Of a stretch of DNA of 64,000 bases, positions 1 through 64,000 are shown in pieces; positions within the stretch are counted from its first letter, which is position 1, and every line of letters starts with the position of its first letter. Where the stretch lies: NCBI GenBank assembly GCA_030267965.1, contig BRYA01000341.1:34030-98029 (forward strand), read 5' to 3'. The position numbers and the translations under genes are program-made. The DNA is from Triparma columacea. Lineage: Eukaryota; Sar; Bolidophyceae; Parmales; Triparmaceae. Below the pieces are notes generated by a model. It was given only the letters and a program-made list of their open reading frames with translations, was not told where the DNA came from and ran no database searches.

Positions 1-711
1 CCCGATGTCCCCCACCGTAACGCCGGGGAGGGGCAGGTGCGTGAGATAGTCCCTTATCGGCACGATGAAATTGTGAACGCCCCTGTCGACCCCTTTGCCA
101 TCAATGAGGCGCGCAATAACCATGGCAGTATTGGCAGTCTTCCCTAGCGAACCGGGCCAGAATTTTGTCGATGTCAGAGTTGGTGTGTTGAGCACCCACC
201 AACCCCGCCCCCTCTCATCGGCCTCGAACCTCGCCTCGGTCTCCAGTGCCCTCACGTTGCTCCCGTGTCCCAGCTCCGTCTGAGCATAACAGCCGACAAC
301 CCTGCAGTCGTGGCACCTAGGAAGCCAATAATTTTGCTGCTCGTCGGAGAGCAGGGTCTTGCAGCTGGGCACGAACATCCCCCAGTGCAGCAGGCTCGGC
401 ATGTCATCGGCAGTAGCACTAATCAAACTCACAAAATCCGGAAGGGTACAGTCGCTCATGTCTACTTTCAGCTTCTCTGCGAGCTCCATAACACGGAGGT
501 GCTTCGCAAGGGCATTGGCGTGTCGCTCCACACGGTTCAAGTTTGCGTTGTTCTCGTTGCTGAACACCCTGTCCTTCCTGACTGCTCTCTCAATTTCTGC
601 GAGGAAAGGTGGGGTAAGACAGGAGGGCAACGAAGCGCCCCAAACCATCAAACTCTGCTCTCTACCCACCTCGTCGCCTTTCGGTTTTCTGTGAATTACC
701 ACATCCGTCAT
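1..711 (-). CDS. ACX: Peroxisomal acyl-CoA oxidase, N-terminal part (cut by window edge)
   Basis: First, oxygen-dependent step of peroxisomal fatty-acid beta-oxidation: an FAD enzyme that makes trans-2-enoyl-CoA and H2O2. Two exons are visible on the minus strand, 711-666 and 596-1, joined by a GTAGAG...CAG intron; the frame stays open to the left edge. The protein shows LHWGMFVPSCKTLLS, then GCYAQTELGHGSNVRALET, the family signature around the FAD and substrate pocket, then TPTLTSTKFWPGSLGKT and PLPGVTVGDIG. All are typical of ACOX/ACX proteins. The N-terminal alpha-helical region is short, about 80 residues before LHWGMF, so an extra upstream exon is possible, but the ATG at 711 has stop-free continuity into the domain. 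The C-terminus and any peroxisomal SKL-type signal lie outside the window. The gene is divergent from the exportin gene, with a shared 184-bp promoter gap. Confidence 0.93.
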   Translation of the reverse strand, partial: MTDVVIHRKPKGDEVGREQSLMVWGASLPSCLTPPFLAEIERAVRKDRVFSNENNANLNRVERHANALAKHLRVMELAEKLKVDMSDCTLPDFVSLISATADDMPSLLHWGMFVPSCKTLLSDEQQNYWLPRCHDCRVVGCYAQTELGHGSNVRALETEARFEADERGRGWWVLNTPTLTSTKFWPGSLGKTANTAMVIARLIDGKGVDRGVHNFIVPIRDYLTHLPLPGVTVGDIG

Positions 712-895
712 CCAACACGTTGGTAATTTTATGAGGATTGAACTTGACGTTCTGGTTTTCTCGCTCTTTCCTCAGATTTACGTCCATTCCCCTTTTGGTC
801 AGATTCTTGCTCTCCAACCCTTTTGCCCACCACCATCTTCGTAAAACCCCCTCCCTCTTTCTTCTCCTTCAACACCCTCCCCGTGAAACACCACA

Positions 896-3800
896 ATGGC
901 ATGTGATGCACTTCGACACGCCTGCTCAGGTTTCAAGACGGGCGACGTTTCTTCTGCAAACAGTGCAACCCTGGGTTTACGCCAATCGCCAAATGCTATT
1001 GAGATGTTTTTGGAGGCAATTAATGGTTTAGGAGGGGGCCAAGACGAGAGTTTGGAACTTTTCCACGCCATCCTTGGCCTACAGGCGGTAGTCCTAAAGC
1101 GCTGGGAGTCTCAGTCATCTCCTCATCCTCACTTTCTCCGTGACTTCCTCTTCTACATTGGTATCAAGTCTGGTGAAGGCACGAAGCACTACCCTTGGCC
1201 AATGGTCCCCAATAAAAGCGCAATTGCTGCTGCCGCGGTGCTGTGGAAGCGCTCGTACCTTGCGGCGTCAGAGTCACAGCCATCCTCAACAAGTCAGTTC
1301 CACCCCAATACAGCCATCCCTCTCCTGACCTCGCCGTCCGACCTTTTTCAGTTTGTTCGCAATGTCCTGACAACAGGAACTGAAATAGAGAGGTCCAATG
1401 CTACCATGTTCCTATCGACTCTTCTTTCAGAGCTCAACTCTGGCACACTGAAGAGCAAGGTGAGGGTGAACCTCGGCGCTTCGACGCCCCCGCGCTCCGT
1501 TCTTCTAACCCGTTCCCCCTGCCCGTCTCCAGACCAACATGAATCAGACGATGGACTTCCACAAGCGCTCTCAGGCAAAGTTTTACGAGGTGAGACAGAG
1601 AGACAGAGAAACGAATTGACGGGAGAGACGGAGAGACGAATTGGAACACCCCCCCTCCCCATCCCCCCTCATCGCTCACAACGTCGTTGACTCACTAACC
1701 CGAACCTGCCCACTCTACAGACCGGCCTCAATCCCTCAGTAGAGCTCGCCATAACGTCCCTCCAAACCGTCCTTACTCCTCCCCACCCCTCCCCCTCCTA
1801 TATCGGGAAAATCATAGAGTTAGTAATAGATGTGTTATCCTGGGAATTTTCTCCCAGAAACTCGTGGACTATGGTGGCAACGTCCTCCCAGGCACTCATA
1901 AAGCCTCCCATATACCTTGCCCCCCAACTGATAAAGCCCGACCTCCTTGGCCTAATGTTCACTCTCTACCACGACGTCCGAGCCAACTCGGAGGCCACGC
2001 AAGTCTCCCATCAACTTAGGCAGCTCATCCTCTCCTTTGCATCCCTGAGCGGTCAAATCTTTGAAAGGTGAGAAGGTGTAATAAATAAAAGCAAGGCAGT
2101 AGAGCGACAAAGGTGATTGCAAAACGTCGTTATCCACCGCATCCGATACCCCTGTCTCTACACCGCACCCCGTTTCCCTAGACATGACTATCCTTACTTA
2201 TCAATGCCAACTTTCCCGCTCTTCACTTCGCTCGTCCCAGCGACCAAATCCGCGCCAGCTACTCCACTATCATAGTAGACGGCATGCTCTCCCTTCTCTC
2301 CGCCTCTCCCACCGACCCTTCTGAGCTCCAGGACATCGCCACGATCTGCACCCGCCTAGTTTTAAACTTCAAGCTTAAAATCCTCTCCAAGCTACCCTCC
2401 TTCGGTATGTGGATCTCGGCCCTGGTCAACCTCTCAACGTCTCTAATTGCGTCCATCACGGCGTCGGTGGAGGCTCACGGTGGCGACTTCGACTGTCTGG
2501 ACGACGAGTGGAAGTTCGAGGTTTTTGACGAGTTGATAGAATGCTTTGTTCTCATTGCTGAAGATCCCTCCCTTTTCGCCCCCGGACCTGTGACGATGGA
2601 AACCATACAGAACATAAAGAGCTCCCTCTCCCCCATCTATCCCACCGCTCTTCTTAGCAGGATTAAAATGAGCAGGGCCGAGGAAAAGGTGAGAATTTGA
2701 GCATGAACAGACAAGGTTCGATTTATCTCCTTGACTAACATTCACCTTCCTCCATTCTCAGTTTTACACCATGGAGGGAAAGGATCTCGATGAAGTAAGG
2801 GAGTCGATATCCGCTGCCGACTTGACCGACCAGATAATTAACGTTTCCACTATTGGCAGGCTCAACTTTCAGGTGAGAATTGAACGATGAGTAGAGATGC
2901 TGCGAAGTTTATTGAAAGTAGCCTCCATAACCCGTAGCCTCCATATACCAACCCGTCCTTTCTCGCAGAACTCCATCTCCTGCTTTGAGGCCGAGATATC
3001 GAAGGTCCTTGCCTCACTCAAAGTCCTTTTTGACTCGAACAACCCTGATGTTACTCCAGACGCGGCCGCCCTGCTGGAAGAGGCCAGAATCCTCATCATG
3101 TTCGCCGGCCACCTCCTCACTGACACCTGTCCCGGGGAGACTGCAACCATACCCTCCCAGATCCTAGAGGCATGCTCGTCTTCCGTTCCCGGCGCTGCCG
3201 GCATCGTGGCCTCGATCGCATCTGTGGTTGGCGGCTTGATGTTCCTGGCAGAATTTCAGGCCTCCAAGATTGCCTCCACCCCCTCCGACCCAAACCTCTC
3301 TCCCTTGCTTGGCGAACAGCTGACCAGCTTCTTCACAACATTCGCGTCATCCTACGTCGCTCCGAACACGAGGGACTACGACAGCAGTATGCTGGATGAA
3401 ACGAGCCCCCTCATGGGAGGCCTTTTCGGCGTCGAGGTGTCATCCCATAGATTCCTAGAGTTCTCCGTCTCCGTTGCAACGCACTACTTCTGCTACTGGC
3501 CCCAAGAGAAAGAGTTAATCAAGAGCTCCACCGAGCTCCTGATCGTCCTTTGCAAGAACCCAGGGACCCGGAAGCTGCTTCCAAACAGCGACAGCTGGAA
3601 GAAGCTTGCCGGCCTCTTCATTGTGGCCGGCTCTCTCTCGAACATCGGACCCGCACCTGCTGTCGACCCTGGCGTCCTCACTAACCACAGGCTGGATATG
3701 GGGCTGGTATCGGGCTTTAAGAGGCTGAACTACGACGCTCGGGGGGGGGTCCTCTCGATCCTAACGTGCGGATGCGGGGGGATGGGAGACACAGTGAGCA

Positions 3801-5071
3801 AGAGCATCATGAACGAGGTCCTGGGGGTGGCGCACGGGGTCCTAGGGAGGCTCTTGGCGGGAATAGAGGGCCAGGGTGGTGGAGGGAACGTGGGCGAGAA
3901 CGCTGTTGCGGTGGACATGTGCTGCCTAGCTGTTGAATTGTACGGCGGCATCTGCCGATCGCCCTTCGCGGGCATTGTGGACTTTGAAGATGGAGGGAGT
4001 AGTGACAAGGGGGAGTCCTACATTTTGACGAGGTTCGTTACGCCTTCTCTCTCCAAGTTGGCCGGCCTGATGGTGCTATTTGGGGGCAACATGACAATTT
4101 GCGCCTCTCTTTTGCGTTGCTTTAAGGACTATTCGGAGTCTTACATCGCCTTCCTCAGTGCTGCCGAGTCCACGGCCCTTTACTCCGCGAGCAACGTCTT
4201 GCTGGAGGGCTACTCCACCTTGACAAAGGGGGGGAAGCTCAATAGGGGCAAGGAGGACGAGGAAGAAGAAGAAGAACAGGAGTACTTTGACGTGGTGTGC
4301 GCCATCCAGCTACTGAACCACCTAGGAACTAAGGAGTTCATGGACTGCGTCGACGGCAATAACCCCGGGAGCGTGAGCGACTTCGTCAGCGGAGAGGCGG
4401 CAGCGGCACCCATTGAAGTGACAGACGTGCTGTTTTTCGGAATATCTCAGCTCCTCCCTCTCGTTTCCGGGCTGCTCCAGTACCCCAAGCTGTGCAGCCA
4501 GTTCTTCGACTTGGTGGGGTATGTCGTTGAGACTTACCCTGAAAAACTCGACAAGGTGCCGCCGGATTTTTTCGAAGGCCTGGTCGGGAGCATGCTGTGG
4601 GGGATGGGCAATGTGGATGAGCAGGTCGGAAAGCACTGCCTGGCTGGTATCGAAGCCCTCGCCAAGGAGCACCTGGGAGGGGGCCTTCGGACTGTGGTTG
4701 GGGAGAAACCGGAGACCTTCAAAGTCTGCGTCGGGAAGCTGCTGAGGGAGATCGTTTTCGTCCACAGCGTCGTGCAGGACAGGATGGACAGCTGCGGTGG
4801 ATGCTTGATGGTGCTCATCGCTGTCGACCTCGGTTACTTCACCGGCTACGTCAGGGACATGATTGGGGAGCTCGGGGGAGCGGGGGGTGGGGGCATCGAG
4901 CGACAGCAGCAACAGCTCGTGCTCGCGGCCTTTGAAAGCCTGGTCAACCTGGAGACGATACAGGCGGGAATAAACGGGAAGGGTAACGTGGGGAGGCAAG
5001 CGAGGAAGCTTTTCAAGAAGAACTTCCAACTCTTTGTGCAGCACGTTCACTCGTTCCTCCACACGCTATAA
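896..5071 (+). CDS. XPO4: Exportin-4-like nuclear export receptor
   Basis: HEAT-repeat karyopherin, expected to carry cargo out of (and in part into) the nucleus with Ran. Six exons join in frame: 896-1459, 1533-1589, 1721-2067, 2241-2688, 2762-2872, 2969-5071, giving about 1209 residues, close to the usual 1150 of XPO4. Family marks: an N-terminal helix pair with LGLRQSPNAIEMFLEAINGL followed by LQAVVLKRW, and the segment VIDVLSWEF at about residue 245, a hallmark of the XPO4/XPO7 group. The rest is helical repeat. One acidic loop (EDEEEEEEQEY) sits near 4255-4285 and a Gly-rich loop near 4880. The acceptor at 2240 was preferred over an earlier AG at 2181 because only it keeps the frame. All introns but one are phase 0. 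XPO7/RanBP17 is the alternative family call. Confidence 0.85.
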
Positions 5072-5175
5072 TAAAAGCCAGAGGAATATTTTTTATCTGA
5101 ACAAACATTGATTTAACTTCTTCTTTTCTTTTCTCATTGGCTTATATATTTTGTTTTTGGATAGCTGGAAAGAAC

Positions 5176-6618
5176 TTATTTTGGGATCCTTCCGAGCTCC
5201 TCGTTCCTCGCCTTGAAGGTATCGGTGAGGTAGATGCGCCCCTGGTGGAACATGGTGAGGCTGATGATCGCCTTCGCGATTCCGATTCCTTGCCCCCTGA
5301 AAATCCCCCTGAGCCCGAATTCCTTGCTGTCCCTGACCACCTCACCGCAAGCCTCCATCAGGCTGATGGACTTGCCCTTGATGGAAGAAGTCTGCATGAT
5401 GACCTCCAGGCGGGACAGGGGGTTCGTCATGACGATGTAGATGGGGGAAACGAGGGCGGAGGAAATGAGCCCAGTCATGAACTGGGACATTCCGCCCACC
5501 TGCCCGAGCTCCTTCTCGATGTATTTCTGGAGCTGGGGCTGGCCGACAAGACCGGTGGTGGCAGAGGCAAGGGAGTGACCCATGAGGGGGAAAGTTCCAC
5601 GGAACAGGGGCCTGTAGTTGGCGGCAGCGGACTGAAAGGGGGAGGGAGGGAGGGTAGAGAGGGAGGAGAGAAGGGAGTTAGAGAAGGTTGCACAACGAGC
5701 TTTTGGCGTCATTGCTGCACTTCTACGCTTGCTCCTACACCAGCCCCTCCGTTATTCCTTCTGCCCTCCCTCACCTCCTTGAGAATCTCCATGATGGGCT
5801 TCTCAGCCCCGGTTGTCTTGAAGTAGGCGCGCTGCTGCTTCTCGATCATACGGATAGGGTTGATGAAAACAGCCGAGAAAATGCTCGCCCCGACTGCCGA
5901 GGTCATGCCCACCTCTCCCCCCTCACCGAGGAAGTAGGAGATCCCGAGCAGGAAGCCAAACTTCGGAATGCGCTTGAAGCCGACCCCGATGAGGCGGGGA
6001 CCAAGCCCGGAGAGGGAGGCCCCGATGGGCGCCGCCTTGAAAACAGCGTTGGCTTCCGCACGGGCGATAGTGGGGTCAACAGCCTTCCCAGCAGCATCCT
6101 TGGCAAACTGCTGGACAAGCTGACGGTACGCAGTGACAGGATTGTCCACGACGGTCTGGAAGGCGGAACCGCCGAGGTAGGCGACCATGGTCTCGAAGGG
6201 GGAGCAGCCATTCTTCTTCTTGACCTCGAAGTACTCTTTACCAAAAATAGCAGCCCTGGTTGATTCACGTTGGGAGGGTGTGGAGGTAATTGGAAGGGTG
6301 AGAAGGAGTGAGAGGGCAAAATGGTAGAGAAAGGGGCGGAAAGAGGGTGTGCGGAATGAGAAAAGTGATTTGAGGGGACGCAAAGCGTCTGAAGAGGAAG
6401 GAAAAAGGCAATGAGGGGTAGCCCAACGAGGGGTGGGTGGAGAAAAGAGGAGAATTATGCTCTTAGAGAACAGCTATCGTGCTAAATCTGGGCTAAATCT
6501 GGGCTACGGCGGAGATCAAAAATGGAAAAAACACGAAAATCGAACTTACATGCTTATTGTTCCGTTTGAGAAGGAAATTAGAGTGGGATGAGATCGCACG
6601 ACGACGTGTTCCAATCAT
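5176..6618 (-). CDS. Divergent mitochondrial carrier family protein (SLC25-like)
   Basis: Probable inner-membrane solute carrier; substrate not predictable. The two solid exons are about 6255-5775 and 5631-5176 (intron GTGAG...TTTCAG). Three carrier-like repeats can be seen, each with a degenerate Pro-x-[DE]-x-x-[KR] signature: DNPVTAYRQL, FINPIRMIEKQQ and MTNPLSRLEVIMQ. A Gly-rich LGPRLIGVGFKRIPKFG follows repeat 1 and FRGQGIGIAK closes repeat 3. The acidic residue of the motif is lost in all three, unlike transport-competent members. The 5' end is unresolved. An ATG exon at 6618-6550 encodes a basic, presequence-like peptide (MIGTRRRAISSHSNFLLKRN) and ends in a perfect GTAAGT donor, but its phase does not match the acceptor at about 6255, so a small exon or a different donor is missing. 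It converges with exportin, 104 bp apart. Confidence 0.7.
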
Positions 6619-7322
6619 ATTTCAAGTTAGTTGGTTTTATTTATATTTGGTCCCTTCCATTTGAGCTCAATATCGTTTGGCCTCTGAGTTAGGGGCCTAA
6701 GGGAACGAGGGGGCAAACGGGGCCAACCTTGTCCGTCGGGGTATTGCGGTAGGGTTACAAAAATCATTTGTTTTTTGTATTTTGGGGGTACTTGAGTGAA
6801 TTCACGGCATTTTTGTTGTGGAATTATTGAATTACGGATACGCATTTATCACGTGTAAATTCTTCCGTTAGTCTCGTTGGTGAATTCGGATTGAACAAGG
6901 TCCTCTGTTAGACAGACAAAGTTCGGACAAGTCCTCACCTAAACAACTCCCCTTGAAAGTCCAAACTCAGTGTGAGTGTAGCCTTCGTTTTTTTCATCCC
7001 TTGTGACTCATCTAGATAACATATCCCATTCTCGAATCTGATGGCTTGAAAGGTTGACAGGAGGGACCAGTTTCTTGTCACCGCCGATCGAGGAAAGGGG
7101 TTGTTGTGTGGATTTTTCATCCTCTTTCAGGCACCCTTGCTTTTTGAAGGGGAAACGTGTAGTTTTATGCTGCACTAGTACATATAAAGATCCTCAAAAT
7201 CTCCGGAAATCACTTATTATACCCTTAAAACATCAAGCTCACAGTTTATCGGCCTTACCCACCCCTCCCAATCCCCATTCCTCACTTCACAGCCCCCCCT
7301 TCCCTGGTTCCACTTCCCTCTA
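6619..7322. other. Intergenic region between divergent carrier and ferredoxin-fold genes
   Basis: AT-richer, with no convincing coding exon on either strand; short ORFs here have no recognisable domain. The sequence TATAAATA (minus sense) about 30 bp upstream of the candidate carrier ATG at 6618 could be a TATA element. It presumably holds both promoters. Confidence 0.5.
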
Positions 7323-8005
7323 ATGTTCGTGTTATCGGTCCGTTCCCGCCTGTCCTCCCTCTCCTCCCGTTTCCTCTCCACTGCCCCCCCTTCCGTTTCC
7401 TCCTCTGCTGTCAACATCACTTTCATTGATCACTCCGGCGCCCGCGTCACCGTTCCCGGTCTCGTCGGTTCCACCGTGTACGATGTTGCCGCCACCCACA
7501 AGATCGACCTCGGCCCTGCCTCCAAGGGCGCCATAGTCGAGGCGGTCCACAATGAGAGGTGGACGGAGGACCTTTATGGTGAGGGCGTGACCACCGCGTT
7601 CGACCACATCAAGATCCCGAGGGTGTACCAGGGGATCGTGGGGAGGATGACCAAGCAGGAGGAGATGATGCTGGACCAGTACTGGGATGAGGAGGAGGTG
7701 AGACGGGGGGGGGATAGCTGAGGGGGAAGAGCCAGGGGTGTGGGAGCAAGAGAAAAAGGCGACAAGCGGAGCGAGCCTGCATCTATATTACAATAACGAT
7801 TCTATGCCAACACGTTTTACACACAACGCTTTACAACTCACCCCTTCCATCGTCACTTCACATCCCCTCTACTCCTCCCCCACTCTTCACATCATCACAG
7901 ATCAGCCCAGAGGCTAGTAGGCTAGCGAGTATGGTCAAGGTCACGAAGGAGATGGATGGGATGAGCATCTATATTCCAGACGGTTTACCGGACGACTGCC
8001 CGTAG
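7323..8005 (+). CDS. Mitochondrial adrenodoxin-fold protein lacking all cluster cysteines (possible complex I C1-FDX)
   Basis: Two exons, 7323-7697 and 7901-8005, give 159 residues. Residues 1-28 (MFVLSVRSRLSSLSSRFLST...) are an Arg/Ser-rich amphipathic presequence, as expected for the mitochondrial matrix. Residues 32-50 (ITFIDHSGARVTVPG) match the first beta strands of adrenodoxin-type [2Fe-2S] ferredoxins, and the C-terminus SRLASMVKVTKEMDGMSIYIP matches their final LGCQI..T.ELDGM.V.LP block. The binding loop that should read CxxxxxCxxC is ASKGAIVEAVHNERW and the fourth Cys is Met. It therefore cannot hold a normal cluster. From knowledge of the family, plant, algal and ciliate complex I carry a ferredoxin-fold bridge subunit (C1-FDX) with lost ligands; this protein is a good candidate. 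A degenerate carrier of unknown role is the alternative. Confidence 0.75.
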
Positions 8006-8117
8006 ATTTGGTGATGGTGATACAGGGGTTTTGGGGGGGGGGTGGTGTTTGGTGATACAATCACAGAGGGTAATTCGCTAGTCGAGGGGTTTTATCAGCA
8101 ACGTTGCTTGTCTTTTT

Positions 8118-8159
8118 CGATTCGTCATCGCCGATTCGTTATCGCCGATTCGTTATCGC
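8118..8159. repeat. 14-bp tandem repeat, three copies
   Basis: CGATTCGTYATCGC is repeated three times without spacing, in the probable 5' flank of the next gene. The remaining 8006-8336 gap has nothing else recognisable except G runs near 8030. Confidence 0.85.
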
Positions 8160-8336
8160 CCCTCCTTCATTCCAAACATAAAAAAAGAGACAAAAAAATC
8201 TCTCAGATACAGAAAAGTTATTCTCTACGCCTGAATCCACTAAAGCACCAAAAACTTGTCCTCATATACAACCCACATACATATTTCATCAACCACTTTC
8301 CTCCACGACCCCAATTCCCGCCCTTGATCATTTATA

Positions 8337-9580
8337 ATGACTACAGGGCAAGGCGATGTCTCGGCCAAGGATGCTCTCCCTCTCCCCACTGAAGTTATGC
8401 GTATATCTGCAACTAACCAAGTGACAGGAAAAGAAGGTAAATTTCCGTCACTTGCTTCAGATACCGCCAATTTTTGGCTAAAACACACCTAAACCCCCCC
8501 CTTCACCCTATTTCTCCCCCCCCTTGACAGAATCTTCCTTCCTCTGGTCTACCTCCGACGCCAAGATAATCGACACAATAACGAATACCCTAATATTCGC
8601 CCCCCCCTCCACTCCCTACCCCACGCCCTCCGCTTCCCCCTCCAACCCCCCAATTCCTTCCTTTGACTCTACCAAACTCCTCTCCCTTGCCTCCTCCCTA
8701 TCCTTCGTCTCTTCCCACCTGCCTCCCCCCCCCCCCCAGCCCTCCTCTAACCTGATAGTTTATCTCCCCGGCTGCGGCGAGACCCGTCCCTCCAACAACT
8801 TCCAAGCCCTCGCTTCTTCCATGTCCCTCCCCCAGACCCTTTCCCTCTTCCTCCTCGGACCTCACGAAATACCCTTCGACCTCGGGTACGGTTGGTACCA
8901 GTCCATGGATTACTCGACCGGTGACCCCCTCCCCTTCGGTCACGCCTCCCGTTCCAGGACGTTCTTGTCATCTGTGAGCAAGGTTGTTAGGCTCCTGGAG
9001 GGTATAAGGGACGGGGAAGGCGGGGGGAGCCTGGAGAACGTCTTCCTCCTGGCTTACGCGTCGGGGGCGGACGTTGCGATGGAAGTGGCGGGGAGGGTCA
9101 AGTTCGGGGGCGCCGCTTGCTTCAGGGGGGGCGACTGGGAGGGGGGAAGGGGGAAGGTCACGGATGTATTACAGCTGCTGGGAAAGGATGATAGAAGGTA
9201 TGGGGTTAAGGGGGCGGGGGGGGACAAGGTTGAGAGGTTCGTGGTCGATGCAGGTGAGTTTTGGGCGCCCTTTCTATGGGAGGGGGGAAAGGGCAAGGTG
9301 AAGGAAAGTGGGAGGGGCGACGGGCGAGATTGGAGAGGCGACGGGCAAAATGAGAAAAGCAAATTTGCAAACTAGACGTGTGCACGTTGCGCGCTGAACC
9401 CCTCGTAAAGACGCTGGGAGCTCCATCTTTGTTTTAACACTGCCCTGACACTGTCCTGAAATCGCAGATGGCAGGATGGGGGACTCGAAGGAGGAGATTA
9501 CTGAGCTTTTTAAATGGCTAGCGCCGAGACTTAATAAAAGGATGCCAAAAATGGAGCAGATGTTCGGTGGCGTGAAATAA
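8337..9580 (+). CDS. Alpha/beta-hydrolase fold protein, probable pseudoenzyme (acyl-protein thioesterase/LYPLAL-like)
   Basis: Three exons: 8337-8436, 8531-9253, 9468-9580, all phase 1, giving 311 residues. Residues about 120-225 follow the phospholipase/carboxylesterase order: a LIVYLPGCGETRPSNNF oxyanion-hole strand (VLWLHGLGD in active enzymes), GYGWYQSMDY (the WFD region), then the nucleophile elbow. Here the elbow reads LAYASGADVAMEVA where active enzymes have GFSQGGAVAL, so the catalytic Ser aligns with Ala (about residue 207). The C-terminal His region reads DADGRMGDSKEE where GMGHS would be expected. The fold call is moderately safe; activity is doubtful. A Pro/Ser-rich linker (about residues 50-80) contains a C run. 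Another serine-hydrolase subfamily remains possible. Confidence 0.6.
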
Positions 9581-9640
9581 ATAGGTGTTGATGTGTTTAA
9601 TCATGTTCAAAAGTATAACAAAATGCCTTCTGCTTTCCCT

Positions 9641-10561
9641 TCACCAAAGCACTATTACCAGTATCACTACCCCGACAGTTACGTAGCACAGTGCGTTGAC
9701 GGAAACAACGAATATTTTGAACGCCGTCATGTTCCCCCCCCCAATGCTCGTCCCCGTCCACGGGCAGAAGTGGTCGTACTCCTCCACCACGACGTCGTTC
9801 GTGTCGCAGTATAGACCCCCACGGGGCCTGAACGACTTCACCCTATCGTTCCATATCCATTTACTCCTGTCCACGTTGTCGGTGCTGACGTTCTCGCCCA
9901 TCACCTTCTCACGCTTGCTGACCAGGCCGGGGTTCCTGCAGGACACGGAGAAGAGCGCGGAGAGGGTCACGGCGACGAGCGCGAAGTAGATCAGGGTTAT
10001 GTACAAGGGCGCCCTCGGAACGAGTAAGAACGTAGCCACAATCGTGACTGCGCCCACAATCAGAGGCACTGTTATGCCTGCGCAGAAAGGCCACCAGGAG
10101 CCCACTATAAGGCAAGGGGAGCCGTCGGGGTTGGAGAGAAGGACGGGCATGTTCCCAATGTAGTAGCGGGCCAGTCCGGTGGACACGCAACAGCAGGACT
10201 GGAGACGTGGGTAAGGACGGGGGGAGGACATGCCCTTGGAAAGACGGGATTGGTACTTGCCAGCGGAAGCGTATATTATGCGACCGTTGGAATCTTTACG
10301 AGGCCATGGGGTTGATTCGACAGCGTCACCATCGGTCCCCGTTTCTACATCATTATTTGTTGTCGGTGTAAGGGGAATGTGAGAAGAAGTAGCATCGCAG
10401 GGGGTGGTTGAGGACATGACAGGGTTTCCGTTGAGTTCCAATGCAAGTGAATCTATAGTAACTTCACTCATTACTTCACTCATTGCACCGTTTGTAGCAC
10501 CACCGTCACCGTGAGGGTTGTTTTTGTTGGATGCATTGGCAGCAGTGGGAGAGTCCATCAT
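9641..10561 (-). CDS. Degenerate DHHC-type membrane protein (DHFC variant, truncated)
   Basis: Single exon, 306 residues. Residues 1-140 are polar and low complexity. Two membrane helices follow (WPFCAGITVPLIVGAVTIVATFLLV and a second ending SALFSV), then a cytosolic loop, then YDHFCPWTGTSIGGGN (about residue 262) and a last helix ending VILVIVLW at the stop codon. DHHC palmitoyltransferases need a Cys-rich domain with six zinc ligands and Asp-His-His-Cys. Here only one upstream Cys (GLYCDTND) is kept, the second His is Phe, and the fourth membrane helix is missing. The acyl-accepting Cys is retained. It is clearly derived from the zf-DHHC family, but catalysis is doubtful. The 3' end converges with the hydrolase-like gene 61 bp away. 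Confidence 0.8.
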   Translation of the reverse strand: MMDSPTAANASNKNNPHGDGGATNGAMSEVMSEVTIDSLALELNGNPVMSSTTPCDATSSHIPLTPTTNNDVETGTDGDAVESTPWPRKDSNGRIIYASAGKYQSRLSKGMSSPRPYPRLQSCCCVSTGLARYYIGNMPVLLSNPDGSPCLIVGSWWPFCAGITVPLIVGAVTIVATFLLVPRAPLYITLIYFALVAVTLSALFSVSCRNPGLVSKREKVMGENVSTDNVDRSKWIWNDRVKSFRPRGGLYCDTNDVVVEEYDHFCPWTGTSIGGGNMTAFKIFVVSVNALCYVTVGVVILVIVLW

Positions 10562-10673
10562 TGTTCTATCTTATTGCAACACTACGGCCCACCACTATAC
10601 ACTTCACACAAGAAGAAGTATACAAAACGACGGAAGACACAAGAACGACCGGATTTACAATTAATTTGATAAA

Positions 10674-12508
10674 ATGGGAATTGCTCTCCAATTTTCCAAT
10701 TTCCTTTTTTGGGTCATTTTTTTGCCCCCTGTGGTCGCACCCTTGGCTAGTTCCGCGATGGACCCCCCCGCCCCGCCCCCCTCACTTAGTATCCTCTCCA
10801 CCTACATATCCATCGTAAAGTCCAGTTTTCTCCCCTTCCTCCCCTCCTGTCTCTGTCCTTCCTCCTCCCCCCCCCCTCCCCATCAGCATGTCCCCTCCCT
10901 CGATGGCGTCCGTTCCCTTTCCCTCCTCTGGGTGATATCTTTCCACACCCAGTTCTTCCTGGGCGGGATGTACAGCCATAAGTCAGCCAACCTTCTCCAT
11001 GAGACCTGCTCCAAGACCCTCCTCTGCAGGCCTCTCCTGAACGGCCACGTCGGGGTGGACGCGTTCTTCGTCCTCAGTGGTCTGCTCGTTATCCACAATC
11101 TACTCTACGACCTTTACCTCCGCCAACCCTCCCCTACCTCTGCGTCTATCAGGTGCAGGTTGCTGGCAAAGTTTGCTGTCAAGAGGTTCTTCAGGATCGC
11201 TCCCCTATTCTACTTCACCTTCTCCGTGTACTGCACAGCGGCCTCCCTCATAAGCGGCGGCGTCAAGCGCTGCGATTCCCTCGCCTTGGTATCCCAGTCT
11301 CTCCTGTTCTACCAGAACCTCGTCCCGCTCGACCAGCAGTGCATGGCGTGGGGCTGGACCGTGTCGATCGAAGTCCAGTTCTACCTCCTCGCCCCCCTCC
11401 TCCTCCTCCTCCCCTCCGCCGTCCCCTCCCTCGTCCCCCCCCGTGGCAGCCCCTCCAAGCTCCTCATAACTACGGCTGCCCTCCTCCTCATCCCCCTCCT
11501 CCTGTCCCTCCAATCACGCTTCGCCACCGCTAGCTCATACACTCCCCCCCTAGATACGGCCGTCCTCGACCTGACGGCGCACGATACCGGTAACTACTAC
11601 TTCGACAAAATGTACGCAGGCACGAGCACCAGGATATTTTCTTGCTTCATGGGTGGCATTGCCGGGTGCCTCGTAGTCGCTATAAGGGAGTTCTCCCCCC
11701 CCTCCCCCCGCCACGCCAGGAATTTCAAGGCCCTCTTCGACTCTCTCAGCTTCGTGCTCCTGTTCCTGGTAGTGAAGTGTGTCGTGTTCGCGGACTCTGC
11801 CTCCCAGGAGTCGGCGTGGCTGGCGGCTGGTGGGACCAAGGTCGGGTTCCTGGTATGGGCCCGGGTCCTATACGCGGCAGCGATTGCGGGTCTGATGGTG
11901 GCTCTGGCGGGTGCAGACGTTATGGGGAGGAAGGTTGGGGAGGAAGGCGAAAAGGTGAGGAGGCAAACTAAAAAATTGAAAGTACCATTCGAAAAGGCAA
12001 AGCAAGACAGTAGCCGGCGGACAACTTAAAAAATCATCGCTAACCCCCCCCCCCCATCCTCCCTTCCCTCATCCCTTGAAAGGCCCACTGCATATCTCCC
12101 CTGAATATCTTATCCCTCCCTACCCTTCTCTTAACCCCTTCCCGTTACCTCCCTCTCCCCGGTCCCTCCACTCACCTCCTCTCCTACGCAATGTTTCTCC
12201 TCCACCCCCTCCTCGTAAACGGCTGGTACATCCTCGTAACCCCACAACCCGGGAACTTCATTACGGAGTACATACTGGAAAAGGAGGGAATTTGGACGGG
12301 ACTGTTGGCTATAAACGTTGGAATTACGTACGTCGTCAGCGTTGGGGTACACGCTACGGTGGAGAGGCCTTTCCATGAGGTTGGTGTGTTTGTGATAAGG
12401 AGGATGGTGGGGGATGGGGGGGGGGGAACGGAGATGGAGAATTATGGTGAAGAGGGAGAGGTACTACTTGACGACAAGGAGGATAGGATTGGACACGCTG
12501 AGCTGTAG
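10674..12508 (+). CDS. Acyltransferase-3 family multispan membrane protein
   Basis: Membrane O-acyltransferase of the OafA/NRF-6 type, which moves acyl groups onto extracytoplasmic sugars or lipids; substrate unknown. Exon 1 is 10674-11954, exon 2 is 12083-12508 (acceptor GAAAG at 12082 keeps phase 0), about 568 residues. Key marks: VPSLDGVRSLSLLWVISFH (the conserved D-G-x-R-x-x-A and catalytic-His helix), GHVGVDAFFVLSGLL, VKRFFRIAPLFYF, WTVSIEVQFYL, and the last helix LSYAMFLLHPLLVNGW. An N-terminal hydrophobic stretch may be a signal anchor. The stop at 12508 is followed by four further copies of the last exon (see the repeat entry), which the normal message does not need. Confidence 0.88.
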
Positions 12509-13765
12509 AAGGAAAAGGGCGGGGGGAGGAAACGGCTGGTACATACTCGTAACCCCACTACCCGGGAACTTCATTACGGAGAACATACTGGAAAAGGAGG
12601 GAATTTGGACGGGACTGTTGGCTATTAACGTTGGAATTACGTACGTCGTCAGCGTTGGGGTTCACGCGATGGTGGAGAGGCCGTTCCATGAGGTTGGTGT
12701 GTTTGTGATAAGGAGGATGGTGGGGGATGGGGGACCGGAGATGGTGAATTATGGTGAAGAGGGAGAGGTACTACTTGACGATAAGGAGGATAGGATTGGA
12801 CACGCAGAGCTGTAGAAGGAAAAGGGCGGGGGGAGGAAACGGCTGGTACATACTCGTAACCCCACTACCTGGGAACTTCATTACGGAGAACATACTGGAA
12901 AAGGATGGAATTTGGACGGGACTTTTGGCTATTAACGTTGGAATTACGTACATCGTCAGCGTGGGGGTTCACGCGACGGTGGAGAGGCCTTTCCATGAGG
13001 TTGGTGTGTTTGTGATAAGGAGGATGGTGGGGGATGGGGGAACGGAGATGATGAATTATGGTGAAGAGGGAGAGGTACTACTTTACGACAAGGAGGATAG
13101 GATTGGACACGCAGAGCTGTAGAAGGAAAAGGAAGGGGGGAGGAAACGGCTGGTATATACTCGTAACCCCACTACCTGGGAACTTCATTACGGAGAACAT
13201 ACTGGAAAAGGAGGGAATTTGGACGGGACTTTTGGCTATTAACGTTGGAATTACGTACGTCGTCAGCGTTGGGGTACACGCGACGGTGGAGAGGCCGTTC
13301 CATGAGGTTGGTGTGTTTGTGATAAGGAGGATGGTGGGGGATGGGGGGGGGGGAACGGAGATGGTGAATTATGGTGAAGAGGGAGAGGTACTACTTGACG
13401 ATAAGGAGGATAGGATTGGACACGCAGAGCTGTAGAAGGAAAAGGGCGGGGGGAGGAAACGGCTGGTACATACTCGTAACCCCACAACCCGGGAACTTCA
13501 TTACGGAGAACATACTGGAAAAGGAGGGAATTTGGACGGGACTTTTGGCTATTAACGTTGGAATTACGTACGTCGTCAGCGTTGGGGTTCACGCGACGGT
13601 GGAGAGACCGTTCCATGAGGTTGGTGTGTTTGTGATAAGGAGGATGGTGTGGGAGGGGGGGGGGGGAACGGTGATGGAGAATTATGGTGAAGAGGGAGAG
13701 GTACTACTTTACGACAAGGAGGATAGGATTGGACACGCAGAGCTGTAGAAGGAACGGGCGGGGGG
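12219..13765 (+). repeat. Five-copy tandem array of the acyltransferase terminal exon, 307-313 bp units
   Basis: The block beginning GGCTGGTACATMCTCGTAAC starts at 12221, 12534, 12841, 13148 and 13461 (periods 313, 307, 307, 313). Copy 1 is the genuine end of the acyltransferase. Copies 2-5 keep the same open frame from NGWYILVTP to the stop after HAEL with very few changes, mostly silent or in the G run. The unit length leaves remainder 1 on division by 3, so read-through shifts frame at each copy. No good splice acceptor precedes copies 2-5 (they begin just after the previous TAG with AAGGAAAAGGGCGG). The small ORFs here are therefore not called as genes. Confidence 0.95.
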
Positions 13766-13864
13766 AGGAAATTTTGTTTGTTGTTCTCTTGAATAAGAAG
13801 TCTATTATTAACGTTTTATCTCACCCCCCCCCACCACATCAACAACCCAAAACACTAAGGGAAC

Positions 13865-14365
13865 CTAAGGGAAGCACGCGATAGCCTCGATCTCCACAAG
13901 CGCTCCCGCCGGTAAATCCCTAACAGCGAATGCGGCCCTTGCCGGTTTGCTATCCTTGAAAGTTTTATCGTAAACCTCGTTCACCGCCTTGTAGTCCTTG
14001 ATGTCTGCGACCAGGACGGTGGTCTTGACGACCTGGGGGACGGTGCCACCGGCGGCGGTGAGGATGGCAACGAGGTTCGAGAGGGCCTGGGCGGTCTGCT
14101 CCTTTACCCCACCTTCTACCATCTTCTGGTCCTTTGGGGAGAGTCCTATGCAGCCTGAAATGTAAAGCGTCTTCTTGTCGGGTGAGAGAACGGCCTGGGA
14201 GTAGGGACCTATTGCCTGGGGAGCATCGAGGGTTGATATGATGGTCTTCTTGGGGGCGAAGAAGGGGAGGGAAGAGACAAGCTGGGGGAGGAAGACGAGG
14301 GCAAGCAGGGCAGGGACAACGGGGAGGTAGCACTGGATAGACTTGGGGAGCTTCGGGTGGCCCAT
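13865..14365 (-). CDS. RIDA: RidA/YjgF family imine deaminase with N-terminal hydrophobic leader
   Basis: Hydrolyses reactive enamine/imine intermediates made by PLP enzymes (2-iminobutanoate/2-iminopropanoate deaminase). Single exon, 166 residues. The RidA domain covers about residues 45-166: ISTLDAPQAIGPYSQAV, LYISGCIGLSPKD, then KPARAAFAVRDLPAGALVEIEAIA with the substrate-binding Arg in the ARAAFAVRDLP block. Typical RidA is about 125 residues. The extra 40 N-terminal residues contain a hydrophobic helix (YLPVVPALLALVFLPQLVSS) followed by LPFFAP, consistent with an ER signal or a stramenopile bipartite plastid leader. The protein is therefore probably plastid or secretory. Confidence 0.92.
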   Translation of the reverse strand: MGHPKLPKSIQCYLPVVPALLALVFLPQLVSSLPFFAPKKTIISTLDAPQAIGPYSQAVLSPDKKTLYISGCIGLSPKDQKMVEGGVKEQTAQALSNLVAILTAAGGTVPQVVKTTVLVADIKDYKAVNEVYDKTFKDSKPARAAFAVRDLPAGALVEIEAIACFP

Positions 14366-14381
14366 CGTTTCCTGTGTGTTG

Positions 14382-14440
14382 GAGTTGGGGTGTGAGTTGG
14401 GGTGTGAGTTGGTGGGTGAGTTGGGGTGTGAGTTGGGGTT
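14382..14440. repeat. 12-bp minisatellite GAGTTGGGGTGT, five copies
   Basis: Five head-to-tail 12-bp units, the third and last slightly altered, just upstream of the RidA start codon (minus strand). It may be part of that promoter or 5' UTR. The rest of 14366-14642 shows nothing else I can name. Confidence 0.9.
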
Positions 14441-14642
14441 AAGAAGGATACGAAGCCGCAGCCTGCAGCAAAATGTCTTCTACGACAGTCTTTTGATATA
14501 ATTAATGGCTCAGGGTTGAAGTGTAAGGCTTTGTTAAGTTGGTGTTATGGTCATATTACGTATATGTGTAAGTAGAGATGTGATAATGGGTTCTTTGCTG
14601 ACCTTAAAAATGGGCCCAAAAGTCAGCCAAAAGTCCTTCAAG

Positions 14643-15475
14643 ATGTCCAAAGTTACACTGTTTGAGGACATCTTTTCTGTTACTCAATTAAACCCTGAGG
14701 TAAGCAAACGAATGCAATTAGATGGTTGTAATCCAATGAATCATGAATTGAAAGGAGAAATGCTACACACCCTCGAATGGCGATCCATGAATTGCCTAAG
14801 TACTCAGCTCTACATCATTTTTATCGCACTAAATTACAACATGCGATACAACACTACAATCGTTACCAACGACATACCATTTATGTTTCATTTCTTTTCA
14901 AATTGAGCCAAATTATGACAACTACTCAACACCTTCCCCCGACCAACCCAATACCAACCAAATACCAACCCAATGACCACACTAAAATACATCCAAACTC
15001 CTCTACAATACCCCCTCTAACTTCAACTAACCCTCTACCCCCCACATCACCCCCATAACCCCCTCAGGGTAAAAAATTCGAGAAGGTAGACCGTCTTTCT
15101 GCCGAGGGTACCTCATACAATTGCAAGCTCCTCCTAGATTTCAACTCTGAGATCTACCGCATCCCCGCCAACTCCAAGATCTCCCTCCTCCTCGCCTCCA
15201 CCCTCTCCCTCGCCGGGGATCCCTCCTCCCCGTCCTACGACCAGTCCCTCCTTACCTCCGCCACCGTCCAAGGTGACAAGTCCATAGTCGGTTCCTTAGC
15301 CGATAACTACGAGTACGTCATGCACGGTAAGGTGTTCTCCTACGAGCACAAGGGTGGTGACCAGGTGGAGATCGACATCAGCTACGGGGGCCTCCTGATG
15401 AGGCTGAGGGGAGACCATATGCACCTCAAGAACATCGAGCCGGACAGCAACCTTTACCTACTCATTAAGCGCTAA
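14643..15475 (+). CDS. POLR2H: RNA polymerases I/II/III shared subunit RPB8 (RPABC3)
   Basis: Small OB-fold-like subunit common to the three nuclear RNA polymerases. Exon 1, 14643-14699, encodes MSKVTLFEDIFSVTQLNPE. A 368-bp intron follows (unusually long here, in AT-rich sequence), then exon 2, 15068-15475. Total 154 residues, the usual family length. Conserved blocks: LFEDIF.V..L.P.GKKFEKVDRLSA, LLLDFNSEIYRIP, DNYEYVMHGKVF, and the C-terminal GGLLMRLRGD...NLYLLIKR. The start is fixed by the N-terminal match to RPB8 from other eukaryotes. Confidence 0.96.
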
Positions 15476-15559
15476 CGAACGGCGGGACCGTGTGTTTCTA
15501 AATTTTTACTTTTTTAGCCCCCTTTACCCTTATTTCGTTAGTATGTGTGTGTCCTTCCC

Positions 15560-16698
15560 TTACAAGGACAGCTTAAGTACGTTGTCATTAAAGCTCTCCA
15601 GCAGTCCCAGCAGCCCCAGATCAGCCTCCCTGTCCCCGAACTCCTCAAGTTCCGTCCCTTCCCCCTTCTTCACGTACGCATAGTATATCCCGTCCTTGTC
15701 CTTCAAGATCCTCACGTCGTTCGAAAGGTAGAACGTTTCCAAAGTAGCCTTTGGGTTATCGTAGGTTGAGTTGACGCTCTCGATGAAGTCACCCAGTGCT
15801 TGTGTGTCGAGCACGGCGTTTTCCCCGTCAAGCAATCCCCTGAGTAGGGGGATGTTGCTGCCCTTGATCCTGACGTTCTTCATCCCCACCTTTACTATGT
15901 CACCACCCTCCTCCTCCTCCATCGTACCGGTGCTAACGATGCAACCCTCGATCTGAAATGGTAGCCCCCCGCTGTAAAAGTTGAGGAAGGGTACGGAGCC
16001 TACCACCGTGTTGAACTCGTTAACGATGGTTCCGTCCTCCATTATCACCTGCTCAACCGGGCCGATTCGGCTAATCGCTAGGGCCTTCCGGTGCATCTCA
16101 CAGAACCAGCTGAACTTAGCAGCATCGTCAGGTGTTTTACAGACAGCGCGAGCGGTTAGGAAGAAGGGGGAGGACCTAAACAAACCCTCTGGTGATGTTG
16201 AGTATACAAGCGTCCATCGACCGACTGCTGAAGCTGCGGAACTCATTGTGGAACCCAAACCTGACCTCTCGGACTTCAACAGATCCATGGCACTCTCGAA
16301 CTCAGAGGCAGTGTAGCGAACACCTGAGAGAGAGGAAGGGGGAAACTCACCACGCAAGGTGGTGGAAGAAAAATCTAGAAGGTAAGACTTGAGACCACCA
16401 CTACCTGACCAACCAACTGAGGGGGAAGGGAGAGGGGCAGTGAATTTGTGATGTTAGAGGGGGAGTAAATTTGTGATGTTAAAGGGAGGGTCGACGAGGC
16501 TAAGAGGTAGCTTGAAGAAGATAAAAAATGCTGACCTGGCTCTGGTTCCGCGGGGAGGGGCTCAACGACTGGTTCAACATCACTTGGAGGCTCGGAAAAA
16601 AGGGACGTGCGGAAAGATCGATGAGGGAGAAGGGGAGTGTACGGAGATGCTGGTGCGCATAGCAACCAGAGGGAAAATATTGCGTGGACTTTTCGCAT
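15560..16698 (-). CDS. Plastid-lipid-associated protein / fibrillin
   Basis: Plastoglobule or thylakoid-associated lipid-binding protein. Three exons on the minus strand: 16698-16536, 16416-16351, 16323-15560, with consistent phases, 330 residues. The N-terminus MRKVHAIFSLWLLCAPAS is a hydrophobic signal followed by a Ser/Arg-bearing segment (LLPHRSFRTSLF), as in bipartite plastid leaders of secondary algae. The PAP/fibrillin domain begins near residue 70 and shows VGRWTLVYSTSPEGL (the conserved RW.L.Y..S), NTVVGSVPFLNFYSGG, and the C-terminal TFYLSNDVRILKDKDGIYYAYVKK. It is head-to-head with topoisomerase II, 175 bp between start codons. This gene is the best evidence in the window for a plastid. 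Confidence 0.9.
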
Positions 16699-16873
16699 TT
16701 TTTTGAGAAAAAGACTTTAGGGCAAAGAAGGGGAATAAGGACAGTACCGTTGCGACATAATAGGAACGTTACCGCATATAATACGCTTGCTACACCCAAA
16801 ATCTTCATCACGATAATATTTGATCCAACCTTCCCACCTTTTTTCATTTCTACCTCCGCCGCCCAGCCCGACA

Positions 16874-19800
16874 ATGAGGTCTTTCACCTCTCTCAGTCCT
16901 TCCCGCCCCCTCCACCGTCGTTTAATGTCCACCCAGATCGAGGACCTATACAGCCGCAAGTCCCCTGTCGAGCATGTGCTCCTCCGTCCTGGCATGTACG
17001 TTGGTAGCACGACTGCTAGGCCTGACCCTAACCAGTTCATGCCAGCCAAGGGGAAGGACGGAAGGTTGAGTATGAGGTTGGCACCGAGGACGATCAAAAA
17101 CACCCCGGCGTGCGTCAAGATATTCGACGAGGTGAGGGAAGGAGTGTCACACCGAAGTTCAAACCGGGCCACAAAATCAAGTACTTAACCCTCCCCTTTC
17201 CCTCGCTTCCCCTTCGCCATCCCACCACCACTTCCAGATAATAGTGAACGCCACAGACAATCTAACCCGCTGCAAGTCTACCTCCATCCTCCACGTTGAC
17301 ATTGATGTCTCCACCAACACCATCTCCGTCTGCAATGATGGTTCCACCGTTCCCCTCGACGTCCACAAGAGCGAGAACATGCACCTGCCCCAGCTGATAT
17401 TCGGCAACCTCCTGACCGGAAGCAACTTCAATGACGAGGGATCAACGACGGGGGGAAGGCATGGGTACGGGGCGAAACTAACTAACATATTCTCGAAGGA
17501 ATTTAAGGTGGAGTGCAACGACCACAGGAAGAAGGTGAGAGGGTTGCCTGGACGCCTCCCCCCCCACCTATTAATCTCCTCCAACCCCCCCCCCCCTCCC
17601 CCCCCTCTCCCCCCCCAGCTGAACTACACCCAGTCTTGGTCTTCCAACATGCAGTCCCACACCCCCCCAACCATCGTCCCTTCTACCCTCGCCACCTGCC
17701 CCAACCCCGCCTTCCCTCCCAGCACCTCCTACACCCGAATCACTTACACCCTCGACCTCGACGCCTTGAAAATCGGCTCCCCCAACCTGCCCCCCGGGGA
17801 CTACGTTGCCATGAGCAGGAGGGTAGTGGACGTGGCTGGAACGACGAAGTTCAAGGAAGTGGTGCTCAACGGGGTGAAGATAGAGGTGAAGGACTTCATG
17901 GAGTACGCGGAGATGTTCGGGGAGGAAACCAGTTACCAGAAGATTAACGATAGATGGGAGATTGCCGTCTCCCCCACCCCAAAAGGTATGGAATCCTCGT
18001 CCGAGAGCAACAGCATATCCTTCGTAAACGCTATCGCCACGACTCGGGGTGGCACCCACGTGAACTCCGCCCAGAACCAGATCGTCAAGCACATCCAGAA
18101 CCACTTCTCGAAGAAGTACCCGAACCTGCCCGCTGCCTCCCCCCACATAATAAAAAACCACTTCATGCTCTTCCTCAACGGCAAAGTCGAGGACCCGAGC
18201 TTCGACAGCCAGAGCAAGGAGCTCCTTACGACCCCCCCCAAGGACTACGGTTCCACCCTCTCTCTTCCCTCTTCCTTCCTCAACAAGGTGACGTCAGGCT
18301 CAGTCGGGGAGGCCATCCTGGAGCACCTCAAGAGGAACGAGAGGAAGAAGTTCGACAAGATATTCAAGGGTGCGAAGAAGAAAGGGGTAGACGTGCCGAA
18401 GCTGGACGACGCGAATATGGCTGGGAGCAAGGAGGCGACAAAGTGCACCTTGATACTGACAGAGGGAGACTCCGCCAAGGCCCTCGCCGTCAGCGGACTC
18501 GAAATAGTGGGCCGGGACTACTACGGTGTCTTCCCCCTAAGAGGCAAGGTCCTTAACGTCAGGGACGTCTCGGTTAAACTGTTATCGAACAACGCGGAGG
18601 TCAAGGCCCTTTCAACGATATTGGGGCTGGACTTCTCGAAGAAGTACGAAACGAAGGAGGAGCTCGAAACCCTCCGCTACGGGCGGATAATGCTAATGAC
18701 TGATCAGGACGCGGACGGGTCCCACATCAAGGGCCTGGTGATGAACTTTGTGCATTACTTTTGGCCGGCGCTCCTTAAGGTGAAGCCCAACTTCATCGGC
18801 ATGCTTCTGACGCCCCTGGTGAAGTGCTTCAAGGGGAAGGAGGAGGTGTCGTTCGGGAGCATGAACGAGTTCCAGAGGTGGTGGGACGAGGAGCCGAGGA
18901 AGGGCTGGAGGGTCAAGTACTACAAGGGGCTGGGGACTAGCACGGCGCAGGAGGGGAAGGAGTACTTCAGGAACCTCGAAGGGATGACCAAACTATTCGA
19001 GTACGAGGAGGGGGACGGGGAATCTCTAGATATGGCGTTCGACAAGTCCAAGAGCGAGGAGAGAAGGAGCTGGCTGCTGGACAAGTTCGACGCAACCTCC
19101 ATTCCCAACTTCGGCCCTCTAGTCGCTTACAAGGACTTCGTCGACGAGGAGCTCATCCACTTTTCAGCCGCCGACAATATCCGCTCCATACCCAATGTCG
19201 TTGACGGCCTGAAGCCGTCCCAGAGGAAAGTCTTGTACGCCTGCTTCAAGAGGAATTTGAAGAACGAGATAAAGGTCGCCCAGCTCGCAGGCTACATCGC
19301 GGAGCAGACGGCGTACCACCACGGCGAGGCGTCCCTCCACACCACTATAATCGGAATGTGTCAGGACTTCGTTGGCTCGAACAACATCAACCTCCTCACG
19401 CCCTCCGGACAGTTCGGGACTAGGCTCACCGGCGGCAAGGACTACGCGTCCCCTCGCTACATCTTTACCTGCCTGATGCCCCACACGAGGAAGCTGTTCT
19501 CCGATTTGGATGACACCCTCCTCGACTACCTCGAGGACGACGGTCAGATGATCGAGCCATCCTACTTCGTTCCCACCCTGCCCATGCTCGCGATCAACGG
19601 AGCCCAGGGGATAGGCACGGGCTGGAGCACGTCGATACCCCCCCACAACCCCTTGGACGTCATCAACTACATCAGGGCCAGGATCGACGGGAGGCAGGGG
19701 GAGCTTCTGCCCCTGCAACCTTGGATTAAAGGATTCAAGGGGACGTACAAAGAAGGGAAGAACGGCGTCATCAGCAGGGGAAAAATAAATGCCATCGACA

Positions 19801-20507
19801 AGGGGGTGGTCGAGATAACGGAGCTCCCCGTCGGCAGGTGGACGAACGATTACAAGGAAATCCTGATGAAGATGAAGGAGAAGGGGGACATCAAGGGCTT
19901 CACCGAGAACCACACGACGGACTCGACATGCTTCGACGTCTCTCTGCCCCCCCAGGTTTTGGCTCGGAACAAGAAGGCGCTGCACAAGTTCTTCAGGCTG
20001 GAGACCAACGTCAACGTTACAAACATGAACGCATTCGGGGCCGACGGGGTCGTCAGGAAGTACGAGAGAATCGAGGACATGATCGAGGACTGGTTCTCGG
20101 TCAGGTCGGAGGTATACGTGAGGAGGAAAGAGGAGAGGCTCAAGGTGCTGGAGCACGAGAACCAGCTCCTTCAGAGCAAGGCGAGGTTCATCGACCTGGT
20201 GCTGGGGAAGGAGATTGAATTGTTTGGAGGGATGCCCAAGGGGGAACTGGTCAACATTCTGAACAAAAAGGAATTTAAGGGCAAGGGGGAGCTGGATGCT
20301 ATTCTTGACGGGGGGGAATGGGAGGGGGGGGAAGATTCATATGACTATTTGTTCAGCATGAATGTGAGCAGCTTCACGAGAGAGAGGATAGAAGCGATGG
20401 AGAAGGACAAGAGCATGAAGGTGAAGGAGCTGGAGGATGTTAGGGGAGAGAGCGCGGAGGACATGTGGAAGAGGGAGCTGGACGAGCTAGAGAGGATTGT
20501 TGTTTAG
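16874..20507 (+). CDS. TOP2: Type IIA DNA topoisomerase (eukaryotic topoisomerase II), compact form
   Basis: ATP-driven double-strand DNA passage enzyme. Three exons: 16874-17131, 17238-17534, 17619-20507 (second intron 84 bp, so the frame also stays open through it), 1147 residues. Domains: GHKL ATPase with NATDN and GGRHGYGAKLTNIFS (about residues 88-172); transducer; TOPRIM with LTEGDSAKALAVSG and DQDADGSHIKGL; breakage-reunion domain with GGKDYASPRYIFT, the active Tyr near residue 799. The coiled-coil gate follows and the protein stops about 60 residues later. The long charged C-terminal domain of nuclear topo II (human 1531 aa) is absent. The start MRSFTSLSPSRPLHRRLMSTQ precedes the canonical QIEDLY..K.P.EHVLLRPGMYVG and resembles an organelle presequence. 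Met18 (MSTQ) is an alternative start. Confidence 0.96.
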
Positions 20508-20541
20508 ATACTAGAGTTTAGATGTTGATGTATTTTCAGAA

Positions 20542-20883
20542 CTAACTTGACAACATTTTATACCCACCGTGGCAAAGACCTACACCAGTCATTCCCTTGA
20601 ATATCCGCATGTTTGCGTCGGGGTGGACTCTTCCTCGGAGACTCGTCATTGTTACGAAGGTCAAAGGGAGCCAGATGAGGGGAAGGAAGTTCTCAACTTT
20701 GGCCCATGGGAGCTTTCGTATGACGTTAGGGTTCCAGGAAATTTCGCTAATTTGTTGGGTGGTTGGGCGACCGGCGGAGGCTCTGGCGGAGGCTCCGGCG
20801 GAGGCTCCGTTGGTCTCATCACATGTTGCAAATCCTCCTTGTACTGCAAGAGGTCGCAGAAGGTTTAAAAGCGATTCTGACAT
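20542..20883 (-). CDS. Small hypothetical protein with one membrane segment
   Basis: Not recognised. 113 residues from an ATG at 20883. It has an N-terminal polar part, an Ala/Ser/Gly repeat (NGASAGASARASAG, encoded by a 12-bp GGAGGCTCYGGC-type DNA repeat at about 20770-20810), then a hydrophobic stretch FLPLIWLPLTFVTM that could span a membrane, and a C-terminal RIFKGMTGVGLCHGGYK. It could be a small mitochondrial or ER protein. It is a single exon converging with topoisomerase II (34 bp between stops). The repeat gives some opposite-strand ORFs that I discarded. Confidence 0.5.
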   Translation of the reverse strand: MSESLLNLLRPLAVQGGFATCDETNGASAGASARASAGRPTTQQISEISWNPNVIRKLPWAKVENFLPLIWLPLTFVTMTSLRGRVHPDANMRIFKGMTGVGLCHGGYKMLSS

Positions 20884-21339
20884 CTTTTAGAAGGACTATA
20901 ATAGACCAACGCGTAGTGTAATATATTGATGTCGTAATGTGAGTGTAAAACTATGCGAATTTGCGGTGAATTTGCCTATTTTGTTTGGAGTTTGCTTCCA
21001 GTTTTCACCTTTTTGATCCATTTTGTTTTTCCCCTAAAAATATTGTACGTGATTAAAAAGACGAATTCATGGACACCAACGTGCTACTTCGATAGTTAGT
21101 TTGATTATAAGCATTCGATAGCGCCTATCAAGCCGGTTTAACCCTGGTTCCACTATTCACTTCTTTCGATGCTGAGGCTGATTTGAAATTTGAAAGGATA
21201 AACGTCGCCCTCTTTGATTGCATGTTTCGTGATGCCACAATATATCTATTTTACTTATCCTTGTTCCACCTAAATTACCAAAACCTCCCACTAACTCCAT
21301 GAATCTCCCCCCTCCCACCACCACCCCTCTCGACAGCAG
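20884..21339. other. Intergenic, AT-rich, upstream of dynamin
   Basis: No coding signal. CTCTCGACAGCAG directly before the dynamin ATG looks like a splice acceptor, so a 5' UTR intron probably lies here. Confidence 0.5.
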
Positions 21340-23727
21340 ATGGAGCAGCTCATCCCCGTCGTGAACAAACTTCAGGATGTCTTCGGTGCGATTGGACAAT
21401 CACCTATCGACCTCCCCCAGATCGTGACCATCGGTTCGCAATCCAGTGGAAAGTCCTCCGTCCTTGAGAATGTCGTGGGCAAGGGTTTTCTCCCCAGAGG
21501 GACCGGGATTGTGACCCGCCGTCCCCTCGTCTTGCAGCTCTACAACACGTCGAACCACTCAGTTCCTGCATCTCCCGGTTCCATCTCCAGCTCTCTCCGT
21601 TCCCCCGGTCTTGACGATGTGGAGGAGGAGACTAACCCTGCTGAGGAGGAGGCTGACGAGAACAGCAACCTAAATATGCACACCCCCCCCGAGTCGAAGC
21701 CAAAGAGGAAAAGCAAGGTGGCAGCCGACGCCTCCCCCGTGGTCCTCCCAGGCGATGAGTGGGGCGAGTTTCTCCACCTCCCCGGAGAGAAGTTCTACTC
21801 CTTTGACGAAATCAGGGACGAGATCGTACGCGAGACTGACAGGAGCACCGGGCGGAACAAGGGTATCAGCAACAAATCGATCAACCTTAAGATCTACAGC
21901 CCCCGTGTCCTCAATCTCACCCTCGTCGACCTTCCCGGTATCACCAAGGTCAGTGTGGGCGACCAACCCGTCGACATCGAGGACCAGATCAGGGAGATGT
22001 GCCTCCACTACATCTCCAACCCAAACGCCATCATCCTCGCGGTAACCGCCGGCAATACCGACCTCGCGAACTCCGATGCCCTCAAGATGGCCCGCTCCGT
22101 GGACCCCGAGGGCAACAGGACCATCGGGGTCCTTACGAAGCTCGACCTCATGGACCCTGGAACGGACGCATCGGATATGCTCAACAACCGTGTGATCCCC
22201 CTCCGCCGCGGATACGTCGGGGTTATCAACAGAGGGCAGAGGGACATTAGCCAGAAGAGGAGCATCAGGGAGGGACTAAAAAAGGAGATGGAATTCTTCA
22301 AGAACCACCCCGCTTACAGAAGCCTCAGGTGAGACTGGGCAAGAAGTGAAACAGCGCGGCAATTCTAAGCACTAACGCAACCTTTCGCTCCCCCCTGCCC
22401 GCCTCCCCCCCCTCGCAGCCACAGGTGCGGGACCTCCACCCTCTCCAAGATGCTCAACAGTATCCTCATGCACCACATCAGGGACTGCCTCCCAGAAATT
22501 AAGAACCGCATCACAGGAATGATGGCGGACATCCAGCAGGAGCTTGACGCCCTCGGCACTCCCACGGGGGACATCTCCAGAGCGACCCTCGGGGGATCCC
22601 TCCTCTCCCTCCTCTCCAAGTTTGCCGCGAGCTTCGGGAACGCGGTGGACGGAAAGGGAAGCTCAGCGGACGGCGTCGAGATGAACGAGCTGTACGGCGG
22701 TGCGAGGATAAGTTATATCTTCAACGAGATCTTCGGGAGAAGTCTCATGACGATCGATCCGTTCGACGGCCTCTCGGACGACGACATCAGGACGGCCATC
22801 TGCAACGCCAATGGGCCTAGACCGAGCCTATTCGTCCCCGAGATCTCCTTCGACCTTCTCGTTAGGAGGCAGATCAGCAGGCTCGAGCAGCCTGGGCTTC
22901 AATGCATCGACCTCGTCTACGACGAGCTGCAGAGAATGAGCAGCCAGTGCGAGCCCACCGAGCTGCAGAGGTTCCCGGACCTCAGGGATAGGATGTGTGA
23001 CTGCGTGAGCAGTCTGCTTAGGAGGTGCGTGTCCCCCACGCAGATGATGATATCGAACCTCATCAAAGTGGAGCTCGCGTACATCAACACGTCCCACCCG
23101 GACTTCATCGGCGGAAGCAGGGCAGTGGCGCAGCTCATGGAGAAGATGAGTAACGAGGGGAACGAAGCTAGCAGGCCCCCGCCCACGCCCCACATGGGGG
23201 AGAAGGCGGACCCTAGCACCCCGGTGGGGGGGGACAACGACGATTCCTACCACACCTCTTCCGAGAGGGATCACCAGAACCACAACGAGAAGGGGGGCCT
23301 AATGAGTTTCATCTTTGGGGGGAAGAAGGACACGAGGCAGAGCATGGGAGGGCTCGGGAGCCCCTCGACCATGGTCAAGCTCCCCCAGGTGCCAGACACA
23401 ATGAGGAACAACGAAATGCCGACGGACAGGGAGAGGATAGAGACGGAGATAATCAAGAGTCTCATCGAGAGCTACTTCAACATCGTCAGGAAGAACTTCC
23501 TCGACATGGTCCCCAAGACCATCATGTACTTCCTCGTGAACCACAGCAAGGACAGCATCCAGAACGAGCTTGTGTCTGAGCTGTACAAGGAGAACGAGAT
23601 CGCAGACCTCCTAAGGGAGACCGACGACGTCGCGCAGAGGAGGAGGACCTGCAGCGAGATGAGGGGACTCCTGGGGAGGGCCCTAGAAATTGTGAACGAG
23701 GTCAGAGACTTCAACACGTTCAAGTAG
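21340..23727 (+). CDS. DRP1: Dynamin-related GTPase, DRP1/DNM1L type
   Basis: Membrane-fission GTPase, expected at mitochondria, peroxisomes or the plastid. Exons 21340-22328 and 22419-23727 join through AG|C, 765 residues. The N-terminus [15 protein letters not shown] matches DNM1L and fixes the start. GTPase motifs: P-loop GSQSSGKSS (residues 32-40), [12 protein letters not shown] (switch I), [16 protein letters not shown] roughly 70-residue acidic/basic insert (about 75-145) splits the GTPase between LQLYN and WGEFLHLP. The middle domain and the C-terminal GED ([23 protein letters not shown]) are clear. Between them lies a variable B-insert with a Pro/Asp/His-rich stretch. There is no PH domain or membrane helix, as expected for DRP1. 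Confidence 0.95.
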
Positions 23728-23828
23728 AGATTTGGGGGCGCAGGGGGGAGAAACCACTTCCCTCGTGTAATATAATATAACATATGGCGGTTGTGCCTGA
23801 AAAGAAATTCATTTACGTCAAATCGCAC

Positions 23829-26800
23829 CTAGTAATCATCGTCATCGTCGTCGTCGTCAGCATCATCGTCATCGTCGTCGTCGTCCTCGTCGCTCGAGCT
23901 CGAGCTCTCTTCAGAATCGTCGTTGTAGTGCGGTTTCCTTGTCTTCAAATAGATTCCCCTGAAAAACCTCTCAATCATTTCTCCCTTCTCCTCCTCCGTA
24001 AGGTTCTCCTTTCCCTCGACGCCCTGGAACGTTGTGCCCCCATCGCTTAGCTCTCCCTCGCTCACGCTCTCCCATTCCTCTTCCTCTTCCTCTTCCTCGC
24101 CTTCCTCCCCCACTTTAACTTTTCTTTCGGTTTCGTCGTCCTCGCCGGCATTGTCGGTCCCAAAGGGTGACCAAGGCTTGGTTCCCTCAACGTCCCACCC
24201 CTCTACCTTCCTAACGAGCTCCTCCTCGTCAGTCGTAAGCCCGGGCTTGGCGCACGGGGAGAACCCGCACACTCGTCCGTGGACTTCGTACGCATTGTCC
24301 TTTTTGCACCTGCTGTTGCAGTACTTTGCGACCCCGCAGCTGCAGACCTTCAGGGCCTTGGGCTTGCCCCGCTCCCTCGGGGCCGCCTCCCCCCGGCGGG
24401 CTGCGGTGAACCTCCCGAATATGCGGGCCGTGATCTTCTGGACGCAGCACTGCCTGTCCCAGCAACGGACGGGGCTGGCCCCCCCCTTTTCACCCTCCCC
24501 CGTGCCCCACCACTCCCTCCCGAAGAACGTTATTATGTGTAAAACCATGTCCCCCGGAACCCCGACCTTCCACCCGCAAAGAAGCAGCGTCAAGACCGCC
24601 TCCCTGAACTTGTCCCCGTACCCCAGGTGCCGCTTCGGCTCCCACGCCAGGTTCCACCCCCTCTTCAGCTTCAGGATGCTGTAATCGTACGTCGGGCCGA
24701 GGGTGTTGTTCTTCCAGTTCCGAGCCCCGTGCTGTTTCCCCATCCACCCCCCCTTCGGGGCCTTCCACCGCTCCTGCTCCCTCCCGTAAGCCTCGGAAGT
24801 GTTCCACCTGAACTCGTCGTGGTTCCACATCCTCCTCTCCACGAACGGGTACCTGTTGCTAGTCTCCACTGTCTTGTCCGAGTAGTTTATCCCGTGGCAG
24901 TAAACCTGCTCGTCGTCCGGTCGTATCTGCTGGTTCGTCAGGGAGAGCCAGACCACGTACCCTATGCTCGTGTCGATCTCCACCATGTCCCTCGCGTACA
25001 TGAGGCTAACGTTGTCGAACATCCTCCCCACCAGCTCTTCCCCCACGCTGTCCTTGAGGTAGGAGAGCCTCCTCCTCCTGTCCCTCTCGGAGGTCTCCTC
25101 CGAAGGGCCCTCCCCCCACAGCCTCCAGGGGCTGGCCTCAGCCCTCCTCTCCCCCCACCTCCGACCGACCTTCCCCTCCTTCCCCGTCCCGTTGGGCATC
25201 CAGAAGCACGCGTTGGCCATGGCGTTGACAACGTACGCCCCCATCCTGTCTGTCTCCTCCCCGTCAGGGGTCCCGACCGCCACCACCTCCCCGACCGTTA
25301 CTAGGGCGGAGAGGGCGGCGAGATAGCGGGAGGAGAGCCGGATCCTAGGGAACATGGGGGCCAGGGCCGTCATTCCACCCTGCTTGAGGAGGGACGTGTT
25401 AGGCATCCCATCGGTCAGGACAGGTACCCGTTCGTGGAGAGGAGGATGTGTAACGTCGACGAGTTCAGGTGGAACAAGTTCAGGTGGAACACTTCCTTCT
25501 GTGGGCATGGCCCGATTGAACTCCTCCTGTACCTCCTCAACTGGCCGGTCTGCGAATTCAGGCACCGAGGGGTACTCGTTCTCGCAGTCGATCCACCGAG
25601 CATGTTTAAAATTCCCCCCTTTTTCCCGATAACGTGCGTTCGCAGCGGGCACACCTTCCGATGCTTCCCTCAGCATATCGTCAACATGCGTAGTGACCTC
25701 GTCCGTGTTCCCCTTCCTCACAACCTCCGCCGCCGTATGGTAGATGTCTACATTTTCGAATCTTTCCTCCTCGCTCTTCGGTTCCCTCTCCTGGTCCCAT
25801 TTGATTTTCCTTTGCCTCCACTCCTGCGTGACCCCTACGATAGACCAGATCCCCAGGCACCTAACCACCTGCCTTAGTAGGCATACCTCCACTTTATCAT
25901 CTAGCCCCGTCTCCCCCTCCAGCCCTCTCTTGAACCATACCTCCCTCTTAAGTAGTGCCTTCATAACAGCCTTGTCGTTCCTCTTTTTCCCCTCCTCCAA
26001 TTCCTTCCTGTCCCTCTCCATCATGGCCCTGTTCCCCTCATTATAACCTGCGAACCTCTCCTTAACCCATGCTTCAACCGCCTTCCCGCACTCCTCATTC
26101 CAGCACCCCGTAGTCCTCGACGCGACAATCGTAAGGAACTCGTTAACCTCTTCGCAGTCGTGTGGTCGATTTTCACTCTCCACCCACCCCACTTCATCAT
26201 CCTCATCCTCGTAGCAGCCGTTCGTGCAGTGAGGGTAGAGGTCCCCTGTGGTGAAGGTGAGGACGTGGGTGACCCCGAAACCGTTACATGACCACCTACC
26301 ACCCTCTAGCCTACCAAGTATTACAGCGATTAAGGAAGCCTGCCTGTAGCCTTTGTAGGTTCGGGATAAGGAGTGATCGGTACCGTGGGGCTCGCTGGCG
26401 ACGAGGAGGGAACGGCGGTAAAGGAGGAGCAGAATCTTGATCCGGGGGGGGGATGATGCTAACCTGGCAACCTTGGATGCGTAAGAGTGGGAGAAATTAA
26501 GAGGGGAGCTGAGGACGGTCGAGAGGTAATTGTAGTACTCTTGCTCAGTAGGATGTAAGAGGGAGGCATCATCATCAGAGGAGGGTCCGTTGGAGAGGGC
26601 GTAGCCTATGAAGGTTAGGAAGTCGTCTGTAAGGTCATGTTGTCCCTCAGAAGGATTAACCATGAAAGGGTAGGTAGGGTAAACCGCGGTGATCGCGGAC
26701 CTGAGATCTGGGAAGAGGTAGTTGTCCCTGTAGAACTGTTCCTCCTCTGAGGGAGGGGGATCCCACGGGCCGGGGGCAGGTGAAGGGTGAGGGTAAGATT

Positions 26801-27071
26801 CCCGGAGGCGCTGGATGTAGCTGGCGAAGACGTTCTCAAGGTTCATGTTGGGGGGGGCGAGAGATAAACGAGAGTTCAATTCTACGATGTCGTTCAAGTC
26901 TGTGCCGTCGAAGATGTTGTTTAGGGCAGTTGTCTCCTCGGCTGGAGACAACGGGGTGACTTGAGGAGAATTTTCATCAAGTGAGGAGATCTCAGGTTGA
27001 TTTGTTGTTGCATCGGCGGGGACTGTATTATTTGGACTCGACATAGGTTTCGATTCAGTAAATTCAGCCAT
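23829..27071 (-). CDS. Large MYND-type zinc-finger protein of unknown function
   Basis: Single 1080-residue exon. Residues 1-60 are polar. The body has many Trp/Tyr/Cys and no domain I recognise. Near residue 905 there is a MYND-like finger: VRCWDRQCC upstream, then CSCGVAKYCNSRCKKDNAYEVHGRVC. The C-terminus is extremely acidic, with Glu runs and a final Asp tail encoded by a GTC/ATC repeat at 23830-23885. MYND fingers bind Pro-rich partners. It is probably a stramenopile-specific expanded-family gene. Residues about 532-551 and 738-757 are encoded by the two arms of an inverted DNA repeat (separate entries). Confidence 0.75.
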   Translation of the reverse strand: MAEFTESKPMSSPNNTVPADATTNQPEISSLDENSPQVTPLSPAEETTALNNIFDGTDLNDIVELNSRLSLAPPNMNLENVFASYIQRLRESYPHPSPAPGPWDPPPSEEEQFYRDNYLFPDLRSAITAVYPTYPFMVNPSEGQHDLTDDFLTFIGYALSNGPSSDDDASLLHPTEQEYYNYLSTVLSSPLNFSHSYASKVARLASSPPRIKILLLLYRRSLLVASEPHGTDHSLSRTYKGYRQASLIAVILGRLEGGRWSCNGFGVTHVLTFTTGDLYPHCTNGCYEDEDDEVGWVESENRPHDCEEVNEFLTIVASRTTGCWNEECGKAVEAWVKERFAGYNEGNRAMMERDRKELEEGKKRNDKAVMKALLKREVWFKRGLEGETGLDDKVEVCLLRQVVRCLGIWSIVGVTQEWRQRKIKWDQEREPKSEEERFENVDIYHTAAEVVRKGNTDEVTTHVDDMLREASEGVPAANARYREKGGNFKHARWIDCENEYPSVPEFADRPVEEVQEEFNRAMPTEGSVPPELVPPELVDVTHPPLHERVPVLTDGMPNTSLLKQGGMTALAPMFPRIRLSSRYLAALSALVTVGEVVAVGTPDGEETDRMGAYVVNAMANACFWMPNGTGKEGKVGRRWGERRAEASPWRLWGEGPSEETSERDRRRRLSYLKDSVGEELVGRMFDNVSLMYARDMVEIDTSIGYVVWLSLTNQQIRPDDEQVYCHGINYSDKTVETSNRYPFVERRMWNHDEFRWNTSEAYGREQERWKAPKGGWMGKQHGARNWKNNTLGPTYDYSILKLKRGWNLAWEPKRHLGYGDKFREAVLTLLLCGWKVGVPGDMVLHIITFFGREWWGTGEGEKGGASPVRCWDRQCCVQKITARIFGRFTAARRGEAAPRERGKPKALKVCSCGVAKYCNSRCKKDNAYEVHGRVCGFSPCAKPGLTTDEEELVRKVEGWDVEGTKPWSPFGTDNAGEDDETERKVKVGEEGEEEEEEEEWESVSEGELSDGGTTFQGVEGKENLTEEEKGEMIERFFRGIYLKTRKPHYNDDSEESSSSSDEDDDDDDDDADDDDDDDDY
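24801..24856 (+). repeat. Inverted repeat arm A inside the MYND-protein ORF
   Basis: 56 bp beginning GTTCCACCTGAACTCGTCG and ending ACGAACGGGTACCTGT. The reverse complement of 25420-25475 matches it with three mismatches. Read on the coding (minus) strand it encodes part of YPFVERRMWNHDEFRWN. Confidence 0.93.
25420..25475 (-). repeat. Inverted repeat arm B inside the same ORF
   Basis: Opposite-orientation copy of arm A, 563 bp away, also in the open frame; it encodes VPPELVDVTHPPLHERVPV. A 15-bp piece (AAGTTCAGGTGGAAC, 25476-25490) is a further tandem copy of its end and gives the doubled VPPEL. Confidence 0.93.
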
Positions 27072-27445
27072 TGTTTTGTGTTATTGTTGTATTTCTTTGG
27101 TGAGGTTCGGGAGGGTGGAATAGAGAGTCTTGCTTAGTCTAATCTTGTTCCAATCTTGTGATTAGTTGTATATTTGTGATTTGATTGTCGTAGAAGTCAA
27201 TATATGTAATATTTATGTATGTATGTGTTGATTTTGAGTATTTGAATGCTTGTTGAGAGCAGAGTGAAAAACACCTAGAAAAAGGGCCATGCTTGGCCTT
27301 CACAAACTTGGCAATCCAAGCGAGGAGCACGCTCGCTATCAAAAAATAGCTGAGAGAAGGAGAGGGAAATAAGGGGGCAATAAAATGATAAAGAGGTCAA
27401 ATATATTATGCAACAAAAAAGAAGGTTTAGAAGCTTCAACTCTAC
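27072..27445. other. Intergenic, AT-rich
   Basis: No coding or RNA signal found; presumably the promoter of the MYND gene and the 3' flank of the zinc-finger gene (both minus strand). Confidence 0.5.
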
Positions 27446-28753
27446 TTAAGATGAATCAACTTCTACGTGATGGCTAGAAATGTGGCTCTTGAGGTTGCCT
27501 CTCTTCTTCGCCTTATATTCACACCCCTCTTGCGGGCATGTATGCCATGTTACGCCAATATCGTGAATATCTGCAAGGTGCGTCTTAAGGCTGGATCTCT
27601 GCTTCCCCTTATATTCACAACCCTCCTGCGGGCATGAATGCCAGGTTACGCCAATATCGTGAATATAAGCAAGGTGCTTCTTGATATCGCCTCTCAGCTT
27701 CGCCTTATATTCACACCCCTCTTGTTGGCATGTATGCCAGGTTACACCAACATCGTGAATATTAGCAAGGTGCTGCTTGATGTTGCCTCTCTCCTTCGCC
27801 TTATATTCACAACCCTCTTGTGGGCATGGAAGCCACGTTACGCCAATATCGTGAATATGAGCAAGGTGGGTCTTGATGTGGGCTCTCTCCTTTGCCTTAT
27901 ATTCACACCCTTCTTGCGGGCATGAATGCCATGCTACACCAATATCGTGAATATGAGCAAGGTGCTGCTTGATAATGCCTCTCCGCTTCGCCTTATATTC
28001 ACAACCTTCGTGCGGGCATGAATGCCATGTAACGCCAATGTCGTGAATATAAGCAAGGTGCTTCTTGATATCGCCTCTCTCCTTCGCCTTATATTCACAC
28101 CCCTCTTGTGGGCATTTATGCCAGGTTACGCCTATGTCGTGAACATTAGCAAGGTGCCTCTTGATCATGCTTTTCTCCTTCGCCTTATATTCACACCCTT
28201 CTTGCGGGCAAGTATGCCATTTTACGCCAATGCCGTGAATATTAGCAAGGTGTAACTTGATATGGTCTCTCCTCTTCGTCTTATGTTCACATCCTTCTTG
28301 TGGGCATGTATGCCATATTACTGCTTGACCCTCAGCAAGGATACCCAGGTCCTCCGATCCAACTTCTTCCTCCTTGACTCCTTCTCTTTTGGTGATACTA
28401 GGCGCGCTACCCGATCCTCCGACGCCACCTGCTGTCGATTCACCCTCATTCCCTCCTTGGAACTCAGGAAGGATACCAAGGTCCTCCGATCCATCTTCTT
28501 CCATCTTGCATCCTTCTATTTTGATACTAGGCGCAAGTGTGTTATCGTGCGAGCTAGAATCTAGACAATGCGCCGGCACGGTCGACATGGACTCTTTTCT
28601 TACTGGTATAGGGTTAGTAATGGACAGTAAATGTCTGGGCATGATAAGTTCCTCGGTCCAGCATCCAGCACAAAAATCCTGCCTGGATTCGACTGGAGTT
28701 CCAAAAAGGCCAGGGGCAGGAAATAGGACAATAGTGTGTAGGACAATATGCAT
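27446..28753 (-). CDS. Nine-finger C2H2-type zinc-finger protein
   Basis: 435 residues, one exon. The N-terminal 150 residues are acidic with two related segments (GSEDLGILPEF and GSEDLGILAEG). Nine tandem 28-residue fingers follow, of form W-H-x-C-P-Q-E-G-C-E-Y-K-A-K-x-R-x-x-I-K-x-H-L-A-x-I-H. Each is C-x4-C-x12-H-x4-H with a fixed linker DIGVTW instead of TGEKP. The spacing and CEYKA core resemble fingers seen in protist and insect proteins. DNA or RNA binding is likely, target unknown. The 84-bp units are so alike that recent array expansion or gene conversion is likely. Internal Met residues (MPRHLL, MSTVP) are alternative starts. Confidence 0.85.
   Translation of the reverse strand: MHIVLHTIVLFPAPGLFGTPVESRQDFCAGCWTEELIMPRHLLSITNPIPVRKESMSTVPAHCLDSSSHDNTLAPSIKIEGCKMEEDGSEDLGILPEFQGGNEGESTAGGVGGSGSAPSITKREGVKEEEVGSEDLGILAEGQAVIWHTCPQEGCEHKTKRRDHIKLHLANIHGIGVKWHTCPQEGCEYKAKEKSMIKRHLANVHDIGVTWHKCPQEGCEYKAKERGDIKKHLAYIHDIGVTWHSCPHEGCEYKAKRRGIIKQHLAHIHDIGVAWHSCPQEGCEYKAKERAHIKTHLAHIHDIGVTWLPCPQEGCEYKAKERGNIKQHLANIHDVGVTWHTCQQEGCEYKAKLRGDIKKHLAYIHDIGVTWHSCPQEGCEYKGKQRSSLKTHLADIHDIGVTWHTCPQEGCEYKAKKRGNLKSHISSHHVEVDSS
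27487..28315 (-). repeat. 84-bp tandem repeat coding the zinc-finger array
   Basis: About ten 84-bp periods, marked by the repeated plus-strand string CGCCTTATATTCACA. The reverse strand is also largely open through the array. Confidence 0.9.
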
Positions 28754-29049
28754 TCTGGGGCAAGTGGTGTGTTTAAAGGTGTGTAATATAGTGTGTGTGT
28801 AGTGTATAGAGAAGAGACGTCAGTGGTAATTGTTTCATCTCTCATTGCTCTCCCGATTCATATGCTAAATAGCAGCAAATAACCTGTGTATGAGTGTTTG
28901 ATGGGTATTTGATTGTGTGTATGTATGTGTGACAACAATACGACTCTCATACATACATTATATTCACTAATTTACGCTCAAAAACTCCTATTTATACGCC
29001 CATCGCCATTGCCCACACCTAACACACACCCCCCCTCCTCTCCCCCCTC

Positions 29050-29151
29050 ACACACGCATTTGACGACACAGGTAAGGAAGGAAGGAAAGAAGGAGAGGTA
29101 TTGCAAAGTCTTTGAGATGTTGAATGCTGTTTGTTCCAAGGATGTAAATAG
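29050..29151 (+). repeat. Diverged direct repeat, copy 1
   Basis: About 100 bp centred on CAGGTAAGGAAGGAAGG and TGTTGAATGCTGTTTGTTCC. Related to 29371-29469. Confidence 0.8.
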
Positions 29152-29370
29152 CACATACAAGATCATCCTTTATGATATGCGACGTGCATTTCGGAGACAC
29201 GCGCAATGATTTAACGCCAGTCACCCAAATGGCTGCCAAACGACCATACTGAGGAACAAACACATGACAACAACAAGCTGTTATTACTTGACACTGTACC
29301 ATCCTGTCGAAGAGTCACCTAACACCCATGTTCAATCGCACTCGACATCCGTCGTCATTCTCCCCTCTTC

Positions 29371-29469
29371 GCACACACATTCGATGATGCAGGTAAGGAA
29401 GGAAGGAAGGAGTGGTATCGCAATGTCGTTTGAGACGTTGAATGTTGTTTGTTCCGCTGATGTAAATAT
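29371..29469 (+). repeat. Diverged direct repeat, copy 2
   Basis: Matches copy 1, offset about 320 bp, with scattered changes; shares CAGGTAAGGAAGGAAGG, GTTGAATGTTGTTTGTTCC and GATGTAAATA. Both copies contain a perfect GTAAG donor-like site, so each could be the start of a 5' UTR intron or a relic exon edge. Confidence 0.8.
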
Positions 29470-29627
29470 ACCAAAATCATCCAACACCCCCCACCCCCTC
29501 CCACCCACACCATCACCAACACACCACACACCCACCAACACACACCCCTTCCGCGACTCGCTTCGTTCGTCGCCCCCCAACAACCACCAACAAATCACTT
29601 CAAACAGGACCCACAACAACATCATCA

Positions 29628-32296
29628 ATGCCTCAACCTTCTGGCCCAGTATCAGCCCCTCCCCCAACAGGTGACTCATACTTCACGGACGCACGTAGGG
29701 GTGAAGTCTCCGAGCTCCGCGCCCTCCTCAAGACCTTCCCAGTCGAGCGTTCCCTAACCCGTCGTCGTGATGTAATAAAGAAGGTCATAGCCTACATGAC
29801 CTTAGGAATCGACGTCTCCCGTCTCTTCACCGAGATGATACTAGCAGTGGAGGACAGGGACCTCGTTATAAAGAAGATGGTATACCTGTACCTAACGACG
29901 TACGCCCAGAACTCCCCTGACCTCGCGCAGATGTGCACAAACACACTACAGAAGGACACGTCTAACGACGACCCCATAATAAGGGGTCTAGCCCTCCGCA
30001 GCCTATGCAGCCTAAGGGTCGAGTCCATGGTCGAGTACGTGCTGGACCCACTGAGGAGGAGCCTGGGGGACTCGAACGCGTATGTGAGGAAAACGGCTGT
30101 TATGGGCGTGCTGAAACTGCACGACCTTAACCCTGAGCTTGTTACTGAACTTACTGAGACTGTTAGGGGGATGGTGGGGGACGTTGATACGATGGTCGTT
30201 GTTAACGTTATCAGGACACTCAATGAGATAAAGAGGAAGGAGGGGGGGATGCAGGTGGATAGGAAGGAAATGCTAGGACTCCTTAACAGGATACAGGAGT
30301 TCGACGAGTTCGGACTTAGCGAGGTGCTGGGACTTCTACTCAAGTATAAACCACAGGGGAAGGAAGAGGTGAGGGTATATATATATATGCACATATATAT
30401 GCATGTATAGAGCCAAATATTGCTGCCCAGTACAATCATCTCACCCCCTCCGCCCCCCCCCCCTAGATGTTCGCCATCATGAATCTTCTCGACCCAGTCC
30501 TCCGAACCTCAAACTCCGGTTCCGTCCTCGGTACCATCCGTTGTTTCCTGAAGCTAACCTCCTCGATCCCCGGTATGGGTGAGATGGTTTGCCAGCGCGT
30601 TAAACCCCCCGTACTAACACTCGTAGCCGGAGGCACCCCTGAGCTCGTATACGTGTTGCTTACGCACTTGAAACATTTGGCGCAAATCAGCCCCGAGACG
30701 TTCTCACCTGACTACAGGCAGCTGTATGTTAGGTACAACGAACCTAGCCATGTTAAGTACCTTAAGGTTGAGGTACTAGGACTACTGGCGAACGAGGAGA
30801 ACGGACTGGATATCATCACGGAGCTCAGCGAGTACGTGAGCGACCCTGACGGGAAGCTCGGGGTTCTGGCTGTTAGGGCCATAAGCGAGGTTGGGTGCAG
30901 CGACAGGTGTCTCCTCTCAGGAGGTCAGGGTGGTATAGGTGAGGTGGTTGTCGAGAAGCTTGTGGAGCTAACGGGTCTAGACGTACCACACGTAAGCAGC
31001 GCAGCAGCTTCGTGCCTAAAAGACGTGGCTAGAAAACACCCTGACATGAGGGGACTTATAGCCCCCGTGCTACCGAGATGCGCGAGGGCAATCACGGAGG
31101 AGAAGGGGCTGGCGAGCACGGTCTGGATGCTGGGGGAAATGGGGGAGATGATCACGGAGGCACCGTACGTGCTAGAGAGGATGGTGGACGGGGACGGGTG
31201 GGAGGGGTATGGGGGGGAGGTTAAGATCAGCCTACTTACCGCGGCGGTGAAACTATTCTTCAAGAGGCCGGGGGAGATGCAGGGTATCCTCGGAAAGTGC
31301 CTGGTGAAGTCCAGCGCCGACGCCACAAGCCAGGAGCTACACGACAGGGCGCTGCTGTACTACAGACTACTGGCGGAGGGGGGGGAACAGGCGGAGGCAG
31401 TGGTGGCGGGGACGGACCAGAACGTTGACAGGGCTAGGAAATTCGCAGAGGAACAGGTGAGGAAGGGGCGGAGGGGGGGGGGGGGGAGGGGAGGGGAAGG
31501 GCCTTGCAGCCCCCCCCCAACGCGCAAGCAAACAAAAAAAAACCAAGCGAAACCTCACACGTATTTCTCTTCCACCTCCCCCCCCCCCCTCCCTTCCCGT
31601 ATTTAGGACTCGGAGACGTTCAAGAGGCTGCGTGATGAGTTCAACACCCTCAGCATCGTCTACAGTCAGGAGGAGAAGCACTGGTGCCAGGAGGAGTTCA
31701 GGGGTTTCGGGGGTAGGACCGACGTTAGCGAGGGTGAAGTCAAGGTCGTGCAGGACGCCTTCGGGGGGAGCGTTGTTATCGAGCCGACTAGCGCCTCCCT
31801 CCCCCCACCCCAGCAGCAGCAGCAGGTAGGGGAGCCGGCGGCTGCGGCTGGGGACACCTACGAGGACCTCCTGGGTTTCGCCAGCGACGAGCCGGCTTCG
31901 GTAACCGTTGCTCCCCCCTCCCCCCCGGCACCCTCCGTCTCGCTTAACCCGAACTTCACACTGGACGGGGGATCCTTCCAGTCCATGTGGCAGAGCCTAC
32001 CCGAGGCGTGCTCGAGCCTGTCCCCGTCCACCGGGTCCCACACGCCTAACTCGGTCGAGGACGCACTCAGGAAACTCTCCATCCTTACCATGGCTAGCGG
32101 GGAGACTGCGGGTGAGATCAAGCTGTTCCTATACTGCCAGGAGGAGGGGGGGGGAGGGGTGTACCTGGTGCAGGTCCTGATCGACAAGAACTGCGAACCG
32201 AGGGTGGCGAGCGTTACGGTTAAAACAAAGGGGGGGAAGGAACCGGATACTGTCATGGGGATGGTACACAACGGGATGGGGAACGTGGGGTTTTAA
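29628..32296 (+). CDS. AP4B1: AP-4 adaptor complex beta subunit
   Basis: Large subunit of the trans-Golgi AP-4 coat. Exons 29628-30368, 30467-31456 and 31607-32296 join in phase 0, 806 residues (human 739). The trunk matches AP-4 beta more closely than AP-1/2 beta: KKVIAYMTLGIDVSRLFTEM, DPIIRGLALRSLCSLRVESM, then EEMFAIMNLLDPVLR across the first splice, and YNEPSHVKYLKVEVLGLLANE. A Pro/Gln/Ala hinge (PPPQQQQQ) leads to a small beta-ear (B2-adapt) domain with FQSMWQSLP. No clathrin box was seen, as expected for AP-4. Intron 1 contains a TATATATATATGCACATATATATGCATG tract. Confidence 0.93.
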
Positions 32297-32523
32297 GGGG
32301 GAAGAAGATGGGGGGGGGGAGGGGGGAAGGGAGAGATTAAAATGACGGCTTACATTTTTTATGCGAATCGTCAAGTACTAATGTATGAAGGAGAAGGAAT
32401 AAATCCCGTTTTTGTTGAAGAAGGGGAATCTGCCACACTTCGAATTCTGTTCAAAAATTGGGCAATTTTGGAATTCCTAGTCCAAGAATAGAACACCATT
32501 GAAGGTCCATTCATTTTTCCAAA

Positions 32524-34802
32524 ATGAATATTCCACAGATACCAGAGTGGACCATTGTCCTCGTCTCGTTAGCTACCTTGGGATGTTCCCTGGCTGGAGT
32601 TGTTGGACCTTACGCAGGGATTCGATACGTAAGTGGATAGTTTGATGACATTTTCTGAATGTTCGTCGATTTAATTGACTTACAATCTATGGGATTTTAT
32701 CGACTTGGACGTTCATTTTAGAAGCTTTTGATAGTGTATATTGTGTGTTATGTGTGATAGTTTCACTTAAGACGACTCAAAATGTCACCATTGAACAAAT
32801 TCGGCGAGAAATTGGCCCTCAAGCAAAGCCTTATTCTCGTCGGCTTCTAAATCTCTTTCTTTTGCTGTTTTAACACCAAATTCTATACACACACGTCGAT
32901 ACACACCTTCTCACTTCCGTGTCAATATCCTCTCCTCTTATCGCAGGATACTGATGAACTAGGCGCCCAACCAGTCTACGCATGGTGGACTCTCTGGGCT
33001 CAGAACCCAATCAAAGGAATGTGCCAGGGGATGACACAGCCTGGCCAGGGTTTTTACTCCGATTGCTCTCAGACCGACACCAACGTCGTCCAGGCGTTCT
33101 CTATCATAGCCTGCGGCCTCCTCTTCATCAACGCCCTGCTCCTCGTTGGGACCTTCATCAAGAAGATCCCCAGGGGACCCTCCTCGATGGTGCTTTCACT
33201 TCTAGCAGGGTGCTCGGCCGTTATCGTCTCCGCCATATTCTGGTTTAAGATGAACCCGTTCGTGTACGCCAATTCAGAAACGCCGTGCACGAATATCGCT
33301 GCTCTCCTCGCCGCTGCGGGTTTCACCGTTACGGAATGCACCGAATACATTCGCTACGGGCTCTGGTTCGAAGTCGCCACCTTCGTTCTTGCATTCTTCC
33401 TCTTCTGCCTTCATTTCTTGCACTCCGGGCTTTTTTACTGCATCTTCTGTTGCTGCGCTAAGAAGCCGGAAGAGGAGAAGGAAGAACCAGAAGTCCCTTC
33501 GAACCGCCTCCTCATTGGAACGAAGTTGAAGAGTGTCTGGTTCATGTGCACCGTCTTTGCTTGTTTCTCAGACTACGTTAGGCTGTACACCGACCAACCT
33601 GGCACGAGCAGTGACTACAGCCTGTGGACGACCGGGCCGCTCTGCAAGGAGCAGGTGAGCGAGGAGCGAAGCGACGAGCGAAAAGCTTTGGAGTTCGGAC
33701 GGAAGTGAGCGAGGAGCGAAGCGACGAGCGAAAAGCTTCGGAGTTTAGACGGAAGTTCCACGGTATTCTCGTCCCCATTCCTCACCCTTTTGTGATTAAC
33801 GCACTAACGCACGCACGCACATCACTCTTTACCTCGCACCACGACCCACTAAGCTTCCCAACAATTTTGCCCAAGCTGCGGTCGTTCCTATTAACTTTGG
33901 AGACTGCACTTTAACTGTTCTTTCTTTCATCGCGGCCATGTCTGTTATGGCCATGTGCTTTGCAGGCCTATCGTTCATCTGCATCTTGCCTTCTCTCAGC
34001 TACCCTAGGACATTCAAAAGGTTCGGTCTATGTTTCACCGGAATCTCCACCGTTTGTTCGGTGGTGCTCGCAGCAGTTTGGACGACGGGTGAGATTTTGG
34101 TTTGGAGGAGGAGCGAAGCGACGAACTTCGGGGGGGCGGGGCGAGAATGAGAAGTGATTGCAAGAATGTGTCGTGATGTGTGGTGACGTTGTGCCTTTCT
34201 TGAGTCGGAGAAGGAGGAGCGATGGCGAACAGTTGCCCTTGACGTCGTCGTCAACACTTTCTAAGCCATTGTCACTCTCTCACCTTTTCCTATCCTCGCA
34301 TATTTGCACATCGCCCACAGGCGTGGACCCGGGTCGCCAGGGTCTGGATTATTGCTCAACCCTTACCCCGGCCTTTAACCTGGCAGCTTGCAAATTTTCC
34401 TGGCGCCCCGGCGCCGTCTTTGCCTTCGTTTCTCTCGGCCTCGGTGCCGTGAGCTTCATTCTCGACTCGAGAATCCTCACTGGTGACGGCGCAAACTTTT
34501 GTCCTTATGCATCAAACCCAAAAGAGGATGAACTCGAGAAGGGACAGATTGAGCCTGACGAGTCGAAGGAAGACCCCGACGAAGTTGCAGATGAAGAAGG
34601 ACCGCTCGACTCAGCTAGCGTACTATCTTCAGACTTGGAAATCGAGATTGAACCGCTTCAAGTCCAGGAAGAGGCAGCTACAGACGAGCCACAGTCTCCT
34701 TACCGTGTTCCTGGAAGCCCTCTCGGGGGCATCAGCAGGTGGCTCAGGGCGTCCCCAAAGGCTTCCACTGATGAGCTGACGGACGTCAAACTGGGGGAGT
34801 AA
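32524..34802 (+). CDS. Tandem-tetraspan membrane protein (claudin/amastin-like, unknown)
   Basis: Four exons: 32524-32628, 32947-33654, 33854-34088, 34321-34802, phase-consistent, 509 residues. About eight membrane helices form two four-helix halves: helices at residues 9-30, 66-90, about 100-120 and 150-172, then a cytosolic acidic loop (CCCAKKPEEEKEEPE), then four more beginning VWFMCTVFACF and ending with AVFAFVSLGLGAVSFIL. Each half has a first extracellular loop with paired Cys (GMCQGM...SDC and PLCKEQ...GDC). The layout recalls claudin/PMP22 or amastin folds duplicated in tandem, but I do not recognise the family. A 150-residue acidic cytoplasmic tail follows. The acceptor at 33853 (CCACTAAG) was chosen because it alone keeps frame. 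Confidence 0.7.
33655..33754 (+). repeat. 50-bp tandem duplication covering a splice donor
   Basis: GTGAGCGAGGAGCGAAGCGA... is repeated twice head to tail (33655-33704, 33705-33754) with few changes, right at the 5' end of intron 2 of the tetraspan gene, so the donor sequence is present twice. Confidence 0.93.
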
Positions 34803-35021
34803 GGGAAGGTCAACACAGCGAAAGTGTTGGACTGCGGAAAGTGTTGGACAGGAAAGTGTTGGACAGCAGGGTAAGGAAAGGGAAGGGGACGAGAAGGAAA
34901 GGGGACGAGAAGGAAAGGGAGGGGAGGGGAAGGGGAGGGGAAGGGGAGAGAATGAAATTGAAAGGATCGACACGTAGCTGCGAAAAAACTTTATTTTGGT
35001 GGAAATACGAACACACCTAGT
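34803..35021. repeat. Simple repeats between convergent genes
   Basis: Three copies of a GAAAGTGTTGGAC unit (34818-34867), then a purine tract built of GGACGAGAAGGAAAGG and GGGGAAGGGGA units (34875-34955). Confidence 0.85.
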
Positions 35022-37807
35022 TCACAACTCCCCGCTGGCCTCGCCGACGACCACCACAGCCTCTTCCCACAGGACCCTGCCCGCCTCATTCCTCACCAGG
35101 CACGTATACGTGCCCCCCTCCTTCTGAGAGATATTGTCCACCATTAGCATGGGGCTAGTCCTTCCCGTAAGGTCTACCCCGTTGAGCCTCCACTGGTACT
35201 CCGGCTCCGGGATCCCCCCGGTGCTCTCCACGCTCAGCATGATCTTCCCCCCGATCTCTACGTGGTAGTACCCCCTGTGGTCCTCAACTTTCGGCGGTTG
35301 GGCGACTCTAATCTGAGTCGTAATAAATATTGAATGCCCCGCGTCCCCACTCCTTTGTTCTCTCTTGTAAACCCCCTCATCCTGCGAGGAGTGGGGTGAT
35401 CGGATAGTTAGTGATGACGAGTTCGGGCGCCACCACACCCCATCATTTCCCTTCCCCCCCCCATTCTCACCTCCTCCTTGGCATTAACGATGTTAAGGAA
35501 TGCTCCGGTTTCCCCCACCATCAATTCACCGTCCTTGATCCACGCGAAGGAAGCCGAGTCTTCCTCCAGGGCGGAATTGCCCAGGGAAAGGGAGGATCCG
35601 AGAGCGATCCAGGTTGGTAGTGGAGGGTGAGGTGAGAGTGACGGGGAGGAAGAGAGGGAAGATTTGTTGGAGGGAGAGAAGGAGGGGAGGAGAATGTATA
35701 GGAAAAGGGAGAGCGAGAAGAGCTTCCATTTCCACGAGGTGGTGGTGGTGGGGGGGGGGGGGGGGGAAGGAGAAGGAGGAGGAGCGGTAGTGTGCGAAGG
35801 AGATCCTTTCTTTTTCTGCGCGGAAAAGGTGGCGTGAGTGGATTGGGGTGGGGTAAATTATGATTTTCCTGCGTTCTCTCACCTTCTTTGGGTTCTCCTT
35901 CTCCTTTTCCTTTTCCTTTTCCTTTTCCGCCCTCTCCTTCTCCTTCCTTACCCTCTCCAAATTTTCCTTCTCTATCCTTTCCTTCTCCCTCTTATTTTTT
36001 CCCCTTGCTATATTGAAATATTTAATCGTGTCCCCCCTCTTAACCGTAGATATGAGAGCACCTTGCAAGCTTTCGTTTCGCTCGATCTTAACGTCAGACC
36101 ACGTCACGGATGGTCCCTCGACAATGTCAGGCCGAAGTCCAAGGTTTGGTCCTGTGAAATTCCAAGTGTTGGGGAAGAATGCTTTTGGGCGGAAAGAGCG
36201 GGTTTGTTGCGATTTGTGGGGTAAGATCATGGTTGACTCCTCTTCCTCCTCTTATCCCCCCCCCCCTTCCCCCCCTTCCAACCCTCACCTTGTAGAAACC
36301 AGTCGTCTCCCCAATCCTGCGCAACACCCCCCGCCCTAGGGCTCGGTCCTGGGCTCGGCGTCGCTCTCGGGCTCGGTGCACCTCTCGGGGAAGGGCTAGT
36401 GTTTATCATGAGGGAACCAGCGGCCTCGTCCCCTCCCCTTTTACGTGGGCTGTTGGGGTTACTACCGACATCATCTATAGAGGCTTGGGGGAATTCTGAG
36501 CCCTTATTCCTGCCCCAAATTTCCAAGCTGTTGGTGGGGGGGGGGGGGGGAGAGGTTTTATTGAGTTAGTATTTTGACCTCATGCTCTGCGTTGCCTTTT
36601 TTTCTTTTTCCATCTCTTCTCACCTCTCGCATGTCCTCCCCCCCTCTCTACATCCGTCTCTTATCCCCTTAACCCCTGCCATCGATACCCCCTTCCCCAA
36701 GTTACAGCGTGGGTCTAGTGGGTCGATTATATTGCATACCCCATACTCGAACGCCGCGGCCGGTGGCGTGGTCGGGATGAGGCTTCCTAGTTCTTGTTGC
36801 ATTTTCTTTGACATATCGACAAGGGCAGAACCAAGAGATCCGGGATCGCCACCCTTTAGTCTCAAAACGCCGTTTTCCCAATCGAAGCTACCGTAGAATT
36901 TGAGGAAATCGCGGAAGAGGATGTACGTTTGGGTGGGGATATCACCCTTCTGGGGTGGGGGTGGGGGTGGGGGTGGGGGGGAGTCAGGGTTTTGAGTTTA
37001 TTTATATACTTGGGAGGGGGGGGGTAGATCGCGTCGTCTATTTCCCTCGACATTACCCTCTCCACTTAATTCGTTTTCTTAAAAAAGTTATCTCTCTCAC
37101 CTCTCCGTACTGTGCAACGAAAACAACCGCCATAACGCATAGTGTCCACCCGTCAATCCCCCCCCCCCCGTCCGTGTTTGGGTTGTTCGTCCTAATAACA
37201 GGTACGCCTCCTGTGTAAATATGTGAGTCTAGTTTGAAGAATGTTTTCAATATCAGTAGGAACCTCTTGAAACCGTTCTCAGCTAGAACTCCCTTCTGGA
37301 AACACAGAGTGTTCACGGAAGACAGGAACTCGGACTCCATCCCGTTCCTTACGCCGAGGGGTGCGAGGGTAACAGAGATGTTATTAACGAGGCAAGTGAG
37401 GACTGGGGCCTTCGACATGCTTGGTATGACTGTCACGGAGCGGATTGTTGGGGTGGAGGGTGAGGAGGGGGGGGAGAGCGCGCACTGGGTAAGGATCTCA
37501 GAGCACTTCTTTATGTGTGAAGAGGGGGAAGATTCTACGGAGACGATGTCAAGGTTGACATCTGAGGTTGGTAAGTAGGTTCTGAGACTCGTGGAACCTG
37601 TTAGGGCAAGGTTGCAGGAAGGGAAGGAATCAGATAGAAGGGAACGAAGGAAGGAAACGACAGCACTGAGAGGAGGAGAGGGGGGTTAGAAGAAACTTGT
37701 AAGGGGGGGATTCATATTTTTGAGACTTACTCCCTGTGCCGAGAGGCCTGGTGAGTTGGTTGGATGGCTGTCAGGAGTCTTTCCGTTTGCTCGACAACCT
37801 GATCCAT
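35022..37807 (-). CDS. Terminal nucleotidyltransferase-like protein fused to C-terminal Ig-like domains; catalytic Asp residues altered
   Basis: Seven exons on the minus strand (37807-37731, 37665-37101, 36949-36624, 36527-36289, 36151-35883, 35815-35471, 35381-35022) with matching phases, 726 residues. Residues 1-214: TRF4/TUTase-type nucleotidyltransferase with ALTGSTSLRTYLPTSDVNLDIV, where active enzymes have GS...SDIDL. The third catalytic Asp (VDIS) is Asn (VNNIS, about 120). Residues 215-322: PAP-associated domain with LFRDFLKFYGSFDW and IIDPLDPRCNLG. Then a Ser-Pro linker, a Lys/Glu coiled coil (455-492), and two Ig-like modules: one with FAWIKDGELMVGETG, and a clear one ending YTCLVRNEAGRVLWEEAVVVV. 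It is probably a pseudo-polymerase acting as an RNA or protein binder. An interrupted pair of genes is the alternative, but no stop, start or intergenic gap separates them. Confidence 0.8.
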
Positions 37808-37988
37808 GTGGGGGGGAGGGGGGGGGGGGTTACAGGGGTGGGTTCGACGTGGGTGGCGAGCGGCGGGATATAGAAGTGTGGGGAAAATTGAAAGTCTCCA
37901 GTTCCGCTTTGCTTTTTGCTTTTTGCTCTTTTTGGCAGCTCAAATCTGTTTGTTTGTTTTCACCCTTGAAGACCATAATTCATAGGCG

Positions 37989-38772
37989 ATGTCATTTCGA
38001 TCGACGCCCCCCCCGGAGCCTGGCAGTCCAAGTCTTCTAGCTAGCGAGAACGAGCGTTTGAGGAAGTTAGTTGAGAGGCAGAGAGTACGAATCGAGGAGC
38101 TTCGTGATAATGCTTCTGCAGGGTCCCCAAGGGGGGGAGGAGAGGAGGTGCGTTTCTATAGGCTATTGTTAGGGAACAGAATACTCAGGGGAGTGCTGGG
38201 ACGGAGGTTGGCGGTCAAGGCGGGGAGGTGCTTTGAGAGATGGAGAGATGTTGCAAGCAGGTAAGGGTGGTGGGGGATGGGTGGGGTGGGGGGTGAGGGG
38301 GGCGGGGGGCACGGGATGTGTTTGTGTTTGTTCGACTAGGTTGCCTCCTCACCATTCCCCTAAAAATCCCCCCCCCAACCCTAACAGGATGTCCAAGTCC
38401 GCTGACCTGAACCGTCAGCACATGAAGCTCGAGGCTCGTCTGAACATGCTCCGTAGCGAGAAGGCATCCATGGAGAAGGTCCAGTCCGACATGTACCGTA
38501 TCCGCATGGAGAAGGCCTGCGTACTTCTCTTGGCTAGGTGGAAGGAGGAGAGGGGGGAGAGGAGGGTTAGGGAGATACAGGAGGGTGCGGCTAGGGAGAA
38601 GGAGGAGATCGTGGCGCAGCTTAAGGAGATGTACTACCAGATGGTACAGGTATGCGACCTGGAGAGGCAGGCGGTTGAGGCGGCGAGGGGGAGGGGGGAA
38701 CAACATCTGGAGGGTTTGCAGGGGACGAAGGAGGCGGTTGAGAAGTGGTTCAAGAGCAGAGGAGGCGGTTGA
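37989..38772 (+). CDS. Coiled-coil hypothetical protein
   Basis: Not recognised. Two exons, 37989-38260 and 38388-38772, joined AG|G, 218 residues. It is almost wholly helical and charged: SENERLRKLVERQRVRIEELRD, then MKLEARLNMLRSEKASMEKV, and EKEEIVAQLKEMYYQMVQVC. Such proteins are common in cytoskeletal or basal-body roles, but nothing here proves one. It is divergent from the nucleotidyltransferase-Ig gene (181 bp). The last codons lie in a GGAGGCGGTTGA repeat. Confidence 0.65.
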
Positions 38773-38821
38773 GGAGGCGGTTGAGTCGTGGTTTCAAGTT
38801 TCGGCTAAAACTCCACACCAA

Positions 38822-38910
38822 TTGTTTTTGTTATCATTTTCGTTGTTATTAGACCGTCAGGCAAGCGCTCCTTCTGAGTCAAGCGGATAGACGACGCTAC
38901 ATTCCGCTAT
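38822..38910 (+). repeat. 89-bp direct repeat, copy 1 (3' flank of DUF285 gene)
   Basis: Starts TTGTTTTTGTTATCATTTTC and ends CATTCCGCTAT; 5 mismatches to 43224-43312. It lies about 100 bp past the 3' end of the minus-strand DUF285 gene. Confidence 0.93.
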
Positions 38911-39010
38911 GCTCTCGATCTCCCCTGTCCCCCATCCCCCTCCCTTTCCATTAACCACCAAGTCGTGGGTCACATTACAGCTGTAGTGACTTGCGCGACT
39001 TACCAAACAT

Positions 39011-42000
39011 TCACAACTTTGGCGTCCAGCACCTTGCCGGGCCATACGGTGACGCCTTATCACATATCCCACCTGAGACAGTGTAGTTGTACGCAGCTTG
39101 CCACGCAGTCGACTTGTAGAACATGCCTTCGTAGTCCTCTGAGGTGAACCCAGTTGTGTTGGTGGCCCATCCTGTCACATCTTTGTTGAAGTCGGTGTTA
39201 GACTCAAACATGTATCGCATACTGGTAACCTTCTCAACATTCCAGTCTTTCAAGTCTTGGTTGAAACTAGTGTACGCAAACATCACGTCCATATCAGTGA
39301 CACGCGAGACATTCCAGGCTCCGATAGGTTGGTCGAAAGGGGAACCATAAAACATTGCCTCCATACTTGTAACCTTCTCAACATTCCAGTCTTTCAAGGG
39401 TTGGTTGAAATCGGATTCCGAAAACATCACGCCCATGTCAGTGACACTCGAGACGTCCCATTCCCCGATAGATTGGTTAAAAGAGGACGATCCAAACATT
39501 CCGTACATACTTGTAACCTTCTCAACATTCCAGTCTTTCAAGTCTTGGTTGAAAACGGAGTTCGCAAACATTTCCCCCATGTCAGTGACACTCGAGACGT
39601 TCCAGCCTCCAATTGGATAGTCGAAAGAGGAAAATATAAACATTGCGCGCATATTTGTAACCTTCTCAACATTCCAGTCTTTCAAGTCTTGGTTGAAAAT
39701 GGATTCCGAAAACATAAACTCCATATCAGTGACATGTGAGACGTTCCAGCCTCCGATGGGTCGGTCGAAATAGGAACGTCGAAACATTCCAGACATACTT
39801 GTAACCTTGTCAACATTCCAGTCTTTCAAGTCTTGGTTGAAATTAGAGAACGCAAACATATACGTCATGTCAGTGACACTCGAGACGTTCCAGGCTCCGA
39901 TGGGCCGGTAGAAAGAGGAACGTTGAAACATTGCCTTCATACTTGTAACCTTCTCAACATTCCAGTCTTTCAAGTCTTGGTTGAACTTAGTCTTGGTGAA
40001 ACTAGAGCTCGCAAACATATTCCCCATGTCAGTGACACTCAAGACATTCCAGCTTCCGATAGGTCGGTCGAAAGAGGAATCTTGAAACATTGCGTACATA
40101 CTTGTAACCTTCTCAACATTCCAGTCTTTCAAGTCTTGGTTGAAATTGGAGTTCGCAAACATACTCCTCATATCAGTGACACTCGAGACGTCCCAGCCTC
40201 CAATAGGTTGGTCGAAAAGGGAACCATCAAACATTCCGTTCATACTTGTAACCTTCTCAACATTCCAGTCTTTCAAGTCTTGGTTGAAACCGGAGCCCGC
40301 AAACATCACGTCCATGTCAGTGACACGCGAGACGTTCCATTCTCCGATGGGTTGGTCGAAAAAAGAACCAAGAAACATTCCACGCATACTTGTTACCTTC
40401 TCAACATTCCAGTCTTTCAAGTCTTGATTGAAACCGGAGAACGCAAACATTCCATCCATATCAGTGACACTCGAGACGTCCCAATCCCCAATAGGTTGGT
40501 CGAAAGGAGAACCTTGAAACATTGCCAACATACTTGTAACCTTCTCAACATTCCAGTCTTTCAAGGTTTGGTTGAAATCGGATCTCCCAAACATATACCT
40601 CATGTCAGTGACACTCATGACGTTCCAGCCTCCGATAGGTTGGTCGAAAGGGGAAGCATCAAACATTCCGATCATACTTGTAACCTTCTCAACATTCCAG
40701 TCTTTCAAGTCTTGATTGAAATTGGAGAACGCTAAGATAAACGTCATATCAATGACACTCGAGACGTTCCACTCCCCGATAGGTCCGTTAAAAGAGGAAT
40801 CATAAAACATTGATCGCATACTTGTAACCTTCTCAACATTCCAGTCATTCAAGTCTTGGTTGAAATTGGAGTACGCAAACATAAACCCCATGTCAGTTAC
40901 ACTCGAGACGTTCCAGCCTCCGATAGGTTGGTCGAAAGAGGAATCTTGAAACATTGATGACATACTTGTAACCTTCTCAACATTCCAGTCTTTCAAGTCT
41001 TGGTTGAAAACGGAGCCCGAAAACATACTCCTCATATCAGTGACACTCGAGACGTTCCACTCCCCGATAGGTCGGTTAAAAGAGGAACTGTATCCGTTAA
41101 ACATAAACGCCATATCTTCAACACTCCCTGTGTTCCAATAACTGATATCGGCATTGAACGTCTCTCGTGTTACATTCCCTCCGGTTCCACTTCCACAGTA
41201 CTTGAAAACCAACTCTCTCATGCTTGTTACCTTAGCGGTATCCCATTCTTCGATCGTGCCGTAGGTTGCAGCGTGAGCATTGTTCCATTTTGCAGGGCTT
41301 GCGCACCAGGTTGACATGGCCCAGAACATGGTGCCGGCGGTGGTGCTGTTGCCGTCTTTCAACGGCGTGACATGCTTGTTTGGCGTCCAGCACCTTGCAG
41401 GGCCATACGGTGACGCCTTGTCACATATCCCACCTGAGACGGTGTAGCTGTACGCAGCTTGCCACGCAGTCGAATTGTAGAACATGTCTTCGTAGGCCTC
41501 TGAGGTGAACCCAGTTGTGTTGGTGGCCCATCCTGTCACATTTTGGTTAAAGTCAGTGTTTAACGCAAACATGTATCGCATAGTAGTAACCTTCTCAACA
41601 TTCCAGTCTTTCAAGTCTTGGTTGAAACCAGAGTACGTAAACATAAACCCCATGTCAGTGACATGCGAGACGTTCCAGCCTCCGATGGGTTGGTCGAAAG
41701 AAGAACCGTCAAACATTCCACGCATACTTGTAACCTTCTCAACATTCCAGTCTTTCAAGTCTTGATTGAAATCGGAGCTCGCAAACATATACCTCATGTC
41801 AGTGACACTCGAGACGTCCCATTCCCCGATATGTTGGTCGAAAGAGGAATCTTCAAACATAAACGCCATGTCAGTGACACTCGAGACGTCCCAGCTTCCG
41901 ATAGGTTGGTCAAAAGAAGGAGTATTGTAGAACATTGCGTACATACTTGTAACCTTCTCAACATTCCAGTCTTTCAAGTCTTGGTTGAAACCGGAGTCCA

Positions 42001-42688
42001 CAAACATTTCCTCCATATCAGTGACACTCGAGACGTTCCACTCCCCGATAGGTCGGTTAAAAGAGGAACATCCGGCAAACATTGCGTGCATATTCTCAAC
42101 ACTACCTGTGTTCCAATTACTGATATCAGCATTGAACTCGTATAGTGTAACATTCCCTTCAGTTCCACAGTACTTGTAAACCAAATCTCTCATGCTTGTT
42201 ACCTTAGCGGTATCCCATTCTTCGACCGTTCCATAGGTTGCAGTGTGAGCATTGTTCCATTTTGCAGGGCTTGCGCACCAGGTTGACATGGCCCAGAACA
42301 TGGTGCCGGCGGTGGTGCTGTTGCCGTCTTTCAACGGCGTGATAGTAGGCCCGGGTTTGGGCGCAGGAGTTGGTGCAGGCGTTGGGCTCTCAGTTGGCTG
42401 CGTAGTTGTGCCCTTGTTGCCCTTGTTGCCCTTGTTGCCTTTCTTGCCTTTCTTACCCTTCTTGGCCTTGTTGCCCTTGTTGCCCTTGTTGCCTTTGTTG
42501 CCCTTGTTGCCCTTGTTGCCCTTAGCAAAGATGATGGTGACACTGTCGCTGATGTCATTACCGCCAAAGGCAAAGTCCTGTAGGCCTCTTGAAGGGGACC
42601 TCAGCGACTTGTCAGTCCCGTGGCTAGTGATGACGAAGAGTACCAAAACTAGCAGCGAAGCAGCGAGCAAAGCGACTATTGACTTCAT
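39011..42688 (-). CDS. Giant secreted DUF285 (BspA-like surface) repeat protein
   Basis: 1225 residues, single exon. Signal peptide [24 protein letters not shown]; a Lys/Gly/Asn low-complexity tract made of about a dozen GNK and KKG units (residues 57-95); a Thr/Pro stretch; then two blocks, each opening with [20 protein letters not shown] and each ending [14 protein letters not shown]...[16 protein letters not shown]. Between them run about 16 copies of a 48-residue double unit: [18 protein letters not shown] followed by [17 protein letters not shown]. This is the DUF285 family, best known from bacterial surface lipoproteins and some microalgae, where extracellular adhesion or cell-wall roles are guessed. 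Many N-x-T/S glycosylation sites. The high DNA identity between units suggests continuing recombination. No transmembrane anchor at the C-terminus. Confidence 0.92.
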
Positions 42689-43223
42689 CTTTTGTCAAAA
42701 TGAATATGATCAATAAAGGCGAGGGCTGAGGAAAAGGGCAATTTTGTGAGATATTGCACGCGATTAGGGCAGAATAAGTCTGAATTGTGTCTTGAAGGGT
42801 GTATGTGCCTTATATACGTATATTTACAAACTTCTAAGGGCTCAATCGACCAGAATTTTGAGTAGAAATCACATACGTCGAGAACGAGGCGTGTGGCGGA
42901 AATCCCTATTTTCTTGAAATGAAACATTAGTGGGGGGAGGAAAGGCAGTGGTCGATACAAACAAGTGATTCCAAAGCGTTTGCGCTTGCTTCAACGCTTA
43001 CCTCTGTCTGATGAAATCTTTTATGAGTTGTATTCCGAATGATGAATGATTCCCTTCTTTTTTCCCAACTTTTTTGCAATTTAATTAATTTTGGTAATTT
43101 AGGATGAGAAGATCCGTTAGGCCCATTACGACGACCTTATTACGACGACCTTAGTCCATAGATATCACTGGCCTACCTATTAGAGGAGACTACGAAGTAA
43201 CCCTGTTCCTTAGAAATAAAGTC
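42689..43223. other. Intergenic, upstream of the DUF285 gene
   Basis: AT-rich with no ORF of interest. A 14-bp direct repeat ATTACGACGACCTT lies at 43125-43138 and 43139-43152. Confidence 0.6.
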
Positions 43224-43312
43224 TTGTTTTTGTTATCATTTTCGTTGTTATTATCCCGTCAGGCAAGCGCTCCTTCTGAGTCAAGTGGAAAGACGACGCT
43301 GCATTCCGCTAT
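43224..43312 (+). repeat. 89-bp direct repeat, copy 2 (3' flank of ankyrin-MYND gene)
   Basis: Second copy of the 38822-38910 element; ends 15 bp before the stop codon of the minus-strand ankyrin-MYND gene, so it probably belongs to its 3' UTR. Confidence 0.93.
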
Positions 43313-43326
43313 ATGTATTGTTTCGT

Positions 43327-44469
43327 TCACTTCTTCTTACCCCTCCTATTCTTCCCCTTCTTGCCATTCTTCCCCGTCGCAACTGCTCCTTCCGCTACTC
43401 CCACATCCGCTCCTCCCGCCGCCACTCCCTTCCCTGTCTTGGATCTTTTCCTGACCATGGCCTCGCTCTCCCCCCTTTCGTTCAGTGGTCCCGTGCATAG
43501 CACCTTGTGCTCCTTCCAGTGCTTGAGCTGGCACTCCCTCGAGCAGTAGGCGACGTTGCGACAGGGACACATGTGGAGCTTGTCGCGTGACTTGGCAGTT
43601 AGAGCCTCGCAAACAAAGCAGCAGAAGGGACGGCCTTGAAGGTAATGTTTCGTGATGTTGGTGATTGTAGGATCGCGTTTGGAAGGACGGGTTAAATTGG
43701 AATTGTCTCGTACTACGTCGGAATCGGGCTTTCCGAGATGAAGAAATGTTGCGAACATCTTTATTGCGACATCCCTACTAAGAAGTGTGGGGTGTTCTCC
43801 TTTGCACGCTTGGAGGCAATGTCCAAACACATTATTCACGTCGTTGGTGCTTGGAATAGCACCGCGCGTGAGAAACAGCCTGCATAGATCGTGTGCTCCT
43901 TCACATATAGTAATAATAAGTGGTGAAAGAATACATCCATTAGGGTAAACATCTGTCTTGTTCACATTTGCTCCATGATCGAGAAGTGCTATGGCCTGAT
44001 CAATGTGTCCCTTTTGAGCAGCAAGCATCAAAAGGTTGGAAAAGGCTTCTTTCGCCAGCCCTTCGACTCGTAGGTCGATATTAGGGTCAAGTCCATGTTC
44101 TAAGAGCAATCTCAAGATTGTTGAATTGTCACTATTCGTCATTGATATCTCTGCGGCCAAGTACATGGCTGCCTTGTGGTCGAAGCCGGCCTCTAAGATA
44201 AGCTTGACCATCTCAACATTATTGTGAAGAGAGGCGAGTGAGAGGACTGAAACTACCTTCCATTTCTCATCAACAAGCATTGAAAAAACGCCTAACAAAA
44301 CCTCAGGACCATGTTCCTTGGCATACCCCTTGATGCGATCCCAGTCTTGGTCATCAGTCCATTCCATGCACAACTGTTGACCTTCTGTCAAATCGTCCCA
44401 ACTAGATACTGTCACATTTGTGGTCTCTGATGAATTGTTTGACGATTGTACCTCTGATTTTGATTCCAT
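43327..44469 (-). CDS. Ankyrin-repeat MYND-finger protein, paralogue 1
   Basis: 380 residues, single exon. Residues 1-60 are polar, with a conserved LCMEWTDDQDWDRIKGYAKEHG. Ankyrin-like repeats fill about 75-220 (NVEMVKLILEAGF, ILRLLLEHGLDPN, HIDQAIALLDHGANVN, LCRLFLTRGAIP). A MYND zinc finger sits at about 285-330: CCFVCEALTAKSRDKLHMC, CRNVAYCSRECQLKHWKEHKVLC. A Gly/Ala and Lys-rich basic tail ends KKGKNRRGKKK. Protein-protein adaptor role likely, partners unknown. It belongs to a three-gene cluster with the two genes that follow. Confidence 0.88.
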   Translation of the reverse strand: MESKSEVQSSNNSSETTNVTVSSWDDLTEGQQLCMEWTDDQDWDRIKGYAKEHGPEVLLGVFSMLVDEKWKVVSVLSLASLHNNVEMVKLILEAGFDHKAAMYLAAEISMTNSDNSTILRLLLEHGLDPNIDLRVEGLAKEAFSNLLMLAAQKGHIDQAIALLDHGANVNKTDVYPNGCILSPLIITICEGAHDLCRLFLTRGAIPSTNDVNNVFGHCLQACKGEHPTLLSRDVAIKMFATFLHLGKPDSDVVRDNSNLTRPSKRDPTITNITKHYLQGRPFCCFVCEALTAKSRDKLHMCPCRNVAYCSRECQLKHWKEHKVLCTGPLNERGESEAMVRKRSKTGKGVAAGGADVGVAEGAVATGKNGKKGKNRRGKKK

Positions 44470-44592
44470 TTTTGAGCGAACTTATCCCGAATGTAAAATT
44501 ATAGCGGCAAATTACGAAATGAAACTTATCAACAAAGCCTTGAGAGTACTCCACTTAGGCAGAAGTGTCGTGTAGGTGCTAATATTGGAGTC
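44470..44592 (-). promoter_or_regulatory. Duplicated upstream region, copy 1
   Basis: The 123 bp just upstream of paralogue 1's ATG. It aligns end to end with the 123 bp upstream of paralogue 3 (47520-47642), sharing GGCAGAAGTGTCGTGTAG and CTAATATTGGAGTC. It likely carries the promoter and 5' UTR. Confidence 0.8.
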
Positions 44593-44773
44593 AAACCAAA
44601 ATTGCCACACCACCAACCCCAAAATCTGTCTCTCAATTTTTCGTTGAATTTGCAAATCCCTCTAGCAGCCAAGGGTACCGTCTCTTGACATACAACATAT
44701 TCAGTAGCACTGCATCGATTGCATACACCCTCCTCTCAACAACTGAGAGCCCATCATTGCCCTTAGTTCCAAT

Positions 44774-45949
44774 ATGGAGTCCCCAAAGTATGACGAAAAG
44801 TGTGGAGGATCAAATTCAAGCCCTATACTGGCGAATGAGCCATCCAACTCGCTTCAAGCCCCAACTGAACCGACAGAGGCCCAATGGCAGTGCCTTGGTT
44901 GGGCTGATAACCAAGAGTGGGATCTTATCAAGGGGTATGTAGAGGAGCACGGCCCTGAGGTTGTGTTGGGTGTTCATTGGTATATTGGGCCTAACAGCCT
45001 ACCTCATCAAGCTTCAGTCCTTGTCGAAGCGACACTTAGGAAGAACGTTGAGATGGTCAAGCTTGTTTTGGATGCCGGCTTCAATGACAAAAATGCGATG
45101 AGGCTTTCCGCAGCTGAATCAATCAACAACCACGGTGACGACACTACAATCTTGAGGATGCTCCTCGAATACGGGCTTGACCCTAACATGGATTTAAAGG
45201 TCGAAGGCTTTGTGTTCGACGATATACCTAGGATCACGCTTCTTATGGAGGGTATTATGAAAGGGTGCCACATTAACCACGCAATAGCACTCCTTGATCA
45301 CGGTGCAAATGTGAACAAGACAAGAGTTTGTCACCCTAGTGGCAAAATTGCTAGTGCACTAGTGTATGCTATCCAGTTTGGGAGGAAATCTCTATGCAAG
45401 TTGTTTTTCGAGCATGGTGCTATCCCAACGAACGACGACGTGTATTGGGTATATGGTGAATGCCTCGTGGTGTGCAAAAAGACACATCCAACCCTTAGTA
45501 GCGATCGTGCACGGGCTGTTATGGTGACGTTTCTTCACCTCGGAAGGCCCGACGTTGATGTAGTCTACGCGGCACACAAGAGATATTCCGCTACAATCCA
45601 TCGCGATCCCGTCATCGCACAGATCACGAAGCAGTACCTAAAGGGCCGTCCCTTTTGCTGCGAGATTTGCGAGGCGCTCACCGCCAAGGGCCGCGACAAG
45701 CTCCTCATGTGCCCCTGCCGCACCATCGCTTACTGCTCGAGGGATTGCCAGGTCAAGAACTGGAACAAGCACAAGGATGAATGCAAGGGCGCGCTGAACG
45801 ACAAGGGGGAGAGTGAGGCGATGGTCAAGGAGAGGAAGAAGACTGGGAAGGGGGTAGCGGGAGGGGCGGGAGGGGCGGACGGAGGGTTGGTGAAGGGGAA
45901 GAAGGGGAGGGGGGAGAAGAAGGGAAAGAAGGGGAGGGGCAAGAAGTGA
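44774..45949 (+). CDS. Ankyrin-repeat MYND-finger protein, paralogue 2
   Basis: 391 residues, single exon, opposite strand to its two relatives and more diverged from them than they are from each other. Same order: GWADNQEWDLIKGYVEEHGPEVVLG near residue 45, ankyrin repeats (NVEMVKLVLDAGFND, ILRMLLEYGLDPN, HINHAIALLDHGANVN), MYND CCEICEALTAKGRDKLLMC with CRTIAYCSRDCQVKNWNKHKDEC, and a Lys/Gly tail. Divergent from paralogue 1 with a 304-bp gap. Confidence 0.88.
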   Translation: MESPKYDEKCGGSNSSPILANEPSNSLQAPTEPTEAQWQCLGWADNQEWDLIKGYVEEHGPEVVLGVHWYIGPNSLPHQASVLVEATLRKNVEMVKLVLDAGFNDKNAMRLSAAESINNHGDDTTILRMLLEYGLDPNMDLKVEGFVFDDIPRITLLMEGIMKGCHINHAIALLDHGANVNKTRVCHPSGKIASALVYAIQFGRKSLCKLFFEHGAIPTNDDVYWVYGECLVVCKKTHPTLSSDRARAVMVTFLHLGRPDVDVVYAAHKRYSATIHRDPVIAQITKQYLKGRPFCCEICEALTAKGRDKLLMCPCRTIAYCSRDCQVKNWNKHKDECKGALNDKGESEAMVKERKKTGKGVAGGAGGADGGLVKGKKGRGEKKGKKGRGKK

Positions 45950-46367
45950 AAATCGGGACGTGGGTGACTTGTACGATGCATGGAAAATACGTATTTACTG
46001 AAGTAATTGTGAAGAGCATTTCGCTTCTGAAAAAAGCTAAAGACTATGACACTTTTCTTGCCTACATTGTTCAACATTGATTTTAGAGTTACAGAAATTC
46101 CAGAATAACTCTCCACATAACCTTTGGGAGCCTCTTGCGTACCGCAGTTACACCAAGTGGTTGCGCTTCACCTCCGTCCTGTCGCTTCCTCTTGTTTTGG
46201 TCGGGTTAGGGTTCTAGGAGGGGGAAGGGGGAAGGGGGGGACAAAATTAGTTGGAGAAATATGAAATCGTTCATTCTCACGCTAATCGCCAATAAAAAAT
46301 GAGCAATTTGATGTACATCGAATTCTGAAAAATTGCTTATAGCCGCCGCATTACTGTATTGTTTCGT
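45950..46367. other. Gap between convergent ankyrin-MYND paralogues 2 and 3
   Basis: No gene. From 46356 the sequence TGTATTGTTTCGTTCACTTC copies the 3' flank of paralogue 1 (from 43314). ACAAAATTAGTTGGAG (46242) recurs at 47703. Confidence 0.7.
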
Positions 46368-47519
46368 TCACTTCTTCTTACCCCTACCCTTCTTCCCCTT
46401 CTTGCCATTCTTCCCCGTCGCAACTGCTCCTTCCGCTACTCCCACATCCGCTACTCCCCCATCCGCTCCTCCCGCCGCCGCTCCCTTCCCTGTCTTGGAT
46501 CTTTTCTTGACCATCGCCTCGCTCTCCCCCCTTTCGTTCAGCGGTCCCGTGCATAGCACCCTGTGCTCCCTCCAGTGCTTGACCTGGCACGACCGAGAGC
46601 AGTAGGCGACGTTGCGGCAGGGACACATTAGGAGCTTGTCACGCTCCTTGGCAGTAAGAGCCTCGCAAATGAAGCAGCAGAAGGGACGGCCTTGCAGGTA
46701 CTGTTTCATGATGTTGGTGATTGTAGGATCTCGTTTGGAAGGATGGACTAAATTGAATTTATCTCGAACTACGTCAGAATCGGGCTTTCCGAGATGAAGA
46801 AATGTTGTAAACATCTTTATTGCGACATCTCTACTAAGCCCAGGGTATTCTCCTTTGCACGCATCGAGGCAGACATGAAACACATTATCCACGTCGCTGG
46901 TGGTTGGAATAGCACCGCGCGTGAGATACAGCCTGCATATGTCGTGTGCTCCATAACTCATAGTATAAGTAAGTGGTGTAAGAATGTTTCCACTTGGCAT
47001 AACCACTGTCTTGTTCACATTTGCTCCATGATCGAGAAGTGCTATGGCCTGATCAATGTGTCCCCTTTGAGCAGCAAGCATCAAAAGGTTGGAAAAGTCT
47101 TCCACCAACCCTTCGAATCGCAGGTCGATATCAGGGTCCACATTAGGGTCAAGTCCACGTTCTAAGAGCAATCTCAAGATTGTTGAATTGTCACTATTCT
47201 CTATTGACATATCTGCGGCAATGTATATGGCTTCCATGTTGTCGAAACCGGCGTCTAAGGTAAACTTGACCATCTCAACATTATCGTCACGAGAGGCGGT
47301 GATGAGGACTGAAGCAACACCTTCATGCTTTTTATGAACGCCTAACAAAACCTCAGGACCATGTTCCTTGGCATACCCCTTGATGCGATCCCAGTCTCGC
47401 TTATGAGCCCATTCCAAGCACAACTGCTGACCGTCTGTCAAATCGTCCAAACTATATACTGTCACATTTGTGGTCTCTGATGAATTGTGTGACGATTGTG
47501 CCTCCGAATTTGATTCCAT
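46368..47519 (-). CDS. Ankyrin-repeat MYND-finger protein, paralogue 3
   Basis: 383 residues, single exon, very close to paralogue 1: LCLEWAHKRDWDRIKGYAKE, ILRLLLERGLDPN, HIDQAIALLDHGANVN, MYND CCFICEALTAKERDKLLMC, and a tail with extra Gly/Ala/Val repeat units (GGADGGVADVGVAEGAVATG). A duplicated NVDPDIDL and a shorter segment after LLGVHKKHE are the main differences. Flanks on both sides match paralogue 1, so the duplication included promoter and terminator. Confidence 0.88.
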   Translation of the reverse strand: MESNSEAQSSHNSSETTNVTVYSLDDLTDGQQLCLEWAHKRDWDRIKGYAKEHGPEVLLGVHKKHEGVASVLITASRDDNVEMVKFTLDAGFDNMEAIYIAADMSIENSDNSTILRLLLERGLDPNVDPDIDLRFEGLVEDFSNLLMLAAQRGHIDQAIALLDHGANVNKTVVMPSGNILTPLTYTMSYGAHDICRLYLTRGAIPTTSDVDNVFHVCLDACKGEYPGLSRDVAIKMFTTFLHLGKPDSDVVRDKFNLVHPSKRDPTITNIMKQYLQGRPFCCFICEALTAKERDKLLMCPCRNVAYCSRSCQVKHWREHRVLCTGPLNERGESEAMVKKRSKTGKGAAAGGADGGVADVGVAEGAVATGKNGKKGKKGRGKKK

Positions 47520-47642
47520 TTTTGAGCGATCCTATCTCGAATGTAAGTTTATAGAGGCAGATTACGATGTGAAACTTATTTTAAAAGCCTTGAAATTACT
47601 TCACGCAGGCAGAAGTGTCGTGTAGCTGCTAATATTGGAGTC
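47520..47642 (-). promoter_or_regulatory. Duplicated upstream region, copy 2
   Basis: Counterpart of 44470-44592, directly upstream of paralogue 3. The similarity ends at TTGGAGTC in both. Confidence 0.8.
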
Positions 47643-48086
47643 CACCTCTCAGAAAGTTTCTTTTTGGAAGCAGGATTTGGAAGCAGGATTTGAGTGGAAG
47701 TGGACAAAATTAGTTGGAGCCTTCGCTCTATCGTAAAAATTTCTTTTTGCAATTTAAACGCGGTGCAGTTATTGCCTTCCCAGTGCGTCTCAGGTGTCCT
47801 TCTCCATCGCTTCTCTCTTTAGGGTGGGTGTCCGGCTTTAAAATTTAAAGAGTTCCCTAAGATGGACAGTGTACGAGTATCTCTCTCGCATTGTCGCGGC
47901 CCGCAGCCGCACAGGATTGTGTAGTCACTGTCTGGTCTTCGAAGATTAATTTGCGAAAAAAACAGATGCTCAAAAGCGGATTTCCTCCTTTTCGGCAGGC
48001 CATCCAAGCCCGATTTAGCTCCCAAAAAGTGTATTTTCTTGTTCTTTTCTTCTTTCAAAACCCTTCCCCCTCTATTCCTTAACTTT
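47643..48086. other. Intergenic
   Basis: Contains a 13-bp doublet GGAAGCAGGATTT (about 47669-47694). A 79-codon minus-strand ORF (47819-48058) has no recognisable domain and I do not call it. Confidence 0.5.
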
Positions 48087-49394
48087 TCACTCCTCCCTTT
48101 TACTTAAGAATTCCGGGTGGAACATATTAAAGAACACCGCTACATCCTGCATGCATTCTTCTCTCCCACCTCCCTCTTCTCCCCCTTCCCCCCTTTTATC
48201 CTTGCAGAATTTTTCAATGCTTGCGTCTAACGTTTCTCCACCTCCTACGGATATGTGTTGGATTGTACCGTCGGGTGTTACGTACTCAATTATTTTGTAT
48301 GAGGAGGGGTTTTCGGATATCTTAGATGCTTCCAGGGAGAGGGTTTCCTCGGCTTGGGAACGGAGGTTCTCTACGAGGACTGTGGACTCGTGTTTTACTT
48401 GAGAGACCTGAGGTGTGTGTGGGGGGGTTGGGATGTAGAGAGAGAGAGGTGATGAGAATAGTTTGTGTGATTAACTTGTTGATGCGAAAATACGTTCATC
48501 CTGCAAACCCCCCCTCTGCTTTCAGTAACATATAAACATTCCCCTCCTCTCTCACCTCCAATACCTTCTCCTCTTCTCTCCTTTTATCTTCCTCCTCCTT
48601 CCTAATCCTTTCAACTTCCTCTTCCTCCCTCCTTTTAACCTCACTTCTAATTCTCTTCCTCTCTCTAACAACCTCCAAACTCTCACCCCCACCCTCGTCG
48701 ACCCCTAACCCGACAAGCGTCTGTTTAACGGCGTCGTAAAAACCATCCTCGCAAGCTTTGAAGAAAACACCACCACCTAAACCCGTGCATTTCGCAACAC
48801 GAGGAAACGGGAAGGAGTAGGGGGGGAGGTCAGGTGAGGATAGGGAGGTTTGGTATTCAATGCATGTGGGGTGACAGATACGATGGAACTGGGACATGAA
48901 GGATGACGTGCACGTCTGGGTGGTGGTGGGGGGGGGGGAGGGGGTTAGGGTTGAAGGAGGGGACAGGAAAGTAGATGAGGGGGAGCTATCGATGGAAGGT
49001 AATTACACCTCACGCGTTCACACCTCCACACCCTACATATATCGTCTCTACATCCCTCTTTCTCTCTCTTCCCTCCGCACCCCTCTCCCCTTTCCTCTCT
49101 CTCTCTCTCTCAAATTGTGTCTCTTACCTCCCCTACGTTTTTCCCTCTTTTCTCTCCCATATCTTTCCCCTCCCTCTGCCATTTGTTGCACATCCTCATG
49201 GGTTTAAGGTAAGTTTCCTCGAGCTCGTTGCAACGATCCCTACAGTTTGCTTGGATTGAGGAGGTGGAGGAGGAATGAGGACGGTTGTGGAGTCCTTTTT
49301 TATGGAGCTGGGATGATACGGGAGGGAGGAGGGCGGTAAGAAGGAGGAGGAGGAGCAGGAGTGGGATTGTTGAATGGACGAGGGGGGGGAACAT
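48087..49394 (-). CDS. Secreted Cys-rich protein with coiled coil, unknown family
   Basis: Three exons on the minus strand: 49394-49128, 48915-48556, 48407-48087, all phase 0, 315 residues. Signal peptide MFPPLVHSTIPLLLLLLLLT, cleavage likely after VSS. A Cys-rich region crosses the first splice: CRDRCNELEETYLKPMRMC, then TCTSSFMSQFHRICHPTC and CTGLGGGVFFKACEDGF. A charged coiled coil follows (RERKRIRSEVKRREEEEVER), then IIEYVTPDGTIQHISVGG. About eight Cys suggest disulphides in a secreted or lumenal protein. I do not recognise the family. Without the first splice the middle exon alone could start at 48897, but the signal peptide and shared frame support one gene. Confidence 0.68.
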
Positions 49395-49498
49395 GGTGGG
49401 GAGACCAATGTAACAAAAAGAAGTTTTGTTTCCGGCGGATGGAAAAGGTTTTGGTGGCCAAATCGATTTTTGTCAATTTAATCAAATTTGGTGGTAAA

Positions 49499-52400
49499 AT
49501 GAGCAAAATTCCCTTTTCTGTCGTCAGATGTGATGGCGAGGATGCAGATTATCCTTGTAGCGAGTTAAATATTCACAGGTGAGTATATACAGTGGAGTAT
49601 GGGATAAAATAGGATGTGTTTGAGCAGGTCGATCTCCTCCTTTATTTGTCTCACATTTATCCTCTCATCATACATTTTAGTCATCAAACGAAGGGTTGGC
49701 AGGTATGTATAGGGGTGTGGATGGGTAGGTGTATGTGTTCGTGTGCGTATATGTACTGTAGGAGAATATAATATGATATGAGGATTTAAAAAGTGGAGCC
49801 GAAAGAAGGTTGCAGCTGAGATGGAATTCAAATTTGTGCCAGCCGGTGAAAGCGAATGAAAGCTAATGAAAGCGAATGGAAGACAATGTCAGTTATCAAT
49901 TGTTAGGGTTAATGTTTTCAAGAAGAAGACTCCAAAGTTGGACAACTGACTCCTGTGTCCAACTCCTGGTCCAAAGGCAGGAGTTAAAGGCAGGAGGTTG
50001 AATGCGCATATACCCACCTGCTCGATCTAACACCCCCTCTACCCCCCTCCCAGACAACACGCTTCTGCCAGTTCCCCCAGGAGGTAACCTTTGAGTTGGG
50101 TGTCTCAATATCCTCCCCCGTCCCCTCCACATCCTCCCCCCCCAGAATCCGCCAGGTCCAGATCCTCTCCCACCAGTGCAAGATCGCCACCAAGATCGAG
50201 CTCTTCGTAGCCTGCAAGTCCAGCCCTACTGGAACTGTTGACGAATGCAGGTGGGAGAGACTGGGGTACCTCAGCCTTGACAGCAACGCCAGGAGCCAGT
50301 TTCAGGCAAGGGAACTCAAGGTAAGTGGAGGTAGCGGAAGGAGAATACGGGGAGAACGCAGGAGGACAAGAAAAGAAACCAAGAAACACGATGACGCGAC
50401 GCTCCATTCAAACCCTTCGCTCTCACGCTCTTATCTTCCTGCCCCAATTGCGTTCTCCTCACCTCACCCCTCCCCCCCCCTCCTGGACCCCCCCCCACCA
50501 GTCCGTCTACGTAGACTGCATGGCCCACTTCCTCAAGCTCCGAATCCACCGCTGCTACATCAACAAGTTCAACCTCTACAACCAAGTCGGCATCGTCGCC
50601 GTGAACATAATCGGAGAGTCCGACCCCAACCCCTCAAACCCTCCCCCAGCTTCAGCGGCATTCTCACCCCCCAACCCGATAGGTGGGGTACCAATGCAGA
50701 GCCCACTACACCAGCTTCAACCTGCCACGCCGTATATGTCACCGGGGTATAAGGGACAAGGGGGAGGAATGAAGGGAGGAGGGAAAATACCGGAACAAGC
50801 GAGGGGGTTATTAGAGGGTATTGCACAAGCTAAAATGAGAGCGGTACAGGTAAGAGAGAGAAGGTTGGGGTGTTTTGGATAGCGACGAGCGAAGCGAGTC
50901 GCGATGTATTGTTAATGGTTTCGTGAATGTGGAGTGAGGTGGTCGACAAAATGTTCACCCGTCATCCTCAACCCCGTCGCTATTTTATGTAAACGAGGGC
51001 GCCACTTACACTAAGACACTTTCGCTCCCCCCCCCCCCACCACCACCACCACTTCAAGAACGAGGACTTTGACCTCGCTGCTAGCCTTAAGGAAAGTCAG
51101 TCTCGTATAACCTCAGTCGCCCAAGTCCTAGGCCTCGTCGAGGATCAGAAGAACCTAGCCGTAGCAGAGGAGGACTACGAGAAGGCGAAGAGCTTGAAGG
51201 GGGAGCTTGATAAAGCTAGAGGGGATATGAGGGAGGTTATCGATGATGTTATGAAAGGGTTTGAGGATATGGGGGTCAACCTAAGGCCGCCGCCGGTGGT
51301 GGAGGGAGGGGGAGGGGGATGGCAACAACAAAGGACGGCGCAGACGCCACCGCTTCTTAATCCGACGATGGAGGGGGGGGGGATGAGTGGAGGAATGAGA
51401 GATGCTATGGAGGAACATATGCAAGAGAGCAGGCAACAACAATGGGAGGGTGAGGGTATTGGAGGAGGAGGAGGTGGTGGAGGTGGACAGCAGGACAACG
51501 TCGGGGGAGGGACGGTGTCTTCACCACAGGTGATACAACAGCAGCAAGATATGGCAGCGAGCGGAGGGGGGTACACGGGCTACCAGCAGAGCCCTGTTGC
51601 TCAAGTAACAACTACTGACCCTATGGAGGCGCCTTTGGGAGGGGGGAAGGGTGGGTATACACTACCAGGGGAACTCACTGGGGGTGTAAGCCCAGGAGGA
51701 GGAGGAGGAGGAGGGGGAGGGGGGTTGGGGAAAACGGAAGGGAGGATGGGGAAGAATATACAATATAATGAAGGGATGGACAGCGACGAGGAGGTAAGTG
51801 GGTGTGGAGTGGGAGGTTGTAGGGGGGGAGGGGGGGAGGGGGGGCATAGACACACACTGAGGGGTTCATCTCACAATCAACTCCCCCCCTCCACCCCTCC
51901 CCCCAGTTTGACATCTCCACCGACGGAGCAGGTGCGACCGACGGCACCGGTGCCTCAGGTCCCGATACCTTCCCCCCCGGTTCCCACCCTCTCGATGACA
52001 TCCCCGGCGTGGACCCATCAACCCTCCCCCCCCCAGACCCCCTACCATCATCAACGGAGGGGTACCCTATGGAAGCACTAGGGAGCTATTTGATTAGGTG
52101 CCTGCATAGCAGGAACTGGAACTTGAGGGAAGCGGCACTTGCGAAGGTCAGCATTATGATCACGGGGGGGGACATTGAAATATGTCAGGAGAAAAATATT
52201 GGTGAGTGGTGGCGGCGAGCGAAGCGTGGCGGCGAGCGAAGCGAGTCGCGATGGATTGTTAATGGCTTCGTGAATGTGGAGTGAGGTGGTCGACAAAATG
52301 TTCACCCATCATCCTCAACCCCGTCGCTTGGCTCCTTGCTTCTCGCTTTGCTTCTCGCACCTAACCCTTTTTCCTTCTGTCCCCCCCCCCCCACCCCCCC

Positions 52401-53342
52401 CTCAGCTCCCTTCTCCAACGTGATAAAGGCCGGAGTGAACGACACAATAAGCCACGTAATGCTAACCGCCTTCTCCGTCCTCCAGGACTGCGTAAACGCC
52501 TGGGCCGAGGGCGGCCTAACCCGCCCCCAGCTCGGCCCTGCCCTCGACGGTGTGCTAACCACGGTGCTGATGAAGTTCGGAGACGCGAGCGCGAAGATTA
52601 GGGGGGAGGCGAGCGGGACGCTGAGCTTCTGCGCGGACGCGGGGTGCGTGGGACCGAGCCATGTGGCGCAGCTGTTGACTAGACCTATGAACAAGAAACA
52701 GGCTAATGCACCGAAACCTATATCGGCAAGGTGAGCGAAGCTAAGCGAAGCGAAGCGAAGTCAGGGGAGTCAAATCTAGGTCCCTTTGCTCCTCGACTAA
52801 CCTCCTCCGTGTCCTCCCCCCCCTCCCCCCTGCACAGGCTGGCCCTCCTCGCCGAGCTCGTTGACAGGTACGGTGTTCGTGACAACACCGGTATGTCCTG
52901 CGGTTCCATTATGGCCTTTGTTAAGAGCGTTAACGGTTTCGCTCACACTAATGGGGACGTTAGGAACAAATCCAAGGCTCTGGCGGTAGCGGTTTACGGA
53001 CATGTCGGGAGGGAGGTTGAGAAATACCTAGGGACACTGAGACCGAAACAACTTGAGGAGTACAGGGAAGCGTTTGGGGAAGGGGAGGAGGAGGAGGAGG
53101 ACGATGTTGGTGAGGACAGGGAAAATGTTGCACCTAAACAACCGGCAAGGGGGAGGGGTAGGGGGAGAGGGAGGACGGGGGGGGGAGGAGGAGGTGGTGG
53201 TGGAGGAGGGGGAGCGGTGGGGGAGGTTGGGGGGGGGGGAGGGGGGGGAGGGAAGATGAAGAAGGAACAGTTTGATGATGACGAGGAATTCGGGGAGGAA
53301 GTTGGGGAGGAAGAACTACCAGACACGTTCACGTATGAGTGA
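49499..53342 (+). CDS. CEP104: CEP104/FAP256 ciliary-tip protein
   Basis: Protein of the centriole and growing cilium tip that binds tubulin. Eight exons: 49499-49578, 49681-49702, 50054-50320, 50502-50849, 51059-51793, 51907-52201, 52406-52730, 52838-53342, phase-consistent, 858 residues. Exon 2 is a 22-nt micro-exon (HQTKGWQ), placed by homology: family proteins read ELNIH...GW...RFCQFPQE. The N-terminal jelly-roll shows TRFCQFPQEV, LSHQCKIATKIELFVA, ERLGYLSLDSN, KFNLYNQVGIVAVNIIGE. A helical EEDYEKAKSLKGELDK, a long Gly/Gln linker, then a TOG-like HEAT domain (exons 6-8). The C-terminal zinc-finger array of animal CEP104 is absent, replaced by an acidic/Gly-rich end. It implies a flagellate stage. 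Introns 4 and 6 share a near-identical segment. Confidence 0.9.
50882..50981 (+). repeat. Intron-borne repeat, copy 1 (CEP104 intron 4)
   Basis: 100 bp, with 4 mismatches to 52229-52328. Begins GCGACGAGCGAAGCGAGTCG, which can fold on itself (GCGAC...GTCGC), and ends CCTCAACCCCGTCGCT. Confidence 0.95.
52229..52328 (+). repeat. Intron-borne repeat, copy 2 (CEP104 intron 6)
   Basis: Second copy, in a different intron and preceded by an extra partial GGCGGCGAGCGAAGCG unit. Flanking intron ends and exons are unrelated to copy 1. Confidence 0.95.
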
Positions 53343-53645
53343 GGAGGGGGAGAGGAATGGGAGGGTGGGGAGGGTTAGAGGGAGAAGGAGAACCTAGATA
53401 GACTGGGAAAATACAAAAAACCACTCATTTGGTTGAAGAGCAGGTTTTAGCTTTTTCACACAACTTGTTTTGTTCGGAGGGGGTGGGAGTATAGCGGCCC
53501 TGTTAATTTCAATCGTCGCTAATATATTTTGGAGTACTTTGATTTCATTTTGGAGAAATGAAGCAATCCAGATAAATGTTAGCAAAAAAATCACTTTTTG
53601 GAAGCATGCTATTTTCTTAGCTAAGTTATGCGCTCTTTTAGCTCA

Positions 53646-53711
53646 GTGAGTTTTCTACCTATCCTACCCCTCTCTCTTCAACCCATTCTCATCATCCCCA
53701 TCTCATCATAG
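53646..53711 (+). other. tRNA intron 1 (66 nt, GTGAGT...CATAG), in the D loop
   Basis: Lies between nucleotides 14 and 15 of the tRNA. The 5' end GTGAGT and pyrimidine-rich 3' end match the introns of neighbouring protein genes. Because the exon after it also begins GT, the cut could be shifted by 2 nt. Confidence 0.8.
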
Positions 53712-53722
53712 GTTGGTAGAGC

Positions 53723-53797
53723 GTAAGTCAAAAGACGAAACCGTTGCTGTAAACATATGACTTGTCCTTACCCTGTCCACCTCCCTTTTTCCAATAG
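53723..53797 (+). other. tRNA intron 2 (75 nt, GTAAGT...CAATAG), between D stem and position 26
   Basis: Perfect GTAAGT donor, a CTCCCTTTTTCC tract and a TAG acceptor. Removing it restores A26 and the anticodon stem. Confidence 0.82.
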
Positions 53798-53847
53798 ATG
53801 CCATTCGTAATGGTAAGGTCTGTGGTTCGATCCCGCAAGAGAGCAAA

Positions 53848-53855
53848 TTTTTTTT
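53848..53855 (+). terminator. Oligo-T Pol III terminator
   Basis: Eight T residues starting 2 nt after the tRNA discriminator base. Confidence 0.8.
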
Positions 53856-54563
53856 GCCCGCGCGCGCAACCCCAAGCCGAGAGGAGCATGCTGGCAAAGT
53901 TTGAGAGTGATTGGAGGCAGTGGTACTTTTTCCCAACCCAACTTAAATTCTAGAGGTGTGCCAGCGCGCCGCCAAGGCCTACCTGGCTGGGATTTCAGGA
54001 ATACAACTATTACAATAAAGGGAAACTACCGACATCAGCACGTCATAATACAACCAGATTTGGACTGAGACCAAACTGTTTTGGCAAAAGAAAATCTTAT
54101 CGAAATTAAGGTAAAAAGGGATAACAATGACAATGATAACACGTTTCAAGGCATTCACCAGTTGTAATTTGTCCTATTATTGATTTATATCTCCTATTCA
54201 CGTCCAAGTTCAAGTTATTTCCACTCTTCAAATCGTGGTCGACTGACTGAGTGGACATTGGGTTGGGTTTTTCGTCTCATAGTATGAGATAATACTACTT
54301 TCGGCCATATTTCCGATACTGTTAGTATCATATTGGGGTTTATATCGGGCAGAGAATCGCCATTGACGCCACTGACACATTCCTTCAGGGTCTCACCATC
54401 CCTCTCCCTTGTTCTTTGTCAATCACACCACACTAACCCTCCTGATCCTGCCAATAATGTAGGAACTCGTAGAGAATCAGTGTCAAATAGTTTGAGCTTT
54501 CAACTGTAACCAAAAAGACAGGTGAACAGATCCTCTCAACCCCCGGACTCTCCCCTTCCCAAA
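53856..54563. other. Intergenic
   Basis: AT-rich, no domain-bearing ORF and no second tRNA seen. The end is presumably the promoter and 5' UTR of the LRR gene. Confidence 0.5.
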
Positions 54564-55706
54564 ATGCCCCAAACAGCAGTATACTCTGGCGTAGAGAGCT
54601 TCTTGAATGATCGTGAACTCATAGAGGTGACTTTTGCACAAGGAGTGACGTCGATTGGCGAGGACGCCTTCAGGGGATGCTCCTCCCTCATGGCCATCAC
54701 CATCCCGGACGGAGTGATGACTATTGGTGGTGGCGCCTTCTGGGAATGCTCCTCCCTCACGGCCATCACCATCCCGGACTCGGTGACGACGATTGGCGTA
54801 TGGGCCTTCTCTGGATGCTCCTCCCTCGCAGCCATCACAATCCCGGACGGAGTGACGATGATTGGCGATGGCGCCTTCGACACATGCTCCTCTCTCACGG
54901 CCATCACAATCCCGGACGGAGTGACGACGATTGGCGGGGGCGCCTTCTCTGGATGCTTCTCCCTCACGGCCATCACCATCCCAGTTGGAGTGACGACGAT
55001 TGACGAATATACCTTCTATGGATGCTCCTCCCTCACGGCTATCACGATCCCAGATGGAGTGACGACGATTAGCGATGGCGCCTTCCAAGATTGCTCCTCC
55101 CTCACGGCCATCACCATCCCGAACGGAGTGACAATGATAGGTGATTACGCCTTCGCGGGATGCTCCTCCCTCACGGCTATCACGATCCCCGACGGATTGA
55201 CGTCGATTGACGATGGCGCCTTCTACGAATGCTCCTCCCTCACGGCCATCACCATCCCTGACGGAGTGACAACGATTGGCGAATGCGCCTTCAGAGAATG
55301 CTCCTCCCTCACGGCCATCACCATCCCAGTTGGAGTGACGACAATTGGCGAATGCGCCTTCAGGGATTGCTCCGTCCTGACGAAACTTATTCTATCTCCT
55401 GCCATTTCCATCGGTGAAGACTGCTTCTCGGACTGCACTGCCCTAATCGCTGCCGCTGCTGATAAAAATATGCCGACTGTAACGGACCTCCTCCATTACA
55501 GGTGGCACCGCAATGTTGCTGTGATCGAACGCGTCAACGCTCTGCTTTGCCTCAAGGGAACCTGGGATCACGTGGAGGATCCACCCAGGAGATCAGCTAG
55601 GAAGCGGAAGCGATCTGACGGAGTTGAAGCCCCACCGCTAAGGGTAACTGAGGCACGTGAGAAGATCCCGAAAGTTTTGTGGAGAGTCATTCTGGAATAT
55701 CTGTAA
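54564..55706 (+). CDS. BspA-type leucine-rich repeat protein (LRR_5), intracellular
   Basis: 380 residues from the ATG at 54564. Ten to eleven tandem 23-residue repeats, consensus ITIPDGVTTIGDGAFxxCSSLTA, encoded by 69-bp DNA units of high identity. There is no signal peptide, unlike surface BspA proteins. The C-terminal 90 residues leave the repeat and contain a bipartite basic stretch (RRSARKRKRS) that could be a nuclear signal, then IPKVLWRVILEYL. These proteins are greatly expanded in several protists and microalgae; function unknown, presumably protein binding. Confidence 0.9.
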   Translation: MPQTAVYSGVESFLNDRELIEVTFAQGVTSIGEDAFRGCSSLMAITIPDGVMTIGGGAFWECSSLTAITIPDSVTTIGVWAFSGCSSLAAITIPDGVTMIGDGAFDTCSSLTAITIPDGVTTIGGGAFSGCFSLTAITIPVGVTTIDEYTFYGCSSLTAITIPDGVTTISDGAFQDCSSLTAITIPNGVTMIGDYAFAGCSSLTAITIPDGLTSIDDGAFYECSSLTAITIPDGVTTIGECAFRECSSLTAITIPVGVTTIGECAFRDCSVLTKLILSPAISIGEDCFSDCTALIAAAADKNMPTVTDLLHYRWHRNVAVIERVNALLCLKGTWDHVEDPPRRSARKRKRSDGVEAPPLRVTEAREKIPKVLWRVILEYL

Positions 55707-55913
55707 CTCAAAATTCACTGTTTAAGGGCATGCAAAAGGGTCCCGAAATATTTACGAATACTAATACGAATAAAATTTCTTTTTCCATTTACGAACGACA
55801 TGTTGAAATAAAATTATTCTGAGAAAGAAAGGCCTTGGATTCACCATTTTTCACCCTCCTCCTTTCACCCCCACCCGCACACAATCCCCCCGCTTCCCTT
55901 CCCTGTCCACATC

Positions 55914-58900
55914 ATGTGCGCTTTATATCTTCCTCTCCCCTACGCGGTGCTCACCTTGGTTCTCCTATCCATACTTCTCCTCTTCTTTGTCTGGCCGCTA
56001 TTCGGGTTGCCTATTTCTCTGCCCCTCCGCATGCTCGATTTGCTCGGCTTACTAATTAACCTCAAACAGAAAGCCAAGCACGTGCAGAAAAACGAGTGGA
56101 GCATCGTATCAGACTGGGAGGTGAGAATATTTGGGGAAGGTTGCGTCCGACTAAATCGTGGTGTGTATGTATATGGGGTGGGAGGGGGGTGGGAGGAATG
56201 GGGGGGTTGCGGAACGACGAGGGGAATTGTGGAGAGAGGTGGGACGAGTGATGGGAGGGCGAAGTGACAACCCTTAAACAGGATACTTTCCAACAATCCT
56301 CTCCTCCCCCCCCTCCCTCCTCCAATCCCCTTCCCCTCCCCCAATAGGCTCGCGTATCCTCCACTCCCGACTCCACGTTCATCACTCACGTTAACGGGAA
56401 CACGTTCACGTTCAAGGAGGTGAGTTCGTTTTTTTGGCACACCATTCATTCCACTCACCTCCTTGGCAAGTGTCTGTCTCCTTCACTCCCCCTCCCCCCT
56501 TCCTCACCCCCCCTCCCCCCTTCCTCACCCCCCCATCCCAGGCCGACATCCTCTCCCACAAGGTCACGAACGCTGCCCTCTCCCTTTCCATCCTCCCCGG
56601 TGAGGTGGTTGCGATTTTGGTCCCTAGCTGTCCCGAGTATGTGTGCATGTGGATTGGGATGGCTAGGTGAGAATGGATGGGAAGTGAGCGAGCATCGCAG
56701 AGACGACGATCTCGCATCGCAGAGACGACAACCTCGCATCGCAGAGACGACAACCTCGCATCGCGGAGACGACAACCTCGCATCGCAGAGATGACAACCT
56801 CGCATCGCAGAGACGACAACCTCGCATCGCAGACCCCGACAACCTCGCATCGCAGAGACGACAACCTCGCCCTCGCCCACACTTCTTGTTTACTAACACA
56901 AAACCCTCGCCCAGAATTTGCGTCACCAGTGGCCTCATCAACACGAACCTCGTCGGAAAGCCCCTCGTCCACGCCGTGTCCACTGCCGTCAAGGACAATA
57001 ACGGCGCCAAGGTTTTGCTGGCGAGCAGCGAGTATAAGGTCGCGGTGGAGGGTGCCAGGGCCGAGCTGCAAGCGGCTGGCGTCAAGATCGTCTACTACGA
57101 CCACAGTGCCAGCGGGTCCAAGGACGGGAGCCAGGTGAGAATTGGCAAGAGGAGTGAAAGAAGCTGCCGCCGCGCGTGATCGGCCTCCTAAATTTTGTCC
57201 CAACGTTGCAACGACGCGACAACCCTGCATGCTATGCTATGCTATGCTTTCCAGCGGGCGATTACTTTCCAGCAACCCTAACCCTCGCTTCGCTTGCCGC
57301 GCTCTCTAACCCCATTTTTTTCTTACCCCGCCCACTCACTCGCCGCAGTCGGAGTTTGACAAGATGCTCTCCTCCGCTCGTCCGACCTCTTACCCTCAGG
57401 GGACTCGCTCCTGGAAGAAGAACCTCTTTTACATCTACACATCAGGTACTACAGGCCTCCCGAAGGCGAGGTGAGTTGAGTTCGCTCGACAAAGACAAAT
57501 ACAATGTCGTCGTTGACCTGCACGCAGCACCCCACTAACACCAATCTAACCCTTTCGCTCGCTACTGTGACTGACATTGCGCAGCCTCGTGAACCACCTT
57601 CGATTCTACAGCGGTGGGAGCATGCTCGCAAGACTTGCCAACGTCGGGAGCAGCGATAAAATCTACTGCGCCCTCCCCCTGTATCACTCTGCGGGAGGCA
57701 TGGTCGGTGTGAGGTGAGTGGAGAGAAAGCGTGATATGGCCACACAAGATGGTGCACATGCCATGCCCCCACAAGATGGTGCACATGCCATGCCCCCACA
57801 AGATGGTGCACATGCCATGCCCCCACAAGATGGTGCACATACCATGCCCCCTCTAATGCCAAAGACCAACCCCACTCCATCCACTTCCCTTTCCCTCTCC
57901 ACCCCCCCCCCCCCCCCCCAACCCCCCCAGCTGCTGCATCATTACCGGCTGTACAATGGTCCTCCGCTCTAAGTTCTCCGTCTCGAACCTTTCCAAGGAC
58001 ATTGTCGCCCACGGGTGCACCGTTCTGCAGTACATAGGGGAGGTGAGTGAGAATGGGCATACGGTACGGTACTACTCTACGTATTCCGCAACTAACTCAG
58101 CCATTTCCCTTCTGCTTCTGCTCGCTTCGCTCGGTGCAGTTCGCTCGCTTCGCCCTCACGGGGTCCAAGGACGCCGAGATGGACGCCAAGTGTGGGAAAA
58201 CCCTCCGCGTCGCGTTCGGGAACGGCATGAGGCCGGAGGTCTGGGTCCCGTTCCAGAAGCAGTTTGGAATCGGCAGGGTTGTGGAGGTGAGAGGAGGAGA
58301 CTGAGCGAAGAGGAGCGAGAGGGGGAGCCCTGTGACGACTTAACAGCTCTCCTCACCACTTTCCTTACCGGCGTCCCCCCCCTTGCAGTTTTACGGATCC
58401 ACCGAGGGGAACGCCAACCTCTGTAACAACACTGGCGTCCCTGGAGCTATCGGTGTCGTCCCTTCCGCCCTCAAGTTCATCTACCCGGTCTGCCTTGCCA
58501 AGTGCGACTCGGAAACTGGCGAGCTCACAAGGGACTCAAACGGAATGGCCATCATGGCTAAGCCCGGAGAGGTGAGGACGAAACCCCCTCCGCCCTGCCA
58601 CCCCCCTTCTCTCGCCAAACTCACTCCTTCTCGTCGCAGCCCGGGCAGCTCCTTGGTCTCATCAAGGACGACGACCCCGCGCGCCGCTTCGATGGCTACA
58701 CAGACAAGAAGGCGACCGGGAAGAAGATCGTCTGTGATGTCAAGAAAAACGGAGACAAGTGGTTCGCAAGGTGAGAATGGATAAAAACGAAGCAGCTGCC
58801 ACCAATAGACGTGTAAGCGCGCGGAACTGAACAATGCGCCCCCAAACGCAACCCTGCCTTGACCCGCTTTGGTCTCTGGCGTAGCCCCAACTAACACTAC

Positions 58901-59684
58901 CCCCACTACAACTCGCTTTGCTCACCACACACGCTCGCCATTCTCGTAGTGGGGACCTCCTGCGGTCTGACTGGTTCGGCTTCTTCTTCTGGGTCGACAG
59001 GATCGGGGACACTTTCCGGTGGAAGGGGGAGAACGTCTCCACAGCAGAGGTCGCCGCTGCCTTCTCGGGCTTTGACTCCTCCACCAGTTCAAAGTCGCCC
59101 CTGAAATTCGTCGAGGACGCCAACGTCTATGGCGTTGAGGTGAGAATGAGAAAATACAAGATAGCACTGCAACAGACGATTTTGCGAATGAAGCCAGACA
59201 CATCATCTATTGCGGCTTGCCTAAAATTTTCCCGACCGTAAACACACACGACAAGCACGCGACAACCTCTCCAGCGGCTCGTCTCGCTTATCACTAACGC
59301 ACCCCCCCCCACCCCCTCCCATTTCGCTTGATGCAGCTTCCGAACCAGGACGGCAGGGCAGGAATGGCAAGGCTCACCTTACGCCCCGGGGCTAGCTGGA
59401 AAGACCTCGACTTCGACGTGCTCTGGGGAGAACTGGCCGCCCAGCTCCCCCCTTATGCGAGACCTCTCTTCCTAAGGATCCCCGCCACCGCCGCTACCGG
59501 GGGCGACGAGCTCATGACGGGAACTTTTAAACATAAGAAGGTTGGGCTCAGGGAAGAGGGCTTCGACATTGACAAGGTGGGGAGAGAGGAGGTCGTGCTG
59601 CTGAGAGACGATAAGAAGAAGAGCTTCGTCGTCATAGATAGAGATGTTTGCAGCAAGCTCAAGAAGGGAGAGATTAGAGTTTAA
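55914..59684 (+). CDS. SLC27A: Fatty-acid transport protein / very-long-chain acyl-CoA synthetase
   Basis: Membrane AMP-forming enzyme that activates long or very long fatty acids to acyl-CoA, coupling uptake to activation. Twelve exons: 55914-56120, 56348-56419, 56542-56666, 56915-57134, 57349-57470, 57585-57713, 57931-58042, 58140-58286, 58389-58571, 58640-58770, 58950-59139, 59337-59684; phases all agree, 661 residues. N-terminal membrane helix ([18 protein letters not shown]). AMP-binding motif [13 protein letters not shown] across exons 5/6; [20 protein letters not shown]; and the FATP-type [20 protein letters not shown] followed by [13 protein letters not shown]. The catalytic Lys region [17 protein letters not shown] is present. 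It is the most intron-dense gene here; introns 3 and 6 carry minisatellites. Confidence 0.94.
56692..56870 (+). repeat. 22-bp minisatellite in FATP intron 3, about 8 copies
   Basis: Units of GCATCGCAGAGACGACAACC plus TC, one with an inserted CCC. They fill most of the intron between 56667 and 56914. Confidence 0.95.
57744..57851 (+). repeat. 27-bp minisatellite in FATP intron 6, 4 copies
   Basis: Four almost identical 27-bp units starting ACAAGATGGTGCACATGCCA and ending in a C run. Confidence 0.95.
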
Positions 59685-60171
59685 ACAATCAAAGTTTCTG
59701 GAGAAATGAGCTCGTTAATTTTAGGGGGCATATTTTTCTTGGCTTCTTGTGCGCTTATCGAGTTATAATTACCTTTTTATCACACTGCTACACTATCCTT
59801 TACTATTACTCCACACCTCAACGCATTTGGACCGCCTGTGTGACTGCGAGAGCTTTAGAGCAGGGCAGTGCACTCTCCGAGGTCATTAGGAACAAGGACT
59901 TTGTGAAGAAGTGGAGTGGATAGGGACGATACAAGGTGAGTTTTTGTATAGAAGGCGAAGGCGGAGGACGGATTGTTGGGGATGGAGGAGACGGGGGCCG
60001 AGGGGAGGGAGGAAGGAGGACACAACAGCTTCCCAACTTCCTTGGGGATTTGGACCCCTGAGCACTTAAAAGAATATTGCGGCAGCAGCGGCGACGTATA
60101 TGCGCAAATAGTATTCGTCTCGGCTCACCCAACATCTTCGTCGTGTTTGCCCCACACGCTTTCGCAGGCAG
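59685..60171. other. Gap with probable 5' UTR intron of the START gene
   Basis: A good donor (CAAGGTGAGTTT, intron from 59935) and an acceptor (TTTCGCAG, ending 60167) lie upstream of the ATG at 60172, so 59935-60167 may be a 5' UTR intron. No other gene seen. Confidence 0.45.
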
Positions 60172-63100
60172 ATGGCGGGCAGTGAGAAGGATTTCACCCT
60201 CCTCCTGAAGCAGAGGGACAAGGAGATAGCTGGATTGAAGGCCAACTTAAGGGCAACGAGAGCTCAACATACTGCCGATCTTGCATCTACAGCATCGTCA
60301 GCCAACAACCTTGTTGCTGCCATCAAGCGCACTGCGCACGTTGGCACAGCTGCTGACATTGTTAGTGCTGCAACTGACCTTGCTGTTCTCCTTGCGGCCG
60401 CCGCTGATTCCGCCGCGGATCAGTCTGCTATTGTTGGGGATGCTGAGGCAACCAAAGACCACGAAAGTGCCGCTGATATCGTTGAGGCAAATGACTATGC
60501 TGTCAACCTTGGGGCAACTGCTGATATTGATAGGTCTCATGGAGGCGCCGGACGAGGTGAGTTTACGTAGGGGGTCAGATGAGAAGGTTGCCAATTTGGT
60601 GGTGCAGTGGGAAAAAGATAGGTCGTTGGGAAGCCTGATGTAATGATTAAAAAAAACTCAAAAACATCAACATTTTCCACACCCGCAGAATCTGAAAATG
60701 ATCATGGGGAAGCCAGACGAGGTGAGTAAACGTCGAGAGCTTGAGGAGGAAAAGAACATCTTTATACTTTAGGAGAGGACGGGAGATGTGTGGGAGGACA
60801 AGATGAACTTTGCCACTTTTACTCACTTTTCCCCTCTTTGTCGTTTCCTCTGCAGCAACTGAAATGTCACATGAGGACACCGGACGAGGTAAGTTGTGCG
60901 TTGAGCGCCGGATAAAAAATACATATTAATACTCTAGGCGAGAGCGGGAGAGTCGCGGGAGGACGCGTTGAAACTTTTGTAATTTGTTCTCACTTTTGCA
61001 ACAATGTTGTCCTCTTCGCAGTCGCGAAATCTAAAAGCTCTCAGGAGGACGCTGGACAAGACCGAGGTAAGTTCGTTTCAGGGGGTTGCAGGGGGGGAGA
61101 CCCTTGATATTCTACACAGAATCGCGCGCCAGTCTGCGGCAACCGCGTGGGATCCGTCTCCGGCGACCGCATGGGATCCGTCCCCGGCGACCGCGTGGGT
61201 TCCGTCTGCGGCGACTGCATGGGACCCTTCTGCGGCGACCGCATGCGGCATCGAGGGGCACGCGTGGAATTCTTTTTCATTTTGACTAACAAACGCCATA
61301 ATCACCATTACCGCAGACTCTGAAAATGGTAATGAGGACGCCGTCGGTCTGGTCGCAGACAGTAATAATGTTAGTGCCTTGCCGCCGTCCGCCGGCCGTA
61401 CGACCGCCGCTTCGATCGTACCAATGAATCCTGACAACTTTGTAAACGTTGCAAAGACGGAGGAGGAAATCGAAAGATTAGCGAACCTCGTCAATGCTCA
61501 AGGGATAGAAATTGCCGAACACATCATTGAGATAAAGAATCTCAAAGATATCAACGACAAGTTGATGAAGGAGAACGATGCGCTCAGGGCTGCTGCAGCA
61601 GAGATGGGCACTGCAACCCTTACAAAAGCTTCTCCTTCAACAGACGCAGAAGACTACGAGCGAGTTCTTACTGAAGATTACGGCAACAGGGGGCTCAATG
61701 AAGAAGAGGATATTGTACGCGACATGGACGAAGACATCGAGATCGGGCATGTTGAGCCTCAGGGAAATGAAGAGAAGTGGCTGACTACATCCGGAGGCAC
61801 TGTCCAGGACGGTGTGCCAAAAGAACACCCTAAAATCAAGAAAAACGACAAGATTGACAAGGAGGCACTCATGGCCCTCGCAAATATAATAAAGAACGAG
61901 CCACAAAATTATACCGATGAGGAGGAGGGGGCAATCAAGGAGGGTAAGGAGTTCTACATGAATTGCAAGGCAAGCAAGAAGTTCAAGAAATTGAAGAGTC
62001 CAGATCCCAGGGTGAAGTTGAAAGGTGTGCACCTCGAGGGTGAAAGCCTTATGACAGGCATGGCTGAGACAGTTGTAGACGCTTCACTTGCAGAGTGTGT
62101 TGCATACGAGTTCATAAAGGATTCAAACGAGAGAAAGGCCAAGCTTGGAAAGAAGTACAAGGCGATCGAAACAAAGAAGCTGAACGATCACTCACAGCTG
62201 TACTTACAAAGGATAAACCTTGGGGTACGAGGATTATCTGATAGGGAGTTGAGGAGAATTGGTATGTGGAAGTTTGAGGAGGGAGGAAACAAGTGTTGGA
62301 CAGTGTACAAAGACACCAACCTGTTGGATAACGACTTCCCATTAAGCTCTGGGACTGTTCTTGCATCTGCAACAATGACATGGATGTTTCAAGCGCTACC
62401 AACTGATAAGGGGACCCCTCAGTGTCGTGTAACATTTGCCTCCAGGGTTGATATCAAGAGTTCTGTGCCATCATTTGTAATGAATCGCTTGTCATCTAAT
62501 TATGCAAAGGTGATTATTGACATCAGGAACAAGTTTGCAAAAACTGATGACGAAAAGGACTCAATTACACGAGACTTGCTTGCCAAAGTTATAAAAAATG
62601 AGCAGCAAACTTATACAGAAGAGGAGGAGAGGGCTATCAGGAGTGCGAAGGAATTCTACAAGAAGTGCAAGGAAGGAACTGGGTCACGTGAATTCAGGAG
62701 CCCCGATTTTAAAGTTGAGATGAGGGGCTCCCATGATGGAGATTCACAACCATTCGCAATAGCAACCACAACAGTAGATGCGAGTGTTTATGAATGCGCA
62801 GCACATGCAATTGTAGACCTCAACAGCCGCTATGCAATAAAAACACTAAAACAATATGGTATAGTTGACTTCACTGTGAAGAACATCAACAATCACTCAC
62901 TATACTACTTCTCCACAAAAGATCTTGGCATTCCTGGATTTGCTTACAGGGACTTCAGAACCAAGATCACATGGAAAAGGGAAAATTTGGATGGCAGAGA
63001 TGTTGTGTGGATAAATTTCCAGAGCACAGATGACTTGACAAAGGAATACCCAATCAAGTTTGGCCATATTGTTGGCACTTCGCACACAATCTGGATGTTT

Positions 63101-64000
63101 GAATCTTTATCTCCTCTGGGTGGTGTTCCACAAACAAGGGTTACACTACAAACACAAGTAGATTTTTGCAGCCCCATACCCTATGCAGTCATTGAAAAGT
63201 TCGGTGCAAAGTTCCTAAGTAATGCATCACGATTGCGCAAAGATTTCGATAAGACTAATGAGATTGACAAGCCAAGGAGGATGGAGATTGTCAAGAAGAT
63301 GAAAGATCTCAAGGTGAGGGGCGACACAAAACTCTTACCACTGTTTGACATGATTAGAGCAACTGTTGGTGCAGAAGGAGGAGGAAAGAGCTGGGGAATG
63401 ATTTCAGTAACTGTGAGAACAGGCTTTGAGGAAGCAGCAGCATACTTGTGGGATGTGGACAGGCTTCAGACCAAGGGCTTAGTGAGGGAATCTGCAATTG
63501 CAGGTAACGACTTTGATTTAGAGGTCAAGGCAAAGGAGTGCATCAAAACAACGTTGCAAAGCTTTAATGTGGCCTTCGCCTCAAAGATGCGTTTGTATAG
63601 AGCAGATAAGAGCACTCTTGTTATCATGAGTGAAGCAATCAAAGAGAGAGGGTTACAGTCTCTAGCAAGAGAAGATTTTGCAGTAAGATTTTGCAGGGTT
63701 GGTAAAAAAGAGACCAAGATAAATATTGTCACAAGGCTGGAGCTGGGAAACGAGATCACAAAGGCTGCTGCAAAGAAAAGTGCGAAGAGGCGCTGCTCTG
63801 TAGGTGTGAATGCTGCCATTTACTTTGATAACCTTTTAAGCAGCTCAGAAGCCAATGAAGAGGATGGCAGGAGGTTTGGAGATCAGTTGATGTCAAGGGT
63901 CAAGGAGATGCCAGTTGGAGGTAGTAAGGATGAGGTAGTAATTTGGTTCATTACCAAAAATAGGGCAATGAAAGAGCTTGAGAAGCAAAACAGGTTTGTT
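60172..64000 (+). CDS. Multi-START-like domain protein, N-terminal part (runs off window)
   Basis: Exons 60172-60556, 60689-60721, 60856-60888, 61022-61066 and 61317-64000 (open at the edge), phase 1 throughout, at least 1060 residues. The N-terminus is a coiled/Ala-rich segment (LLLKQRDKEIAGLKANLRAT). Three micro-exons of 33, 33 and 45 nt add short acidic peptides. A coiled coil follows (EEEIERLANLVNAQGIEI). Then come at least two related modules, each starting IIKNE.Q.YT.EEE.AI and running through YKKCK, VDASVYECAA and WMFEALSPLGG-type segments, resembling START lipid-binding domains; a third begins near 63290. Lipid binding is inferred only from the fold-like pattern. The gene is partial at its 3' end. 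Confidence 0.75.
61138..61248 (+). repeat. 24-bp minisatellite in intron 4 of the START gene
   Basis: Four and a half units of GGCGACCGCATGGGATCCGT plus four bases. Confidence 0.92.

Follow-up and report, generated by a model that had tools for sequence, protein, structure and literature searches.

Triparma columacea belongs to the bolidophytes, the sister group of the diatoms, and a 64,000-nucleotide stretch of its genome (the whole stretch analysed here, hereafter the window) contains a gene that raises the question of whether a spliceosome can make a tRNA. Among the proteins encoded in the window, the dynamin has 89% identity to its Triparma strigata counterpart and 96% to an environmental protein, and the exportin-4-like protein has 88% identity to one from Triparma retinervis. 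An initial annotation of the window had described a tRNA-Thr(CGU) gene split by two GT-AG introns of mRNA style, neither of them at position 37/38, and had raised spliceosomal processing of a tRNA as a possibility in this lineage. To our knowledge the spliceosome is not known to make tRNAs, and a literature search, conducted mostly without subscription journals and bioRxiv, did not turn up any description of tRNA genes with spliceosomal introns. A 2026 review, in line with general understanding, separates tRNA splicing from spliceosomal splicing (PMC13149111). The tRNA genes of Parmales were previously predicted with tRNAscan-SE by Ban et al. 2023 (PMC10328945), and the word ‘intron’ is absent from the main text of that paper.

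A tRNA-Thr(CGU) gene interrupted by two GT-AG introns

The tRNA-Thr(CGU) gene occupies positions 53632-53845 of the window on the plus strand, as do all of the parts described here, and is interrupted by two GT-AG introns. Exon 1 (53632-53645) provides tRNA positions 1-14 and is followed by intron 1 (53646-53711; 66 nt, GTGAGT...CATAG), which lies in the D loop at junction 14/15 and hence splits the A box, as the initial annotation had pointed out. Exon 2 (53712-53722) is 11 nt long and provides tRNA positions 15-25; intron 2 (53723-53797; 75 nt, GTAAGT...AATAG) interrupts the gene at junction 25/26, and exon 3 (53798-53845), which provides positions 26-73, carries an intact B box, GGTTCGATCC (53824-53833). 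The three exons join to 73 nt that ARAGORN names as a standard tRNA-Thr(cgt), and the coordinates originally assigned to both introns were exact, with both junctions indeed away from 37/38. Intron 2 contains a T5 run and a branch-point-like CTTAC (53767-53771), the A of which (53770) is the 28th base from the 3′ end, while a motif scan of intron 1 returned a weak branch-point-like CTCAT (53688-53692; A at 53691), this being one of seven among the 33 tRNA introns described below without CTWAC in the tested stretch. When alternative boundaries were scored with ARAGORN, that of intron 1 had the top score, in a tie with 23 others of the 115 tried, and that of intron 2 was outscored by 3 of 115. 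The T8 run noted earlier downstream of the gene is located at 53848-53855, is followed by GC and is a probable Pol III terminator. A probable Pol III promoter element, AATGTTAGCAAAAAAATCACTTTT (53575-53598), starts 57 nt 5′ of the tRNA and matches, at 17 of 20 positions, an element common to split and intact tRNA genes; in 2,000 random 95-nt stretches of the window, the best match averaged 9.4 (99th percentile 13, maximum 17).

In the raw window, ARAGORN found no tRNA, also with introns allowed, and Rfam gave no match at the gathering threshold. An automatic procedure that took no account of the finding was applied to both strands: every GTRNG...HAG intron of 45-95 nt was taken out, singly or in pairs, and the 4,523 removals produced exactly one tRNA that spans its junctions, Thr(CGU), with an ARAGORN score of 117.6. 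The same procedure applied to 12 shuffled windows (28,049 removals, plus strand only) produced one weaker tRNA, with a score of 102.4, and a chance origin of the window tRNA was rejected on the basis of this comparison.

At least 18 tRNA genes of the genome are split by GT-AG introns

A search for further tRNAs recoverable by GT-AG removal had been suggested, and pattern and similarity searches of the genome (37.9 Mb in 789 contigs, one genome) led to at least 18 tRNA genes that are split, by 33 GT-AG introns in all, the census being incomplete. The genes are those for Thr(CGU), Thr(AGU), Arg(CCU), Arg(UCU), Arg(UCG), Gln(UUG), Gln(CUG), Lys(UUU), Trp, Leu(CAA), Leu(UAG), initiator Met (two genes), elongator Met, Phe, Ala(CGC), Pro(UGG) and a permuted Ser(CGA). 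Nine were discovered with patterns that combine a B box and a T run (two of these were also partly found by a genome-wide Rfam tRNA search), one by similarity and eight by means of the upstream element, the presence of which in those eight is therefore not independent evidence. The element also precedes eight intact genes, namely Lys(CUU) twice, Ile(UAU), Thr(UGU), Ser(UGA), Leu(UAA), Leu(CAG) and Gly(CCC), as well as the Val and Pro(AGG) genes, in which a 37/38 intron is the only one (for Val, Pro(AGG) and Gly, the anticodon was read by eye). Four identical intact Arg(CCG) genes (L070, L071, L072; G000 C54, C501, C670) have no upstream element and, over the 35 nt inspected, no T run, and are perhaps tRNA-derived repeats.

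Counted as rows with overlaps included, the search patterns gave more hits in the genome than in a reversed control, both for the B box with TTTT (62 against 35) and a looser B box with T7 (22 against 7) and for the upstream element alone (44 against 12), with a tRNA start (10 against 0) or with a T run (20 against 3); when as many as three mismatches were allowed, the element had 25 matches in the genome and 2 in the control. Many of the pattern hits are not tRNA genes: an automatic scan of 99 loci, which allowed up to three introns and omitted eight loci numbered 40 or higher as overlapping others, found a split tRNA in 15, all of them already known, and missed Pro(UGG) and the permuted Ser because it was limited to three introns and normal gene order. 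Similarly, 23 of the 3-kb loci returned only six known split tRNAs. Common finders largely miss these genes. Among 12 other split genes searched with Rfam, three reached the gathering score, two of these only partly, and the Rfam tRNA family gave 14 matches among the 63 of 675 candidates scored across the whole genome. Genomes with seemingly incomplete tRNA sets may conceal similar genes.

The tRNA introns carry the signals of spliceosomal introns

The 33 tRNA introns are 57-80 nt long and are found at about 22 positions (read by hand from the exons) that extend from 5/6 to 60/61, that is, from the acceptor stem to the T arm, with none at 37/38. Five introns interrupt Pro(UGG), in which internal exons are as short as 7 and 8 nt, and three each interrupt Ala(CGC) and Thr(AGU); the first intron of the latter (L139) has the same position, 25/26, as intron 2 of Thr(CGU). 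The A box, the B box or both are interrupted in many of the split genes. Intron boundaries were set by the tRNA product and, where several GT-AG choices existed, the one giving a tRNA was used; with boundaries set in this way, all 33 introns have GT-AG ends, and some junctions can be moved by 1-3 nt with the product unchanged. With the ARAGORN score as sole judge (32 introns, the permuted Ser gene excluded), the GT-AG boundary ranked first, alone or in a tie, in 20 and within the top 5% in 30, some other boundary having a higher tRNA score in 12.

The 5′ splice site reads GTRAGT in 26 of the 33 introns and has G at +5 in every one. CTWAC is present between -45 and -12 in 26 introns, compared with a mean of 6.0 and a maximum of 17 in 2,000 shufflings, and AG is absent between the branch motif and the 3′ splice site in all 33, where 9.5 AGs would be expected in total. 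The base at +6 depends on the preceding exon: T is found in only one of six introns that follow an exonic AG but in 25 of the 27 others (Fisher p = 5e-4; 8e-4 when near-copies are left out), which is as expected if U1 pairs across the exon-intron junction. The same trade-off is obeyed by the seven accepted introns of protein genes in the window, all of which read AG|GTGAGR. These seven were taken from a homology-guided alignment; 29393-29434, 29565-29670 and 31457-31606, supported by one distant homologue, were left out, as were 4850-4954 and 1957-1993, all being unlikely or less certain and some lacking GTGAG. The likeness to protein-gene introns that had been claimed for the Thr(CGU) introns holds in that both kinds share GT-AG ends, a U1-type 5′ site, a YAG end and, in several of the protein introns, a CTAAC-type branch motif. 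It does not extend to identity of style, since the protein introns are longer (73-173 nt) and begin AG|GTGAG(A/G), whereas the tRNA introns mostly begin GTRAGT. On the strength of their GT-AG ends, U1-type 5′ site, branch motif and AG exclusion, the tRNA introns would be classified as U2-type. Self-splicing introns of group I or II were also considered, for which 57-80 nt is too short. Rfam gave no match to either group in the window (gathering threshold), in 15 loci (E up to 1), of which 12 are split genes and which leave out the loci of four other split genes, or in locus L128 (E up to 5); self-splicing introns were rejected given zero intron-family matches in the loci scanned.

As judged from sequence, the GT-AG introns differ from introns cut by the tRNA endonuclease

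Ectopic tRNA introns can be cut by the tRNA splicing endonuclease, as in the red alga Cyanidioschyzon merolae, and the GT-AG ends described above could then be incidental. This organism has ectopic introns in the D, anticodon and T arms together with permuted genes (PMC9602550, PMC3978253), and many ectopic introns of the Guillardia nucleomorph are described as having no defined bulge-helix-bulge (PMC3978253). The Triparma genome likewise contains one permuted gene, 37/38 introns and a gene for the endonuclease (a single tRNA_int_endo match, PF01974, at C29:13653-13877, E 6e-12). The initial annotation had been unable to see a bulge-helix-bulge fold by eye, and computation bore this out: none of the 33 introns has at least three pairs in the central helix together with at least three in the outer helix, and bulge-helix-bulge introns were rejected on this two-helix test, an exclusion that, as judged from sequence, is less than full for relaxed forms of the motif. 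The mean numbers of pairs in the central, outer and inner helices (best of equivalent boundaries) were 1.8, 1.6 and 1.4, compared with 1.5, 1.5 and 1.1 at random. Eight introns reach three or four of the four central pairs, which is somewhat more than the ~15% expected arithmetically for the best equivalent boundaries and speaks for the endonuclease; however, the two that have all four have no outer pair, and introns 1 and 2 of Thr(CGU) have one and zero central pairs, respectively. By comparison, 37/38 introns are present in six genes (Met, Phe and Gln(CUG) by ARAGORN; Trp, Val and Pro(AGG) by eye), four of which (Phe, Met, Gln(CUG) and Trp) carry GT-AG introns as well, and four of these six introns reach at least three pairs in both helices, with boundary shifts of up to 2-3 nt permitted and hence a freer choice than was given to the 33; at the nominal boundary, two reach this level, one fails and three are too short to score. 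Importantly, GT-AG ends, a branch motif, AG exclusion and a U1 trade-off have no role in the endonuclease mechanism, and we therefore consider it very unlikely that the endonuclease removes these introns. That a novel, non-spliceosomal enzyme reads mRNA-like signals in tRNA precursors is highly improbable, because the signals fit pairing with U1 and U2, the exon/intron trade-off included, and because a spliceosome would in any case be needed for the protein introns.

Control elements point to probable Pol III transcription, and no intact copies of three split tRNAs were found

The upstream element, AATNATAGCAAAAAATCNNNTTTT, begins 34-84 nt 5′ of 17 of the 18 split genes and is present in all ten genes that are intact or have only a 37/38 intron, Arg(CCG) aside, these ten having been found without use of the element. 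All 18 split genes have a run of T7-T9 within 30 nt downstream, and GC often comes directly after this run, in split and intact tRNA genes alike. A U3-like RNA (L093, minus strand, G000 C124, near 10860; Rfam Plant_U3, with 29.4 bits against a gathering score of 80) likewise has the upstream element and a T run, and the U3 gene of plants is a Pol III gene. At L127 (G000 C145, near 18387), the upstream element and a T7 run accompany a further candidate RNA gene, which matched no Rfam family up to E 5.

A spliceosome could also act on Pol II precursors in which tRNA sequences simply happen to lie. Coupling to Pol II is the usual situation for splicing, many of the genes have split A and B boxes, and the T5 run inside three of the 33 introns could stop Pol III in some organisms, the terminators of the split genes being T7 or more. 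Against this stand the downstream T7-T9 run of all 18 genes, the sharing of the upstream element with unsplit tRNA genes and the U3-like gene, and the precedent of fission-yeast U6, a spliced Pol III transcript (PMC10484740); we consider Pol II precursors unlikely, and the split genes are probably transcribed by Pol III, a conclusion we hold less firmly than that of spliceosomal removal. The split genes could also be pseudogenes killed by insertions, with intact copies doing the work elsewhere, perhaps in parts missing from the assembly. The assembly may indeed be incomplete, many isoacceptors were found neither intact nor split, and the second initiator Met gene (L135, minus strand, G000 C275, 26451-26496), which has both introns, is without two bases of the D stem and the upstream element and may be dead or decaying. 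However, an intact Thr(CGU) elsewhere, which the initial annotation had named, together with a silent locus, as the mark of a pseudogene, is absent from the 37.9 Mb as judged by similarity searches that detect close copies only: the spliced Thr(CGU) query hit only its own third exon, and equivalent queries found only the two split copies of initiator Met and, for Phe(GAA), only its own last exon. As initiator Met and Phe are indispensable, their introns must be removed if the assembly is fairly complete. Furthermore, 17 of the 18 genes yield, once their introns (up to five per gene) are exactly removed, a tRNA accepted by ARAGORN with the anticodon that was read by eye; control elements are retained in 17 of 18; and the two initiator copies, the intron 2 boundaries of which are 3 nt apart, have identical joined sequence across this slid junction. 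The pseudogene reading was rejected on the lack of intact Thr(CGU), initiator Met and Phe genes in these searches and is extremely improbable.

Overall, it is very probable that the spliceosome removes these tRNA introns. The proposal first made for a single gene now draws support from 18 genes and 33 introns, from the U1 trade-off, branch motif and AG exclusion, from the shared upstream element and from the movement of introns described below.

Related introns occupy different sites in the tRNA genes

Several of the tRNA introns are related to one another. The Leu(CAA) intron, at 5/6, and intron 1 of Gln(CUG), at 12/13, share 86% identity over 75 nt (E 4e-16); intron 1 of Pro(UGG) is related to both of these and its intron 5 to the Leu intron, introns 3 and 4 of Pro being similar to each other. 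The Gln(UUG) intron (11/12) resembles intron 2 of Gln(CUG) (56/57), and the Lys(UUU) intron (24/25) resembles intron 2 of Phe (26/27). The scores of related introns are 46-79, and none of 6,000 shuffled pairs scored above 33. Arg(UCU) and Arg(UCG) have kept the same intron position. The presence of kin introns at differing positions in different tRNA genes indicates that introns have moved; copying by reverse splicing would fit this pattern, recombination between tRNA genes perhaps being the alternative. When one of the introns was used as a genome-wide query, the only matches were the intron itself and that of Leu(CAA).

The permuted Ser(CGA) gene (L096, minus strand, G000 C199, near 17480) consists of the 3′ half, a six-base linker and the 5′ half. 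As read from the sequence and from re-joining, it has a GT-AG intron in the T loop and its halves would join at the anticodon loop; ARAGORN returned Ser(cga) for many, but not all, of the 56 re-joinings tried. Permuted tRNA genes are listed in the accessible part of a 2014 review only from a red alga, green algae, a nucleomorph and an archaeon (PMC3978253).

A model for tRNA maturation and its relation to known systems

In the model we favour, working tRNA genes would be expressed as probable Pol III transcripts that start under the control of the upstream element and end at the T7-9 run. U1 would pair with the 5′ splice site and U2 with the CTTAC or CTAAC branch point, the first AG downstream would serve as the 3′ splice site, and the spliceosome would remove all GT-AG introns before the cloverleaf folds and the ends are trimmed. 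The ordinary tRNA endonuclease would separately cut the 37/38 introns of some of the same genes, and introns would have been copied between tRNA genes, perhaps by reverse splicing. Taken further, the data make it likely that the spliceosome of this bolidophyte is an essential tRNA maturation machine and that its introns copied themselves from tRNA to tRNA, the tRNA genes having become a landing ground once the internal A and B boxes were dispensable for transcription. Translation could then not start without splicing, because the initiator tRNA carries spliceosomal introns. If true, a tRNA-making spliceosome couples translation to mRNA splicing and routinely handles probable Pol III transcripts and exons of 7-8 nt. 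These genes would also offer a tractable case of the spread of spliceosomal introns, as every base of the product that must be made is known.

The closest parallel is U6 of fission yeast, where a Pol III transcript has an mRNA-type intron that is proposed to have arrived by reverse splicing (PMC10484740). As proposed for the split tRNAs, this is a spliceosomal intron in a small structured RNA made by Pol III; however, U6 is itself a component of the spliceosome and has one such intron, whereas here 18 tRNA genes have 33 introns, up to five in a gene. The ectopic introns of C. merolae and of prasinophytes (PMC9602550, PMC3978253, PMC4090602) are alike in that several can occur per tRNA, in the D, anticodon and T arms, and are accompanied by 37/38 introns, an upstream promoter, a T stretch and permuted genes. 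In contrast to the Triparma introns, which fail the bulge-helix-bulge test and carry GT, a branch motif and AG, they are assigned to the endonuclease and bulge-helix-bulge. Canonical 37/38 introns co-occur in the Triparma genome but differ from the GT-AG introns in position and, probably, in enzyme. Introners, which are mobile elements that generate introns (PMC12730881), resemble the kin introns of the Leu, Gln, Pro, Lys and Phe genes in that related introns occupy several unrelated sites; unlike introners, the Triparma families have two to four members and are seen only in tRNA genes.

The surroundings of the Thr(CGU) gene contain long repeat proteins at 39011-42694 and 54510-55706, the second of which adjoins the split tRNA gene and by eye resembles BspA leucine-rich-repeat proteins, and three related proteins, ankyrin/MYND-finger-like by eye, which are encoded in a row on both strands at 43327-47531.
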